A stretch of 57,251 bases of DNA, taken from positions 1-57,251 of IMG/VR virus record IMGVR_UViG_3300046468_000977; one strand, given 5' to 3'. The DNA comes from a virus. A program made the translations under genes and the position numbers. Below, one piece after another: positions 1 to 57,251 of the stretch; position 1 is the stretch's first letter, and each line of letters starts with the position of its first letter. The notes below the pieces were generated by a model. That model did not search any database and was not told the origin of the DNA. It was given only the letters and a program-made list of their open reading frames with translations.

Positions 1-816
1 GTGTTAGCAGAAATCGCACTAGCTTGAGCAGAAGTGATTCCGGTCTTAGCTGTGTTAGCTACAATAGCGTCAGCTTGCCCAGAAGTAATTCCGGTCTTTG
101 CTGTGTTAGCTGAAATGGCACTAGCTTGGCTTGTCGTAATTCCGACCTTAGCTGTGTTAGCAGAAATCGCACTAGCTTGAGCAGAAGTAATTCCGGTCTT
201 AGCTGTGTTTGCTACAATAGCGTCAGCTTGCTCAGTAGTAATTCCGGTCTTAGCTGTGTTAGCGGAAATGGCACTAGCTTGGCTTGTTGTAATTCCAACC
301 TTAGCTGTGTTAGCAGAAATCGCACTAGCTTGAGCAGAAGTGATTCCGGTCTTAGCTGTGTTAGCTGTAATCGCATCAGCTTGGCTTGTCGTAATCCCGA
401 CCTTAGCTGTGTTCGCGGTAATCGCACTAGCTTGAGCAGATGTGATTCCGGTCTTAAGTGTGTTCGCGGAAATCTCACTAGCTTGAGCAGAAGTAATTCC
501 GGTCTTAGCTGTGTTAGCTGTAATCGCATCAGCTTGACTTGACGTGATCCCAACCTTAGCTGTGTTAACTACAATAGCGTCAGCTTGCCCAGAAGTAATT
601 CCGGTCTTAAGTGTGTTCGTGGCAATCGCACTAGACTGGCTTGCTGTAATCCCAACCTTAGCTGTGTTCGCTGTAATCGCATCCGCTTGGCTTGTTGTAA
701 TTCCAACCTTAGCTGTGTTCGCGGAAATCGCACTAGCTTGAGCAGATGTGATTCCGGTCTTAGCTGTGTTCGCTGTAATCGCATCAGCTTGGCTTGTCGT
801 AATCCCGACCTTAGCT
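1..816 (-). repeat. 51-bp tandem repeat, 16 in-frame copies
   Basis: The period is exactly 51 bases: the word gtgtt recurs at 1, 52, 103 and so on to 817, always in phase with the reading frame. Copies differ at several positions and fall into at least two alternating subtypes (TGITS-type and VGITT-type), so they are diverged and not a recent slippage array. They encode the fibre shaft. Confidence 0.95.
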
Positions 817-1961
817 GTGTTCAACGCTACTGCCGAGTTATTAGATGTTACATACGCACCAAATGCATCGTCATTAGTAGTATCAACGGAGTTAATTAAA
901 GTTACAATTTCAGCGAAAGAATCTTTGTCTGCATCTGCGGAGTCCAGAATTGCCGTGATGTTACTAGTGTTCGTGGCAATCGCACTAGACTGGCTTGCTG
1001 TAATCCCAACCTTAGCTGTGTTCGCTGTAATCGCATCAGCTTGGCTTGTCGTAATCCCGACCTTAGCTGTGTTCGCGGTGATCGCACTAGCTTGAGCAGA
1101 TGTGATTCCGGTCTTGAGTGTGTTCGCTGAAATCTCACTAGCTTGTCCAGTAGTGATTCCGGTCTTGAGTGTGTTCGCGGTAATCGCACTAGCTTGCCCA
1201 GAAGTAATTCCAGTCTTAGCTGTGTTCGCTGTGATCGCATCAGCTTGGCTTGTCGTAATCCCAACCTTAGCTGTGTTCGCGGTAATCGCACTAGCTTGCC
1301 CAGAAGTAATTCCAGTCTTAGCTGTGTTCGCTGTAATCGCATCAGCTTGGCTTGTCGTAATCCCGACCTTAGCTGTGTTCGCTGTGATCGCATCAGCTTG
1401 ACTTGTCGTAATCCCAACTTTAGCTGTGTTCGCGGTAATCGCACTAGCTTGCCCAGAAGTAATTCCAGTCTTAGCTGTGTTCGCTTCAATCTCGCTTACT
1501 GCAAACGACTCAAGTTTTTCTTTAAGGGCAGTAGTAAAGTTTTCGTCGGTTTGTGCGGATACAATAAAATTAATTTTATTTGCAGCATCATCATACGTCA
1601 CAGTTATGCCAGTTTCAGTATTTCCTGAAAGCATTGAACCTACTGAATCTTGCACCTGCTCATCCCCTGTAGCAGATACTGCGAAATCTAAAGTCCCATC
1701 TGAATCCTGATACGTAACCGTGATCCCTGTTTCAGTGTTCCCAGTGACCATACCACCCACGGCATCCTGAATTGCCTCCAATAAGGGAACACCATTAATG
1801 GTTAAGGCATCTGTTTCTAACGAACCGTCTACATCTAGGTTCTGAGAAATGTCCAGACTCCCGTTAATTGACCCACCACCACCAAAAGATGCTGCTGGGT
1901 TCGCTGATGTAACAGTCACAGTATTCGGTGACTGAACTATAGTTACTGTTTCGTTAGCCAT
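1..1961 (-). CDS. Tail fibre protein, N-terminal part (3' end off the left edge)
   Basis: The frame is open from the ATG at 1961 to the window edge (653 codons), so the C-terminus is missing. The first ~150 residues hold two copies of a module built on GNTETGITVTY (in VGGMVTGNTETG and VGSMLSGNTETG), which I associate with phage tail-fibre N-termini. An alanine/threonine-rich array of 26 17-residue repeats follows (type AKTGITSGQASAITANT), split by a ~50-residue insert containing LDSADADKDSFAE, a segment I associate with marine phage fibres. Such arrays usually form long trimeric shafts. The start lies one base past the stop of the upstream gene. The role in adsorption is inferred. It may be the front half of the fibre gene at the right edge. 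Confidence 0.8.
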   Translation of the reverse strand, partial: MANETVTIVQSPNTVTVTSANPAASFGGGGSINGSLDISQNLDVDGSLETDALTINGVPLLEAIQDAVGGMVTGNTETGITVTYQDSDGTLDFAVSATGDEQVQDSVGSMLSGNTETGITVTYDDAANKINFIVSAQTDENFTTALKEKLESFAVSEIEANTAKTGITSGQASAITANTAKVGITTSQADAITANTAKVGITTSQADAITANTAKTGITSGQASAITANTAKVGITTSQADAITANTAKTGITSGQASAITANTLKTGITTGQASEISANTLKTGITSAQASAITANTAKVGITTSQADAITANTAKVGITASQSSAIATNTSNITAILDSADADKDSFAEIVTLINSVDTTNDDAFGAYVTSNNSAVALNTAKVGITTSQADAITANTAKTGITSAQASAISANTAKVGITTSQADAITANTAKVGITASQSSAIATNTLKTGITSGQADAIVVNTAKVGITSSQADAITANTAKTGITSAQASEISANTLKTGITSAQASAITANTAKVGITTSQADAITANTAKTGITSAQASAISANTAKVGITTSQASAISANTAKTGITTEQADAIVANTAKTGITSAQASAISANTAKVGITTSQASAISANTAKTGITSGQADAIVANTAKTGITSAQASAISAN
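967..1476 (-). repeat. 51-bp tandem repeat, 10 further copies
   Basis: The same 51-base unit resumes after a 150-base insertion and runs in phase from 967 to 1477. The insert (817-966) is a non-repeat segment of ~50 residues in the same frame. Confidence 0.95.
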
Positions 1962-1962
1962 T

Positions 1963-2376
1963 TTATGAAGTTATTTCGGTCTTAATATCAAAGGTTAATC
2001 TTATGTGGTGGGCTGTTTCCTCCCTCGCACCCGCATCATCAAGTGTGAAAATTTTTAAGTCCCCATACACAGTGACATCTTCGTTGGGTAATAAAGATGC
2101 TTGAGCAGTTGACCATGTTAATTGGATGTTTGGTCCCGCTGCCGTATAAGAAAAACCAATCCGACCATCGGATTCCGATGATGCAGGAGTAGTAGCTCCG
2201 TGTCGCAGGACATCAATTATCTGGCCCATGAAACTGTCCCCACGTTTTTTGCGAATCACTAATTCAGCGTCAAATGCCCCAGATGCACTCAAATCTAAAG
2301 CATTAGATTCTCCAGCTAGTTTGTATGTAACATCAATCTGTTGATTTTGCCCCCTCTGTAATTGTATATTAGCCAT
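1963..2376 (-). CDS. Small virion or tail-associated protein, unrecognised
   Basis: 137 residues, beginning MANIQLQRGQNQQIDV. The composition looks like a beta-rich structural protein with no signal peptide or membrane segment. It lies between a 223-residue virion-like protein and the fibre gene, with gaps of 1-2 bases on both sides, so it is translated as part of the late structural operon. A role in fibre attachment or the baseplate is inferred from position only. Confidence 0.7.
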   Translation of the reverse strand: MANIQLQRGQNQQIDVTYKLAGESNALDLSASGAFDAELVIRKKRGDSFMGQIIDVLRHGATTPASSESDGRIGFSYTAAGPNIQLTWSTAQASLLPNEDVTVYGDLKIFTLDDAGAREETAHHIRLTFDIKTEITS

Positions 2377-2378
2377 TA

Positions 2379-3050
2379 TTACTGTTCAGTTAAGGTGTAT
2401 CTATAGTCAACAATGCTTACCAACTCAACTACAGTGGATGAGCTGAACACGGTTCCTGTGGCCAAATCCTTCTTCGTTTCGCCATCCAAGTCATAGACGG
2501 TTCCTGTCGTCGCACCATCTGTCGTGGTTTTAAGAATGTATATATCTCCGCTTGAAGAATGATTGGGCGATGCCGTAGGAGTCATCAAATATGTTCCCGC
2601 AGTAGTCACCGCCGCATCAAAAGTTATTACCCCCGCTGCTGTTACTGATGCCACTCCCAAACTAGTCTGAGAAGATACACCAGTCTTGACTTTAACGATG
2701 TTACTGGAGTCAGCCCCCAATGAAATCAAATTTACAAAACCTGCTGGAATCTTAATGTCCCAGTTGCTACCCCCATCAAGACTCACGAACAAGGAACCAG
2801 ATGTGTTAACATTCTTGATCATCAACAATCCTTGAGGATCGTTAGATCCCATCGTTCCCGTATCAACAGATGCCGCAGCATATACTGCTCTCGCGCCTCC
2901 AGCAGCATATTGTGATGTAGTATTAGTTCTGGAATAGCCACTTGATTTACTCGTAAAATTCTCATTATGATTGTGGTTACCATACGTAAGCCTCACATTC
3001 CCATTTATTGAAGTTGGCATCCCTGAAATATACCTTGAAGTGAACCCCAT
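2379..3050 (-). CDS. Virion structural protein, unrecognised
   Basis: 223 residues, rich in G, S, T and V, predicted beta-rich, with no catalytic motif visible. The N-terminus has an NHNHNEN stretch. The start at 3050 is the first ATG after the divergent promoter region at 3051-3114. It is the first gene of the minus-strand run that leads into the fibre gene, so a tail or fibre-adaptor role is likely but unproven. Confidence 0.7.
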   Translation of the reverse strand: MGFTSRYISGMPTSINGNVRLTYGNHNHNENFTSKSSGYSRTNTTSQYAAGGARAVYAAASVDTGTMGSNDPQGLLMIKNVNTSGSLFVSLDGGSNWDIKIPAGFVNLISLGADSSNIVKVKTGVSSQTSLGVASVTAAGVITFDAAVTTAGTYLMTPTASPNHSSSGDIYILKTTTDGATTGTVYDLDGETKKDLATGTVFSSSTVVELVSIVDYRYTLTEQ

Positions 3051-3080
3051 TACAAGCCTGTGTATTTAACAGCATCGGTG

Positions 3081-3108
3081 TTGACTTGAAAAGTTCCCCC
3101 ACTATATT
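3081..3108 (+). promoter_or_regulatory. Sigma-70-like promoter for the glycosyltransferase gene
   Basis: TTGACT at 3081-3086, a 16-base spacer, then TATATT at 3103-3108. The ATG at 3115 lies six bases after the -10 box, about where transcription would begin, so the mRNA could be leaderless. Confidence 0.6.
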
Positions 3109-3114
3109 TCGGGC

Positions 3115-3843
3115 ATGGCTGAACCCAAACATCACAATGTATTCCTAGCAACCCCAGCATTTGGTTATCAAACATTCGTTAACTACACGAACAGTTTAAT
3201 CAAAATATTATCCACAACCCCACCAAAAGATATTAGTTTTAGCTTGGCTATTCACTTACACTCAGGAAGTGCCATGATAAGCCACGCAAGGAATGACTGT
3301 GTTAAACACTTCCTTAATGGGCCATACACAAAACTGTTGTTCGTTGACGCAGATATTGGCTTTGAACCAAATGATTTTTGGCGTCTTCTTAGACGAGATG
3401 AAGATATTGCCTTCGCACCTTACATAACCAAGAATATAACTGGTCCAGAAAAATCTAAGTTTGTATTAAAATTTAAAGATCCCGACAATAAGGTAATTCA
3501 ATCCGACGGTTTTGTTGAAGCTTTATCCGGCCCAACTGGTTTTATGATGATTGATCGTGAGGTCTTCACTAAATTAGACGAGGCATACCCCGACTCAGCT
3601 ACTAGAATGACCCAAATTAAAAATGGTGCAGTAGTGGAAGATCTAAATTATCCATCTTACTTCGATTGTATTACACATGAAAAACTAGGCGCACTTGGAG
3701 AAGACATCTCATTCTGCAAGAAATGGGAAGAAATGGGTGGGACTATGTGGGTAGATACGGAAGCGTCACTAACACACTACGGTATATACTCTTTCCAGTC
3801 TGAGTTGGGACTTAGTTTAAGGCAGGAACAATCTAAAAAATAG
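3115..3843 (+). CDS. Glycosyltransferase-like protein (GT-A fold)
   Basis: 242 residues. A DAD motif (D78, D80) within LLFVDADIGF is the metal- and nucleotide-sugar-binding DxD of GT-A enzymes. It follows a hydrophobic strand, as in phage glycosyltransferase-2-like proteins, and SGPTGFMMIDREVF further on is also typical. There is no membrane segment, so it should be cytoplasmic. It is a lone plus-strand gene between minus-strand structural genes, with its own promoter and terminator, which is a moron arrangement. The substrate is unknown: virion protein, host surface sugar and modified DNA are all possible. Confidence 0.75.
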   Translation: MAEPKHHNVFLATPAFGYQTFVNYTNSLIKILSTTPPKDISFSLAIHLHSGSAMISHARNDCVKHFLNGPYTKLLFVDADIGFEPNDFWRLLRRDEDIAFAPYITKNITGPEKSKFVLKFKDPDNKVIQSDGFVEALSGPTGFMMIDREVFTKLDEAYPDSATRMTQIKNGAVVEDLNYPSYFDCITHEKLGALGEDISFCKKWEEMGGTMWVDTEASLTHYGIYSFQSELGLSLRQEQSKK

Positions 3844-3853
3844 AAGATACACG

Positions 3854-3899
3854 AGCATAAAAAGACCCTGAAGCAATGTGCCGCAGGATCTTTTATGCT
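3854..3899. terminator. Probable bidirectional intrinsic terminator
   Basis: A long imperfect A/T-rich inverted repeat (agcataaaaagaccctg against caggatcttttatgct) lies between the convergent ends of the plus-strand glycosyltransferase (3843) and the minus-strand gene ending at 3921. The stem sides supply T-rich tails, so it could serve both strands. Confidence 0.55.
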
Positions 3900-3920
3900 A
3901 TGAGTAACCTACTACTCTAA

Positions 3921-4322
3921 TTATCGGACGGTAGAATTTCTACCATACATATACAAGGCGAATTTTTCAGGTTCTTTTACAGCCATTTCAACCATCGAAG
4001 GATCTTTATCAAGTGCTTCTTTGATTGCCATTAGCTTTGCTTCGCTCTTACCTGAACTAGGATCAAATGTTTCATCGTAAACAATTTGATACAAGCTCTC
4101 CATATCTAAGTCAGGTTCTTCAGTAGACTCTTCCATCGCTTCTTCAAGCATTGGGGCTTCTGATTCCTCTTCCTCTGGCGACATTCGTGATTCAACCATG
4201 TCAGAAAATGACGGGTCTTCCTCTGGCGCAGGTTCTTCTGATGATCCTAATTCAGCTTTTAAGCTATCAAGAATCGATTGAGTTTCTGCAATCTTTTCCT
4301 CTAGTTGTTCTTTCTCCATCAT
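3921..4322 (-). CDS. Small acidic protein downstream of the capsid gene
   Basis: 133 residues, very rich in Glu, Asp and Ser. It starts with a short predicted coiled coil (KEQLEEKIAETQSILDSLKAEL), then a low-complexity acidic linker, then a more ordered C-terminal half. Nothing catalytic is visible. It follows the major capsid gene and its terminator, so a head-associated, decoration or tail-completion role is possible. Two adjacent ATGs could serve as start. Confidence 0.65.
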   Translation of the reverse strand: MMEKEQLEEKIAETQSILDSLKAELGSSEEPAPEEDPSFSDMVESRMSPEEEESEAPMLEEAMEESTEEPDLDMESLYQIVYDETFDPSSGKSEAKLMAIKEALDKDPSMVEMAVKEPEKFALYMYGRNSTVR

Positions 4323-4337
4323 TTGTTTATAAAGTAA

Positions 4338-4373
4338 AGCGGGGGTGAAGGATTTTTATTCCCCACCCCCGCT
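4338..4373 (-). terminator. Intrinsic terminator downstream of the major capsid gene
   Basis: On the minus strand a GC-rich stem (agcgggggtg against caccccgct-type arms, with an inner ggga/tcc extension) lies 24 bases past the capsid stop codon. The following TTACTTTAT is only moderately T-rich, so partial read-through into the next gene is plausible. Confidence 0.6.
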
Positions 4374-4396
4374 GGTTATTGTTACGTGTATGTCAA

Positions 4397-5776
4397 TTAA
4401 ACTTTAGCGACATCGGCTGCTGCTGCATCGCGCTTGAAGATGACGACATAACCGAAGTCAGTTTTAATTGGCTTCGAAGCGGCTGCAAGAACACCACGGA
4501 AGAAACCTACGGTTCCGTCTGGGTTAGTTGTTTCGCTGAGGATGTTACTCCACTTGAAATCACCAGAGTAATTAACTGGGTTGAATGTCAAACCGTTAGA
4601 ACCACTGAATGGAGCAGGAATCTGAGACTCCATTACTTCAGGGTGGATAACGTAAGCTACCTCGTAAGGTGCGCTATCATAGTCACCATCTACTGAAGTA
4701 ACTCCTTTGACAACTTTGTAAGGCTCGACACGCTCAAGGAGTCCAGCACCACCCGCTGCGTCTTTGAAGCGTGGGGCAAGGTCATCAACCAAGTGGTAGA
4801 AACCACGGTATGAACGCTCAACACCAAGTGGGGCAACTAGTTCTCCAACCCGTGCGTTGTTATAACGGAGGTTGTCGCGGAACACTTCAGACTCAGTAAC
4901 AAGCTGATTAGATGCTTCCGAAGAGCAAACAAGTCCAAACACTGGGCGACCGTTTTCACGACCGTAAGCACCTTGAGAAGCTCCTTTGCGGATCAACTGG
5001 AAGTAGATCTTGTCGAGAAGAGCGTTCGAGATGTTTGCATTAATTGAGGACTCGGTTCCAGCATCAGCAGGACCAGTGTTAAATCCTCCAATTGTTGCGG
5101 TATCTTGACCTTCAACAGGCTTACTGTTAACAGTGGTGCTAAACGACGAAGAAGTTGTTTTACAAACAACAAAAGTTCCTGCAAGACGGTCAAACTCATC
5201 ACGATAACGCTGCTCCCAAATATGACGGGTAGCTTCAGACAACGTGTCAATAACAGCGCGAAGTTGCTCTTGGCGGTGTGCTGCGTAACGAAGGTCATCA
5301 ACGCTGATGCGTGGTGACTCGACAATTGAACGCTCAATACTATACGCCTTGAGTTGCTTACTGAAGTTAACGAAGTTACGACGATCTCCAGAAGTCGCCA
5401 ATCCGGCTGCTCCTGCATCGTTACCCGGACCATTTGGTCCCTGAACTTGATCGGCAGCGTCTGTAAGTTGCTGATCGGTCTGAGAAACGCCAAATGCATT
5501 TGCGGCAGTGTTGAGACCACCTACGGAATCCCATCGGACTCCTTGCGCGGTTCCTTCTTCATCAGTCGTAGGGACTGAACGATCATAGATCAAAGTGGTA
5601 AGTTGATATCCCATTCCTTCTGGGAAAGTTGATTTCTTAACAAGGTCAATCCAAGGAGAGGTGTGCATCATACGCTGATGGACATCTGCTCCAATTCGGT
5701 TTGCTTCCTCGGTGAGGATTGTGTTAATTGCGTTTGCGCTTCCTCCAAGGAAGTCGTTTGCATGTGGGTCTCTCAT
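4397..5776 (-). CDS. Major capsid protein
   Basis: 459 residues with no signal, membrane or enzymatic motif. Its size and position directly after the acidic scaffold gene match a phage major capsid protein of the HK97-like fold. The N-terminal helical segment (IGADVHQRMMHTSPWIDLVKKS) resembles head proteins of uncultured podoviruses. It is the only gene here with its own promoter, a long structured leader and a downstream terminator, as expected of the most highly expressed virion gene. No Shine-Dalgarno is seen at the ATG, which is preceded by an A/T-rich stretch. Confidence 0.75.
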   Translation of the reverse strand: MRDPHANDFLGGSANAINTILTEEANRIGADVHQRMMHTSPWIDLVKKSTFPEGMGYQLTTLIYDRSVPTTDEEGTAQGVRWDSVGGLNTAANAFGVSQTDQQLTDAADQVQGPNGPGNDAGAAGLATSGDRRNFVNFSKQLKAYSIERSIVESPRISVDDLRYAAHRQEQLRAVIDTLSEATRHIWEQRYRDEFDRLAGTFVVCKTTSSSFSTTVNSKPVEGQDTATIGGFNTGPADAGTESSINANISNALLDKIYFQLIRKGASQGAYGRENGRPVFGLVCSSEASNQLVTESEVFRDNLRYNNARVGELVAPLGVERSYRGFYHLVDDLAPRFKDAAGGAGLLERVEPYKVVKGVTSVDGDYDSAPYEVAYVIHPEVMESQIPAPFSGSNGLTFNPVNYSGDFKWSNILSETTNPDGTVGFFRGVLAAASKPIKTDFGYVVIFKRDAAAADVAKV

Positions 5777-5973
5777 AATAAATAATAAGTAAGGGTGTTA
5801 ATAGAAATGCCTCCTCGTCGTGAGGGACACAATTGTTTTAGTATCTGTAAACCGCACTTAGAACTAGTTAAAGGTTAGAGCAACCTATGCGGGTTCGACG
5901 AGTCGTAGCTCAATCTTTTAAGACCAACTCATTAGAACTATTTATGTGGCTAGAGCAACCAAGTTAGAACTTA
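5777..5973 (-). ncRNA. Structured 5' leader of the capsid mRNA, two tandem copies of one motif
   Basis: About 196 bases with no ORF. Core A (5858-5885) and core B (5932-5960) share TTAGAACTA followed after 6-7 bases by a small hairpin, plus-strand sense ggttagagcaacc and ggctagagcaacc. Each core is closed by a different stem: 5850-5856 with 5888-5895 for A, and 5924-5929 with 5962-5967 for B. Copy A is enclosed by a further 7-bp stem, ctcgtcg at 5814-5820 with cgacgag at 5896-5902. Similar cores in different stems point to selection on RNA structure. It matches no RNA family I can name. Confidence 0.55.
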
Positions 5974-5998
5974 GGCGTAGAATAATTTAACCTAAGTT
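5968..5998. promoter_or_regulatory. 8-bp inverted repeat overlapping the capsid promoter
   Basis: aacttagg (5968-5975) and cctaagtt (5991-5998) form a perfect 8-bp inverted repeat whose arms flank the -10 box and span the predicted transcription start. It could be an operator. It could also be a weak terminator stem for the scaffold gene, but no T-run follows it. Confidence 0.4.
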
Positions 5999-6007
5999 AT
6001 ATGTCAA
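5979..6007 (-). promoter_or_regulatory. Promoter of the major capsid gene
   Basis: Read on the minus strand: TTGACA (6007-6002), a 17-base spacer, TATTCT (5984-5979). It starts nine bases beyond the scaffold stop codon. Transcription would begin near 5972, just before the first structured element of the leader. Confidence 0.6.
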
Positions 6008-6015
6008 CACCTAGA

Positions 6016-7194
6016 TTATTGTCCAGCGAACGCTGCTTCAATACGATCAGTGAATGACAGGTTATCTCCTTTTGCGGAAGATGATGGTGCTGATCCAGAC
6101 ATTTTAGGCTCTGCTCCCTCGAACTCAGCAAGACGGTCTGTCAGAATTTCATTCTCCTTTCGCATTCCCATATACTCCCTTACAATAGAAGGTAAAATCT
6201 GTGCGCTAACAGAATTATATGTGTAGTCCACAGGGTGGATTACACTGGGATCTACTTCGGCTGCTTTAGCTTGAATAGCTCCCATGTCCAACCCATCAAT
6301 CCCACTCAAGAATGGAAGTTTTTTCTGGACCCTCGCTACGACATTCTTTGCTGCATTGTTTCTTTCTTTGGCTCTTTCTGCCAACTCTGCTTCCTCTTGT
6401 TGTTCTTTTGCTAAGTTAGCTTCACTCAATGCTTGAGATGCATTCTCCATCATTGCTTCTCTCCTCTGAAGAATAGGGCTCAGGTCTTCAATCATTCGAT
6501 AGATCCGCGCCTTATCTCTATCCGTCGCATCCACCAAAAGCTCAGTCAATCTAGCGTCCTGCTCCCCAGCATCCTGAATAGCAAGGGCTTCCACTAGGTC
6601 ATCCGCAGGAACTTCATACTTTTCCGCAATCTCTCTAGTATTATCGATAAGTTTATCTAAAGGTTTAGTAATCGCGTCTTTATACACTTGTGTATCTTCA
6701 AGATCAGTGAACATTTTTTCGCGCTCATATTCTGCTAACTTCTCTTGCAGTTCTTCAATGTCCGTTCCGGCAACTTCACCAGAAAGTTCTTTTACTTTGA
6801 CATCACTTTCTGATGCCTGTTGACGTAACGCTTCAAGCTCATCTGTTGCAGATTTAAGTTCACTCTTCAATTGCTTGAATCGAGACGCAGCTTTAGGAGT
6901 CCAGTCATCTCCAATGTCCTCATTTAGGTCATCTGTAGGATCAAAACTTTCTTCCTTGGCTTCTGGCTCAGTTTCTGTAGACTCTTCGGTCGCTTCTTCT
7001 GTGACCTCTTCAGCTTCCGCTTCTACCTCTGCTACCTCTTCTTCGGCGGGTTCTGGCTCTGGCTCTGGATCTGGCTCTGGCTCTGGGTTTTCCAATCGGG
7101 CAAAGGCCGCATCAAGTGCAGATCCAAAATCTAACTGGGCTTCTGCTTCTGGCAACGCTTCTACTGGGTCAGCTACTTCAATTTCTTCACTCAT
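6016..7194 (-). CDS. Scaffold protein
   Basis: 392 residues. The N-terminus is extremely acidic, with a PEPEPDPEPEPEP run and Glu/Ala/Val-rich repeats. A long predicted coiled coil follows (~100-290), then a more ordered C-terminus ending FTDRIEAAFAGQ, which resembles the C-terminal helix of scaffolds that binds capsid protein. It lies between portal and major capsid genes, the usual scaffold position. The protein would shape the procapsid and then be removed. No protease motif is seen in it. Confidence 0.75.
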   Translation of the reverse strand: MSEEIEVADPVEALPEAEAQLDFGSALDAAFARLENPEPEPDPEPEPEPAEEEVAEVEAEAEEVTEEATEESTETEPEAKEESFDPTDDLNEDIGDDWTPKAASRFKQLKSELKSATDELEALRQQASESDVKVKELSGEVAGTDIEELQEKLAEYEREKMFTDLEDTQVYKDAITKPLDKLIDNTREIAEKYEVPADDLVEALAIQDAGEQDARLTELLVDATDRDKARIYRMIEDLSPILQRREAMMENASQALSEANLAKEQQEEAELAERAKERNNAAKNVVARVQKKLPFLSGIDGLDMGAIQAKAAEVDPSVIHPVDYTYNSVSAQILPSIVREYMGMRKENEILTDRLAEFEGAEPKMSGSAPSSSAKGDNLSFTDRIEAAFAGQ

Positions 7195-7195
7195 A

Positions 7196-7492
7196 TTATT
7201 CTATGTGGGTCCACTCGTTAAGAGTTGTTGCATTGTTTTTGATTGTTTCAGGTAATTTTGTCAACTTCTGAAGATCATTAAATGCATCACGATACCCTGC
7301 ATACCAAGCAAGGCGCTGCGAATTGTCCTCAATTGATTGCAAATTCCCATACGATGGGCCAGCAACTTCCTTCAAAATAGCGGTCGCTTGTCTAAAACTA
7401 TCTGAGTTGAGTAGGTTTCTCAGTTCCTCAACGGCAGCTAAGTCGTTAAACCAGCGGTCAATAGGTATCGGTGGGGTCGGATGTTTCGGCAT
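7196..7492 (-). CDS. Small protein between portal and scaffold, unrecognised
   Basis: 98 residues, mostly helical by composition, with no motif I recognise. It is packed between portal (3-base gap) and scaffold (1-base gap), so it is probably translated in step with them. A head-assembly role is inferred from position. Confidence 0.65.
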   Translation of the reverse strand: MPKHPTPPIPIDRWFNDLAAVEELRNLLNSDSFRQATAILKEVAGPSYGNLQSIEDNSQRLAWYAGYRDAFNDLQKLTKLPETIKNNATTLNEWTHIE

Positions 7493-7495
7493 TAC

Positions 7496-9715
7496 TTATG
7501 AGTTCTGCCGGAACTCTAGAGCAGCTTTGGCGTCACGTATAGCCATTTCTTGTTCATGTTTTTTCTGCTTGATAGCCATGTCCAACTCAGCTTTCTCCTG
7601 CGCGATCTGCATCTTAACCTGATGCTCCTGCACTTTAGAATCTTGTTCAGCTTGCTGCGCTCCTTGATCACCACCTTGCTGCATCGCTTGATCACGCTGG
7701 ATCTTCTGCACAGCTTTCATCGTGTTGTTGATCGCTTCTTCAGCATATTGCAACACTTGCTTGGCATCTCCCACCATCCCTTGAAGGGCGGGGTCGCCCG
7801 CAGCTAACTGGGCAGTGTCACTAATGTGCTGGTAGAATGCCTGTAAGATAGGCAACACCTGAATTGGGTCTGCTTGGCCCTCATTGATCGCCTGAATGAT
7901 TTGATCCAATGCCGGAACATGAACCTCCAAATGTGTCCCATGTAGCTCACTCGCGATTACAGGGACGTTCTGACCCTGCTGCAATTGCTGGTTCTCGAAG
8001 TAGGCAATCTTAACATCTACCGTAGGACGCTTCTCTACGTCAGGCGCAATATACCTGTTAGCCAAATCATGGCCCACACGGGTCGATACAATGTCCCTAG
8101 TCAAGTTCTTACGTCCAACCTCATCAAACTGCCCACTGATCCCCTGTAGCTCTTTCAGGGCCACCATACGGTTAGCATGCGAACCATTACCAATCGAGCG
8201 AACCGCCTTCGTCCGACTCACATCCAAGGTCTTGATAAACTGCTCAGGAACCCCACGCTTCGCACAACGCTCAAAGAAATCTTTAATCGACCCATCACGC
8301 TTCTTGGTCGTAACCACCCGACGAACCACTTCCCGCAGTAACCTTGTCCACGATGCATAAAACAGGTTCAAGGATGCACCAGACAAACGAGTCGTTACAT
8401 CCATATCAGATACAACCTGCATCTGATTCCTGTATGGTGAACTCTGATTCGCTCCATACGTGCTAACCGTATCAGTGTTCAACTGCAACTGCTGCGTCAA
8501 ATCTTGCAACGCTGGCTGCACCGCAGTCCCCAAGTTAGGGATCGCCTTCTCAACGATCTTAACATTCGGACTCATCACCGCATACGCACCATAGTATGTA
8601 AACTGTAACTCATCCAACGAACGCTGGTTCTCAGGCTGAATCATCACCGCCGATGCCAACATAGCCCCATCAATCTGCTGACAACGCAACCTGTTACTAG
8701 TCTGAACATGTGCAAAAATCCTCTGCCCCAAACCACGAATCGAATGATACGTCCCGTTCGATCCCACACCATACGTAAACATCACATACGCTTGCTCCGC
8801 ATTATCATAGCGAGACACTTTCTTATACAAAAATTCTTTGGGGCTGTCCTCTGCACACATGTAGTGACTCACCGACCCATCCATCTCCTTCACCCAGTAA
8901 TGCAACACCGCAACAGTAGGGTTCTGAATCCCCTGATAAATGTCGTTGTTCTTCATCTCCTGCTGAAGAATCTCAAAGTTCTCTAAGTTGCTACTCCGAT
9001 TCCTACCCTTAGTCGTGGCATTCTTAGAAATGACCCGCTTAACCTCCTCCACATCCCAACCAATCTTAGCCGCTGCTTCAGGATTCTTGATGAATGCATA
9101 TAACTCATGCAACAGGTAACTCCTTCGTCCCACAGATACATCGATACAGGATTCAGATGCAGCGGTTTGTCTAGGGATCAAGATATCACTGAACCCACCA
9201 ACGCGAAACTTCCAGTCTTCAGGCGTGTCAAAGTAAGCGATGGAAACCCCATGCTTAATAAATGTGGTGCATAATCTTAGATATGCGCTGTGGAATTCAG
9301 GCCATGATCGGATCAAATGTGTAAGCTCATCAGATACGATGCTTTCCATCGGCTCCATCTCACTACGCTCCCCCATAGTCCCTTTAACCTCAACGAGTGA
9401 TTCTAGACTCGAATAGAGATCGACATATGCAGATAGTGCGATGTCTAGTAAGCGTTGAGCTTCTCCGAAATTTAAGTTCGTTTTGAGCGGTTGGCCACTC
9501 GTCGCGAGACTTCCCTGATTATAAGGGGCCGAGCCGTCGAACATCGCGTCGATTCTGGCTCTGTTGACCGCCGACTTTTCATCTGCTTTCGCAAGCGTGT
9601 TAAAAATAGATATAGCGCACTTAACATCTTTGAGTCGTGTTTCAACGGGTTTACCTTTTTCCGTCAGAGCATCGAGTTCTAATCCGTCAATTTCTAAAGG
9701 ATAATCTGTAGCCAT
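7496..9715 (-). CDS. Portal protein
   Basis: 739 residues, the usual size for portals of podovirus-like phages. The C-terminal ~100 residues are Gln-rich and strongly helical (repeats of Gln, Glu, Ala, Lys), typical of a portal barrel or crown region. Two-thirds of the way through there is a Gln-rich helix (LQQGQN-like). It is followed by scaffold and capsid genes, the normal portal-scaffold-capsid order. It would form the dodecameric ring through which DNA is packaged and ejected. Assignment rests on length, composition and order, since portals share little sequence. Confidence 0.75.
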   Translation of the reverse strand: MATDYPLEIDGLELDALTEKGKPVETRLKDVKCAISIFNTLAKADEKSAVNRARIDAMFDGSAPYNQGSLATSGQPLKTNLNFGEAQRLLDIALSAYVDLYSSLESLVEVKGTMGERSEMEPMESIVSDELTHLIRSWPEFHSAYLRLCTTFIKHGVSIAYFDTPEDWKFRVGGFSDILIPRQTAASESCIDVSVGRRSYLLHELYAFIKNPEAAAKIGWDVEEVKRVISKNATTKGRNRSSNLENFEILQQEMKNNDIYQGIQNPTVAVLHYWVKEMDGSVSHYMCAEDSPKEFLYKKVSRYDNAEQAYVMFTYGVGSNGTYHSIRGLGQRIFAHVQTSNRLRCQQIDGAMLASAVMIQPENQRSLDELQFTYYGAYAVMSPNVKIVEKAIPNLGTAVQPALQDLTQQLQLNTDTVSTYGANQSSPYRNQMQVVSDMDVTTRLSGASLNLFYASWTRLLREVVRRVVTTKKRDGSIKDFFERCAKRGVPEQFIKTLDVSRTKAVRSIGNGSHANRMVALKELQGISGQFDEVGRKNLTRDIVSTRVGHDLANRYIAPDVEKRPTVDVKIAYFENQQLQQGQNVPVIASELHGTHLEVHVPALDQIIQAINEGQADPIQVLPILQAFYQHISDTAQLAAGDPALQGMVGDAKQVLQYAEEAINNTMKAVQKIQRDQAMQQGGDQGAQQAEQDSKVQEHQVKMQIAQEKAELDMAIKQKKHEQEMAIRDAKAALEFRQNS

Positions 9716-9764
9716 TGTCGTTCTAGATTACTTTGTTATTTTTAACTAGTCAATGGTTTAGAAG

Positions 9765-9792
9765 TTGACATGAAAATCGTGTTTAATATCGT
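9765..9792 (+). promoter_or_regulatory. Sigma-70-like promoter for the lipoprotein gene
   Basis: A perfect TTGACA at 9765-9770, a 16-base spacer, then TATCGT (9787-9792, 4 of 6 matches). The ATG at 9801 follows eight bases later, so the leader would be only a few bases long. It lies in the 85-base gap divergent from the portal gene. Confidence 0.5.
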
Positions 9793-9800
9793 TGAGGGGT

Positions 9801-10052
9801 ATGAAACGTGTAATCGAATTATTAGCCGTCGTAGCCTGTATCTTGTTTAGTGTCTCTTGCGCCTCGACTGGTGTGACGGGTAGTCTACCTATCCCGTTCA
9901 CGGACCCCGCTGAAGATGTTCGAGCGGTTATTAATTTGCGTCCAATCCCACCGAAAGTGTGTGTCGGGCTTGATGTTATCGCTAGACCCCCCAAATACGA
10001 GGAACTCCCAGTTCTTGAAGAGGTGGAAGTTATTGCCGAAGCACAAGACTAA
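9801..10052 (+). CDS. Small lipoprotein (moron-like)
   Basis: 83 residues. Positive N-terminus (MKR), a hydrophobic core, then SVSCAS, a plausible though imperfect lipobox with the acylated Cys near residue 20. The mature part is short and proline- and acid-rich. I chose the ATG over the upstream TTG at 9792. It is a single plus-strand gene inside a minus-strand structural run, with its own promoter and terminator, suggesting expression independent of the lytic programme. Possible roles include superinfection exclusion or an outer spanin, but a better spanin pair exists at 48203-48518. Confidence 0.65.
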   Translation: MKRVIELLAVVACILFSVSCASTGVTGSLPIPFTDPAEDVRAVINLRPIPPKVCVGLDVIARPPKYEELPVLEEVEVIAEAQD

Positions 10053-10531
10053 CTAAGAGTAGACTCATCACCCCAAACCCGTTCCGTTAGCAAGTCTGAC
10101 CGAACGGGTTTTCTTTTTCCGTTTTCTAACCTCAATATAGCATAGGGGAACCCTTTCCTAGTGTGTTCCTTAACCATATACACCTCCCCCGCTCTTGGAC
10201 CCTTTGCCCTCGGATTTATCCGGTAAATTGCACCGTAATGTGATACAGCGTAATCGGGATATTCAGGGATTATCTTTGCTTTATCCACGTTGAGAACCCA
10301 GTCTTTAGTAAATGGTTTGTATTGGGGATCATCTATTTTATCTGGGTCAAACCTAAACTGCCGCCCTTCAGGATCTTTAACAGTTACGTAAGACCTATAA
10401 CCAGTCCATTGTGGTTTTAATGGCTTCTTTGTCTTTAAATTAAAGACCTGACCATTGCCCGCAACAACATATCTATTATCTGCTTTGGGTATATTTCGGA
10501 ACCCCACGGGGATGACATAATCTGAAGACAT
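10049..10531 (-). CDS. NUMOD4-like protein without a nuclease domain
   Basis: 160 residues with two similar halves. Each has a Y-x-V/A-x-x-x-G-x-I/V-type strand pattern (NRYVVAGNGQVFNL and DYAVSHYGAIYRI). This resembles the NUMOD4 module found N-terminal to HNH homing endonucleases, which binds DNA. No HNH, GIY-YIG or other catalytic motif is visible, so it may be a nuclease remnant or a repurposed DNA-binding protein. Its last codons coincide with the terminator of the convergent lipoprotein gene. Confidence 0.5.
   Translation of the reverse strand: MSSDYVIPVGFRNIPKADNRYVVAGNGQVFNLKTKKPLKPQWTGYRSYVTVKDPEGRQFRFDPDKIDDPQYKPFTKDWVLNVDKAKIIPEYPDYAVSHYGAIYRINPRAKGPRAGEVYMVKEHTRKGFPYAILRLENGKRKPVRSDLLTERVWGDESTLS
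10076..10119 (+). terminator. Intrinsic terminator of the lipoprotein gene
   Basis: aacccgttc (10076-10084) pairs with gaacgggtt (10102-10110), a perfect 9-bp stem, followed by a T-rich tail. It overlaps the 3' coding end of the convergent minus-strand gene. Confidence 0.75.
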
Positions 10532-10572
10532 GCCCGACCCTAGCTTAACAGTAATAAATTACAACTGTTAAG

Positions 10573-10830
10573 TTATTTTTTCTTCTTACTTTTTTTAGCC
10601 CTCTTCCGGCTAGTCGCTCTCAGGAAAGCCTTTCTCTCTGCTTCGGTGTAGCTTGCTCGCTTTTTCCCCGATGCCGTAGCCTTTCTTTTTTTACGGTTCC
10701 CCGCAGCTTTTTGCGCGGAAGTTAGTTTATTCCGTGCTTTTTTTGGTAAGTAGCGACCGCCCTTAGAGTCTGACCCCCAATCTTCTTTAGTCCACTTATC
10801 TAAGTCTTTTTGTGATTTCTTCTTCGGCAT
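10573..10830 (-). CDS. Small lysine/arginine-rich protein (DUF5872-like)
   Basis: 85 residues, extremely basic. The N-terminal pattern LDKWTKEDWGSDSKG-GRYLPKKA matches a small conserved phage family I recall as DUF5872 (recall, not searched). The C-terminus ends in a run of Lys and Arg. Such proteins may bind DNA or condense it in the head. It overlaps the stop of the upstream gene by one base (TAATG). Confidence 0.6.
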   Translation of the reverse strand: MPKKKSQKDLDKWTKEDWGSDSKGGRYLPKKARNKLTSAQKAAGNRKKRKATASGKKRASYTEAERKAFLRATSRKRAKKSKKKK

Positions 10831-11009
10831 TACTTGTATCCTCCCCCTTTAGCTTTGTATTCCCGCGCGAGCATCTGGGCTTTTCTCGCAGACCATACAC
10901 CAGCGGGACCGCCTTTAGAACCTGCTTTAATGCGCTCAAACAATCTTTTACGCATTGTGGGCTTAGTATAGTTACCCGCACTGTTTACTGTAGATTTCTT
11001 TTTCTTCAT
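10830..11009 (-). CDS. Small basic phage protein (WSARKAQMLA family)
   Basis: 59 residues from the ATG at 11009 to the TAA at 10830. It contains GNYTKP, a basic helix, GSKGGPAG and WSARKAQMLAREYKAKGGGY. I recognise this composition and motif order from small conserved phage proteins of unknown function that sit near genes like the one just downstream. It overlaps its upstream neighbour by 4 bases and its downstream neighbour by 1. The basic, Gly-rich sequence suggests nucleic acid binding, by inference. Confidence 0.7.
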   Translation of the reverse strand: MKKKKSTVNSAGNYTKPTMRKRLFERIKAGSKGGPAGVWSARKAQMLAREYKAKGGGYK

Positions 11010-12334
11010 TCAAACTCAAGTTTTATTGCTCTTGATGTTCCTGCTAACCCCAAATAAGCACTGTTGTCCTTAACCACTGCCGCCGTCGAGTATCCTGTTC
11101 CGAGGCTCATTATACCAGAACCTTCTTCAACTGTGAGCTTACCATCCATAAACTCATACTCGTAATCTTTCCACTGAATCTCGAGCGTGGCGGGGTTTAT
11201 TCGGAAGCATTTCGTATCTGCCCAGAAAGCACTATATAGCCAACCATCAGGCCCGAGGTAGCCGTGAAAGTTTTTGTTCTTATTGGCGACAGATAAGTAT
11301 TCTTTAGGTAGTCCTACTTCTCGATAAGAGTCGTCTGAACAGTTTATTACTAGGAACTTTTTACCTTGGCGGGGTAAGCAGAAAATCTTATCAACTGACT
11401 CAACATAAGTGGCCCCAACATACTTTACTGAAAAGCCGGAAACCCCTGACGTGACTGGTGGCCCATCTAAATATTTAAATACGCCATTTTTATCAATCTT
11501 TGCAACACTCGTTCCAAGTGCGGGTGGCATATAAACCTCTCCTTTCTTATCGGAAGCCGCTCCCCAGATATGATTAAACATTGTAAACCTCTTTGGTTTT
11601 GGCGGTCTGAATGAGGACACTTCTTCTGTCTTTGTATCGTAGGTGTAAATCTGAAGCGTCTTTGTATATGATGGCATGTAGATTATTCCGTTGGTCCCTT
11701 CTGCCCCCGACCTAACTTGAGGACTCATCCTAAATTTCTTATCTACAGAAATTGAACCTGTCTTTCTACCTAGTCGTGCTATCGAACTTGCGTAGGCGGG
11801 TAAGAAATAAGTGTAACCGTCTGACGCTTCTACATTTCCAATGAAACCTTTGTAGCCTGTATCCTGTCTTTCGATACTGTCTTCGGCAGTATTTGTTTTA
11901 ATATATACATCGGATTTATACCCCAATGAGTGGATCGTTCCATCATCACTTAGAGCCATTGTTCGCGTCTTTGTTAGGTTCCCCTTGAACTCTCCTCCTA
12001 GATACTTGAAGCGGGGCCAAGGTGTGTAATTATTTGTGGAGAAACTTGATGTCACACTTGATGTCACACTTGATGTCACACTTGATGTCACACTTGATGT
12101 CACACTTGATGTCACACTTGATGTTACACTTGATGTCACACTTGATGCCACACTTGATGCCACACTTGATGTGACGGAAACGGCAGGGGTGACAAATACA
12201 CTTGAAGTAACAGAGACTGATGAAGTAACCGATGGATCTTTCTTAACGGTTGGTTTAGACTCACCAAATTCGTCAAGCTCTTTTAAAGCTTCTTGAAGAG
12301 CCTTGATTAAATCGGATATTAATTTGTATAACAT
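11006..12334 (-). CDS. Repeat-stalk protein with a beta-propeller-like domain
   Basis: 442 residues. A short helical N-terminus (~1-25) is followed by a Ser/Thr/Val stalk of 4-residue repeats (VTSS, ~35-100). The rest (~110-442) shows a recurring four-strand pattern typical of beta-propellers (for example GYTYFLPA, NGIIYMPS, KGEVYMPP, DGWLYSAF, each ending a short strand run). This could be a virion-exposed receptor-binding or adhesion module. No catalytic residues are recognised. Confidence 0.6.
   Translation of the reverse strand: MLYKLISDLIKALQEALKELDEFGESKPTVKKDPSVTSSVSVTSSVFVTPAVSVTSSVASSVASSVTSSVTSSVTSSVTSSVTSSVTSSVTSSVTSSFSTNNYTPWPRFKYLGGEFKGNLTKTRTMALSDDGTIHSLGYKSDVYIKTNTAEDSIERQDTGYKGFIGNVEASDGYTYFLPAYASSIARLGRKTGSISVDKKFRMSPQVRSGAEGTNGIIYMPSYTKTLQIYTYDTKTEEVSSFRPPKPKRFTMFNHIWGAASDKKGEVYMPPALGTSVAKIDKNGVFKYLDGPPVTSGVSGFSVKYVGATYVESVDKIFCLPRQGKKFLVINCSDDSYREVGLPKEYLSVANKNKNFHGYLGPDGWLYSAFWADTKCFRINPATLEIQWKDYEYEFMDGKLTVEEGSGIMSLGTGYSTAAVVKDNSAYLGLAGTSRAIKLEFE
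12044..12175. repeat. 12-bp tandem repeat, 11 copies, encoding VTSS
   Basis: acttgatgtcac-type units run without interruption from 12044 to 12175 with only single-base variants (gtt, gcc, gtg). They are in frame with the minus-strand stalk gene. The near-identity suggests recent slippage expansion, so copy number may vary between isolates. Confidence 0.95.
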
Positions 12335-12340
12335 ATTCCC

Positions 12341-12610
12341 TTACCACTTTACTTTGTTTGCCCAGTAAGCTGCGGAGCATGGACCTTTTGCTATGTTCTT
12401 GCGATGCCTGCTCTTAAACGCTTTTCGCTGCTTGGCACTCTGATTAGTCTTTGCACCCTGTTCCCCGAACCTGATTAACTTAGGTTTGCCATTGCAGTTA
12501 GCGACTACAACATGGGATTTAGTTTTATGGCTGGGTGTGCGCTTTGCTTTGCCCATACCGGAAACCCCTGCTCGTTTTAGTAAGCTTTTGCGTAACTTAG
12601 CGTTCGACAT
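12341..12610 (-). CDS. Small basic conserved phage protein
   Basis: 89 residues, basic. KRTPSHKTKSHVV, LIRFGEQG and SAAYWANKVKW are motifs I recognise from a conserved phage family of unknown function. Located among other small basic proteins (10573, 10830), which suggests a shared late function such as DNA packaging or head maturation, by inference. Confidence 0.65.
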   Translation of the reverse strand: MSNAKLRKSLLKRAGVSGMGKAKRTPSHKTKSHVVVANCNGKPKLIRFGEQGAKTNQSAKQRKAFKSRHRKNIAKGPCSAAYWANKVKW

Positions 12611-12614
12611 TGGA

Positions 12615-13676
12615 TTATGACATTCTTTTGTTTATAGCTTCTTGGAAAGAATCTTCTTTCTCAACAAACATTGGGGCGAGTTCACTGAAGAACTTTAGAC
12701 GTTGTTCGCTATTATTTCCCTTCGATTGTTTGCGGAGGTAGTTTATCAGGCGGCTTCCTTCTTTAGATAAGTAATCGAAATTTTCGTCTGACTTAATTAG
12801 TTTGTAAAGCTGGTCAGGCTGCGTGAGTCTTTTCCCCGTTTCTTTAAAGTGTTCTCGCTGAAACTTCCCCAATGCTTGAAACAACTCATCTCTATCGTCA
12901 AAGTAGCTTTTTTTTATATCACCACTACGTGGGGGATAAGCCGTGGGTTTCCGTGAAGGAGAGTCATCCTTGAGTGTGTGCTTAAAACTTTTATATACGG
13001 TGTCAGCCTTTGGCTCAAATTCTTGAGCGCGATATACTTTATGCCCTAACTCATGTTCGAGCGAAGTCCTAGTCACATCATCTTTTATTTCACCCGCTCG
13101 TTTCTTCATAGCTGAGTCGTCATCTCGGTCTATTTGAAGATCCTTATCTTCAAGGCCGACGAAGCCCCCAAAATTTGTGAACTCGTTTAATATTAGGTTG
13201 TCAATGTATCTGTCTTGTAACCTATCTGCTTCAATTTGATTGATACCTTCTTTCGTGGTCTGATCCAACGCGAGATCCGCATTGTGTAAACCAATCTTTA
13301 CAGCACGGGGGCCACCTACGTTCACAGTCTCATCTTTTATATTATAACTAGCCCCGTAGTTAGGGTTTACGTAAACAGGCACATCTTGGAACATCCGCTG
13401 CCCAAAGTTTTTTTCTTGTAGGAAATCTTCCCTTCGCACTGCGGCATTGCGAGATTTGTATGGGCGGCTCCTCATCTCACCCTTGCCGTAACCCTTAGCG
13501 GCAGCTAATTCTTTTCTAAGTTGTTCCTCTCCCCCGTAATACCCTTTAATGAACTCAGCGGCGTTTGTTTTGTATGGGCCTGATACTTCTCTGTCGTTAA
13601 ATGCTTTTTTACCAATCAGAGAAATCATCTGCTTAGATGTAAGCAGTTTATTTTTTAAGCTCTCCTCTGATGGCAT
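12615..13676 (-). CDS. Putative zinc metallopeptidase (HELGH)
   Basis: 353 residues. An HExxH zinc motif (H208-E-L-G-H212) sits in a helix after a charged region. Upstream segments are Tyr/Asn-rich and helical. The third zinc ligand cannot be fixed by eye. It sits among late genes between the glycosyltransferases and basic proteins, so it could process virion proteins or act on the host during entry. A maturation protease is one option, as none is otherwise apparent near the capsid genes. Confidence 0.5.
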   Translation of the reverse strand: MPSEESLKNKLLTSKQMISLIGKKAFNDREVSGPYKTNAAEFIKGYYGGEEQLRKELAAAKGYGKGEMRSRPYKSRNAAVRREDFLQEKNFGQRMFQDVPVYVNPNYGASYNIKDETVNVGGPRAVKIGLHNADLALDQTTKEGINQIEADRLQDRYIDNLILNEFTNFGGFVGLEDKDLQIDRDDDSAMKKRAGEIKDDVTRTSLEHELGHKVYRAQEFEPKADTVYKSFKHTLKDDSPSRKPTAYPPRSGDIKKSYFDDRDELFQALGKFQREHFKETGKRLTQPDQLYKLIKSDENFDYLSKEGSRLINYLRKQSKGNNSEQRLKFFSELAPMFVEKEDSFQEAINKRMS

Positions 13677-13732
13677 AGCGGGAGAATACCATTTCTAGCG
13701 GGGCAGTCAATAACGTGGGTTTGAGCGGTGTT

Positions 13733-14380
13733 TCAATTCAATTTTTGTGCGTATTCCTTAATTAGTTCCTCTCTGATTTCTGAAGATAAGTTGCCTGAGA
13801 AGTGACATATGAAGTCGCCTTCAATGTAATTATAGTAAAAGCTGTTGAACTTACTTGTTACGTATTCGACATCTACTTTGGTGGAGAAATCTAGGATGTC
13901 TTTTTTCCAAAAGTAATTCATTGCATCGTTATCCCACCACACATCCCACAAATATTTTGGGTTTTTTTCACCCCACTCCCACCACAGTTTAAGGAGTTCA
14001 ATTGACCATTCAGTATTCTTTATAAAAAACTGACCAGTGTTCAAAACGTGCCGACACTGTTCACCGCAATATTCGCCACAGCCCTGACTCGCTATTATTA
14101 AATCCTTATCGCCTTTAATAAAATCCTCTATGCGAATAGAGTGATTCATAATCAATGAGTCGATGTCAGACCAAAACACCCAATCCACATCTTCTTTCTC
14201 GAAAATATCAAGAATGAAAGGGATTCTATACCAAGCGGGATGCCTGTCTTTAGGATATTCAATCCTTTTGTGAAAAAATTGATATGCCTTAGCGTCGCAA
14301 TAAGATTTGGTATTGTTGGTTACAGTTGATGACCAAGAGTCGTAATTGGGAGTATATAACTGAGCAATCGCTATCTTCAT
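13733..14380 (-). CDS. Glycosyltransferase, GT34/GMA12-like
   Basis: 215 residues from the ATG at 14380. FWSDIDSLIM provides the DxD motif (D72, D74). The N-terminal AIAQLYTPNY and the later NTGQFF and WWDNDAMNYF patterns resemble the galactosyl/mannosyltransferase GMA12-MNN10 group. I prefer this ATG over an upstream in-frame start because it begins the conserved strand and has an AGGGGG-like sequence eight bases before it. It lies 13 bases after the GT25-like gene, so the two are probably co-expressed. Confidence 0.65.
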   Translation of the reverse strand: MKIAIAQLYTPNYDSWSSTVTNNTKSYCDAKAYQFFHKRIEYPKDRHPAWYRIPFILDIFEKEDVDWVFWSDIDSLIMNHSIRIEDFIKGDKDLIIASQGCGEYCGEQCRHVLNTGQFFIKNTEWSIELLKLWWEWGEKNPKYLWDVWWDNDAMNYFWKKDILDFSTKVDVEYVTSKFNSFYYNYIEGDFICHFSGNLSSEIREELIKEYAQKLN

Positions 14381-14393
14381 AGTTTTACCCCCT

Positions 14394-15149
14394 TCATAGT
14401 TTTGGCGCTTCATGCCCATAAAATTTTAAGCGCATTAGATCCTCAATGGTGTTATTCAAACCATGTGTTTCCCAATAATTACGCTGCTTCTCGTAATTCT
14501 CCCTATGGAGACTATCAACATTTTGAGGGTTTATTTCAGACCCAAAAGAATTTTTGTAGAGTAAGAGGGGTATCGTGTAAGTATTTCCTGAGTTGTAAAC
14601 TAATTGATCCGAAACTGCCCTCGGCAATACCCCATTGTCTAATTTGAATTTTTCATCGGGGCAATGTAGCCTTATCAGTTTCTCTGCATGGTTTCTAGTT
14701 ATAAGGTAACACGCCGTGGAATACTCATTTATAAATCTTGTGTGGATGTAGTAGTAGACACAAGTAGTGCATATTACGCTAATCTGACACACATCCCAAT
14801 CATAGGGGAGCCTCTCGAAAAAATCCCCCCAAGAAAAGCCCCAAAAGTTTACTAAGTCTAACTCACAGTCATCTTCCATCACCACAGCATATGGTTCTCC
14901 CGAAGCGTAAAACTGCTTGATAGCATCCAAATGTGAAATTGCACAACCAATTTCAGAAGGTGACATGTCTGGCGGGGTTTCTCCTTCAAGGAGATAGCGT
15001 AAGTCTTTTTTCCCGTCGTGAGCAGATACTCGGTTGTAATCGGTTATACCCCATTGTCTAAATTGATCTTCCATGAAAGCCCATCTGTCCTTCCGGTGAT
15101 CTAGGTTGATGCAGTATATCTTACTTATCCCATTTAACTTACTCTCCAT
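14394..15149 (-). CDS. Glycosyltransferase family 25-like
   Basis: 251 residues. The N-terminal INLDHRKDRW, EIGCAISHLDAI and VVMEDDCEL (E92-D93-D94) are hallmarks of GT25, the LPS galactosyltransferase group. No membrane segment is seen. Together with the next gene and the lone gene at 3115 it makes three glycosyltransferases. The acceptor is unknown. Confidence 0.75.
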   Translation of the reverse strand: MESKLNGISKIYCINLDHRKDRWAFMEDQFRQWGITDYNRVSAHDGKKDLRYLLEGETPPDMSPSEIGCAISHLDAIKQFYASGEPYAVVMEDDCELDLVNFWGFSWGDFFERLPYDWDVCQISVICTTCVYYYIHTRFINEYSTACYLITRNHAEKLIRLHCPDEKFKLDNGVLPRAVSDQLVYNSGNTYTIPLLLYKNSFGSEINPQNVDSLHRENYEKQRNYWETHGLNNTIEDLMRLKFYGHEAPKL

Positions 15150-15255
15150 CTTTGGCGGGGGGTTTGCGAAAGTTCATTTTGAAAGTATTCTAGATTTACA
15201 ACTTTTCAATAGTAAATTACTAATGGTAATATGAGCTACAGAAATACTTTTGATT

Positions 15256-15498
15256 TCATTTTCTGCGGGAAGCGACTTTCGCTGCATATACTTCTGCTCT
15301 CCTTTTGAGAATCCTCTCCTTGTTCTTGAGGTAGTAACTTTTGTTATAGTCTTTTCTCTGCTCGAACTTTTCTGGGTCGGCAAGCTCCTCCACTCGTCGC
15401 TTGCTCATTATCCGATCCTTGTTGTTTAGGTAATACTGACGCTGGTAATCCTTCCGTGCATCCCGATTCCTGCCGTAGTAGCTCTCTGCTTTGTCCAT
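15256..15498 (-). CDS. Small basic repeat protein (YYLKNKxRI repeats)
   Basis: 80 residues from the ATG at 15498. It contains two similar ~30-residue units (QYYLNNKDRIM and SYYLKNKERIL), rich in Lys, Arg, Tyr and Asn. Such YYxxNK repeats often precede HNH or endonuclease VII domains, but none is present. The upstream in-frame sequence to 15714 looks non-coding, and a promoter lies there, so I chose this start. It is the first gene of the minus-strand run that reaches the portal. Confidence 0.6.
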   Translation of the reverse strand: MDKAESYYGRNRDARKDYQRQYYLNNKDRIMSKRRVEELADPEKFEQRKDYNKSYYLKNKERILKRRAEVYAAKVASRRK

Positions 15499-15508
15499 AT
15501 TTCGCCCT

Positions 15509-15537
15509 ATTTCAAGTGTGTGCAGGGTTTTAGTCAA
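15509..15537 (-). promoter_or_regulatory. Candidate promoter for the minus-strand block at 15498
   Basis: On the minus strand, TTGACT (15537-15532), a 17-base spacer, then TGAAAT (15514-15509). The ATG follows 10 bases later, close to the start site. The -10 box is weak. Confidence 0.4.
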
Positions 15538-16177
15538 GTTTTTTCCTGTAGACACATATATACATATATCGTGCCTCACAAAAAACACCGTATAGGGGGG
15601 TGGCGTGTCAAACGAAAAACAAGCGTAATCGGTTGAGGGCCAAGAGCCAAACGGTGACCGCTCCTGAGTCGCGGACCTTGCATCGTGAACCATTAGCCAT
15701 GATCCCTTTTTCATTATTCAAGTATCAGGAATCAAAATGCACGGTGCCGGAATCATTTTCGAGGGTCACGGGCTGATCTTGCTGCTCTCCCGATCTTGAA
15801 CCCTAATCTGAGAAATGGCGCGACTTCTCGAATCGTGTTTCGTGAATCTTGCACCTTGAATCCTGTATAATTAACTAGGAAAAAAGGCGCTGGAAAATCT
15901 CACTTCGAGCGGGGGCAATGGTGCAAGGTGCAAGGATCGTGCAAAATTGTTTCGATTTATCTTTACTTTCGATTCTAAAACTTTCGAGGAAATAGCTCTC
16001 TAACTCATTGATTTACAACGGTTTAGATCGTAGCGTCAGGATGGCCTGTGTTGCGTGTTCAAGGTCTTTTCCTTAGTCCTATAAGGGGCGAAAAGTGAAG
16101 CTCTCAAAAACGATCCTCGATTAATTTGCATTAAAAACCCCTTAAAATGGAGGTTTTGAAATAGTCTGAAAATAATG

Positions 16178-16223
16178 TGAAATAAATGAATATTTGTCTT
16201 CCAATTAATCCCCATTTATTTCA
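16178..16223. repeat. 11-bp perfect inverted repeat
   Basis: tgaaataaatg (16178-16188) and catttatttca (16213-16223) are perfect reverse complements 24 bases apart, followed by tgttctttttatc. It could be an operator, a replication element or a weak A/T terminator. Confidence 0.6.
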
Positions 16224-16274
16224 TGTTCTTTTTATCGCCAAACGGCGTCAGTTGAGTTTCTAACCGGCTGAATT

Positions 16275-16286
16275 TGTTCTTTGAAA
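16275..16286 (+). promoter_or_regulatory. boxA-like antitermination site in the early leader
   Basis: tgttctttgaaa closely resembles rRNA-leader boxA sequences (host NusB/S10 antitermination). It lies in the leader ~80 bases before the first early gene, where phages often place nut-like sites. This is sequence resemblance only. Confidence 0.4.
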
Positions 16287-16302
16287 TCTTAAAAAGGAAA
16301 TC

Positions 16303-16366
16303 GCGCCTCGTGACAGGGGGCGCTGATAGCTGCAAACCTTTGACCATTGAGCGAAGGTTTTCAGCT
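16303..16366 (+). promoter_or_regulatory. Two tandem hairpins ending at the first early start codon
   Basis: First hairpin: gcgcc (16303-16307) with ggcgc (16319-16323). Second: 16328-16340 with 16354-16366, 12 of 13 paired (agctgcaaacctt against aaggttttcagct), ending one base before the ATG at 16367. The start codon therefore sits at the base of a stable stem, a layout used for translational control. Confidence 0.5.
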
Positions 16367-16750
16367 ATGAAAATAATACAGCAAAGAAAGTTAGTTGAAA
16401 TTAAAACCTATTCGCACGAATTCAGTTGCAACGATTGTGAAGGGGCGGGTTACTCCTTCCAGCTTGATACGGAAAAGAAACCAACTCTGAAATCACCAGA
16501 AGCCAAAGAAAATTATCAGGGCTGCCTTACAGGTGAATTTGATGTGAGAGATTTAGGAATTCAAACCCACATAAATCGCTACCGTGAGCCCGCGATAGGG
16601 CAATGCGATTGCGGGGCGAAGTTAGAGCTTCGCGATCCCTTAGATAATTACTGTAAGTGCGGCCAAGTCTTTAATTTGAGCGGGCAACGTGTCACGCCGT
16701 CAAATTATTGTGACGATCTAGGAAACCCTTTATCTGACTACGATTATTAA
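16367..16750 (+). CDS. Zinc-ribbon protein, first gene of the early operon
   Basis: 127 residues. Cys motifs SCNDC near residue 20 and CDCG plus CKCG near residues 84-103 suggest two zinc-binding sites, the second as a closely spaced four-Cys ribbon. The ATG at 16367 is chosen because the upstream in-frame sequence overlaps the structured leader. An early zinc-binding protein could act on host transcription or DNA, but no family is recognised. Confidence 0.6.
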   Translation: MKIIQQRKLVEIKTYSHEFSCNDCEGAGYSFQLDTEKKPTLKSPEAKENYQGCLTGEFDVRDLGIQTHINRYREPAIGQCDCGAKLELRDPLDNYCKCGQVFNLSGQRVTPSNYCDDLGNPLSDYDY

Positions 16751-16774
16751 ACCAAACCAAACCAAACCAAACCC
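16750..16774 (+). repeat. AAACC repeat spacer before a start codon
   Basis: Four AAACC units follow the upstream stop codon directly (the first unit shares the TAA) and end at the ATG at 16775. No Shine-Dalgarno is present. Confidence 0.85.
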
Positions 16775-17242
16775 ATGAAAAACACAAACGAAGCACAAAG
16801 AATTTTCGACCTCACAGAAAACCTGCCTTTCAAGAGAGACATAGAACCCTTGCACTGGACGAAATACCGAAAAAACTACCGTCATTTCATCCTCTCGACT
16901 ATCGAGGCGGAAGAATTAGCGGAGCGGGGATTGCCTGACACGGACGCGGGGAGAATTGATTACATAATATCCCGCTTGGAATCTGAAACGGGGAAAGAAA
17001 TTTTAGGGCGTCACATAATCCTTATCCCCCTTGATATCATCGAACAATGGTTGAGCGGGTTAGCCTTAAACATTCCTTTTGAATATTGGGAGATCTTAGA
17101 ACTGGCGGAAGCTTGCGGATCTTGTCGCTATGACATGACCGACCGACAGAATGAAAAGATAGTAGATAACTATTTCAATTTCATGGCTAATCAAGTTGCT
17201 CTTATGATTAACCAACATAAATTTTCAACCGTAATTTCTTAA
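16775..17242 (+). CDS. Early protein, unrecognised
   Basis: 155 residues, predicted mostly helical, mildly acidic, with no signal peptide and no motif I recognise. It lies between two AAACC-repeat spacers within the early operon, so it is probably expressed soon after infection. Confidence 0.6.
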   Translation: MKNTNEAQRIFDLTENLPFKRDIEPLHWTKYRKNYRHFILSTIEAEELAERGLPDTDAGRIDYIISRLESETGKEILGRHIILIPLDIIEQWLSGLALNIPFEYWEILELAEACGSCRYDMTDRQNEKIVDNYFNFMANQVALMINQHKFSTVIS

Positions 17243-17265
17243 ACCAAACCAAACCAAACCAAACC
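17241..17265 (+). repeat. AAACC repeat spacer, five units
   Basis: Five AAACC units begin at the TAA of the previous gene and stop one base before the ATG at 17267. It is the same layout as 16750-16774, one unit longer. Confidence 0.85.
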
Positions 17266-17266
17266 A

Positions 17267-17479
17267 ATGAATAAAACAATATCATTCCCTAATTCTTCCG
17301 AAATCTCAAAGGAAGCTGCCCTAATTTTAATTGGCAACGACGAAAAAAGTTGGCGAGATTTCCAACAAACCGAGCTTGCGGAAGCAACCTTATATCAAGC
17401 TCATGAAGTAAACATAATGGCCCTACATAATTACTTAGCCGGTGTTACACAATACTACATTCAAGACATTAATGCATAA
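17267..17479 (+). CDS. Small early protein, unrecognised
   Basis: 70 residues, predicted helical, with no known motif. The start is set by the AAACC spacer directly before it. The stop lies 4 bases ahead of the next gene's ATG. Confidence 0.55.
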   Translation: MNKTISFPNSSEISKEAALILIGNDEKSWRDFQQTELAEATLYQAHEVNIMALHNYLAGVTQYYIQDINA

Positions 17480-17483
17480 AGAA

Positions 17484-17957
17484 ATGAAAACGATAGAATA
17501 TGTAATCCCCTCACGCTTCGCTTGTTATCTAGTAAATGGCGATAGTGATACGCTCGAACCTGACGAATTAGAAGCGATTCAAGAATGGGAAAAAGACAAT
17601 CCCGAAATCGGGCCATGCCTCGATGTTGGTGAATGTTATTTCTCATGGAGCAATGACATGTCATCGTTAGGTGGCACATTCGGATTAGGTGGAGACGTTT
17701 CAGAATTCACATTTCAAGATCTATCGAACGGTTTCGAGGATGAACCATTGCCTGCGGGGCGAACGTGTTACGTGCTATTGGAGTTAGAATATTATGAAGA
17801 CGTTAAAAAGGGGTTCAAGTTTCACTCTATAGAAAGAGCTATGCGGTTTGCCAAGAAACAAGGAAAGCGAAGAGCCAATAAAGACAGACCACAAAGTTCG
17901 AGATACAAGGTTGTCTTGGAGAATGGGGAAGACTTTCATCCTTGGAAAAAGATCTAA
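17484..17957 (+). CDS. Early protein resembling DUF6926-type phage proteins
   Basis: 157 residues. The pattern is YVIPSRFACYLVNGD at the N-terminus, then CLDVGECYFSWSND and GLGGDVSEFTF. This matches a family of small phage and plasmid proteins I recall as DUF6926 (recall, not searched). The C-terminal basic segment is GKRRANK. Function unknown. The ATG at 17484 begins the conserved MKTIEY sequence. A longer in-frame start at 17442 would overlap the upstream gene. Confidence 0.55.
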   Translation: MKTIEYVIPSRFACYLVNGDSDTLEPDELEAIQEWEKDNPEIGPCLDVGECYFSWSNDMSSLGGTFGLGGDVSEFTFQDLSNGFEDEPLPAGRTCYVLLELEYYEDVKKGFKFHSIERAMRFAKKQGKRRANKDRPQSSRYKVVLENGEDFHPWKKI

Positions 17958-17998
17958 AAAAGAATTGAATAAAATAAATCAAGAAGTAAAAAGAATAC

Positions 17999-18223
17999 AT
18001 GAAATTTCAAAAAACAATAGACTTGTGGGCCGATGGCGTGATCGATGCCCTCGAAAAAGGCAATCTTAGATTGCAAAAAGGACAGTGGATTCGATGTGGC
18101 CAATCTGCAAAGTCCCGATTTGTCCAAGTCAAGCAACGCTCAAAAACAATCCACGCCGTTCACCCGAAGGGAGAGGATGGCGTTTCAACCAAGAGGTTCT
18201 CAGACGCCTGTAAATTCTGGTAA
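17999..18223 (+). CDS. Small basic early protein, unrecognised
   Basis: 74 residues, basic, with WADGVIDALEKGN, then QWIRCGQ, and a GEDGVSTKRF end. It is preceded by an A-rich spacer (aagtaaaaagaatac) without a Shine-Dalgarno. It fills the space before the AAACT spacer in the same direction, which supports a real gene. Confidence 0.5.
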   Translation: MKFQKTIDLWADGVIDALEKGNLRLQKGQWIRCGQSAKSRFVQVKQRSKTIHAVHPKGEDGVSTKRFSDACKFW

Positions 18224-18224
18224 A

Positions 18225-18249
18225 AACTAAACTAAACTAAACTAAATAC
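18225..18249 (+). repeat. AAACT repeat spacer before a start codon
   Basis: Four AAACT units, a variant of the AAACC spacers, then aaatac and the ATG at 18250. Confidence 0.75.
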
Positions 18250-18606
18250 ATGAACACGTTCCAAGAATTCAACGACCTTTTGCAAGGTCGAAACAAATCA
18301 TCGAAAAAGATAGCACATAACACCTACGCCATAAGGCAAGGCGATGACATCGCAATCCGGCTGCACTTGACTGACATCATAGTCTTCTCCCCTTGTGGCG
18401 ATACCGTCTACAATACGGGAGGCTGGTATTCAGTGACGACCAAGCAGCGACTTAACCGCTTCGGACCCGTAGGAGTTCACCAAAAAAAGGGGGAATGGTA
18501 TTACTATGATGATACCCCCTTCATCGATGGGGCATCCGTAGGGCGATGGGTAAAAACCCCGCTTGATCTTGGCGGTATGGCCACCATTTCCAAGGTAACA
18601 AACTAA
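18250..18606 (+). CDS. Conserved phage protein (NTYAIRQ...GGWYSVTTK family)
   Basis: 118 residues. AHNTYAIRQGDDIAIRLH, DTVYNTGGWYSVTTKQRLNRF and WYYYDDTPFIDG form a pattern I recognise from many phage and prophage early regions. It is a small beta-rich protein of unknown role. It is preceded by an AAACT spacer and followed 4 bases later by a small gene. Confidence 0.7.
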   Translation: MNTFQEFNDLLQGRNKSSKKIAHNTYAIRQGDDIAIRLHLTDIIVFSPCGDTVYNTGGWYSVTTKQRLNRFGPVGVHQKKGEWYYYDDTPFIDGASVGRWVKTPLDLGGMATISKVTN

Positions 18607-18610
18607 CGCT

Positions 18611-18766
18611 ATGACCTACATCCAAAGAAAAGGAGACGGATATCTTGAGACAGTTGACTCATTCGACAGTCGCAAAGAAGCGAGGGAAGCACTCCAAGAG
18701 TATCGACTCGCGGACCCTTACGCTCTCTATTACATATCTCAAAGACCGTGCAACGATTGGAACTAA
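18611..18766 (+). CDS. Small conserved phage protein (51 residues)
   Basis: Start ATG 18611, stop TAA 18766. The sequence has ETVDSFDSRKEAREALQEY and ADPYALYYISQRPCNDW, a small phage family with a conserved KEA helix, aromatic strand and C-terminal SxRPCxxW motif. I recognise the shape but not a function. It follows the previous gene by 4 bases and precedes the next by 4. Confidence 0.7.
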   Translation: MTYIQRKGDGYLETVDSFDSRKEAREALQEYRLADPYALYYISQRPCNDWN

Positions 18767-18770
18767 TACA

Positions 18771-18983
18771 ATGAAAATTAAATTTACACACAAGAAAAAC
18801 GGGAAGACTAAAAGCGCCGTGATCACGCAAGAGAAATACTTCTCCTATCTTGCGAGCTTACACCAAGGCTTAGGAATTCCGATGGTGCGTCTCATATCCG
18901 ATAAAGCGCGGGTAACGGAAGGTGAGGTTGTGAGATACGCTAACCACAAAGAAACTATTATTTTTGAAAAGGTGACGTCATGA
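18771..18983 (+). CDS. Small basic early protein, unrecognised
   Basis: 70 residues from the ATG at 18771, four bases after the previous stop. The N-terminus is Lys-rich (MKIKFTHKKNGKTK), followed by a helix (EKYFSYLASLHQGLGI). It overlaps the next gene by 4 bases (ATGA). A longer in-frame start would overlap the 51-residue gene entirely, so this one is preferred. Confidence 0.55.
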   Translation: MKIKFTHKKNGKTKSAVITQEKYFSYLASLHQGLGIPMVRLISDKARVTEGEVVRYANHKETIIFEKVTS

Positions 18984-19330
18984 ACACAAAGAAATTACTT
19001 GAAGCCCTCCTTCACTCTTACATTGAGACTCACGACCTTGAACATATCTACAACGGCGACGGCACTCTGTTGACTACACTTGATGAAGCTACAAGGTTCA
19101 TTGATGGGTTAAAAAAGGACGTTGAACCATACCAAATGAAGATTAAAAATTACATAGTTGTAATGGAGGAGACAAACCGCTTGCAGTTTGAAGTTGAAGC
19201 CTCTTCGGAGGATGAGGCTATCGACTTAGTTGAGACTGGAGAGGCGGGAGATCCGAACGATCAAAGGTCGATGGAGTTTAACTGTCTTGCTGTAAAAGAA
19301 AGAAAGAAAGAAAGGAACCTTGAACCATGA
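18980..19330 (+). CDS. Early protein, unrecognised
   Basis: 116 residues. The C-terminal half has YIVVMEETNRLQFEVEASSEDEAIDLVETG, a strand-helix pattern seen in small phage proteins often annotated only as DpdK-like or hypothetical. I do not assign a family. It is overlapped by ATGA at both ends. Confidence 0.55.
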   Translation: MNTKKLLEALLHSYIETHDLEHIYNGDGTLLTTLDEATRFIDGLKKDVEPYQMKIKNYIVVMEETNRLQFEVEASSEDEAIDLVETGEAGDPNDQRSMEFNCLAVKERKKERNLEP

Positions 19331-19875
19331 ATCTTAAAACCTGCACTGGCTGCGATGAAGAGTTGCCACCGGACTCATTCAACAAAGACGCCGAAAAAAA
19401 GGATGGGCTTCAAACCCAATGCCGCCCTTGCAAACGCAAGGCCCAGCGGAAGGACTACCATAAAAAGAAGGATGTCTACGCTGACCGAAGGAGAGCCGCC
19501 TACAAGAAGGCACCCGAAAAGAAGAGCGCACACGAGGCCGTCAGGCGAGCGATCAAGAAAGGTGTTCTTACTAGACCTACCTCTTGCACCCAATGCGGGA
19601 ATTCTAAGATGAGGATCGAAGCACACCACCACCTTGGCTACGCTAGGGAGCATCAGCTAGACGTTGTATTCCTATGCACCTCCTGCCATAGAGCGAGTGA
19701 AGATCCCATCATTCCAATTAGGAAAGATCTTGAATGGGACATGATAGACATCATCCACACATTTTTGATTGAACAAGCGGGCAAGTTTCATAACCACATT
19801 GAATCATTCGATTCGCACGTAACCTCCCAACAGATCACGGATACCCTGTGGGAAATGATGGAAGATAGACTATGA
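19327..19875 (+). CDS. HNH endonuclease-like protein with N-terminal zinc ribbon
   Basis: 182 residues. An N-terminal zinc ribbon (C6-x2-C9 with C32-x2-C35) in a KTCTGCxxELPPDSF context is typical of phage endonuclease VII/HNH relatives. A basic linker follows, then an HNH-like site: C87-x2-C90, H100-H101-H102, C117-x2-C120-H121. It could be a homing endonuclease, a packaging-related HNH or a DNA-binding protein, and its place in the early operon does not settle which. Confidence 0.65.
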   Translation: MNLKTCTGCDEELPPDSFNKDAEKKDGLQTQCRPCKRKAQRKDYHKKKDVYADRRRAAYKKAPEKKSAHEAVRRAIKKGVLTRPTSCTQCGNSKMRIEAHHHLGYAREHQLDVVFLCTSCHRASEDPIIPIRKDLEWDMIDIIHTFLIEQAGKFHNHIESFDSHVTSQQITDTLWEMMEDRL

Positions 19876-19942
19876 ACCCTGACCCCTGCACCTTGAACCC
19901 TGATACAGGGTGCAGCAATCAGGAATCAGCCTGAGTTAAAAC
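19876..19942 (+). promoter_or_regulatory. Intergenic hairpin with TTGAACC words
   Basis: The gap contains ttgaaccctg twice (once partly) and an inner hairpin ccctg-ata-caggg, with outer ctgca/tgcag arms. No T-run follows, so it is probably not a terminator. Confidence 0.4.
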
Positions 19943-20158
19943 ATGAAAGAACAAATGAAACTATTAAGCCATAAAGGAATAGACCTCCATGATTACTTCG
20001 CTGCCCAAGCTTTGAGTATGCGCCACATGAGAACTGTTCCGGTGGATCAGCAAGCACGAAAGGCGAATGACATCGCCGACTACATGGTCGCCGAGAAAGA
20101 ATACCGTTTTGCAAAGCGGATCAGGAAACAACTACCAACCAACAAAATAAACAAATGA
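19943..20158 (+). CDS. Small conserved phage protein (DYFAAQAL motif)
   Basis: 71 residues. GIDLHDYFAAQAL followed by a helix (KANDIADYMVAEKE) is a pattern common to short phage proteins of unknown function, where it often reads DYFAAKAL. It overlaps the next gene by 4 bases. Confidence 0.7.
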   Translation: MKEQMKLLSHKGIDLHDYFAAQALSMRHMRTVPVDQQARKANDIADYMVAEKEYRFAKRIRKQLPTNKINK

Positions 20159-20541
20159 AAAAACAAAGAAGAAAACGTCACGCCTATGGACACGATAGCT
20201 CTCTGACTGCAGTCATGTCAGACAAGCCTCAATACTTCTCGTTCCCGAGCAAGTATCACCGTGATCGATGGGTGCAGAAGGATGATGTCAATCGCTCATC
20301 TGTCTCTTCGCTCGACAGTAGTCTAGTGAAGGCTCTCAGAACCGGAAGAGTGCAGGAAGTGAGTGCGAAATCAGCCGTGTCTCGTATTGATGACATCATC
20401 GAGAACCTCAATGCTGACCTCAAATATTTGAAGAAGCAGGAGACCATACTTCAACATGAGTTGGAGGAGTGCGAGAAGGAGACGAATCGGATTTGGAAAA
20501 TTATCCACTCGCTTGAAGCTCAACTCGAACACGTATCATAA
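20155..20541 (+). CDS. Coiled-coil early protein, unrecognised
   Basis: 128 residues. The N-terminus is basic (KKQRRKRH). From ~85 to the end there is a predicted coiled coil (DIIENLNADLKYLKKQ onward). It overlaps the next gene by one base (TAATG). It may be part of a multimeric complex, but no family is recognised. Confidence 0.55.
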   Translation: MKKQRRKRHAYGHDSSLTAVMSDKPQYFSFPSKYHRDRWVQKDDVNRSSVSSLDSSLVKALRTGRVQEVSAKSAVSRIDDIIENLNADLKYLKKQETILQHELEECEKETNRIWKIIHSLEAQLEHVS

Positions 20542-20858
20542 TGATCACGCTCATCGTAGTGTCCCCGCTTATCGCGGGGGCGCTCGTCCTCTTCCTCTTC
20601 CGATCTGGATCGTCATTTGATGGTGACCTAAGTCGGTATGCAAATTACATTCGGAGGCTTACGATCATCGAAGAGATCGCCGCCGATGCGGTAGCCGCTG
20701 ATCTATCACCGTGGAAGCAGACCTGTTACGTCGATGATCAAGTGATGAAGCGATTCAATCTCTGGCCTGTGAACCAGATCGATGGGGATTACCTACTCCT
20801 CGTTGACTATGCGAGTCAAGTGTTCGAGGAAACCAAACGCTTACGTGGAAAGAATTGA
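20541..20858 (+). CDS. Single-pass membrane protein, early operon
   Basis: 105 residues. One hydrophobic segment at residues 2-18 (ITLIVVSPLIAGALVLFLF) serves as membrane anchor or uncleaved signal. The remaining ~85 residues are charged and would form a cytoplasmic or periplasmic domain. An early membrane protein could act in superinfection exclusion or host takeover, an inference from topology only. Confidence 0.55.
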   Translation: MITLIVVSPLIAGALVLFLFRSGSSFDGDLSRYANYIRRLTIIEEIAADAVAADLSPWKQTCYVDDQVMKRFNLWPVNQIDGDYLLLVDYASQVFEETKRLRGKN

Positions 20859-20908
20859 CAACCAACCCAGCCCTGATACCTTGGGGCTTCAACTAAATAC
20901 CTAAATAC

Positions 20909-21346
20909 ATGGCAACTAAACTAGAAGTTCCCGTCATACGGGAGATAAAGATAGGCGAGAAAGATTATCTCGCGTCGATGGTCCCTCACCCGAACCTACC
21001 CCCTCGTTTCGTGCTTCGACAGAAGAGGCACAAACATGAGGACTCCGTTGAGATGGCATCGCTTTTGAATGGGATCTCGAAACCCGCCGAGCGTACGGAA
21101 AAGCGTATCCCAAGGGGGCGAACCCTGTCGGCGAAAGAGATCCGCTCCAAGATATCAGAGCAGGACATTCCTGCGGAGACGAAGCTGGTCCTTCAGTCAA
21201 TCGTCGATGACCTGTTCGCCGTCGAGGAAGAGGACATGGGGTTCGGTCAGTTAAAGTATTGCCCACTATGCCATGAGGTATCGCGAGCTGATAAATTCGT
21301 TTCATACAAATGCCCCGAGTGCCACCAAAAATACCCAAACAAATGA
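20909..21346 (+). CDS. Zinc-finger early protein
   Basis: 145 residues. The C-terminus ends in a CPLC-x13-CPEC zinc ribbon. The N-terminal part contains LPPRFVLRQKRHKHED, a basic stretch. Two ctaaatac words precede the ATG. A TTGACA at 20855 with a poor -10 lies upstream, giving weak promoter support. It overlaps the next gene by 4 bases. Confidence 0.55.
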   Translation: MATKLEVPVIREIKIGEKDYLASMVPHPNLPPRFVLRQKRHKHEDSVEMASLLNGISKPAERTEKRIPRGRTLSAKEIRSKISEQDIPAETKLVLQSIVDDLFAVEEEDMGFGQLKYCPLCHEVSRADKFVSYKCPECHQKYPNK

Positions 21347-21651
21347 CACAAGAGATGTTAGACAATCCCACCATGATGCAGGAGTGTATCGTGGTGGATA
21401 CAACCCGCCTCATCAAAGAGGCTGCAAAAGAGTTTAACCTACCACCTCAATGGATCATGTCAGCGATGGCTAAGGCCCCGAAGGGGAGGACTTTCAGGAC
21501 TCGAATCGAGTCGAGCCATGCTCGCCACCGAGTGATTACTGAACTAGCCGACATGGGGTATCCCCGAGATCTCATCGCTCGATCATTTGATCTTGGTCGA
21601 GACTCAATCAACACGATTATCCGTGAATTCAGAAAAAAGAACCATGAATGA
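21343..21651 (+). CDS. Helix-turn-helix protein with a DnaA domain IV-like C-terminus
   Basis: 102 residues from the ATG at 21343. The C-terminal helices (SSHARHRVITELADMGYPRDLIARSFDLGRDSINTII) follow the DnaA domain IV layout: a basic helix with ARH, a short turn, an I/L-x-x-x-F helix, then GRD and a hydrophobic end (compare GRDHTTV in DnaA). It may bind DNA at a phage origin or operator. It is much shorter than DnaA and lacks the AAA+ domain. Confidence 0.45.
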   Translation: MTQEMLDNPTMMQECIVVDTTRLIKEAAKEFNLPPQWIMSAMAKAPKGRTFRTRIESSHARHRVITELADMGYPRDLIARSFDLGRDSINTIIREFRKKNHE

Positions 21652-21838
21652 TATAATTAAACACCTCACCGAGGCAGAACAAGTAAGGGTCCAACTCCTC
21701 CATGATGAGGTGGCTCTTTTAAATCAAAAGATCACTCGCGTGAGCAACCAACGCGACAGTCTGAATCGTGAGATCACGCGCATCGTGAACCTTGAACCCT
21801 TAAACATGAATCCAGATGCTGGTAAGACGACTGACTAA
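21644..21838 (+). CDS. Small coiled-coil protein, unrecognised
   Basis: 64 residues. Heptad-like pattern in ~10-50 (EQVRVQLLHDEVALLNQKI onward). It overlaps the previous gene by 8 bases and the next by 23. Short overlapping early genes of this kind are frequent here. Function unknown. Confidence 0.45.
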   Translation: MNDIIKHLTEAEQVRVQLLHDEVALLNQKITRVSNQRDSLNREITRIVNLEPLNMNPDAGKTTD

Positions 21839-22106
21839 GGGACTCTACGAGGTCCATGATATGTGTCGGTCGCATTACAGGGTGGAGGACATCCATCGCC
21901 TCGGAGCATTCGACATTACCGAACTGATCCCCCTCGGATCTTCACCATCTGATTACAGGTGGGGGATCTGGGAGCAGAGCGAGGGTGAGTGGACCCACAT
22001 CGATGGTAACCCGACTCTCAAAGAGTGCCTTGAAGTAATTGAAACGCTGGCAGCAGCCAGCCAACTAGGAATAGAAGAAGATGAAGATGATAATGAATAT
22101 AATTAA
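21816..22106 (+). CDS. Small early protein, unrecognised
   Basis: 96 residues. A Trp-rich middle (DYRWGIWEQSEGEWTHIDG) and an acidic tail (EEDEDDNEY). A start at 21861 is also possible. Overlaps both neighbours slightly. Confidence 0.5.
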   Translation: MLVRRLTKGLYEVHDMCRSHYRVEDIHRLGAFDITELIPLGSSPSDYRWGIWEQSEGEWTHIDGNPTLKECLEVIETLAAASQLGIEEDEDDNEYN

Positions 22107-22299
22107 TAGAAGAAGAGTGCCACGTTTGAGTGAACACACCCCGCTTCAGCGGATTTTGTTTAATGATCAGGTGAGGCAAAGATTATCCCAGCCGATTAAA
22201 GATGATCCATACACTCTGTGCCTCAACAAGGGGACAGGAGCATGGATGGAGTGGTGTGGAGTAACTTGGATCAGGAAGAGACATGAAGACTCTGTTTGA
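22081..22299 (+). CDS. Small basic early protein, unrecognised
   Basis: 72 residues. It bridges the gap between the previous gene (26-base overlap) and the helicase (17-base overlap). Basic, with Trp/Cys-rich C-terminus (WMEWCGVTWIRKRH). Overlaps on both sides make this less certain, but leaving it out would leave a ~180-base gap. Confidence 0.4.
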   Translation: MKMIMNIINRRRVPRLSEHTPLQRILFNDQVRQRLSQPIKDDPYTLCLNKGTGAWMEWCGVTWIRKRHEDSV

Positions 22300-23656
22300 A
22301 CCCCAGCGAAAAGCCGCTGACTTCTTCTTGTCTGTTATTAAAGACGGTAGGAACACGCTTGATTCATCGCAGATGGGAACTGGTAAGACTGTGGTCGGCT
22401 CTCAAGTCGCTCTATCTCTACTTGAGCAGGGCGAGATTGATCACGTTGCAGTGCTATGCCCCAAGGCAGTATTCCCAACATGGAAGTCAGAGCTTGAGGA
22501 AGTGGGTATTGATCCACTGTTCATCCTCAATGTCGAGAAGTTGAGGACGGGTAAGAGTGAATGGGTTAGTAAGATAGGGAAGAAGACATACAACTGGAAG
22601 CTCCCACCCAAGACACTCATGCTTGTCGATGAGATTCATAAACTCAAAGGACCGTGGACTATGAACGCCAACCTCCTGATTGCTTTGGTGAAACAGGGAG
22701 TCCGAGTGCATGGTATGAGTGGAACCCCGTGTGATTCTCCATTGGAGATGAGACCCTTGGGTTATATGTTGAAGCTCCACTCGAACGATGTTTCGAGGGG
22801 GAACCTGCCCAGCTATTTCAAATGGATGACAATGCTGAAGTGTGGTAAGGGGCATTGGGGTGGGTATGAAATGAGAGACCCGAGGTTCGCACTGAACTGG
22901 TTGAGGAATGCAATGTATGGGACATCGACCCACGGTCTGACCGTCGATGATTTCCCTGACTCCTTTAAAGACAACCGAGTCCTCGTAGACCCCATCGAAT
23001 TCACGGCGAACAACAAGATCAACAAGGCATACAAGGAGTTGAATATGTCTGCCGAGGATGTGAAGTCTTACATTGAAGACGGGAAGATCTCCGAACGATT
23101 GATGAATGCCCAAGAAGAAGATGACGATCCGATGATCGTGAAGATCCTTCGAGCTAGGCAGGAGTGTGAGTTGCTCAAGATCAAAGACATATCGACGATG
23201 GCAATGGATGCCGTCGAGGAAGGACATAACGTGGTGGTCTTTCTGAATTTCAGTGAGTCGCTTAGGGATCTATCTGCCCTGATTGGGTGTGATTATATTG
23301 ACGGCTCGACCCCACCAACTAAGCGTAATGAATTGATCGATGCATTCCAACGCGATGAGATAAACATCCTAGTAATTAACGCTGCCACTGGGGGGACAGG
23401 AATCTCTCTCCACGACACTCACGGCAATCGACCCCGCCTCTCCTTGATCTCTCCCAGTTTTAACGCCAAAGAATTCGCTCAAGTAATCGGGCGCATTCAC
23501 AGGAACGGGGCGAAGAGCGATGCTCTTCAACGTGTCCTGTTATCCCACGGTTCCATTGAGGAATACGTAATGAAAGCTATTGATCGAAAGCTTGCCAACA
23601 TGAAAACGATCCACCAATCTGAACCCTGTATCCTGAACACTACTCATTATGAATGA
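22283..23656 (+). CDS. SF2 (SNF2-like) DNA helicase/translocase
   Basis: 457 residues. Motif I GTGKT (32-36), motif II DEIH (116-119), motif III SGTP, and motif VI near 400-410 (QVIGRIHRNG) define a superfamily 2 enzyme closest to SNF2/DEAD-like phage helicases. The motif order and length are complete. It is an ATP-driven DNA translocase, probably for replication, recombination or branch migration. It sits at the end of the early block, not with the replication genes at 40-46 kb. Confidence 0.85.
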   Translation: MKTLFEPQRKAADFFLSVIKDGRNTLDSSQMGTGKTVVGSQVALSLLEQGEIDHVAVLCPKAVFPTWKSELEEVGIDPLFILNVEKLRTGKSEWVSKIGKKTYNWKLPPKTLMLVDEIHKLKGPWTMNANLLIALVKQGVRVHGMSGTPCDSPLEMRPLGYMLKLHSNDVSRGNLPSYFKWMTMLKCGKGHWGGYEMRDPRFALNWLRNAMYGTSTHGLTVDDFPDSFKDNRVLVDPIEFTANNKINKAYKELNMSAEDVKSYIEDGKISERLMNAQEEDDDPMIVKILRARQECELLKIKDISTMAMDAVEEGHNVVVFLNFSESLRDLSALIGCDYIDGSTPPTKRNELIDAFQRDEINILVINAATGGTGISLHDTHGNRPRLSLISPSFNAKEFAQVIGRIHRNGAKSDALQRVLLSHGSIEEYVMKAIDRKLANMKTIHQSEPCILNTTHYE

Positions 23657-23951
23657 ACCCACGAACACATTCACCGCAGATCTGATGCTCGAATCAGATT
23701 ACTTCGACGGTGAGAAAATAAAACTGTCACTCAAATCAAAGAGAGACAACCACATAAACAACCCATCGGGGTGGTCTATCATTGCATTCTCCCCATCGGC
23801 AAGCATACGATGTGTCCGAGGGCATCAAGCGAAGCACGTTGATATCTTTATAAGGACACTCCAAACTCTGATAGGTAACCATGACGAGTTGGTCTTCTTT
23901 GAAATCAGAGATGCCATAGCAAGAATAACCCAAGCCGAACTAGCAGCATGA
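23649..23951 (+). CDS. Small early protein, unrecognised
   Basis: 100 residues, mixed alpha/beta by composition, no known motif. It overlaps the helicase by 8 bases and the next gene by 4, so translation is probably coupled. Confidence 0.55.
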   Translation: MNEPTNTFTADLMLESDYFDGEKIKLSLKSKRDNHINNPSGWSIIAFSPSASIRCVRGHQAKHVDIFIRTLQTLIGNHDELVFFEIRDAIARITQAELAA

Positions 23952-24340
23952 CTCAGGAAGAACTACTCAAGATGCATGAGAATACATGCAACAAATGCCG
24001 CCGCATAATGGAGCGTAAGAACTCTGATTATACAGGGGGGAAAGAAGCGGAGGATGTCTTTGCTAATTTCCGATCTGCTACTTACCTTGGTGTGCATCCT
24101 GTAACTGGAATCCTGATGCGTGTAATGGATAAGATCCAAAGGATTCGGACGTTTACGAACGATGGTGCATTGAGCGTGAGCGATGAGTCAGTTGACGATG
24201 CCTTCGAAGACATCATTAACTACGCCATCTTAGGTAAGGCAATGTTGAAACAAGAAAAAAGGGAGCAGCCAGATCCACTGACTGATCCCTTGGATGAGAT
24301 TGAAACTTATTACAGGTTATCTACTGATCACAAAGACTAG
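23948..24340 (+). CDS. Nmad1-like protein (nucleotide modification associated)
   Basis: 130 residues. RKNSDYTGG, DVFANFR, GILMRVMDKIQRIRTF and VDDAFEDIINYAIL match the Nmad1 (DUF1599) pattern, in which KNxDY, F.NF, a basic DK helix and a D..DL.NYA helix recur. The family is linked to modified nucleotide metabolism, based on known gene context. It could help make, remove or tolerate a modified base. The stop overlaps the convergent minus gene by 4 bases. Confidence 0.65.
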   Translation: MTQEELLKMHENTCNKCRRIMERKNSDYTGGKEAEDVFANFRSATYLGVHPVTGILMRVMDKIQRIRTFTNDGALSVSDESVDDAFEDIINYAILGKAMLKQEKREQPDPLTDPLDEIETYYRLSTDHKD

Positions 24341-24561
24341 TAGCCCATACGCTTCTCAACATTATCAGCAAAGGAAGTGCGGCTAGGTTTGGCCGCTTTC
24401 TTTTTTGCTGCTTTCTTCTTAGCCGTTTTCTTCTTGGCTGGTTTGCTGTGTCCGTATTTCATTTTCTTTAGTTTGAGATGTTGCTCGTATGTCTTAGCTA
24501 ATACTGCCTCCCCCGTTTTGGGGTTATACATATTATGTGGTTTGAATTCTTCTTTCTTCAT
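24337..24561 (-). CDS. Small protein with histone H1-like KKAAKKK tail
   Basis: 74 residues. A tail of AKKKTAKKKAAKKKAAK repeats, like bacterial histone-like or HU tails, follows an N-terminal part with HNMYNPKTGE. DNA binding or DNA compaction in the head is plausible. It starts inside the stop codon of the giant gene (TAATG), so it is probably co-translated with it. Confidence 0.6.
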   Translation of the reverse strand: MKKEEFKPHNMYNPKTGEAVLAKTYEQHLKLKKMKYGHSKPAKKKTAKKKAAKKKAAKPSRTSFADNVEKRMGY

Positions 24562-27500
24562 TAGTTTATCCTGATTCGTTTGTTTGTGTAGTTTTCCCGT
24601 ATGTGCTGCTTTAAGTATTTAACTCTGGCTTTGCCTATGTCAGATTGATTGGCTCTATCAATAGCCCCCTTGTTGATGGAAGGCCGCATCATGTATCCCG
24701 CCTTATTCATCTTGAGTTGTAGTGAACCAAATCCTTTTGCCTTGGCTTGCCTCTCGATGTCTTTCTTTGGGATGCCCAATCCTATGAAGCCGTTAACTAC
24801 TTTGTAGTAGTCTGAGTTTTGCTTCTTGCCAAGGTTGACCATATCGTCATAAGCATCTGCTAGTTTCTCAAGAGGAACACTACCCTCGTCAGTAAGAAGG
24901 TTATCAATCCTCCGTTTGTTAGCAGTGTATTGGGATTTATGTTTAGACATAAACCGTTTCATCCCCTTGTCTAGGTCAAGCTGATATGGTTTGATGGGTA
25001 GAATTTCTTTAAGGAGTGGACCCCAAGCAGATCCTTCGAACATCTTATCAACTTTATCGCCGTTCATAATTCGATAAGAATCGGCAACAGCTCCGGCAGT
25101 TCTTGGCAGGAATGCATCCGAGAGGAGCGTCCCAGTTTTCTTGAACTCTCCCCATAGTCCTTCACCATCGAGGACTTGATCATTACCATACTCATCTTCA
25201 TTGACGATATATCTGTATACTGCCCCAGCAAGTATCTGGCTTTTCATGTAAGGCTTAATGAGACCTTCTTCTGGTCCGAGAAGGGAACTCATTGTCTCGT
25301 AAACCCCCTTACCTCCTATTAGATTTTCCATCGACCTAAGTATGGGGTCTTGAATAATCGCAAATGGGTTGAGGTAAGTTAAGTCCACCGTGTAAAATAT
25401 ACCATCGCTATCCTTGAATACGGAAAGGCTATTTCCTGCGGCCCAGTCTGGGAGCATCGCCCTCAAAGCAGACTCCTCATCTTCGCTATCGAACAACCCG
25501 AAGAGGAGGGAAGCAGTTCCTTTAGTTGTAGCAAGTGTTCCAGCCGTGGTTACCATCAACCCCCTTGCTCGCTTCCAACCCCGCTTTTTAATCTCTGGGT
25601 TATCGTCGTTAATCTCTTTAAAGATTCTTGCTACTCCGTTAGCGTAAACCCTTGGGACATCCGCTGCGAAACGAACATATGGTGCAGCAACTAAAGCAAG
25701 TGTAGACTTGTTGAAGTCTTTAACTAGAGGAACCGCCCTGCTGTATGACTGTGCTGTATCCTTAACTATTGCTGCCGCTTTAGATTTCATAGCGGAGGTA
25801 GGGTTACCATCAGAATCCAAGAGTTTAGCGTATTCCCCAGTGGGGTTGTTGTTATCTATCTCCGCTTGCGCTGCCCTTTTTAAGTAACCTAATTCAAACT
25901 CATACAAACCTATTTTAAAGAATCCATCAGCGGCAGATGCTAACCTACCACCTAAAGCTAGTAGTTTATCATTAACATCTTTAACGCTCTTATATGATTT
26001 AACTCCAAGAGAAGCTAACTTTAATTTGTCCTCCTCAGTTAGTTTAGATCCAACAGCTTTGAGTTTATTCAAAAGCTTAGATACTTTTTCTGAATCACGT
26101 TTAAGATCTTCAAACTTTTTAGAACCATCTAGTAACTCTTGAATTGCAGATACTTCGAGTTCGTCTCCAAAAACGTCCATGCTTTTTAACTCAAGCAGTT
26201 CGAAGTTGAACTCAGCTCGTGAACCTTTTGCTGCACGAACCATCAAGGATTCTTCAGCAAGCTTTCCACTATCCATCAGCCCTACTTTTTGTAGCACTGA
26301 TGATCCCATACCCGCAAATTCTTTAGCGAGTAAAACATTGCCACCATAATAACCTTGCATGGGTCCGAAGTAGAGAGCGTTACCAATCATGTTTCTGAAG
26401 TAGAAACCAACGGAACCTAGAGTTTTCATAGCCAAAGAATAGCCTGTTGCTTTCTTAGCAAAATTCTCTGCTGCACTTCGCACCACTGCGTGTTGATCCT
26501 TCTCATCAATGATGTCCTTTTCATCGGCGAACATTGATCTTAGGTTGCTATGAACTTCGGCAGGAACATACATCCCTTTGATTGGTGTGAGGTCTGAATC
26601 ACCTGTGTCTGCTTTTATCTCAACCCAATCAGAATACTTTTGTTGTTCAACAGGCATCTTCTGGTCAGCTTCATACTGTTGTTGAGTAACCAACCAAGGA
26701 GTATTACTCGTGGTTCCAAGCTCTTTAATTTTGTTGAAGAAAGATTGGTTAGACAATGCAGTCGCAGTGTGAATCATAGACGCACCCAAGTTAGTTATGC
26801 CTTGTTCTTCTTTATACTCACCCAACAGTTCTCTTATAGGCTCAGGTATATTCTGTTTCTCTTTTATATCTCCAATTATATTACTGAGAACCCCGCTATC
26901 AAAACCACCATCAGGCATCTCAATCTGTGGACCGGATGCTCCGTTCTTAATCTGAAGTTTTCTTCGGGTTTCTGATTTGGAGTAGCTCTTAATAAAATCC
27001 TGAACGAGTTGTCTACCCACACTCATCATCTTAGGATCTTTGTTTACAATATCATCTTCGATTTTCTGTCTAGCGTCTTGGCGATTCAAACCAGTCTTCG
27101 CCATAATCTCATCTAACCTACTGAGAGCTTCTTGTCTGGCAAAGTAAACAGCACCCTTCTCCCGCTGTTCGTGGTAAGTGTCATCTTTTAAATCAGATAT
27201 TCTACTGCTGAAGTTGTTGTCCTCAAACATACGATATCTCCTTGTGAAGTAGATACCTTTATTAAAGTGGAAAGACATTTTCAAATCATCAGGGTCCATC
27301 GTCCCTTTGAAAACATCCATTGCTTTCTTTGACAGTTGGTCTTGAATCTTCCGCATGTCTGTTACGATTGCGAATAGGTCTGGTGATTGTCTAAGTAACG
27401 CTTCGAGGGCATTGTCGCGACGAGCTATCTGCTGCTTGCGATTGTCTTCTCTCATTGCGAGTATGCTATTGCTCTTCGACTTCTCGGCGGCAGCTAAAGC

Positions 27501-30500
27501 GGCGGTCTTTTCACTTCCAGTTAAGGTCTCCGCTTTTTTAACAGCGTTTAAAAATTCTCCTTGGACTATATTTGATTGATCGTCTGTGAGTTGAGTTCCC
27601 ATATTAGAACCAGATGCGATAGCAAATAGTTTTGGGGGAAATTTGAACTCTCTCCCTAGTGCTTCAGATATTCTAGCTTCCTCTCGTTTGAGAGTATCAT
27701 CAAATTTACTTTGGAAATCTTCGACGAGTCCTTTGGTCTCTCTAATGAAAGCTTTGTTCTGGTTGAAAAACTCCACCACCCTACGGTCACCCCTACGTTT
27801 AAACAATTTGATCATTGCTTTTTTGAAACCGCCACCTTCACCAGTTGATATGTCGTAGTCATGAAGCTCCATCAGCGGAACATCAAGAAGGTCTAACCAG
27901 TTTCCAATATCTCCTTCTGGCATTTTGCCTGTTGTTCTCAGATGATCAGGTATCAAAGAATCGTCAGCGAATGTATCGTCGGGATCACCAGAAGATACTT
28001 GTTCACTAATTACAGGAACTTCTGGTAACTTATTTATATCCCCTTCTGGAACCAGTGTGTTTGAACTAATCGCTTGTGATAGTAGGATGTTAACTACTTC
28101 GTCAGGGTTGCGTGGGTTGTGCGTTATTGAACTCGGTGCTGGGGCGTAACCCATTTCCATCGCCCTGATCTCACGGATAATATTATTAACTCCGTTCTTC
28201 ATCTCAGGTGAGATGTCTTTAATTGTCTTGTGGTAAGTAAGCTTTGTTACAAGGACTTTAAAGAATTTGATGAAGGTGGGAATAAGTGTCGGGTTAGTCG
28301 ATAGAAAAGCAACTTGCTCATTAGTAGTCTCTCCTTTAAGAGCTTTACTAGCGTGACTCACCATAGATTTAGTAGCGAGTCGTGCTTTCTCGGCAGCTTG
28401 AACCGCTGGGTCAGGACTGTTCAACCTATCAAATGATTGTTCCTGTTGGTCTAGTGGTATGGTATCTTCAATGACTGCTTCGAGGTCAGCCCTAGACATA
28501 GCTCCAGCTATATCCGCTAACTGCTTATCAGTAATCATTTGGATAGCTGCCGACTGTCCAATCTGCTCGTTGAGCATACTGGCTAGGATGTGTGTTCTCC
28601 TGTTAGGGTCTATGTTTTGATCTGATACTAACTGGGAAAGTTTAATCGCCGCTAGTCTTGGGTTCAGTATAATAGAACCTGTTCGTTCATCTACCTTCGC
28701 GACTTCATCACTCAACGTATCAACAACTAGATTAAGTTCGTCGGGGACATACCCCCTAGCCCAAGAAGTGTAATCATCTGCGGCTTTCTCAAGTCTAGCT
28801 TGATCAACATTAGCACCACCACCATCTTCGACCATAGCACTAAGCTCGCTATTAGTTTGAGATACAGTATTTGTAACTTGATTCCTGAATCCTGATTCTG
28901 TTTCAGGTTCCCTTAGTCCTCGACCAGTGAGGTCTAGTGCAAGTTCCATTGCATCTTGGACATGAGTCTCGACAGCTTTGTAGTTAGCTAGTCCTGCCTT
29001 ACCTGTTAATCTACCGAAGAGTCTTACTATGGAATTAACAAATTCAGATAGTCCACCTTTGTATTCTCCTTTGGGTGGTATGTAACCGAGTAGCTTTTGT
29101 TGGAAGTCACTTGATGTGAGGATGTATGCGACGAACTCTTGAAGGTTCGATGTCGCATGCTTCATGTGCTTATCGTATTCGTTCCTAGCCTTAGCCTTGT
29201 TAATTACTAACTTGTTAAGTCTACGTAGTTTAGAGATCGCCTCATTCTGTCCTTTAGTTCTGGCTGCGGCTGGTCTCTTAATGATAGCAATAGTGAATGC
29301 GTGGACATATTCATGGACCAAGGTTTCACCAATGCCCCTACCACCCTTGCGGCTTGGGTTAATGGTTACGTTATCTCGGCCATCAATCCCGACAAAATGC
29401 CCACCTGCATATTTCTTAACACTCGAAATAATAGAGAAGTCTACTTCATTAAGGATGAAATCTTTGTCTAAGAGTAGTAGCTTCGCCACTTCTTTTAAGG
29501 GCGCATACTTCTTAGGTGACCCAGAAGCAATCTTCTCAAGAACAGCAACCACTGATTCAGGACTGTTGCCCACAAGCCCCAGTGATTCTAATTCTTTTTT
29601 ATTATCCTTTAGGTTCTTTAGTCTACTCTTGGCGTCTACAATCTCATCAGCCATGTGGAAAGACATGCTCTCAGAAAGGTTGTCAAAGAAACCTATGGCT
29701 TGATCATCGGTAAGCTCGACCCCACCAAGTAGTGATTGTATTTCTTCTTTAACTGAGGCAGCGAATTCAGGGTCTCTACGAATCCCTTTATGAATCGTGC
29801 CAAATGATAGTCCCAGCATCCTGATCGACTTACTTAAATCAGGACCAAAGTCATAATCGTTTGAGTTCTCTAAGCTATAGATAAAGAAGGCAGATTCCTG
29901 ATCAGTGTAGACTGTGCCATCAGCTAACAGTTTAGCGAAGTCTCTGAACAATTGGTCTGTGTTGTAGTTGCTGGCGATGCCATCCCCATCGGGGAAGTTA
30001 TGCTTATTAACAATCTCTACAACTTTTTCCCTTAGTTTTACATCCGTATCCAATGACGCCTTAGCATTAGCACTATGCTTAGAAATGAAATCATAGGTGT
30101 GATACTTACGGAGTTCAGGTATCGCTTGTTTAGTATTGGGATATTTCTCTGCTTTGTTATCAATCTCCGCTTCAATAGAAGCTTTGACATCCTCAGACAA
30201 ATTAGCAGATGTCCCAACGATGGATGCCATCGCCTTACGCGCGTTGTCTCTGCGAATTTTGTATCGAGATAGGAAAGAGTTCCTAGTCTCCGCTACTATC
30301 TCAGCGAGGTTGAAGGGTGTGTTGCCAACAGATTCGCCAGCTTCAATCTTCTGAGAATACTCATAGATCTTTAGTTTAAGCTTTGCCCTCAACACAACTT
30401 CGGCTGAAGAAACAAAGTCCTCAGTCATTTCGTTTTCACCTAGCTTCCTTCTATTCTGGCCCTCTATTTTTGGAATAGGCTGCTGAATCAGATTTGCTAA

Positions 30501-33500
30501 TGGCCCATCCAACTCTTGGAGTAGGGCGGGGAGTGTGACCTTGCGGAAGTTATTACCCTCTATCTTGCTTAGTGGGGCGTTAACTAAAACATCAGAGTTT
30601 AGTGTGTGGGTGGTGGTGGCAGCATCGAGTTCCGTAATTAATTTTTTAAGCGGACCCCAATCAGGCAGAAGACTTCTCACTTCATTGAACCTAACCAAGC
30701 CTGAGTAAGTTCCCCCAGCGTGGGGTATTCTTATGTCGCTTAGGAAATATTCACCACTCCCTTCCGAAGTCTCTGTAATCCTGAAAGATGGGTTAAGACC
30801 ACTGTCTTCCATCGCGTAGGCAGCATCAACAGGCACATAAAAACCATTGTGTAAAAGCGTCAGCATACTTTCGGGATCGTTATTAAATATCCCTTGCTGT
30901 TTATCATTGATGAAAACCTTTCTACCTTTGTTCTTCTCAGCGAAAGTATTGGGTAATTCAAAGTTACCTTTGCGCTCTACCCTCTTCACTGGGTATTTCT
31001 TTTTGATTTCCGTCCTTAAATTATCGGCTGCTTCTTTTAGATATGTAGCATCTGTTTTTTCTAATCGCAATCCTAGCTCTTCAAAATGCTCTTCAATAAA
31101 ACTAACAGGATATCCCTTATCGATTAGCTTACTCACAGCGAGCTTATCGCCCTCTGATAAAGTTACTCTCTTCTTGGATGGGTTTACTTCTTCGATGTAG
31201 TCTTTTTTAGCAAGTTCTCTGCGCTTGTTCGCCTCTTCAGGCTCCAACATTCTTTTACTAGCCAACCCATTCTTCAGTTCCCTTTCAAGAATCCTATACC
31301 TATCAGTATTACTATCGATGGCACGAAGATCATCAGTAGCCTTTTTAAATCTCTCTTCCATTTTGTTAATGGCGAGGAGTCTTTTCCTATACGTTTGTTC
31401 AGGGCTATTGTTCTTCTGTTCGTGCGGGTGACCTGATCCGAGGCTGGATTTGTCACGTAACTTTGCACTTACTGGTTTGCCGGACGCATCGAGTATTTCA
31501 TTGATGCTTTTGCTAGATCCAATTTCGGGATTAATTCTCGCCCCGACCACCATATCAGACTCACTTGTGAATCTTTTTTTGTTTTCTGCTTTAGTTTGAG
31601 CTAAGGCTATGCCCAACTCTCGCTCGAACTCCTTGAGTCTTTCTGATTTAAGGTTGCCAAGAGTCTTTGACATCTCCTTGGCTTCTTGATCAGACGCAGC
31701 ATCTTCCGCAGCTTCGGCTTGATCAGAAAATTCCTCTTCAATTCTAGCAGCGTTTTCCGCTTGTGCTTCAGCCGAAAGATTCTCAGGATTTATGTTCGCA
31801 ATAAATTTAGAAGCAGCTTCTTGTTCTGGTGTTACTACTGAATTTTCTTCTGAAGAAGCGGCATCAAAATCTTTAGCAAGTTTTTTAATGTCCTCGAAAC
31901 TTTTGCCAGCTAGTAATCCTTCTGTGGCTGGGGTGAAATTAGATTCACTACCAAAGTCTTTCTCGATTTGAGCGAGAGATTCGGCAGTTTGTGGTGCTAA
32001 TGCTTGGAGTTCTTTCCTCTTCTTAACTAGCTCGGGGTTTGCTGCGACCTTCGCATTGAAGTCAGTTAAAATATCAGACTCTAACTGCTGCATCGCATCC
32101 CTATCGACGGCGGCTCCTCTAGTTAAAGGGTTGTTACGAACAATACCGCCAACGACAGGCGCACCCGCACCCATTGCTGCGCCCATTAAAGCACCCATAA
32201 AGGCACCTTCTATGCGCTCACGGAAAGAAGTGTTCTGATCCGCAAAAGCATCGATGGTTATACTCTGGATAAATTCATCAAGCCCCTCTTCAAATGCTTC
32301 ACCACCTACACTTTGCAGACCCCTACTTAAAGCCCCACCCATTGATTCTCTTATCTTGGTCTTTACTGATCCTTCAATAACTTTTCTGAATGCGGCGTCA
32401 GTAGATTCCCTTCCGATAATTCTATCTGTAGCGATCTTGAGTTGTTTTAAGCTAACTCCTTTCAGGTAAGCGTTCTCAATACCACCAAAATTCAAACCCT
32501 TGTATGTTATAGAACCTAACCCCGCTGTTATTAAACCTGTGGTGGCCCCTTGAACAAGTGCGCCTTTAACAGATTGAGTGTGCGCCTCTGCTCTAACTCT
32601 ATCGGCGTCCCAACCAGAATGCCAATTCCCTTCAGAATCCTTATGCTTGTTGTTAAGGTCATCAGTAATTGTGGTGAATATACTGCTGTATGTTAAAGAC
32701 CCCGACCTCGCTGCGGCTGGTATGAAAGTAGCTGAGAATATATTTAAATTCTTGGCAACAGAACTGTTAAACATATTAACAGCCCCCATAACTTGTTCTG
32801 CTGTAGCGTCAGGACCAAGAGTTCCCGCTTTTAGTATTCTATCTACTACAGTATCACTACTTTCTTTTACTAACTCACCAGAAAGGTTTCTCGTCACTTT
32901 CTGTTTGAGAGCGTTGGTAAATGTAGCATTCAGAAACGTCTTAGCTACAGTAGATTTGGTTATGCCGTTGGTGGTTAACTGTTTAACAGTCCCAGCCGTA
33001 GCCGTTGAACCAACTAAACTTTTGGCAGCTTTCTTCGCAGCGGTCTTAGCAGCAAAGTATGTCCCCGCACCCACTGCCGTTGCACCCCCAGTTGCTGGTG
33101 TGAGTAGGCCAGCGCCTATAGTTATTAATCCATCAACAATCATTGGAGCTGCTTGTTCTCCTAAGTCTTGCATGAATCCCATCTCCACTCCGAAGATTCC
33201 TGCCATAGCCCTGTTATGAGCTATTTCCTTCGCGTTGTTTACGAGTCCATCTTGCCCCCACTCAGCACCGAACATAGCTCCAGCACCATACATAAGTGTA
33301 GTAAAACTATGCTTAACACTAGTAGCTAATCCCTCAGTCCTGAAGTTGGGGTCATAATCTTCTACAAATTTTTCCACTATCTGGTTGTTGGAAAGATTAT
33401 TCCACTTCCCTTCCATCAGTGCTTTCTGCCATTCGTCTTTATATTCATCATCGTTACTAAGAGTATCATCAACACTTAGAAAGTTGGACTCATTCAAGCT

Positions 33501-34790
33501 TTCCCTTTTAACATTCTGTAATTTGATTTCTTCTTCAGACAAACCAGCTTCGACTAAAGCCCTATTAAATTCTTCAGGTTTGAAATTTAATTCTTGTGAA
33601 ATAATAACGCCATTAAATTCTGTCTTAACCACGTTCTCCGATAATTCATCTTCATCATATAGAAGAGTTGCCCCTCTACCTTGACTATCCTCAAAAGACA
33701 TCGCCTTTACTGTGTCGCGAACAGCGGAAGAAACCACATCACGGTCATGTCCAGTCTTACCTACTAAGTATTCAATTAAGTCTTCTTGAGTTTTGTCTAT
33801 GTTTTCCTCATGGGACTCCATGAGTTCTTCAAACTCCTGTTGTTCTTTTACTTGGTCAAACTCTTCGTCATCAAATGAAAGCCAGTTCCACCCTTTCTTT
33901 ATGGTTTGGCCAAGATCTCCCAAAGCATCTCCAACATTATCGATGGCAGTGTCCATCGCATCCCAAGATCTTTTCTTACCAAAGTCTCTCCGTAACGCTT
34001 CAAATCTAGCCGCGACAGATTCATCATATAAACCCCCATCTTCGTCTATAAGACTTTGAAGGATTCCAGAAGCTTTGATGCGTTCATCGACTTCATACTG
34101 CATCAAGTTGTAGTCAGCAGATTCAGGACTGTAACCCGACCGCACCGTCCCCTTAACTCTCTTCCTGAAATTATTTAAGTTAATTAAATCTTCAGCCCTT
34201 ACCCCATACTGTTTACTTTCAAGGATTACATCTTCCGCTGTTTTCCCATCTGGGATTCTACCCCCTAAAAATACTTTATTACCCTTAGCGTTTACGTATG
34301 CCGCCGCATTGATTGTCCCTTTCTCGTAAAGAGAGTTGAGAGTTTCTTCTTTCTTTTGACGAACACTTTCAACTACTGAGTCAGGGTCTAACCCATCTGG
34401 GAATTCTGTTTCCTGCTCAACACTAGCTAAGTAGTCAGATATATTATTGCTCTCTTCTAAGCTAAATCCTGTGTTGGCTTCGCCGAACTCTTCGACAAAT
34501 TTAATGTCGTCTTCAAAAGTAGAAGATCTGAACGAGTTAAGTTCATCAACAGCCTGTTGTTGATTCTCTTGTGTTACAATCCCCTTTTGTTGTAGGGTGT
34601 CGAGGAGTGCTGAATCGAGGGATTCTCCTACCTCCTTATTAAACTGTCCCGCTTTTAGATACTCGTCTTTTACATCGTCGATATAACGACTGTAACTTTC
34701 AAGTGGGTTTTCATAGGTGTTGCGGCTAGACCACTCTGAATATGGGGTCTCTTTAATTGTGGGCGTGTTCGTGTCGCTTTGGTCTGTCAT
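24561..34790 (-). CDS. Giant virion-type protein (3,409 residues) with a HEYVH metallopeptidase motif
   Basis: One uninterrupted frame of 3,409 residues. It has a helical N-terminus and Gly/Ala-rich, membrane-active-looking segments near 548-580 and 858-887. A zinc-peptidase motif H1826-E-Y-V-H1830 sits in ETLVHEYVHAF. Helical C-terminal regions include GFYFRNMIGNALYFG (~2792-2806) and LVAAPYVRFAADV (~3028-3040). Large internal virion or polyvalent proteins of podoviruses and crAss-like phages combine such parts and enter the host with the DNA. No lytic transglycosylase or RNA polymerase motif was seen. Two probable internal virion genes lie directly upstream. Confidence 0.7.
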   Translation of the reverse strand: MTDQSDTNTPTIKETPYSEWSSRNTYENPLESYSRYIDDVKDEYLKAGQFNKEVGESLDSALLDTLQQKGIVTQENQQQAVDELNSFRSSTFEDDIKFVEEFGEANTGFSLEESNNISDYLASVEQETEFPDGLDPDSVVESVRQKKEETLNSLYEKGTINAAAYVNAKGNKVFLGGRIPDGKTAEDVILESKQYGVRAEDLINLNNFRKRVKGTVRSGYSPESADYNLMQYEVDERIKASGILQSLIDEDGGLYDESVAARFEALRRDFGKKRSWDAMDTAIDNVGDALGDLGQTIKKGWNWLSFDDEEFDQVKEQQEFEELMESHEENIDKTQEDLIEYLVGKTGHDRDVVSSAVRDTVKAMSFEDSQGRGATLLYDEDELSENVVKTEFNGVIISQELNFKPEEFNRALVEAGLSEEEIKLQNVKRESLNESNFLSVDDTLSNDDEYKDEWQKALMEGKWNNLSNNQIVEKFVEDYDPNFRTEGLATSVKHSFTTLMYGAGAMFGAEWGQDGLVNNAKEIAHNRAMAGIFGVEMGFMQDLGEQAAPMIVDGLITIGAGLLTPATGGATAVGAGTYFAAKTAAKKAAKSLVGSTATAGTVKQLTTNGITKSTVAKTFLNATFTNALKQKVTRNLSGELVKESSDTVVDRILKAGTLGPDATAEQVMGAVNMFNSSVAKNLNIFSATFIPAAARSGSLTYSSIFTTITDDLNNKHKDSEGNWHSGWDADRVRAEAHTQSVKGALVQGATTGLITAGLGSITYKGLNFGGIENAYLKGVSLKQLKIATDRIIGRESTDAAFRKVIEGSVKTKIRESMGGALSRGLQSVGGEAFEEGLDEFIQSITIDAFADQNTSFRERIEGAFMGALMGAAMGAGAPVVGGIVRNNPLTRGAAVDRDAMQQLESDILTDFNAKVAANPELVKKRKELQALAPQTAESLAQIEKDFGSESNFTPATEGLLAGKSFEDIKKLAKDFDAASSEENSVVTPEQEAASKFIANINPENLSAEAQAENAARIEEEFSDQAEAAEDAASDQEAKEMSKTLGNLKSERLKEFERELGIALAQTKAENKKRFTSESDMVVGARINPEIGSSKSINEILDASGKPVSAKLRDKSSLGSGHPHEQKNNSPEQTYRKRLLAINKMEERFKKATDDLRAIDSNTDRYRILERELKNGLASKRMLEPEEANKRRELAKKDYIEEVNPSKKRVTLSEGDKLAVSKLIDKGYPVSFIEEHFEELGLRLEKTDATYLKEAADNLRTEIKKKYPVKRVERKGNFELPNTFAEKNKGRKVFINDKQQGIFNNDPESMLTLLHNGFYVPVDAAYAMEDSGLNPSFRITETSEGSGEYFLSDIRIPHAGGTYSGLVRFNEVRSLLPDWGPLKKLITELDAATTTHTLNSDVLVNAPLSKIEGNNFRKVTLPALLQELDGPLANLIQQPIPKIEGQNRRKLGENEMTEDFVSSAEVVLRAKLKLKIYEYSQKIEAGESVGNTPFNLAEIVAETRNSFLSRYKIRRDNARKAMASIVGTSANLSEDVKASIEAEIDNKAEKYPNTKQAIPELRKYHTYDFISKHSANAKASLDTDVKLREKVVEIVNKHNFPDGDGIASNYNTDQLFRDFAKLLADGTVYTDQESAFFIYSLENSNDYDFGPDLSKSIRMLGLSFGTIHKGIRRDPEFAASVKEEIQSLLGGVELTDDQAIGFFDNLSESMSFHMADEIVDAKSRLKNLKDNKKELESLGLVGNSPESVVAVLEKIASGSPKKYAPLKEVAKLLLLDKDFILNEVDFSIISSVKKYAGGHFVGIDGRDNVTINPSRKGGRGIGETLVHEYVHAFTIAIIKRPAAARTKGQNEAISKLRRLNKLVINKAKARNEYDKHMKHATSNLQEFVAYILTSSDFQQKLLGYIPPKGEYKGGLSEFVNSIVRLFGRLTGKAGLANYKAVETHVQDAMELALDLTGRGLREPETESGFRNQVTNTVSQTNSELSAMVEDGGGANVDQARLEKAADDYTSWARGYVPDELNLVVDTLSDEVAKVDERTGSIILNPRLAAIKLSQLVSDQNIDPNRRTHILASMLNEQIGQSAAIQMITDKQLADIAGAMSRADLEAVIEDTIPLDQQEQSFDRLNSPDPAVQAAEKARLATKSMVSHASKALKGETTNEQVAFLSTNPTLIPTFIKFFKVLVTKLTYHKTIKDISPEMKNGVNNIIREIRAMEMGYAPAPSSITHNPRNPDEVVNILLSQAISSNTLVPEGDINKLPEVPVISEQVSSGDPDDTFADDSLIPDHLRTTGKMPEGDIGNWLDLLDVPLMELHDYDISTGEGGGFKKAMIKLFKRRGDRRVVEFFNQNKAFIRETKGLVEDFQSKFDDTLKREEARISEALGREFKFPPKLFAIASGSNMGTQLTDDQSNIVQGEFLNAVKKAETLTGSEKTAALAAAEKSKSNSILAMREDNRKQQIARRDNALEALLRQSPDLFAIVTDMRKIQDQLSKKAMDVFKGTMDPDDLKMSFHFNKGIYFTRRYRMFEDNNFSSRISDLKDDTYHEQREKGAVYFARQEALSRLDEIMAKTGLNRQDARQKIEDDIVNKDPKMMSVGRQLVQDFIKSYSKSETRRKLQIKNGASGPQIEMPDGGFDSGVLSNIIGDIKEKQNIPEPIRELLGEYKEEQGITNLGASMIHTATALSNQSFFNKIKELGTTSNTPWLVTQQQYEADQKMPVEQQKYSDWVEIKADTGDSDLTPIKGMYVPAEVHSNLRSMFADEKDIIDEKDQHAVVRSAAENFAKKATGYSLAMKTLGSVGFYFRNMIGNALYFGPMQGYYGGNVLLAKEFAGMGSSVLQKVGLMDSGKLAEESLMVRAAKGSRAEFNFELLELKSMDVFGDELEVSAIQELLDGSKKFEDLKRDSEKVSKLLNKLKAVGSKLTEEDKLKLASLGVKSYKSVKDVNDKLLALGGRLASAADGFFKIGLYEFELGYLKRAAQAEIDNNNPTGEYAKLLDSDGNPTSAMKSKAAAIVKDTAQSYSRAVPLVKDFNKSTLALVAAPYVRFAADVPRVYANGVARIFKEINDDNPEIKKRGWKRARGLMVTTAGTLATTKGTASLLFGLFDSEDEESALRAMLPDWAAGNSLSVFKDSDGIFYTVDLTYLNPFAIIQDPILRSMENLIGGKGVYETMSSLLGPEEGLIKPYMKSQILAGAVYRYIVNEDEYGNDQVLDGEGLWGEFKKTGTLLSDAFLPRTAGAVADSYRIMNGDKVDKMFEGSAWGPLLKEILPIKPYQLDLDKGMKRFMSKHKSQYTANKRRIDNLLTDEGSVPLEKLADAYDDMVNLGKKQNSDYYKVVNGFIGLGIPKKDIERQAKAKGFGSLQLKMNKAGYMMRPSINKGAIDRANQSDIGKARVKYLKQHIRENYTNKRIRIN

Positions 34791-34817
34791 AGCAGAAGCA
34801 GTATGTTTTTTTTTGTT

Positions 34818-35888
34818 TTATTTACCTAAACCACCACCTACATTTTTGAGGTTCGGCTTAGGAATTTTTTTGGTTGGGGCCATAGACGATAGCAGGAGAT
34901 CTGACTTAGCTTTAAGTAACTTATTTTTAGCATCAAGGATCGCACTCAAAATCCCATATTGCTCTGCGTCAGCGGGGATTTCAACGAAATCATTTTCTCC
35001 TAAACCAGTTCTAATTTTTCTCCCCCGCATGTTTTTCAACATCGATCCATCTGTGGTTCCCACCATACTATCTAAAGTAGTTTCCCCATCAATTTCAATC
35101 CCAGAAATTCCAGTTTGAAGCCTATCTATTTCTGAATCGAATGAGTTTAGTATCTCTAGCTGATTCGCTCGTGATGCTTTGTTCGCTATTGCTGCGTCCT
35201 TTTCCGAAGTGTCCTTACCTGTTCTCAGGGCTATGTTTCTGTTGCCCATGATTCTCGCTAGTCTACTAACAGCACGACCTTGAGGTGTGTCTGGCTGTGC
35301 CGCCTCGATTGCTAGTATATCTTCTTCTGAAGAAGCAACTTGTGCAGCAGCATAAGAAGCTGGGAATGTGTCTTCTTGTTTTCTATCCGCAGCACGTTGC
35401 TCCCTGTCTAATTGTCTTTGCAGGGTATCTTCGTCTGCTTGTTTTTTAAGTTTAGCCTGAATGGTTTGTTGTGCGCCCTGAATAAATGCTGCGCCAAAAC
35501 TAGACCTACTTAAAATTTCAGCATTAAGCATATTCAACCTACCCATTTCTGCTAGTTGTTGATCTGCTGTGAGATTCTTATTCTGGATAACAGCATCATA
35601 GTCTCCAAAGATACGGTCCATAGCGGCGTTACTCTCTAACTCGTCTCTAACCCGTTTCTTGTCTGCTTCAATTCGCATCAGCCCCTGTTCATACGCGAGA
35701 TCAGCGGCTCTGTTTTTTAGCAATTGATTATCCAAATCAAACGTCCTCTGACGTTCGGCACCCAATAGTTGATTACTTTTTGCCTTAACGTAGGCAGCTT
35801 GCCCCTCGTTCATCCCACTAAATCCAAATTTATTTTTTGATGGGGCGATATCTCTATCGTAATCTAAGTCGTTAAATATTTCAGACAT
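34818..35888 (-). CDS. Coiled-coil protein, probable internal virion protein
   Basis: 356 residues with long predicted coiled coils in ~40-190 (for example DEDTLQRQLDREQRAADRK). Rich in Ala, Gln, Arg, Asp. It lies 27 bases before the giant protein and overlaps its upstream neighbour by one base. Such coiled-coil proteins often accompany ejection proteins. Confidence 0.55.
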   Translation of the reverse strand: MSEIFNDLDYDRDIAPSKNKFGFSGMNEGQAAYVKAKSNQLLGAERQRTFDLDNQLLKNRAADLAYEQGLMRIEADKKRVRDELESNAAMDRIFGDYDAVIQNKNLTADQQLAEMGRLNMLNAEILSRSSFGAAFIQGAQQTIQAKLKKQADEDTLQRQLDREQRAADRKQEDTFPASYAAAQVASSEEDILAIEAAQPDTPQGRAVSRLARIMGNRNIALRTGKDTSEKDAAIANKASRANQLEILNSFDSEIDRLQTGISGIEIDGETTLDSMVGTTDGSMLKNMRGRKIRTGLGENDFVEIPADAEQYGILSAILDAKNKLLKAKSDLLLSSMAPTKKIPKPNLKNVGGGLGK

Positions 35889-37057
35889 TATATGCTAAGT
35901 TTAGATGAATTAGCCGACCCAAGATTAACCATCTTTGCGAAGCCATCTGAGGGGATTCTGGGTTGGTAACGGACGGGTTCTTGGTAATTTTTTGGCTCGG
36001 CAGTATCACCACTATTTTTAGCAATCTCTGCCATAAGTCGCCGCCTAGCTTGTTCCCTTAAAAGTTTTTGGGTTTCATCATTCGATCTTCGCATCTTCTC
36101 TGCCTGTTCAGCAGACTGAGCTAGTTGATTCCGCATAGCTTGGTTGGCAACAGCGGGGGCGCTCCCTTCTGGAGATCGCGCCCAGTCTAAGGCCATAGCT
36201 TCTGCGGCTCTACCAAAACCAGCTTTCCTCATTCTTTTAGCGAGCCTCAAACCTCTATGCGGGGCGTATAACGTCGAGGACGCCCCCAAACCACCTTTTG
36301 CTGTTGTGCCTAATGTAGCGTTATCAGCCGCTCGTTTGAAAAACGCATCGTAATTTGCCTTACTATTAAAGCTATCATCAACAACCTCATCAAAACCCCC
36401 CATTGAATCTGGTTTTATTTCATCTTCTAAGTCAGGTTCCCCTAAGTCTATTTCAGCTTCTGGTAACTCAGGAAGTCGTTGACCTTCAGGTCTCCCAATC
36501 ATTTCTGGCACCCCCTTCGGAGACGCTTTCTTAGTTAAGGGATTCTCAAATGTGGACTCAACTTCTGGAGATTTACCCCCCACTAAATCCAAGAAAGCTT
36601 TAGCCCCACCTTGGGGTCCAACAGGACCGAGACGCCCACGCTCCCCTCTATCTTCCGCTGCTGCTCTTGATGAAGTGCCTACGCTGGATGCAGGATCTGT
36701 TGATACAGTAGGTCTCGGTAGTTTTTTAAGTAATGATACAGCGGCAGAAGGTGACACTTCTCGCCCCCATGAGGATGGTTCGGGAAGCTCTTCTGGGTTT
36801 TCTGGGTCAGGGCTAGGGACATACTCTACTTGTTCTTTGGAATCAAAATATGGCTCTATCGCAGCTATTTGAGGTTGTCTAGTTTTGGGTAAATGACCAA
36901 ATTTTCTTTTATATTCCTCTTCAGGAATTGAATACATCCCACTAGAATAACCGTAGGTGACCATATTCTTAGAATTAAGCGCATCTAGCTTTTTTTGATA
37001 TTCGGATCTACCATATCGAGATCTAATATTTGGGTCTAGTGGATCGGGATCAGCCAT
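35888..37057 (-). CDS. Virion-associated protein, unrecognised
   Basis: 389 residues from the ATG at 37057. An in-frame TTG at 37093 overlaps the terminase stop and could add 12 residues. Pro/Gly-rich N-terminal two-thirds with low complexity (Pro-Glu-rich repeats) and a helical, Ala-rich region ~240-350. No catalytic motif. It probably functions with the next two genes. Confidence 0.55.
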   Translation of the reverse strand: MADPDPLDPNIRSRYGRSEYQKKLDALNSKNMVTYGYSSGMYSIPEEEYKRKFGHLPKTRQPQIAAIEPYFDSKEQVEYVPSPDPENPEELPEPSSWGREVSPSAAVSLLKKLPRPTVSTDPASSVGTSSRAAAEDRGERGRLGPVGPQGGAKAFLDLVGGKSPEVESTFENPLTKKASPKGVPEMIGRPEGQRLPELPEAEIDLGEPDLEDEIKPDSMGGFDEVVDDSFNSKANYDAFFKRAADNATLGTTAKGGLGASSTLYAPHRGLRLAKRMRKAGFGRAAEAMALDWARSPEGSAPAVANQAMRNQLAQSAEQAEKMRRSNDETQKLLREQARRRLMAEIAKNSGDTAEPKNYQEPVRYQPRIPSDGFAKMVNLGSANSSKLSI

Positions 37058-37089
37058 GTTTAAAATTATAGGGTTTAAGTATGTGAAAG

Positions 37090-38877
37090 TCAATCGACAA
37101 GCGTGGCATCAGGATTCTGCAAAGCCCCACTCAAAAACTTCATCGAACGTCTAGGTCCGTTATGCAGTTTATCCCCGTCCTTTGGTGGATCTACGGCTAC
37201 TAACCCCAATCTTTGACGCGCACAATCGAGAGCAAGAAAAGCGGCATCGGCGAGGTCAGGACTCCTACCGAATCTAGCTTTGAACTCTGGCTTGGATTCT
37301 ATCTTCATTCGGAGGGTCGATCCTTTCACATGATCGTAGTTTCTCGCTGTTATTTCTTGGGCAAGGTCACTGTTCACGCCATAAACCTGCCGTGTCCGCA
37401 TCAATTCTTTTCCGACAAACCACAGTTCTGAAACCCTGTTAACGTAGAGTTCAGTCCCAATCATCTGGCTATTCGCGCTAACTCGCTTATCACTAGCTTT
37501 ACCACCAAAAGAAATACGCATAAATCGATTCGACCACTCGCCAGCGAGGACATCGCAAAAGGGCGCACCCGCTCCAGTGGCATCGACGCTGACATTCTCT
37601 GGCAGGATCTTTAGCTTTTCGCAATGCTCACGAATCTGTCTCACTATCTGGTAGGTTCGAGGGACTGCTTTATTTGTCGCATCATCATTAAGATGAATCG
37701 CTCTACCAAACTCCAACACATACTGACCAGAGACACTGTAACCACATTTAGCTGTGTAAAGTATGGTTCTATCACCACCATTAGTAAATGCGGGGTCAAT
37801 CCCACATAAATTAATGGGCGCACCCCTCCACTCAACTGCGTTCAAAGCGCCCGTATTAGCGAGTTCATTCTCTGTGTAAATACCCGTGGTTTCATCGCTA
37901 TCAAAAAAGACGGCTCGAACCATTCGCATGTAGCCCCTACTCTCTACACCCAGCAAAGCTTTATCTTCTGCAAGCTTCTCCGCTGTGGGTAGCCAAGGAT
38001 ATATGACTTCACCCGCCAAAATGTTTGGGGATCTCTCTCCGTCTAGCCGTAGATACTTGCCATTCCATTTTGTGTCCCACCCATCTGCGGTGTTTGTATC
38101 CACACTGTCCCACCCATCTTTGGGGGTAGACCATATACCAAACGCATCAAACCTTGAGTTGGGGTTACTCATCCCAATCATTTGAAATGAAGGGTTCTTA
38201 GACAAGTTAGTTAGTCCAGCGTTCAAAATTGCTTCAGATAATTCTGATAGCTCGTCGCCAATGAGTATCACTCTCTTCTGTTTGATTCCGATAAACTTAC
38301 CTACAGCTTCCTTAGTCTTACTCTTCTCCGCTGAAATCAGAGATAGTCCTGCTCGCTCAATTAAAATCCCCTTCTCATTAACGTAAGATACATTGCCTAT
38401 TGAATCCCGAATCTTGATTGGTGCATCATCTATCACGGACAGTAGAGAAATTACACTACCCCAGATTCGTTTTCGAGCTTCACGAAGGGTGGTGGATGTC
38501 ATCAACACAAGCGTATCTTGAGGTTGAGATAAAAAGTTAATAATCCCCCAAGCTGCCATAATGTGGGATTTACCGGATGAAGCAGAACCACCAATGGCTA
38601 AGTATTTATTTTCCAATGCGGCCCTTATCATCAACTCTGCCCACGGATGTCTGACGCAGAGTTTTTCTGGTAACTCTTCGTGGTTAAAAAGCTCATCGCA
38701 TATTCTCCAGAAATAATATTCTCTAGCCACAACAGTTTCATGGTTAGCGAACCCATACAGGAGTGCAGTAATTAGACTAGTAGGCGGGAGTTGAAACCCA
38801 CCAACATCCATCTTCTTTGTCTTAGCATCAATGCGCGGTTCTAGTAACTGCTTGCTCCGCTCTTCTTTTAAAGCCAT
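37090..38877 (-). CDS. terL: Terminase large subunit
   Basis: 595 residues from the ATG at 38877. A longer in-frame form starts upstream but overlaps the divergent small-subunit start. Walker A GSASSGKS (97-104) and Walker B ILIGDE (D208, E209) form the packaging ATPase. C-terminal RNase H-like nuclease residues lie in CGIDPAF, VSVDATGAG and SPDLADAAFLA. The length is typical. It pumps DNA through the portal and cuts concatemers. It is transcribed away from the small subunit, with 24 bases between them. Confidence 0.9.
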   Translation of the reverse strand: MALKEERSKQLLEPRIDAKTKKMDVGGFQLPPTSLITALLYGFANHETVVAREYYFWRICDELFNHEELPEKLCVRHPWAELMIRAALENKYLAIGGSASSGKSHIMAAWGIINFLSQPQDTLVLMTSTTLREARKRIWGSVISLLSVIDDAPIKIRDSIGNVSYVNEKGILIERAGLSLISAEKSKTKEAVGKFIGIKQKRVILIGDELSELSEAILNAGLTNLSKNPSFQMIGMSNPNSRFDAFGIWSTPKDGWDSVDTNTADGWDTKWNGKYLRLDGERSPNILAGEVIYPWLPTAEKLAEDKALLGVESRGYMRMVRAVFFDSDETTGIYTENELANTGALNAVEWRGAPINLCGIDPAFTNGGDRTILYTAKCGYSVSGQYVLEFGRAIHLNDDATNKAVPRTYQIVRQIREHCEKLKILPENVSVDATGAGAPFCDVLAGEWSNRFMRISFGGKASDKRVSANSQMIGTELYVNRVSELWFVGKELMRTRQVYGVNSDLAQEITARNYDHVKGSTLRMKIESKPEFKARFGRSPDLADAAFLALDCARQRLGLVAVDPPKDGDKLHNGPRRSMKFLSGALQNPDATLVD

Positions 38878-38901
38878 AATGTTGATACAGAATATATCTA
38901 T

Positions 38902-39462
38902 ATGAGCGGGAATCCTAAAGAAGAAATTCAAGAACGTGCTGTGCAAATGTATCGTGCTGATTGGAAGACGGCAGCTATTGCTAAGGAGTTAGGTGTGCAT
39001 GCGGGAACAGTAAGGCGGTGGTTTAAGAAAAGAGGCATCCCTGCTAAGAAATCAGGTCTTGTGCGGAACGAGCAAATTGAAGGTGATGAAACACCCATCG
39101 AGCAGAACTTCGAGAACATGACGGATGAGGCTGTAATGCGAGCGAAACACGATGCACGAATCAAGGAGGAACAGGATATTCTAGAGATTGCTGAGAGTCA
39201 GGCAAGCCCAGCCGATAAGTATCAGAACTATATGGCGATGGCTGCAATCCGATTAGCGCGAGATGGGATGAAGAACATTAACGCACCTAAGAACGTGAGG
39301 GAGCTTTCAGAACTTGACCAATTGATACGAAGAAATTTAGGTCTGAACTCTAAGACCGGAGGTGGCGCTGCCAACAAAATGCAGATTGACATCTCGATCC
39401 TTAACAACAAGAAAGCGGATCGGGGTGAAGGAACCATAATTGATATTCAAAGCGATGATTAA
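38902..39462 (+). CDS. terS: Terminase small subunit (DNA recognition)
   Basis: 186 residues. The N-terminal helix-turn-helix (WKTAAIAKELGVHAGTVRRWFKKRG) matches the DNA-binding domain of small terminases, followed by a long helical oligomerisation segment. Its position back to back with terL supports this. Divergent terS/terL is less common than the usual co-directional pair. It starts the second plus-strand block, the replication module. Confidence 0.75.
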   Translation: MSGNPKEEIQERAVQMYRADWKTAAIAKELGVHAGTVRRWFKKRGIPAKKSGLVRNEQIEGDETPIEQNFENMTDEAVMRAKHDARIKEEQDILEIAESQASPADKYQNYMAMAAIRLARDGMKNINAPKNVRELSELDQLIRRNLGLNSKTGGGAANKMQIDISILNNKKADRGEGTIIDIQSDD

Positions 39463-39793
39463 TAGTTTTGATTCTTTCTCATGGGACTACAGCCCCAACA
39501 AAGATCCTTATTCTAACAGATCCAAATCAACTCCCGAAAATTTATTTGATGAAGAAGATGATGATCTATCCGAAATAATATTTTTTGGGCAACTTGAGGA
39601 GGCGCTATTAGGCGTTGTAGAACAGATGGATAAGCCACCTATTGCTTGCTATTCTAGTGCAATGTCTATAACTATTCTTAAAACAGAACATGGACTAACC
39701 GAAGAGGACGCTAAGTTTGCACTTAAAAAACTAATGGATGTTGACTTGGGTGAATTTGCCCCCTGTTTCCTCGATACTAGTATTGTAAAATAA
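39455..39793 (+). CDS. Small acidic protein, unrecognised
   Basis: 112 residues from the ATG at 39455 (a TTG at 39440 is possible). Acidic patch EEDDDLSE, then a helical region (ITILKTEHGLTEEDAKFALKKLM). Overlaps terS by 8 bases and the next gene by one. A role with terminase or replication is inferred by context only. Confidence 0.5.
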   Translation: MINSFDSFSWDYSPNKDPYSNRSKSTPENLFDEEDDDLSEIIFFGQLEEALLGVVEQMDKPPIACYSSAMSITILKTEHGLTEEDAKFALKKLMDVDLGEFAPCFLDTSIVK

Positions 39794-40023
39794 TGAAATT
39801 TTTTGATGACAAAGAAGTGGTGAGTGACCCAGAAGTCTTAATACGAACGGAGCGTGATGACGGCGACTTCGATTTTAGTGTTAAGAAACTTGATGGGGCG
39901 TTCTATAAAGTCGTCCCATCTAATGCGAGAGAGATTCTCTTTTTAAAACAACTGAAGAAGAACGTATTTAAGTATACCCCCGCAACAGGCGATGGCTTAA
40001 TTGTTACATTAAACGTGCTGTGA
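39793..40023 (+). CDS. Small protein, unrecognised
   Basis: 76 residues, beta-rich, no known motif. It overlaps its neighbours by 1 and 4 bases (GTGA), so it is translated as part of the replication operon. Confidence 0.5.
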   Translation: MKFFDDKEVVSDPEVLIRTERDDGDFDFSVKKLDGAFYKVVPSNAREILFLKQLKKNVFKYTPATGDGLIVTLNVL

Positions 40024-40514
40024 TTGTTGGCATTGATAATGGACTAGATGGTGGACTCGTCGCTATCTCTGATCATGGATTGATCATTGATAAGATTGCA
40101 ATGCCCACAAAGCAGATGTCCAAGAAGCGTGAGATTGATGTCCGAGAAATTAAGAAGTGGTTAATGTATTTAAACACTCCATTTTTACTAGCTATCGAAG
40201 AACCACTAGCCCACGCTAAAAGTTCTCAAGCTGTTCGATCTATGGCTTTGAGCTTCGGCAAACTTCTAGGCATGGCAGAGACTTGCGAGTTTGATGTCTG
40301 CCGTGTCTCAGTTCACAAGTGGCAGAAGGCAATCTTAGGATTTCGACCAAAAGGGACGACTAAGAAAACTGCTCTCGCTAAGGCTGAAGCTATAGCGCCA
40401 GATGAGAACTGGTTAAAAAACAAAAGGTGTCGAACTCCCCACGATGGAATGATTGATGCGTTCCTGATTGCCCGTTATATTTGGGAAGGGAAAAAAATTG
40501 AAGAAAGTTCTTGA
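40020..40514 (+). CDS. RuvC-like Holliday junction resolvase
   Basis: 164 residues, starting at GTG (overlap GTGA with the previous gene). The RNase H-like fold is marked by the first strand IVGIDNGLDGG (D6), an acidic EEP motif (E near 61), and the final DGMIDAFLIARY carrying catalytic aspartates. It would resolve branched DNA formed during replication or recombination, freeing DNA for packaging. The usual four acidic residues cannot all be confirmed by eye. Confidence 0.7.
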   Translation: MIVGIDNGLDGGLVAISDHGLIIDKIAMPTKQMSKKREIDVREIKKWLMYLNTPFLLAIEEPLAHAKSSQAVRSMALSFGKLLGMAETCEFDVCRVSVHKWQKAILGFRPKGTTKKTALAKAEAIAPDENWLKNKRCRTPHDGMIDAFLIARYIWEGKKIEESS

Positions 40515-40544
40515 GTAACTTTTCGGGTCTGTCATGTTCCCAAC

Positions 40545-41663
40545 ATGACCACACCAAATCACACAGACAGGGGACACGCTGAGTTCTCTCCCAGCCAACT
40601 AAAATATTTAGCGGGGTGTTCTGGCTATCAAGGTCGTAGTGGAACTAATGCAGCGGCGGCGATGGGGACACGCATCCACGAAGCATTGGAGATCGAAGAC
40701 CCATCCAATCTTCAAAGCGAGGAAGAGGTAAGTATCTACAATGAGATACTTACAGATCAAACCGAATACTTAGCAAACTACAAAGACAATAGGAGGCTGA
40801 CGGAGGAACACGCTGAGATTCAACTTGATGTTAAACTCGAAGGAACTGAAACTTACGGAACTTGCGATTACCTTTGTATCTTCGATAACGTCGATGGAGT
40901 CTTGATTGACTACAAAACAGGTATTTCCAAAATAGATACTCCCGCTAAAAACTTTCAAGCGAAAGCCTACACCGTTGGGTGTTTTCAAAAATACCCAGAA
41001 CTAACCTGTATTGATTTTGTTTTCTTCGTCCCGCAGCGGAATGAAATATTATCAGATACATTTTACCGAGAAGACCTCGATGATCTGATTGAAGAGTTGT
41101 CAGACGTAATTTTAAAAGCGGAAAAGGTTCGCCCTAAATGGGAGACGGGGACTCCCAGTCTGGAAGAACTGACCCCGACTGTCGATTGTAGGTTCTGCAA
41201 ACATGAAGATACCTGCCCCGCCCTAGGTGGTTTAGTTGTTGAAGTTGCCAAAAAGGTAGACCCGCAATTACCTGACGTTGATCTAGATACAGTTGAAGAT
41301 CCAGAAGTGGTGGAGCAACTCTACATGATTGCAAAGATTGTTACCAATTGGGCAGATCGTTTCAAGAAAAGGGCTATTAAACTAGCAGAAGATGGCATCG
41401 AGTATCCCACTCTTCGTCTCAAGACGATGAGGGGGCGTAGGAACGTAACCGACTCGGACACATTTTTAAAGATCGCTAATGATTTTGGGGTTGATAGTGA
41501 AGAAGTTTTACGCCATGTATCTCTGCCGCTTGCCAAGATTGCGAAGGCTGTGGGGGACACGGCAGAGAAAGGTGAGAAGAAAAGACAATCAGATCAATTT
41601 TTAGATGCCTGTAATGACTCAGGTATTATCGAAGAATCTGCCCCTCGACGAACTTTGTCGTAG
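40545..41663 (+). CDS. RecB/Cas4-like PD-(D/E)xK nuclease
   Basis: 372 residues. GTRIHEALE and a D...IDYKTG motif (nuclease core ~105-125) with QAKAYTVGCFQ following are characteristic of the RecB/Cas4 exonuclease superfamily. A Cys cluster CRFCKHEDTC (~210-221) could hold an iron-sulfur cluster or zinc, as in Cas4. It likely works with the ssDNA-binding and polymerase genes in recombination-dependent replication. Confidence 0.75.
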   Translation: MTTPNHTDRGHAEFSPSQLKYLAGCSGYQGRSGTNAAAAMGTRIHEALEIEDPSNLQSEEEVSIYNEILTDQTEYLANYKDNRRLTEEHAEIQLDVKLEGTETYGTCDYLCIFDNVDGVLIDYKTGISKIDTPAKNFQAKAYTVGCFQKYPELTCIDFVFFVPQRNEILSDTFYREDLDDLIEELSDVILKAEKVRPKWETGTPSLEELTPTVDCRFCKHEDTCPALGGLVVEVAKKVDPQLPDVDLDTVEDPEVVEQLYMIAKIVTNWADRFKKRAIKLAEDGIEYPTLRLKTMRGRRNVTDSDTFLKIANDFGVDSEEVLRHVSLPLAKIAKAVGDTAEKGEKKRQSDQFLDACNDSGIIEESAPRRTLS

Positions 41664-41671
41664 GGCAAAAA

Positions 41672-41711
41672 CAAAGAAACAAGAAACATCGAAACATAGA
41701 AACATAGAAAC
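41672..41711 (+). repeat. A-rich gaaacat repeat before a start codon
   Basis: Repeats of gaaacat/gaaacaa in a row end at the ATG at 41712. It is a different sequence with the same layout as the AAACC spacers of the early operon: stop, purine/A-rich repeats, ATG, no Shine-Dalgarno. Confidence 0.65.
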
Positions 41712-42374
41712 ATGAGTAAGAAAGAAAACGAGCTTGCTGAAGCTCCAAACACCAGCCTAGTCCCATCGCTATCTGATACGTTGGACCAAAATGACATCGA
41801 CATCCCAAGGGTAAACGTGGTCCAAAAGACCAGTGACATCTTTGGAGCCGATGGTGAACCAGCACCATATGGTAGCTTAGTTCTTGATAAGCGTGTTGTT
41901 ATTGCAAAACCCGAAGAAGCAATTCAAGTGGTTCCAATGTCGGCAGTAAAATCATGGCGTGAGGACATTCCTTTCGACAATGATGAAATGCCACGCATTG
42001 CAACGACTCAAGCGGAAAAGGCTCAACTATCTTTAGATAGCGAGTATCCGATCTTGGAATTTGCTGAGATCACCCTATTGTTTAAGGGTGGTGAAGATGA
42101 TTCAGAAACCTTCCCTTTTCCGCTTGGTAAAGGTAACTACGCCATTGGGAGAATCAACGTAGCGAAAGATGCATACCGACAAACATTCAAGAGACTCGCT
42201 ACCTTTGCGATGTTCAACAAGAAAACACCGATACATAACAGACTGTGGAATTTTAAGTCCACTCTTATTACTCGGGGTAAGTATAGTTGGTATGCACCAG
42301 CTCTGGCGATTACGAATGAAGAGCCGTCAGAAGAAGTCTTAGATTTTGTAGGGGGGTATTTAGGACATGAGTAA
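41712..42374 (+). CDS. Probable single-stranded DNA-binding protein
   Basis: 220 residues. The middle has IDIPRVNVVQKTS and a series of beta strands. The C-terminus lacks a clear acidic tail. Neighbours are an exonuclease and a DNA polymerase, where phages commonly keep an ssDNA-binding protein. I do not recognise a family, so this is a context call. Confidence 0.4.
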   Translation: MSKKENELAEAPNTSLVPSLSDTLDQNDIDIPRVNVVQKTSDIFGADGEPAPYGSLVLDKRVVIAKPEEAIQVVPMSAVKSWREDIPFDNDEMPRIATTQAEKAQLSLDSEYPILEFAEITLLFKGGEDDSETFPFPLGKGNYAIGRINVAKDAYRQTFKRLATFAMFNKKTPIHNRLWNFKSTLITRGKYSWYAPALAITNEEPSEEVLDFVGGYLGHE

Positions 42375-42588
42375 AGTCAGCCCAAGCCCACAAGACAGGA
42401 GAAAGATTCTTGAGATTGAAATTTCAAAAATGCGCGAACTAATCCAACGGATTGAGGAAGCAATTGAAACATCAAAACTCGACCTGCAAATGTCAAATGT
42501 TGTATTGGATTCTCTTGAAGACGCCTTTAAAGCTCTACCTGAGCAGACGGAGATTGCAGTTGCGGAAATCGTCGAAGACTTAAAATAA
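42367..42588 (+). CDS. Small coiled-coil protein, unrecognised
   Basis: 73 residues, predicted coiled coil over most of its length (KILEIEISKMRELIQRIEEAIE). It overlaps the previous gene by 8 bases and ends before the polymerase leader. Confidence 0.5.
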   Translation: MSKVSPSPQDRRKILEIEISKMRELIQRIEEAIETSKLDLQMSNVVLDSLEDAFKALPEQTEIAVAEIVEDLK

Positions 42589-42747
42589 CTTTTGGGACAT
42601 GGTAATGCGGCGGCGTCTTATGTGTGTGCGCTGGTTATAACATCGCCTTGGGGGTAACCGCATAAAAGCCCCTCACCAAAATAAAGCCTCACCCCCACGA
42701 CTATGGGTTTCCATCACCTAGGGGGTGAGGCTACTTTTTAAATATAC
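42589..42747 (+). promoter_or_regulatory. Structured leader with a possible attenuator before the DNA polymerase gene
   Basis: 159 bases without ORF. An upstream stem pairs 42605-42610 (atgcgg) with 42658-42663 (ccgcat), enclosing ggcg/cgcc (42612-42615, 42644-42647). Then CCTCACC occurs twice, at 42671-42677 and inside the terminator arm (42687-42693). Either copy could pair with ggtgagg at 42724-42730, giving two mutually exclusive stems. This is the logic of an attenuator, seen here only as base pairing. Confidence 0.45.
42685..42739 (+). terminator. Intrinsic terminator immediately before the polymerase start
   Basis: agcctcaccccc (42685-42696) and gggggtgaggct (42721-42732) form a perfect 12-bp stem, followed by actttttaaa. 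Only eight bases separate the T-run from the ATG at 42748, leaving no room for a promoter downstream of it, so polymerase transcription must pass the terminator. Confidence 0.8.
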
Positions 42748-44529
42748 ATGAATAAAATTATATATGCTGTGGACTTCGAAACATACTACGACAAAGAATG
42801 TAGTATTCGAACATTAGGTCCACTTGGGTATTTTTCTCACCCAAAATTTGACGCTTACATGGTGAGCGTAGTTGGTTCGGACGGTTTAACTTTTGTTGGG
42901 CATCCCGAAAAATTCGATTGGTCATTATTAAATGACAACATCGTCCTATCGCACAACGCCTCTTTTGATGAGACCCTCCATCTATATGCGGTATCTATGG
43001 GGTGGTGGGACAGTTGTTCTCCAGCGGAGTGGCATTGCACGGCAGATCTAGTGGCTTATTGCAAACTTCCCAGATCTCTTAAAGGGGCTACTGCTAAACT
43101 CTATGACATCCAAGTTGATAAATCTACCCGTGACAATATGTCGGGGAAAAATTGGAGTGATATGAGCGAAGAGTTCCAGAAGGAGGTAAGTGAGTATGCT
43201 ATCAAAGATAGTGAGCTTTGCTTACGATTGTGGGATAGTCTGGAAGATAAGTGGCCGCAATTCGAAAGGAGTATTAGTCGATTGAATAGGACAATTGTTC
43301 AGCGTGGAATCCCCATAGACTTAGATCTACTAAAGACTCAACTCGAAACAATCAAAGTTCGTTTATTTGAAGCGGAAGAAAATATCCCTTGGTTGGGGGA
43401 AAAGCCACTATTGAGTAGGGCAGCATTTAACTCTCAATGCCTTCTTGTTGGTATCGAGCCCCCAGCTAGTTTAGCTCAAACGGATAAGGACTCTCAGGAA
43501 TGGGTGGAGTATCACAGCAAAGAGCATAAGTGGGTTTCAGCCGTTAAAGACTGGAGAAGGATAAACTCTCTAAAGAAGAAGCTGGAAGCATTTGATAACG
43601 CTACTATGTCTGACTCCCGTTACTATGGCGGCTGTATGTATTTCGGAGCGCACACTGGTAGGTTCAGTGGTTCGGGTGGGAACTTAAACCTACAAAACTT
43701 ACCCAGAGAAGAAATGTTTGGGGTCAATCTCCGACATCTCATAAAGCCCCACAAACTTAAAAGACTAGTCGTTGTTGACCTCTCTCAAATCGAAGTAAGA
43801 ACACTTTGTTGGTTAGCGAATGATAAAGAAATGCTTAACGAGATTGCAGAGTGTGATGACATCTATGAAGCGTTCGCGGTGCGATTTGGAATGTGGAACC
43901 CAGACGAAGAAGATAAACCCTTTAAAGAGAACCCCAAACTAAGACATTCAGTAAAAGGAATGGTGCTGGGGTGCGGGTATGGTGCGGGAGCAAGTCGTTT
44001 TGCTTCGATGTCCAACATCTCCGAAAAGGAAGCTGAGAAGAGAGTAAGGAAATATAGGAGTAAAATGCAGAAGGTTAAAACCCTGTGGTCCAAATATAAC
44101 TCGGAAATCGAGTGTTCTTACGAAGCTAGTCAGCAGATCCCCACAGAGTTTGCTGTAGAATTACCTAGCGGTAGGGTTATTAACTACGGTGTTCTCACGG
44201 CGTCTCCAGATCGCGGAAGATTACATTTTATAGCTGGTATTCCTAGACACGGAAAAGTCCTCCCCGTCCGTCTTTGGGGAGGATTAGTAGCAGAGAATGC
44301 TTCACAAGCATTAGCTAGGGATATATTTTCCGATATGATGCTGCGTGTCGAAGAAGCTGGATACAAAATAGTGATGCATGTCCACGACGAAATGGTCATC
44401 GAAGCTAGGGAAGAAGATGCTGAAGACACACTAAAAGAGGTTACAAGAATTATGTCGGAACCTCCGGCATGGATTCCTGATATCCCCCTATCCGCTGAAG
44501 GGTCAATCCTAACACGCTATGAAAAATGA
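42748..44529 (+). CDS. DNA polymerase, family A, with 3'-5' exonuclease
   Basis: 593 residues. DEDDy exonuclease: DFET (9-12), SHNASFDE, YAIKDSE. Polymerase motifs: A near 341 (DLSQIEVRT), B near 399 (RHSVKGMVLGCGYG), C near 545 (HVHDE). All catalytic residues appear present. No 5' nuclease domain. The length matches compact phage polymerases. It overlaps the primase-helicase by 4 bases. It replicates phage DNA. Confidence 0.95.
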   Translation: MNKIIYAVDFETYYDKECSIRTLGPLGYFSHPKFDAYMVSVVGSDGLTFVGHPEKFDWSLLNDNIVLSHNASFDETLHLYAVSMGWWDSCSPAEWHCTADLVAYCKLPRSLKGATAKLYDIQVDKSTRDNMSGKNWSDMSEEFQKEVSEYAIKDSELCLRLWDSLEDKWPQFERSISRLNRTIVQRGIPIDLDLLKTQLETIKVRLFEAEENIPWLGEKPLLSRAAFNSQCLLVGIEPPASLAQTDKDSQEWVEYHSKEHKWVSAVKDWRRINSLKKKLEAFDNATMSDSRYYGGCMYFGAHTGRFSGSGGNLNLQNLPREEMFGVNLRHLIKPHKLKRLVVVDLSQIEVRTLCWLANDKEMLNEIAECDDIYEAFAVRFGMWNPDEEDKPFKENPKLRHSVKGMVLGCGYGAGASRFASMSNISEKEAEKRVRKYRSKMQKVKTLWSKYNSEIECSYEASQQIPTEFAVELPSGRVINYGVLTASPDRGRLHFIAGIPRHGKVLPVRLWGGLVAENASQALARDIFSDMMLRVEEAGYKIVMHVHDEMVIEAREEDAEDTLKEVTRIMSEPPAWIPDIPLSAEGSILTRYEK

Positions 44530-46706
44530 AATACAGATACATTGAAAATTTACGATCAAAGAAATGCACACCATGTGATGATATGTCTAAAGTTTCGGTC
44601 AATCCGAAACCTACCTTTAATTCAAAAGCTGAATACAGAGAATGGTGTGGTAAGCAAACAACAAAGCATTGCTTCTATAGCCTAGCGGAAGGACTAGCAC
44701 CTAACTCTCGAATAGAGGGCGACAACAAAGTAAGGAGAGTTCACGGTATAGCCGCTGACTATGATGCTCCCGTGGACTGGATTAATGTAGATAATACTAT
44801 CAATGCTAGGTGTGCTGGTTGTATGCCAAGTTGGAGATCTAAAACTCAGAGTGGATACATCAGGGTTGTGTTTGAGTTCGAAGAAGCTATATCCGTCCCA
44901 GACTTCTTGTATAAAGGTTTCCTGCGCGAGCTTAAAACCTCGATTGGCTTCCATAAGATATTTGCTGGGTATGATGTTAAATCTGAAAACCCTTCTCAAT
45001 ATTTCGAGATTGGAAAAGACTGGGTTTCTCTAGGGGGATCTGTTTCCCCTGCTGTAGTTCAAACAGCACTCATTAAAGCTGCTCAAAGTAATCCTCCAGA
45101 ATCAAAAGAGACTTCTATTCCAATTGAAAAGATTGCACAAGAAGTTGATAAAAGATTCCCCAATAGGTGGGTGGGTGATTTGGAAGTAGGTTCTAGAGGT
45201 CCACTGTTTTGGATTGACGATGGGATTGATAGAGAAGGTTGTCAGATATTTGAAGACGGATGCATTGTCTATTCTGATCGAGATGAAGGTTGGAAAACTT
45301 GGCGTGACATCTTTGGCAAAGAGTTTGTTAAGAAATACGAAGAAGAGAAGATGGGTAATCTACTCGATGAGTATTGGTTTAACGGTAGGCAGTTCTTTAA
45401 ACTCCTTAACAAGATTGCACAGCCAATTCCAAGAGATCAACTTGTCTTAGAACTTAAACAGCGTGGGTTTAAACAACGCGCTAAGAAAGGTGAAAACCTT
45501 TCAGAAGTCGAGAATGCCATCCTAGTCATTAGTAATCAAAATAGAATTAATGAAATCGCCCCAATTGTTTTCAGAAGGGATAAGCGTGTCGTTAGTTTTA
45601 ACGGTCTCAGAATTCTTAATAGTTCTAGCATAACGCCAATCTTGGCAGCGGAAGATGGTGACTTTGATAAGTGGCCTTGGCTCAATAAGTTCTTCGATCA
45701 GTTCTTCGTAGACTCCACAGACGTTCGGGCTAAGTATTATTTTTTCGCTTGGTTCCAGAGATTCTATGCTGGGGTTATTAATAATCGGGAAGATCAGGGG
45801 CAAGCTTGTATCCTAGTTGGCCCCGCTAAAAGGGGGAAGACCCTACTCTCTAATAAGATTATCTCTGCTGCTGTAGGCGGTTATGCTGATGCTAGTGATT
45901 ATCTTTCGGGAGGAACTAAGTTCAATAAGGACTTAGGGAGAGCCGCTGCTTGGGTTATTGATGATACCGTAAGTGCTGCTTCATTCCAAGATCAACGGAA
46001 AGCAACAGAGCTAATTAAACGTGGTGTGGCTAACCCAAGAATAGAGTTTATGGCTAAGTTCTCAGACGCTGTTACTCTCCCTTGGGCAGGTAGGATTATC
46101 GTTAGCCTCAACGACGATGCGAACAGTATGAGCGTTATCCCAACACTGGACTCTAGTAACCGTGATAAGTTGATGGCTTTCAAGATCTGCCCCAAACCAT
46201 TTAAGTTCCCTAAGAAATACGATCTAGAAGATATACTCGATAAGGAGCTACCCCACTTCCTAGCTTGGTTAGAGAAATGGAAACCGCCTGAAGAGGTTCT
46301 CGACGATGATCGATTTGGAGTTAAGAGCTACATTGATAATAGTATTGCTTATGCGGCTTACGATAACTCAAGTAGATCGCAAGTGGCCGAACTAATCGAC
46401 TTCTTCTCAAAAGCTTGTAGAGAGCAGAACGATAGAATGAAAGAGTGGCGGGGGACTATTACTGAGTTCCAAGTCGCAATCCATACCTACAATAACGGTA
46501 GATCACTAGGAGCTTCAAACAAACTAGAGTTCGTCCGAAATGGATTAGCACATCTAGAAGATGCTGGTAAGGCGAACGGTGGGATCAGACCAATAAAGTC
46601 TGTAGGCAAAGGTAGTGGTAAAGTCTGGGTGATCGATGTCACTGAGCCTTTCGATATTGACTTCGAAGACTCTACAGAGAGTTCGCTGAACGCAGTGCTG
46701 CAATAG
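44526..46706 (+). CDS. Primase-helicase, primpol + SF3-like
   Basis: 726 residues. The N-terminal half contains HGIAADYDAP, an acidic motif fitting an archaeo-eukaryotic primase (primpol) fold. The C-terminal half has Walker A GPAKRGKT (~431-438), Walker B WVIDD (~475) and the following Asn/sensor strand (GRIIVSLNDD), as in D5/DUF5906-type SF3 helicases and NrS-1-like enzymes. It would open DNA and lay primers for the polymerase. It ends 35 bases inside the convergent minus gene. Confidence 0.75.
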   Translation: MKYRYIENLRSKKCTPCDDMSKVSVNPKPTFNSKAEYREWCGKQTTKHCFYSLAEGLAPNSRIEGDNKVRRVHGIAADYDAPVDWINVDNTINARCAGCMPSWRSKTQSGYIRVVFEFEEAISVPDFLYKGFLRELKTSIGFHKIFAGYDVKSENPSQYFEIGKDWVSLGGSVSPAVVQTALIKAAQSNPPESKETSIPIEKIAQEVDKRFPNRWVGDLEVGSRGPLFWIDDGIDREGCQIFEDGCIVYSDRDEGWKTWRDIFGKEFVKKYEEEKMGNLLDEYWFNGRQFFKLLNKIAQPIPRDQLVLELKQRGFKQRAKKGENLSEVENAILVISNQNRINEIAPIVFRRDKRVVSFNGLRILNSSSITPILAAEDGDFDKWPWLNKFFDQFFVDSTDVRAKYYFFAWFQRFYAGVINNREDQGQACILVGPAKRGKTLLSNKIISAAVGGYADASDYLSGGTKFNKDLGRAAAWVIDDTVSAASFQDQRKATELIKRGVANPRIEFMAKFSDAVTLPWAGRIIVSLNDDANSMSVIPTLDSSNRDKLMAFKICPKPFKFPKKYDLEDILDKELPHFLAWLEKWKPPEEVLDDDRFGVKSYIDNSIAYAAYDNSSRSQVAELIDFFSKACREQNDRMKEWRGTITEFQVAIHTYNNGRSLGASNKLEFVRNGLAHLEDAGKANGGIRPIKSVGKGSGKVWVIDVTEPFDIDFEDSTESSLNAVLQ

Positions 46707-47205
46707 GTAAGTGGTATCCATCCACTTTGTATTTAAAACCAAAGTCGTCTAACTCACCTCTCTTTTTAAATTCCCCTGATCTCTGAATCTTGAGTCCTGT
46801 AGCCCAACCCAGAACCCAAGCCATTGAGAAATCTTTACGGACACGAACAAAGAAGTATGAGTTAGCTCCTAACTTCTTCCCCTCTGCACAGTTCACCGAT
46901 GCTGTGTAGTGGGGTTGGGGTTTCCCCGCACACCCCTTAGCTTTCACGTCTATAGTTCTTTTTCCCAGAACGTAGTCGTGGGTAAATACTTTATCCCCCA
47001 CGTATAAGGATTCAGGATACAGTTTTTCAAAAGCAACCTCCCCGATAAAGCCTGTCATTCTCCCAGCCCCCCTTGTAAATGAATTTGGAAGAACCCCCAA
47101 GTCTTCGCTACGTTCAAACGCTTCTTTAATATCGTCGCTGTTAGGCGTAAAGATCAGCATCCCCTTAGTCCTAGAGAACTGAGGGGGTAGCTTTTTTCGT
47201 TTCAT
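46672..47205 (-). CDS. PD-(D/E)xK nuclease-like protein
   Basis: 177 residues. GFIGEVAFEKLYP, then TIDVKAKG (D-x-K), then a YTASVN strand, match the E...DxK core of restriction-like nucleases found in phages. Possibly a recombination or DNA-degradation enzyme. Its 3' end overlaps the end of the plus-strand primase-helicase by 35 bases. It is the last gene of the lysis-end operon. Confidence 0.6.
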   Translation of the reverse strand: MKRKKLPPQFSRTKGMLIFTPNSDDIKEAFERSEDLGVLPNSFTRGAGRMTGFIGEVAFEKLYPESLYVGDKVFTHDYVLGKRTIDVKAKGCAGKPQPHYTASVNCAEGKKLGANSYFFVRVRKDFSMAWVLGWATGLKIQRSGEFKKRGELDDFGFKYKVDGYHLPIAALRSANSL

Positions 47206-47501
47206 CCTTTGATAGTTCGTTTAATTAACCTGTCGTATGCGGGGAAGAAGACTTCTTCCATGCACCTAACTACAGCTTCTTGTTCAAATGTTTCACAAAA
47301 ACCTACCCCCGAAATGCACAAGCTTGCTTCCATCAACTCATGCCTCAAGGTCTCTAAGCAATCCTTATCGTCTAGATCCTTGTGGATTGTAATCAATTTC
47401 TGGTCATGGCTATAGTAGCCATAAAGATCTTGATCACTTAAATCTCTTTGAACAATTTTGACAGTCTGCCCAGCAACCCTCAGACTTTTAGGAACCCTCA
47501 T
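47202..47501 (-). CDS. Small metallopeptidase-like protein (HELME)
   Basis: 99 residues from the ATG at 47501, chosen over in-frame codons further up because it begins the conserved MRVPKSLRV. LRHELMEAS (H54-E-L-M-E58) resembles a zinc peptidase HExxH helix of small phage SprT/ImmA-like proteins, but with Glu in place of the second His. Activity is uncertain. It overlaps the amidase by 14 bases and the next gene by 4. Confidence 0.5.
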   Translation of the reverse strand: MRVPKSLRVAGQTVKIVQRDLSDQDLYGYYSHDQKLITIHKDLDDKDCLETLRHELMEASLCISGVGFCETFEQEAVVRCMEEVFFPAYDRLIKRTIKG

Positions 47502-48045
47502 CAGAGTAAAAGTTGTTGATCGCATTAGCATACACCGAAGCTAATCGACTCAAGTCAGATCTAATCAAAGCCACATCACTCTTGTTTGAGCCAAAGAAAG
47601 GTTCCGCGATACACGCATAGCAGGGGGTCTTTCGTAAAAACATGGAGCCCCTACTCCCCTTTGATCGAGACTTAACTCCCCTAGCTTTTAACTCAGGGTA
47701 TTCGCTGACCATTGATTCGTGAATCTTGTAAGCTAAAGCCTTCCCCCCTTTACTTGATTCCCAATGCAACCATTCATGGCCCGTTGCTTTGGGTCCGGCA
47801 GCATTGAAATGGAACTCGATACAGGCATCAATTCCATCTTTGCGCATACGCCTAGATACATTGTTGATCGCCCCTACATAACTCGATGCACCATAATCAT
47901 CGTAAATCTTGTAAGGGACTTTAAGAAGCGGAGTTACCAAAGGCATTAAGTTCGAGTTGAATTCGTGTTCACTCACACTGTCATCACCAACAGTGTATGC
48001 TCCACTATCTCCTCTCCTCGAATGTCCAATGGCTAACCCAATCAT
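47488..48045 (-). CDS. N-acetylmuramoyl-L-alanine amidase (endolysin)
   Basis: 185 residues. The Amidase_3 pattern is present: IGLAIGHSRRGDSGA (H8), an acidic residue at E26/E28, EFHFNAA with the second zinc His, and a late glutamate in CIAEPFFGSN. It cuts the amide bond between sugar and peptide in cell-wall peptidoglycan and is the lysis enzyme here. No signal peptide, so release needs a holin. It overlaps the upstream membrane gene by 4 bases. Confidence 0.85.
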   Translation of the reverse strand: MIGLAIGHSRRGDSGAYTVGDDSVSEHEFNSNLMPLVTPLLKVPYKIYDDYGASSYVGAINNVSRRMRKDGIDACIEFHFNAAGPKATGHEWLHWESSKGGKALAYKIHESMVSEYPELKARGVKSRSKGSRGSMFLRKTPCYACIAEPFFGSNKSDVALIRSDLSRLASVYANAINNFYSDEGS

Positions 48046-48206
48046 TTTTTAAGCATTTTGTATATAGTCACAACAGCTACTGCGATACCCCCTACAAGGG
48101 ACAAGATACGGAGCCAGTATTCGAGTTGATCTTGATACGATAAAATGACTCCTATTGTTGGTGACACAGCGCCTATAAGGGGCATTAGTAAACTATCTTT
48201 CATCAT
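48042..48206 (-). CDS. Small two-segment membrane protein, candidate holin
   Basis: 54 residues from the ATG at 48206 to the TGA at 48042. Two hydrophobic stretches (LMPLIGAVSPTIGVILSY and RILSLVGGIAVAVVTIY) separated by a short charged turn (QDQLEYW), then a basic tail KMLKK. This is a class II holin layout. It directly precedes the amidase with ATGA overlap and overlaps the upstream gene by 4 bases. Holin function is inferred from topology and position. Confidence 0.65.
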   Translation of the reverse strand: MMKDSLLMPLIGAVSPTIGVILSYQDQLEYWLRILSLVGGIAVAVVTIYKMLKK

Positions 48207-48451
48207 TTTGATCCTATAATAATTGCTCTCCTATAGCTGTAATCGCTATGAAATTTGTGTTGTTCCCGACCTGTCAACACCCCTTCGACAAAATTATATC
48301 GGGTTCCTTCAATTAGAGTGATCGTAGGGGGGTCATGAAGTGCGCTTGAGTTCACGATGGAGGCGTTTCGCGATCCGCTCAAGCCGCAGCTTTGCGGCAG
48401 GACTACCATCGGCAGCAAGCTCATCAATTTCATCTTCCAGTTCATAAACAA
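48203..48451 (-). CDS. Candidate outer-membrane spanin (lipoprotein)
   Basis: 82 residues. The N-terminus MKLMSLLPMVVLPQSCG looks like a lipoprotein signal with a Cys at ~22, though the lipobox is imperfect. The rest (KFHSDYSYRRAIIIG) is short. It starts inside the preceding gene in another frame and continues past it, the layout of overlapping Rz/Rz1 spanin pairs. It lies two genes before the amidase. Assignment is by architecture. Confidence 0.5.
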   Translation of the reverse strand: MFMNWKMKLMSLLPMVVLPQSCGLSGSRNASIVNSSALHDPPTITLIEGTRYNFVEGVLTGREQHKFHSDYSYRRAIIIGSK

Positions 48452-48518
48452 ATCTTCGGTGTTTTAATTTTATGTAGGCTACGTAAGCCTGTAGTGCCGC
48501 TGTGATTACCTTAATCAT
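48333..48518 (-). CDS. Candidate inner-membrane spanin, overlapping the lipoprotein gene
   Basis: 61 residues. A short hydrophobic N-terminus (MIKVITAALQAYVAYIK) and a charged helical remainder that looks coiled-coil (ELEDEIDELAADGS, then LRLERIAKRLHREL). Small compared with typical i-spanins (~100+). Its gene overlaps the candidate outer spanin out of frame (48333-48451) and the upstream membrane gene by ATGA. Confidence 0.5.
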   Translation of the reverse strand: MIKVITAALQAYVAYIKLKHRRFVYELEDEIDELAADGSPAAKLRLERIAKRLHRELKRTS

Positions 48519-48691
48519 TTCTTAGCTTTCCCAATATTGAGAGCGGCCCATTCCAGCACGAGGTATAGTTTTCGGACAATTCCGTCATCTTTAGGTGTGG
48601 GTGTCAGAGCGCAAATTGCTGAGGCAGCAGCCACCACAGCGGTGGCGATTGAAATAAGACTTTCTTTGTTTTCTATGATATAGTTTAGCAT
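48515..48691 (-). CDS. Small membrane protein of the TPTPKDD holin-like family
   Basis: 58 residues from the ATG at 48691. One hydrophobic helix (SIATAVVAAASAICAL) then TPTPKDDGIV and a C-terminal ALNIGKAKK. Many phage lysis regions carry short proteins with a hydrophobic helix followed by TPTPKDD, usually called holin or hypothetical. It begins the lysis cassette, two bases after the gene ending at 48694. Both this and the 54-residue protein could be holins, or holin and antiholin. Confidence 0.65.
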   Translation of the reverse strand: MLNYIIENKESLISIATAVVAAASAICALTPTPKDDGIVRKLYLVLEWAALNIGKAKK

Positions 48692-48693
48692 GG

Positions 48694-49659
48694 TTACATT
48701 ACGTTAGGGATTCGAGAACCAGATCCGGTTGGATCAAAGTTGACTGCGGGTTTAGCTGACCCCCTGTAGGCATCTAGCTCTTCTTCTAAAAGTTGTTTAC
48801 AAACATTCCAATGGTAGTTAGCCCTCTCCAAATCAGCATTGTCTTCTGCTACAGTTCCCAACAACCCATGTTTAATAGCGTTGAGGTTACTTGGTCTTAC
48901 GACATCGAAGCTGTTAATTAGGTTTTTAAACCTTCTCTTAACTAAAACTCTGATTGTTTTCTTGGTGGCGTTTGAAACGTCATTCCCCAACCTATATCTT
49001 CGAAAGTTATTAACTTTGTTTGCTTCTTGGACCGTCCCTAATTCAAGCGTATCTGATGTATTATTAACATTCATCGCCGTTATTTTTACAGGGCTAGGTA
49101 ATGATGAATCCCCATTTCGTATCTCAGTAATCTTAGTGAACTGCACTGATCCTGAAGTAATGTTGTTTGAAGCTGTGTCTAGATTAGGGCTGTAGGTTTG
49201 CGTAACGGGGGTAGTGGAGTTATTTAATCCCGTTATACTAATAAAGTTAGTAGAAGTTCGAGGTATCTCAGTTGCGGGGGAGACGGGACTTACAGTAATA
49301 CTGTAGGCTTTAGACTCTTCAAGTTCGTTCACTGTCGGAGAAAACCCATCATCAACCAAACCAAAGCCGTAGAGAGTAGAACCATCTCTATTTCGTCCAG
49401 TAATTCGATAGTCATGGAATTGTGCTTTTGCCCTAACTGGGTCGTTGTCCACCAAAGCCGATACGATAGATTCCGAATCATCTGGTAGTGTGAAGTTACC
49501 ATCCGTTGTTGAGATAGTTGTCTCGTATAATAAATCCCGCCACATTCCCATTGCATAAAGTCGGGGCATGACAAGATTAAGTTCCTGAATAAATGAGGAA
49601 CCTACGGTTTTATATTTAGAGAGGGCTTCTTCTACCCCCGCTACGGTAAGAGTAGCCAT
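48694..49659 (-). CDS. Virion protein with helical ends, probable tail or head-tail component
   Basis: 321 residues. An N-terminal helix with a Trp-rich part (MWRDLLYE), a middle rich in beta strands, Thr and Ser, and a helical C-terminal tail (~260-305, NLNAIKHGLLGTVAEDNADLERANYHWNVC). This shape is reminiscent of adaptor or tail-tube proteins of podoviruses. No family is recognised. Confidence 0.5.
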   Translation of the reverse strand: MATLTVAGVEEALSKYKTVGSSFIQELNLVMPRLYAMGMWRDLLYETTISTTDGNFTLPDDSESIVSALVDNDPVRAKAQFHDYRITGRNRDGSTLYGFGLVDDGFSPTVNELEESKAYSITVSPVSPATEIPRTSTNFISITGLNNSTTPVTQTYSPNLDTASNNITSGSVQFTKITEIRNGDSSLPSPVKITAMNVNNTSDTLELGTVQEANKVNNFRRYRLGNDVSNATKKTIRVLVKRRFKNLINSFDVVRPSNLNAIKHGLLGTVAEDNADLERANYHWNVCKQLLEEELDAYRGSAKPAVNFDPTGSGSRIPNVM

Positions 49660-49705
49660 AAGGATATGTTAATTTAATATCCTTAATCAGTCAAGGCAGG
49701 GGTAA

Positions 49706-51712
49706 TTACTCTGTCGGGCAAGAAGAACACCCATCTCCGGTAGATTCTTTAACCACTCTCAGTGATGGATCGTTGGCTTTCAACACTTCTACGGTATTAG
49801 TAGCATTAACTACTGTTACGCCAGTCAATTCTTTTACCACATCAACTTCAGCTATGGCTGAACTAGGGGTGCTTGCGATACCAGTTACTTGAGTGATGTT
49901 TGTCCCTACAATTCCCTGCCCTAAAGTTACACTTCTTACACCCGCTCCAGTAGTTGTGGCGTTTACTACGCCCGTTACTTTAACAACCTCCGTAACTCCC
50001 GTTACTTGAGTGATGTTTGTCCCTACAATTCCCTGCCCTAAAACCGTGCTTTGAACACCAGCTCCAGTAGTCGTGCAGTCTTGCACACTAGTTATTTGAA
50101 CAGCACTGGTAACTCCCGTTACCTGAGTAGGGTCGTGGACAAACTTGTAATCGGCAGGGGCTGATGATTCCGGCGTTGTTTCGCCCCCCAAAACCCAGTA
50201 ACATTGAGTGGTTTGACTTGATCCAGAGCCGCTTGATACACAAATTTTGACCCAAGGCAGAGTCATTTTAGTTCCCCCAGCCCACATCGTGCTATGCGGA
50301 GTTCCTTGAATCATGTTAGAATTCACAGTTCCACCGCGAACATAATCATTACCTACACTAGCTGAGACTACCACATTATCAGCAGTTGTAGCTCCTCCAG
50401 CCCACATCGTGGTGTGCGGAGTTCCTTGAACCATGTTAACATTCTCGGTTCCACCACGCACATAGTCATCTTCTACAACAGCCGCAACTACAATATTATT
50501 ACTAGCTGAAGATCCTCCCGCCCACATCGTATTGTTCAAATCACCACCAATGTAAGCTTTACCTTTTTGTGCGGGAGTAGGTATTTGTGCCACTTGTGTG
50601 ACAGTCGGATTAGTTGTTGAAGGAGCGAATACAGATACGGCGGTCAGATTCTCTACTTGTAAGTCAGTAATACAGCGAACAAGCCCATCTTCGATGATCG
50701 CCTGTTTCTTATCACCTACTTTCCAAGTCTTGTTATAGCGATTCCCATGAATATTAATAGTATCGCCAGAAGTAACTACTTTAACTTGAGGTAAACCTGA
50801 AACTTTATTGTCACCTTCACAAGATCGCTCCTGCCCTAGTTGACTTATACGCCTAAGATTTTTAAAGTCATCTCCTTCCGTGTAATTCTTATACACGTTC
50901 TGCCCAACACCCACATTTTTTACAGCGTCATACCCAGCTATCCACCACAACGGGCCTCGATGCCCCTCTAAAGCGCCCCTCATCAGGGCTTGCCGACCAT
51001 CTTGAAATTGCTTCGCTTCTAATTTGCCGTTGTTTATGTAACATATTGGTGTGTAGTATTCACCGTCCGTGCCGTAACCAAATTCATCAGGTAGTATATA
51101 ATCAGTATTGTCGGGTAGATCTTCACCAAACATTAATGTGTAAGCTGGCGTCGGCTCCTCTCCCTCTTCCGCTTCTTCAACTTTAACCTTACCGTGGTCG
51201 TCAGTTTTATACATGCTGTAAACAACACCCTGATCCCCAACACCAATCTGCAATGGTGTTAAAGCATGTCTCACTAAAGTGTCATTGGTGGGGTGTATCT
51301 CATACAGATACGCTTTTGAAATACATATAATCCCATCGTCTCTTAAACCATAGGGTTCATGCTCTTCTCTATAAGGCATGAATTCCCCTGCTACTCTCTG
51401 CCCCTTCTTGTCTGAGAATGGTCTAGCTTGATAGAACTCCGCTTCACCGACTATATTGTCAGCGTCAACAACGTGTTCATGAACGGGGGATAACCTTACT
51501 TCTTCTACGTCATTAAGATTTCTCGTTTCTTCTAGGCTCCCATAACTTAAACCCCCCGAACTTCCGAGTCCTTTACCATTAGAAGTCCCAAGTCCTTTAC
51601 CATTAGAAGTCCCAAGTTTTGATTTTGATTTCTTACCGGAAAAGAAATCACGGAAAGCTTGTAAGCGTGTTTCTCTACGTTTGCTTACATCAGAGAAAGG
51701 ATCATCAGACAT
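49706..51712 (-). CDS. Large structural protein with internal repeats
   Basis: 668 residues. The N-terminus is basic and Gly/Ser-rich (LGTSNGKG repeats). Middle: three similar units around TMWAGG (~390-475), each with a D/N-DYVRGGT spacer. C-terminal third: two units around TTGAGVxS and LGQGIVGTNITQVTG (~545-620). Beta-rich repeats suit a spike or fibre-like virion protein. It ends in a Cys-rich tail (GDGCSSCPTE). Confidence 0.65.
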   Translation of the reverse strand: MSDDPFSDVSKRRETRLQAFRDFFSGKKSKSKLGTSNGKGLGTSNGKGLGSSGGLSYGSLEETRNLNDVEEVRLSPVHEHVVDADNIVGEAEFYQARPFSDKKGQRVAGEFMPYREEHEPYGLRDDGIICISKAYLYEIHPTNDTLVRHALTPLQIGVGDQGVVYSMYKTDDHGKVKVEEAEEGEEPTPAYTLMFGEDLPDNTDYILPDEFGYGTDGEYYTPICYINNGKLEAKQFQDGRQALMRGALEGHRGPLWWIAGYDAVKNVGVGQNVYKNYTEGDDFKNLRRISQLGQERSCEGDNKVSGLPQVKVVTSGDTINIHGNRYNKTWKVGDKKQAIIEDGLVRCITDLQVENLTAVSVFAPSTTNPTVTQVAQIPTPAQKGKAYIGGDLNNTMWAGGSSASNNIVVAAVVEDDYVRGGTENVNMVQGTPHTTMWAGGATTADNVVVSASVGNDYVRGGTVNSNMIQGTPHSTMWAGGTKMTLPWVKICVSSGSGSSQTTQCYWVLGGETTPESSAPADYKFVHDPTQVTGVTSAVQITSVQDCTTTGAGVQSTVLGQGIVGTNITQVTGVTEVVKVTGVVNATTTGAGVRSVTLGQGIVGTNITQVTGIASTPSSAIAEVDVVKELTGVTVVNATNTVEVLKANDPSLRVVKESTGDGCSSCPTE

Positions 51713-51735
51713 ATTTAATATTAAGTAAGAAGAGT

Positions 51736-53034
51736 TTACATCCCATTTGAAGCAGGTTTATGAACTGTCCATTTCGTTCTCATAAAACCGCCCCTAGCTG
51801 GTTCTTGAGTATCCCTAGCGACGTGTGTTGCCGGAATACTAGATGGGGAGGTAGTTGGTATCTCCACTTCGTAAGAAGTATATTTATATATTGGGTCTTC
51901 AGTTCCAGAAGAAGCTTGTAAAATACCCCCACCCATCAAACAAGGCGGGATGTTTATTTCAACATAAGGTGTGCCAAATTGCAATGATTTAGGTTCGAAG
52001 TTTTGAACACTGAGCCCAGTATGTGGACTAGCTGACCAAGTTACTTCAACGTCTGTTTTACAAGAACCCCGAAACGCTTCAGGGTCCATCACATACTCTA
52101 CAAAAGTAGTTAACTGACCGTCATGCTTTTCCCAAGCTATAATATCAATATCACTAAGGACAGGTGGGAAAGTGTGATTCATGGCAGTGCTATAAACACT
52201 AACCCTTATATTACCAACACCATCCACTACACTCCCATTCGGCGCACCAGCGACAGTTTCTTTTTTTATTACTTCAAACCAATCGGTAGATAATTGTCGG
52301 GCTTCCCGATAAGAAGCGACTCTTATGCTGGCACTAGGGGATAGTGTCGTGTCACTAGTTTGAGCCTTCCAATATCTGGCAGTTGGGGTATTGATTAAAC
52401 TTTCGATACTTTGATTAGTATTCGTGTTTGATTCAACTATTTCCTCTCCCCTGTGGTGGTAGGTTACTGTTTGTCTTAAATTATACTGAGATAGATTATC
52501 CCACGATACTGTCTTTATTGGGCTAAAGTCATAATATGTTCTCTGCTCCACAACAAAGACGCCATCTAATTCTTGTTCCCCTATTCTTTTCTGGTCACGG
52601 GAAACCAACTTGTAACCTTTTCCCTCAAAATTAGCGGAGGTGGGGGCGATGGGCATATCAGCCCCTGCTGCGTGGGCTGTAGAATCCTCTGTGAATTCGG
52701 ACCTAAGTTCTACATAAGTTCTAGTAACAGTGCTAAACTTAGTTTGCCCCAAACTTGATTGGGAGAACTCAAAGTTATACTCATCTTGTGAAGACCTACT
52801 ATTTACGTAGTAATAGAAATAAAGCTGACCACTTGGGTCCGCTTGCTTCACATACGCTAATATGTGATTTGGATAATTAACCGTATCGGGGTGTGCTGTG
52901 CCATATGGCGGGGGAACTTTCCCAACCCTCTGAGCGTCAACAGTTTCGAAAAACAATAAATCCTGCACATTCGGCGATACGAATGTGAGGACTGACTGCC
53001 GTTGGGGGCTGGGTTGATTCCGAGATACAGGCAT
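51736..53034 (-). CDS. Virion structural protein, unrecognised
   Basis: 432 residues, beta-rich with Thr and Ser, no catalytic motif. It is flanked by structural genes, overlaps the small gene upstream by one base, and probably forms part of the tail or fibre. Confidence 0.6.
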   Translation of the reverse strand: MPVSRNQPSPQRQSVLTFVSPNVQDLLFFETVDAQRVGKVPPPYGTAHPDTVNYPNHILAYVKQADPSGQLYFYYYVNSRSSQDEYNFEFSQSSLGQTKFSTVTRTYVELRSEFTEDSTAHAAGADMPIAPTSANFEGKGYKLVSRDQKRIGEQELDGVFVVEQRTYYDFSPIKTVSWDNLSQYNLRQTVTYHHRGEEIVESNTNTNQSIESLINTPTARYWKAQTSDTTLSPSASIRVASYREARQLSTDWFEVIKKETVAGAPNGSVVDGVGNIRVSVYSTAMNHTFPPVLSDIDIIAWEKHDGQLTTFVEYVMDPEAFRGSCKTDVEVTWSASPHTGLSVQNFEPKSLQFGTPYVEINIPPCLMGGGILQASSGTEDPIYKYTSYEVEIPTTSPSSIPATHVARDTQEPARGGFMRTKWTVHKPASNGM

Positions 53035-53270
53035 TATTCTAGTGGGTTACCTCCACCATCAAATCCTTCAACTACCTCAACGGTTTCAAGATTTGATGCC
53101 CCCTGCTCCGGTGCTTGCCCCTGCTCTTCGGGGGCGTCGGCTATTTTTCCAGCAAGAAAATTAGCTACGCCTGCTATCTTGAGTCCTCCCCCTGCTGGGT
53201 TCTGGACTGCGAGGTCAATAATCTGGATTAGTGCTGATCGTTCTTCGTCGGTGAATTCAATTGTTTTCAT
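53034..53270 (-). CDS. Small structural-block protein, unrecognised
   Basis: 78 residues from the ATG at 53270. An N-terminal helix (FTDEERSALIQIIDLAVQNP) is followed by GLKIAGVANFLAGKI and an acidic Gly-rich tail. A TTG at 53279 is possible. Not recognised. Confidence 0.55.
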   Translation of the reverse strand: MKTIEFTDEERSALIQIIDLAVQNPAGGGLKIAGVANFLAGKIADAPEEQGQAPEQGASNLETVEVVEGFDGGGNPLE

Positions 53271-53324
53271 ACTCGTCAAAATTATGCGTGGTGGTCTTTG
53301 GTTTCAAGGTTATAAATTACAAAA

Positions 53325-53636
53325 CTACGTAGACGTGTCTGGCTTACTCACCTCGTAATATGCTTCAATAGCTGGGATTGCATCGAAGACGGCTTGCATC
53401 GCTGTAGCGGCTTCGGGAACTTCTGATACAAGATCCCAGAAGTTAACCTCTACGCTCTTTGAATATTGATCTTCGGCAATATCCCCAGTCTCGGCGTCGC
53501 AAGGGCGAAGCTGAAGATAAAGTTGTCCCTCTGATGGGGACGGCACAGTTACATTTAAAGAAGAAACCCAAATTTGTGGGAACGTCTTTTCTGATTTGGC
53601 TGGTATTACCAATGGGTTTTCGTTTTGTATCGGCAT
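53325..53636 (-). CDS. Small protein next to the fibre, unrecognised
   Basis: 103 residues, N-terminal beta part (VWSSLNVTVPSPS region, then YLQLRPCDAE), C-terminal helix (ATAMQAVFDAIPAIEAYYE). It follows the fibre gene by 14 bases, the usual spot for a fibre chaperone or adaptor, which is a guess from position. Confidence 0.55.
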   Translation of the reverse strand: MPIQNENPLVIPAKSEKTFPQIWVSSLNVTVPSPSEGQLYLQLRPCDAETGDIAEDQYSKSVEVNFWDLVSEVPEAATAMQAVFDAIPAIEAYYEVSKPDTST

Positions 53637-53650
53637 GGTTTTGTTTAACT

Positions 53651-56600
53651 TTAAGCAGACTCTTCTATGTCCACGGGTTCTATCTCTAGTTTATCTACGT
53701 CTTTACGTTCTCCGTAAATCACATAAAAATAATTAAGAGGCGTTTCTGTGTTTGATCCGACAGTAACGTCCCCATTATCTGCAATGTCCTCAACATAAAG
53801 GTCTTGGTTAGCTCCTATGGCGGTGATTTCTACCGTCATCGAATCGAGGTGGACTAAACCATCCCAATAATCGGGCATCTCAATTGTATTTGATTTGCTC
53901 CTGCCTCTAAAGTAAACACCAACCTCTGGTCCCTCAAGACATGCGTGAACTAATTTTTTACCTTCTTTAGTCGGGTGTGGGATAGAGAAGTATTTAGCAT
54001 ACCCTGAAATATTGCCCGCCACTGTCAGGCTGGACCCACTGGCGCTACTACCAATATCCACACTCCCCCTAGCGATTTTCATCACTTCAGTTCCCCCGCC
54101 AGCACTCGCGCTGCCATACCTAAATGAAGCTATCTTCTGAGTGCCACCTGAGTTAGGTGACTGCACGTATAAGACATAGTTACTGGCTCCAGTGTCCCTC
54201 GTAATTAAACTATAACTAGTGCTTGCAGCCTTAGTCCTAATTGCATTAGCCACAACCACACCACCAACATCAATACCATCAGTCTTAACTCTGAGCCTTT
54301 CAGTTCCTCCGACTACTGTTCTACAGTAGGAGTTGTTTGACCAATGGATATAATCATTACTGTCATAACCAATGTAACTAATGCTATCTCTTAGATCGGT
54401 CTCTAACTGGAATTGAGTTCCGCTAAGGTCTAAGCCCCTACCTGCTGAGTAAGTTGTATTGGTGTCAGTGTTTGTGTCCGTCCAAGGGACGTGAACATAC
54501 ATTTTCTCTGACGAAACTTCGACAGGGTAATACTTACCACTTTCAGTATATCCAATCTTGAAACCACCTCTTGTCGAACTAGACCCAGCAGGTAAAGAAT
54601 AGTTATTCGCACTAGTAGCAATACCGTCGAGCTTAGTCTTGAGCGTAGAGGTAAAGTTCTTTTGAGTCAGCCCACCATCGCCTACAGAGTAAGTTGTGTT
54701 CGTGGTAACATAACCAGCACCGTTGGTAAGCTGGTTGTTATTGGTAATGTAGTTAGCGTTTGTAGCTCCGGTGTAACCAAGATTTCCAAGGGTCAACGTC
54801 CTAGTCCCCATGCTAGTGATAACACCATCAGTAACATAAATGTTATCAATGATAGTAGAACCTGACGTATTAATATCAGAGTCGGTTCCGATGATCGTGT
54901 TGCCACTTGAGGTTACATACCCAGCAGAAGCGTGGTTCCCCCATCCATATGCGGTGTTCCAGTTGGAAATATTTAAGTTAGATCCAGTAACCGCACCACC
55001 AGCAGTTATCGAAGAAGCGACCGTTAACACCCCAGCAGTAGTCAAGGACATTGCTCCTGCCGATTTAGTTTGACCGCTATACCCCCACCAGAATCCTCTG
55101 TCTGTATCGTTATTCATACAGAAGGTCATCGCGTAATCATTAAGGCCACCATAGGTAACCCCACTTGTCATACCAATCCCGTATGTTGTGCCACTCCAAA
55201 CAGAGAACTTAACGTCAGCGTTACTCCCCGTAGTAATTACTTGGTTTCCACTGACAGTTAAATCACCCCCAATGGTTCTATTACCAGATAATGTTGTTGG
55301 TAGAACGTAGTTATTAGCACCAGCAGCAATACCGTCGAGCTTAGATTTAAGAGTAGTCGTGAAGTTCTTTTGAGTTAGCCCACCATCTCCTACAGAGTAA
55401 GTTGTGTTAGTGGTAACATACCCAGCACCGTTGGTGAGCTGGTTGTTATTGGTTATGTAGTTGGCATTTGTAGCTCCCGTGTAACCAAGATTCGCAAGAG
55501 TTAAGTTACGAGTAGAGTGTGATGTTATCACACCGTCTGTCATCACTAACGTATCTACAACCGATGCACCCGAAGTGTTAATGTCAGAATCGGTTCCGAC
55601 TATCGTGTTACCACTTGAAGTAACATATCCAGCGCCGTTACTAAGCTGGTTGTTATTCGTTATATAGTTAGCATTTGTAGCTCCTGTGTAACCTAGTGTA
55701 GACAGAGAGGGTTTATTTCCAGAATGATAAATCTCATACTTATTAGCCCCCATTGACCAACCACCTACAGATAATTTGTTGTTATCTGCGTCTAATCCAA
55801 AATACATGGCAAAGTCACCACCAGTATGGAAAGCCATGAAAGCATCATTGCCTGAGCCACTGTTGTAAATTTCAAGTCCACCCAGACTGGAACTGCTGGA
55901 GGCTATAGTGTCGTGGTTGCTGGTGGAGCATTTACTGAAGGTAATCCTTTCGGTAATGGTATCAGTAGCATCGCTCCGCACATAACTCGCACCATTAACA
56001 CCATCAAGTTTATCAGCATCGGCTGCTTTACCTGATGTTGTTAAGTAACTAGCACCATTGGTGAGCTGGTTGTTATTGGTTATGTAGTTAGCATTTGTAG
56101 CTCCCGTGTAACCAAGATTCGCAAGAGTTAAGTTACGAGTAGAGTGTGATGTTATCACACCGTCTGTCATCACTAACGTATCTACAACCGATGCACCCGA
56201 AGTGTTAATGTCAGAATCGGTTCCGATTATCGTGTTACCACTTGAAGTAACATATCCAGCACCGTTACTAATCTGATTGTTGTTAGTTACGTTCGTTGCA
56301 CCCGCCGCGATACCATCGAGCTTAGACTTTAGCGTAGTCGTGAAGTTCTTTTGAGTCAGCCCACCATCACCTACAGAGTAAGTTGTGTTCGTAGTAACAT
56401 AACCAGCACCGTTAGTGAGCTGGTTGTTATTAGTAGGAATTGTAGGTTTATTAGTTAGGTTATTGTAACTAATATTAATGTTGGACGAACCATTGAAACT
56501 CGTGCCAGCAATCGTCCTTGCAGTCGTAAGCGTATCTGCATTTGGGTGGTAGTTGTCTGCGAAGACCCTCTGACCTGCTCCCCATGTTGTCGCTCCGAAT

Positions 56601-57251
56601 CCAGCTTTCCAAATGTGCATTTCTGGGTTCCCAGAACCATTAAGTTTCTTAAAGGTAATTGCACTTGGGCCACCTCCAGATGAATCTGAGTAAGTATCAA
56701 AAGCTAACACATCAACATAGACCGTATTAGCTGATCCCGTCATACCACCGTAAGATGAGAAAAACGGTTTTATCGCTTGGACCGAACTAGTAATCCCCGA
56801 AGTGCTGGGCTTCATATCCCTGTCATCAGTCGAATCTAATCTGTGGTGATTGTGTGAATCGTCATTAACAGTAACTGAAATTGAAGTTGTTCCTGACCCA
56901 CTTACGTCCCCACCCAATGAAATAGTTTGGTTTCCAGTAATATAACCAGCACCGTTGGTAAGCTGGTTGTTATTGGTAATGTAGTTAGCGTTTGTAGCTC
57001 CCGTGTAACCTAGATTCGCAAGAGTTAAGTTACGAGTAGAGTGTGATGTTATCACACCGTCTGTCATCACTAACTGATCTACAACCGATGCACCCGAAGT
57101 GTTAATGTCAGAATCGGTTCCGATGATCGTGTTACCACTTGAAGTAACATATCCAGCACCGTTGGTAAGCTGGTTGTTATTGGTAATGTAGTTAGCGTTT
57201 GTAGCTCCCGTGTAACCTAGATTCGCAAGAGTTAAGTTACGAGTAGAGTGT
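53651..57251 (-). CDS. Tail fibre protein, C-terminal part (5' end off the right edge)
   Basis: The frame is open to the window edge: nothing stops it upstream of the GTG/ATG at 57070, so the N-terminus is missing (about 1,200 residues visible). It carries several ~70-residue units (GYTGATNANYIT, NNNQLTNGAGY, GTDSDINTSG, VMTDGVIT, STRNLTLANL). The C-terminal ~130 residues (FSIPHPTKEGKKLVHACLEGPEVGVYFRG) match a conserved tip segment of marine-type phage fibres and may be a trimerisation or receptor-binding head. It would recognise the host surface. Confidence 0.85.
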   Translation of the reverse strand, partial: HSTRNLTLANLGYTGATNANYITNNNQLTNGAGYVTSSGNTIIGTDSDINTSGASVVDQLVMTDGVITSHSTRNLTLANLGYTGATNANYITNNNQLTNGAGYITGNQTISLGGDVSGSGTTSISVTVNDDSHNHHRLDSTDDRDMKPSTSGITSSVQAIKPFFSSYGGMTGSANTVYVDVLAFDTYSDSSGGGPSAITFKKLNGSGNPEMHIWKAGFGATTWGAGQRVFADNYHPNADTLTTARTIAGTSFNGSSNINISYNNLTNKPTIPTNNNQLTNGAGYVTTNTTYSVGDGGLTQKNFTTTLKSKLDGIAAGATNVTNNNQISNGAGYVTSSGNTIIGTDSDINTSGASVVDTLVMTDGVITSHSTRNLTLANLGYTGATNANYITNNNQLTNGASYLTTSGKAADADKLDGVNGASYVRSDATDTITERITFSKCSTSNHDTIASSSSSLGGLEIYNSGSGNDAFMAFHTGGDFAMYFGLDADNNKLSVGGWSMGANKYEIYHSGNKPSLSTLGYTGATNANYITNNNQLSNGAGYVTSSGNTIVGTDSDINTSGASVVDTLVMTDGVITSHSTRNLTLANLGYTGATNANYITNNNQLTNGAGYVTTNTTYSVGDGGLTQKNFTTTLKSKLDGIAAGANNYVLPTTLSGNRTIGGDLTVSGNQVITTGSNADVKFSVWSGTTYGIGMTSGVTYGGLNDYAMTFCMNNDTDRGFWWGYSGQTKSAGAMSLTTAGVLTVASSITAGGAVTGSNLNISNWNTAYGWGNHASAGYVTSSGNTIIGTDSDINTSGSTIIDNIYVTDGVITSMGTRTLTLGNLGYTGATNANYITNNNQLTNGAGYVTTNTTYSVGDGGLTQKNFTSTLKTKLDGIATSANNYSLPAGSSSTRGGFKIGYTESGKYYPVEVSSEKMYVHVPWTDTNTDTNTTYSAGRGLDLSGTQFQLETDLRDSISYIGYDSNDYIHWSNNSYCRTVVGGTERLRVKTDGIDVGGVVVANAIRTKAASTSYSLITRDTGASNYVLYVQSPNSGGTQKIASFRYGSASAGGGTEVMKIARGSVDIGSSASGSSLTVAGNISGYAKYFSIPHPTKEGKKLVHACLEGPEVGVYFRGRSKSNTIEMPDYWDGLVHLDSMTVEITAIGANQDLYVEDIADNGDVTVGSNTETPLNYFYVIYGERKDVDKLEIEPVDIEESA
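55479..57122 (-). repeat. Large direct repeats within the fibre gene
   Basis: A ~120-bp segment recurs nearly unchanged at 55479-55598, 56109-56228 and 57006-57122 (gtgtaacc, gcaagagttaag, gtgatgttatcacaccg), and a partial fourth copy ends at 57251. A shorter related unit lies around 54705-54790. Near-identity over >100 bases makes this a likely site of recombination and of assembly breaks. Confidence 0.85.

Follow-up and report, generated by a model that had tools for sequence, protein, structure and literature searches.

The leader of gene 32 in phages T4, T2 and RB69 carries an H-type pseudoknot followed by an unstructured stretch before the AUG, and it is bound by the single-strand-binding protein that the gene encodes. 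The exonuclease-resistant RNAs (xrRNAs) of flaviviruses and plant viruses are compact pseudoknots, placed in tandem in some viruses, which stop 5'-3' exonucleases, and one of them was shown to stop the bacterial RNase J1. They are known from eukaryotic RNA viruses, and in the flaviviral ones the 5' end threads a ring built on a three-way junction. The put RNA of HK022 is a structured RNA made after a phage promoter, acting in cis to suppress pausing and termination of RNA polymerase in early genes. Finally, 5'-terminal stem-loops that stabilise bacterial mRNAs are simple hairpins without conserved sequence, which lengthen the life of the message.

Here we describe small cis-acting pseudoknots that make up one RNA family and stand on the capsid mRNA in a large, uncultured group of tailed phages. 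Like the gene 32 element, they are H-type and belong to the leader of a phage gene, 5' of an unstructured stretch that reaches the AUG; however, the gene here encodes a capsid protein, no ligand is known, and an outer stem (P1) closes each of the two copies at the predicted 5' end of the mRNA. They share the pseudoknotted and tandem form with xrRNAs, but P1 here encloses the pseudoknot partner, and the message that begins with the element is of bacterial type; nuclease resistance is untested, and Rfam gave no homology to a described xrRNA class. Like put, the element follows a phage promoter, but what comes next is a short capsid unit and then a terminator. Sequestration of the 5' end, as by the stabilising stem-loops, is proposed here too, although with a conserved pseudoknot core in two copies. 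The element was not reported in the literature that we searched on phage leader pseudoknots, capsid mRNA leaders and bacterial xrRNAs, subscription papers and preprints being excluded.

The capsid leader and its predicted transcription unit

The window, that is the whole stretch of DNA analysed, is 57,251 nt long (IMG/VR record IMGVR_UViG_3300046468_000977, positions 1-57,251). The leader lies between the ORFs 7194-6016 and 5776-4397, and since both are on the minus strand the mRNA is the minus strand. Minus-strand folding of the leader (6015-5777) gave -58.4 kcal/mol, with a z-score of -2.73 against shuffled sequences, while the plus strand showed no excess folding (z 0.19). Two sequences, TTAGAACTA and GG(T/C)TAGAGCAACC, are repeated in the window at a distance of 74-75 nt, and the former (mRNA UAGUUCUAA) contains the 3' strand of the pseudoknot helix. 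The features, all on the minus strand, are as follows, S1 and S2 being the two helices of each pseudoknot and L1 and L3 its loops.

5979-6007, minus: sigma-70-like promoter, TTGACA at 6007-6002, 17-nt spacer, TATTCT at 5984-5979; 10/12 consensus matches
near 5972, minus: predicted +1, from the promoter position
5919-5973, minus: pseudoknot copy 1 with outer stem P1 (covariance model R1, 46.6 bits, E 8.9e-9); as mRNA CUAACUU-GGU-U-GCUCUA-GCC-ACAUAAA-UAGUUC-UAAU-GAGUUGG
copy 1 P1, minus: CUAACUU 5967-5961 with GAGUUGG 5930-5924, extended by UAAG 5973-5970 with CUUA 5922-5919 (duplex computation)
5935-5960, minus: copy 1 core (sequence and covariation)
copy 1 S1, minus: GGU 5960-5958 with GCC 5950-5948 (sequence and covariation)
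copy 1 loops, minus: L1, U5957; L3, ACAUAAA 5947-5941 (sequence)
copy 1 S2, minus: GCUCUA 5956-5951 with UAGUUC 5940-5935 (G-C, C.U, U.U, C-G, U-A, A-U)
5845-5898, minus: pseudoknot copy 2 with outer stem P1 (covariance model R1, 40.1 bits, E 3.3e-7); as mRNA CCGCAU-A-GGU-U-GCUCUA-ACC-UUUAAC-UAGUUC-UAA-GUGCGG
copy 2 P1, minus: CCGCAU 5892-5887 with GUGCGG 5857-5852 (duplex computation)
5861-5885, minus: copy 2 core (sequence and covariation)
copy 2 S1, minus: GGU 5885-5883 with ACC 5875-5873 (sequence and covariation)
copy 2 loops, minus: L1, U5882; L3, UUUAAC 5872-5867 (sequence)
copy 2 S2, minus: GCUCUA 5881-5876 with UAGUUC 5866-5861 (sequence and covariation)
5807-5830, minus: third leader hairpin, GUGUCCCUC-ACGAC-GAGG(A)GGCAU
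5777-5806, minus: unstructured A/C/U-rich stretch without Shine-Dalgarno (SD) motif, reaching the capsid AUG
4397-5776, minus: major capsid protein gene, HK97-type fold (AF2 model and Foldseek)
4331-4373, minus: terminator-like hairpin, AGCGGGGGUG...CACCCCCGCU, then UUACUUU, just past the capsid stop codon

Searches with the capsid, portal or TerL protein in PHROGs, Pfam, INPHARED (tblastn) and PDB profiles gave only a weak TerL profile match. As the capsid had no sequence match in these libraries, its identity rested on the fold. The AF2 model is a modest one (pTM 0.64, mean pLDDT 59.7); its best Foldseek matches were capsids of N4-like phages and cyanopodophages in the PDB (E 1.3e-6) and viral major capsid proteins in BFVD (E 8.2e-9), and an HK97-type major capsid protein is supported by this predicted fold.

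An equivalent promoter arrangement is present in relatives. In 62 leaders the predicted start falls at a median of 11 nt before the core (10-90%: 8-15), matching the start of P1; these sites are predicted rather than mapped, with spacers of 16-19 allowed and an error of a few nt. Terminators were found upstream in 13 of 32 relatives and within 250 nt downstream of the capsid gene in 14, and in none within the leader. Their positions, together with the gene's own promoter, make the capsid look like a separate short transcript, whose promoter and terminator are supported and whose transcription start is inferred. In L042, L044, L048 and L058 we observed, shortly 5' of copy 1, a terminator hairpin (AGGGGGTTGACAACAACCCCCTTTTTT) with the -35 box TTGACA at its centre, a stretch which may possibly both end the upstream transcript and start that of the capsid.

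The third hairpin is retained in the close relative L041, while many relatives have hairpins of different sequence and some have none. Most leaders have an unstructured stretch ahead of the AUG. An SD-like motif precedes only 5 of 30 window genes and none was seen at the capsid, which might point to a host with little SD use. Many gene starts in the window are preceded by A/C/U-rich sequence.

Pseudoknot architecture and covariation

Comparison with relatives showed that each core, on the minus (mRNA) strand, is an H-type pseudoknot within an outer stem. The unit can be written P1-[GGU U GCUCUx GCC L3 yAGUUC UA]-P1', where the loop bases CUx pair with yAG. Indeed, two bases varied together among the first relatives, one preceding GCC and the other preceding AGUUC (A/U, G/C, C/G, U/A), a pattern that identified the pseudoknot. 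S1 consists of 3 bp, GG[U/C] with [G/A]CC, followed by a loop of 1-2 nt, and S2 pairs GCUabc with c'b'a'UUC, its three inner pairs covarying while two pyrimidine mismatches (C.U, U.U) stay constant. The two helices abut, with zero bases between them on the inner side. P1 is of variable sequence, none of it conserved among copies. In the L051 clade both copies have GUU with UCC, a change of C.U to U.C, suggesting that the mismatched bases are opposed and that S2 is a six-step helix with two pyrimidine mismatches; this six-step form is inferred.

To count the x:y pair, related contigs were searched with a pattern that left this pairing free, which gave 86 non-redundant copies. The pair was Watson-Crick in 85, covering all four types (75 A-U, 8 G-C, 1 C-G and 1 U-A), and the sole exception was C with U. 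Position 3 of S1 was U.G, U-A, C-G or G-C and never unpaired, the U.G pairs being possible only on the mRNA strand, and in the second copy of L041 S1 is altered to GAG/CUC. In one alignment (A1), 99.3% of the cells were paired and 12 carried double changes, the few unpaired cells including one misaligned row; none of 500 shuffles reached the observed pairing on any measure, and shifting the partners abolished the signal. For P1, the duplex formed with a copy's own flanks had a mean of -9.19 kcal/mol, against -4.03 +/- 0.23 with swapped flanks (minimum -4.96 kcal/mol in 10,000 permutations), and it was weaker on the opposite strand (-7.93). Compensatory changes are thus found in all three helices.

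A search with a more distant capsid protein led to a second clade, whose leaders lack the strict pattern but keep the layout GG[CU]-NN-GCUabc-N-[GA]CC-L3-c'b'a'UUC, frequently with an extra hairpin in L3. GCU and UUC are constant (G-C, C.U, U.U), and the inner triplets change in a compensatory way (CCA/UGG, CCG/CGG, UCG/CGA, UUG/CAA, CUG/CAG); as the search itself required pairing, these triplets are an illustration and not an independent test. In a third clade (L074, L084, L065), the form is GACCU-GCCAGU-AGGUC-N-ACUG(C)GC, in which S2 can pair fully, and S1 and S2 also vary in a compensatory manner.

Two side observations concern these leaders. The third form of the pseudoknot, as seen in L074, L077, L084 and L065, reads GACCU-GCCAGU-AGGUC-UGAAAU-ACUGCGC, with compensatory changes between members. 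The leaders L251-L293 (for example L254, L263 and L267) have another pseudoknot-like element 3' of the first pseudoknot, with hairpins GUCGC/GCGAC, AUCGC/GCGAU, GUUGC/GCAAC and GUCGU/ACGAC. The hairpin loop, GCUUC, matches a GAAGC that lies about 16-23 nt 5' of the hairpin; it is possible that this element takes the place of copy 2 in that clade.

An earlier note, made from sequence alone, had proposed two cores at 5858-5885 and 5932-5960 with shared sequence and equal spacing, outer stems that differ between the copies, and selection on RNA shape. All of this held, the coordinates unchanged and the covariation found in relatives extending to the three helices. Its small hairpin and the shared TTAGAACTA held only in part, both belonging to a single H-type pseudoknot that had been overlooked. 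A 7-bp stem wrapping the pseudoknot nearest the capsid start (5814-5820 with 5896-5902) was not supported: the complement is perfect in the window and is not conserved, L041 having CTCATCG against ATACGAG, and it competes with the hairpin 5830-5807, which L041 retains.

Distribution of the element

A strict pattern built from the two window copies matched 38 IMG/VR stretches, and the paired copies close to a capsid gene that could be identified were in its leader, so the repeat is not due to chance. In the first protein search, 44 of the 53 capsid leaders with a located start had the pattern. The covariance model found two adjacent copies in 39 of 40 main-clade genomes, with no other match there at E 0.05; the remaining genome (the contig of L043) had one model match and a divergent second copy, visible as L264. 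In these 40 genomes the copies directly precede the capsid gene in every case and occur at no other site. Nine relatives outside the main clade gave no covariance-model match.

A pattern scan of 84,980 bacterial and archaeal genomes (257 Gb) gave 73 matches. The paired tandem form occurred in only 5 contigs, all of them phage loci encoding this capsid. The other 68 look like chance, with no tandem, no capsid and x:y mostly unpaired. In four whole MAGs the model matched only phage contigs. These MAGs are labelled Opitutae, Verrucomicrobiales, Blastopirellula and Acidimicrobiaceae, a mere hint at possible hosts among Verrucomicrobia or Planctomycetes, as binning of phage contigs is unreliable; class-wide capsid searches, made in two bacterial classes, were of no help in finding the host. 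Rfam 15 had no match in the whole window at gathering cut-offs. With E up to 10, the leader gave only a chance miRNA match on the plus strand (E 1.6, far below cut-off) and its mRNA strand nothing at all.

In summary, the pseudoknot, P1, the tandem copies, the strict capsid linkage and the strand are shown by comparison, and the RNA structure and the capsid association, taken jointly, are very likely to the point of near certainty. The placement in the capsid mRNA leader, as the earlier note had it, held through the exclusive linkage in 40 genomes, with capsid identity by fold, and the further copies it had suggested searching for by covariance model proved to be the tandem pair of each main-clade genome, in the capsid leader only. 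That note had left the function among translation, stability and packaging; the anatomy favours mRNA stability or translation, neither of which has been shown.

Possible functions of the leader

Our leading reading, to which we give a probability of roughly 0.42 and which is hence tentative, is that the folded 5' end shields the capsid mRNA from 5'-end-dependent decay; this function is inferred, and mRNA half-life is untested. The first P1 would take in the transcript's own 5' end, leaving the primary end not single-stranded, and the two compact knots would be barriers to decay enzymes that initiate at 5' ends, either through RppH and RNase E tethering or through a 5'-3' exonuclease such as RNase J. 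Combined with the 3' terminator hairpin, they would give a long-lived capsid mRNA, and ribosomes could still enter without an SD motif at the unfolded stretch before the AUG. Four features taken together favour this reading: the location at the predicted start of the mRNA, the presence of two copies, a knot that is closed, and a transcript devoted to the capsid. The predicted +1 lies at the start of P1, and in many relatives the promoter is preceded, or the gene followed, by a terminator. RppH and RNase E require single-stranded 5' ends, and 5' structure stabilises mRNA (PMC3997798); moreover, knotted viral RNA can stop bacterial RNase J1 (PMC5760640).

Several points speak against protection. 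The host RNases are unidentified, and there are no half-life, start-site or probing data for these phages. Since a plain hairpin would also do as a 5' shield, the constancy of the core (GCU...UUCUA) suggests that something recognises it or that its three-dimensional fold is demanding. Sequestration of the 5' end alone does not explain a second copy about 75 nt downstream, and the element is found only at the capsid gene, though other late genes are presumably well expressed.

A bolder form of the protection reading, which is possible and no more, is that of a new RNA class: a P1-sealed pseudoknot with fixed pyrimidine-pyrimidine mismatches would serve as a nuclease-resistant 5' end in bacteria. 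It would have arisen independently of the xrRNAs of eukaryotic viruses, and a widespread phage family would employ it in tandem on its capsid mRNA. The element combines very strong covariation with two copies per genome in dozens of uncultured genomes and a tie to a single gene, that of the capsid, and it is a small module, directly testable in laboratory reporters. If protection is true, it would be a phage counterpart of the viral exonuclease-resistant RNAs and a portable mRNA stabiliser.

The main rival, a translational operator, remains possible. Here the capsid protein or a single-strand-binding protein would bind the pseudoknots and spread over the A/U/C-rich stretch to the AUG, and by analogy with gp32 on T4 gene 32 mRNA an excess of protein would shut off capsid synthesis. 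In T4 the ribosome binding site is covered by an A+U-rich stretch, UUAA(A), which is unstructured and follows the gp32-binding pseudoknot (PMC3014915). The pseudoknots here are likewise followed by a stretch without structure, and several relatives, L092 among them, have UUAAC repeats in it. Fixed core bases would suit specific recognition; that only one gene is regulated also speaks for an operator. However, there are no binding data, the second core starts 69-146 nt from the AUG, often with another hairpin between, neither two copies nor coupling to the mRNA start would be necessary, and the UUAA repeats are not general.

A translation enhancer is unlikely. In a host with few SD sites, the pseudoknots would bring the ribosome in or set its position, or else hold the part of the leader downstream of them in single-stranded form; the scarcity of SD-like motifs, also lacking at the capsid, and the mostly unstructured pre-AUG stretch speak for this. 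Yet other non-SD genes of the same phage are without the element, and its distance to the AUG varies by more than 70 nt.

Very unlikely is a put-like antiterminator, in which the nascent RNA would bind RNA polymerase so that terminators are ignored. Structured cis-acting elements directly after a promoter would fit, as in HK022 put (PMC9378689), but none of the 32 leaders has an intrinsic terminator between element and capsid start, terminators soon after the capsid gene are found in the 14 relatives and also in the window, and for so short a unit antitermination would be counter-productive. We give just as little weight to a riboswitch, or a ligand-binding RNA of another sort, in host or phage metabolism. 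The compact pseudoknot with invariant mismatched positions speaks for it, and some known riboswitches are of this size; against it, the mRNA strand has no Rfam match at E 10, and no copy was found ahead of a metabolic gene, only of capsid genes (in the 257 Gb cellular scan, the 5 tandem contigs are phage capsid loci). A DNA-level element, such as a packaging or protein-binding site, or mere conservation among close relatives would account for the conserved spacing and core sequence, but is all but excluded by the compensatory double changes, the swapped-flank test, U.G pairs valid on the mRNA strand only and a location linked to the predicted transcription start.

Elsewhere in the window, a single 3409-aa ORF (24561-34790, minus strand), with no PHROG match in the scanned part, possibly encodes a virion-borne multidomain protein. 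The region 126-1710 is highly repetitive, with long overlapping ORFs on both strands, and may be the gene of a repetitive tail or fibre protein.
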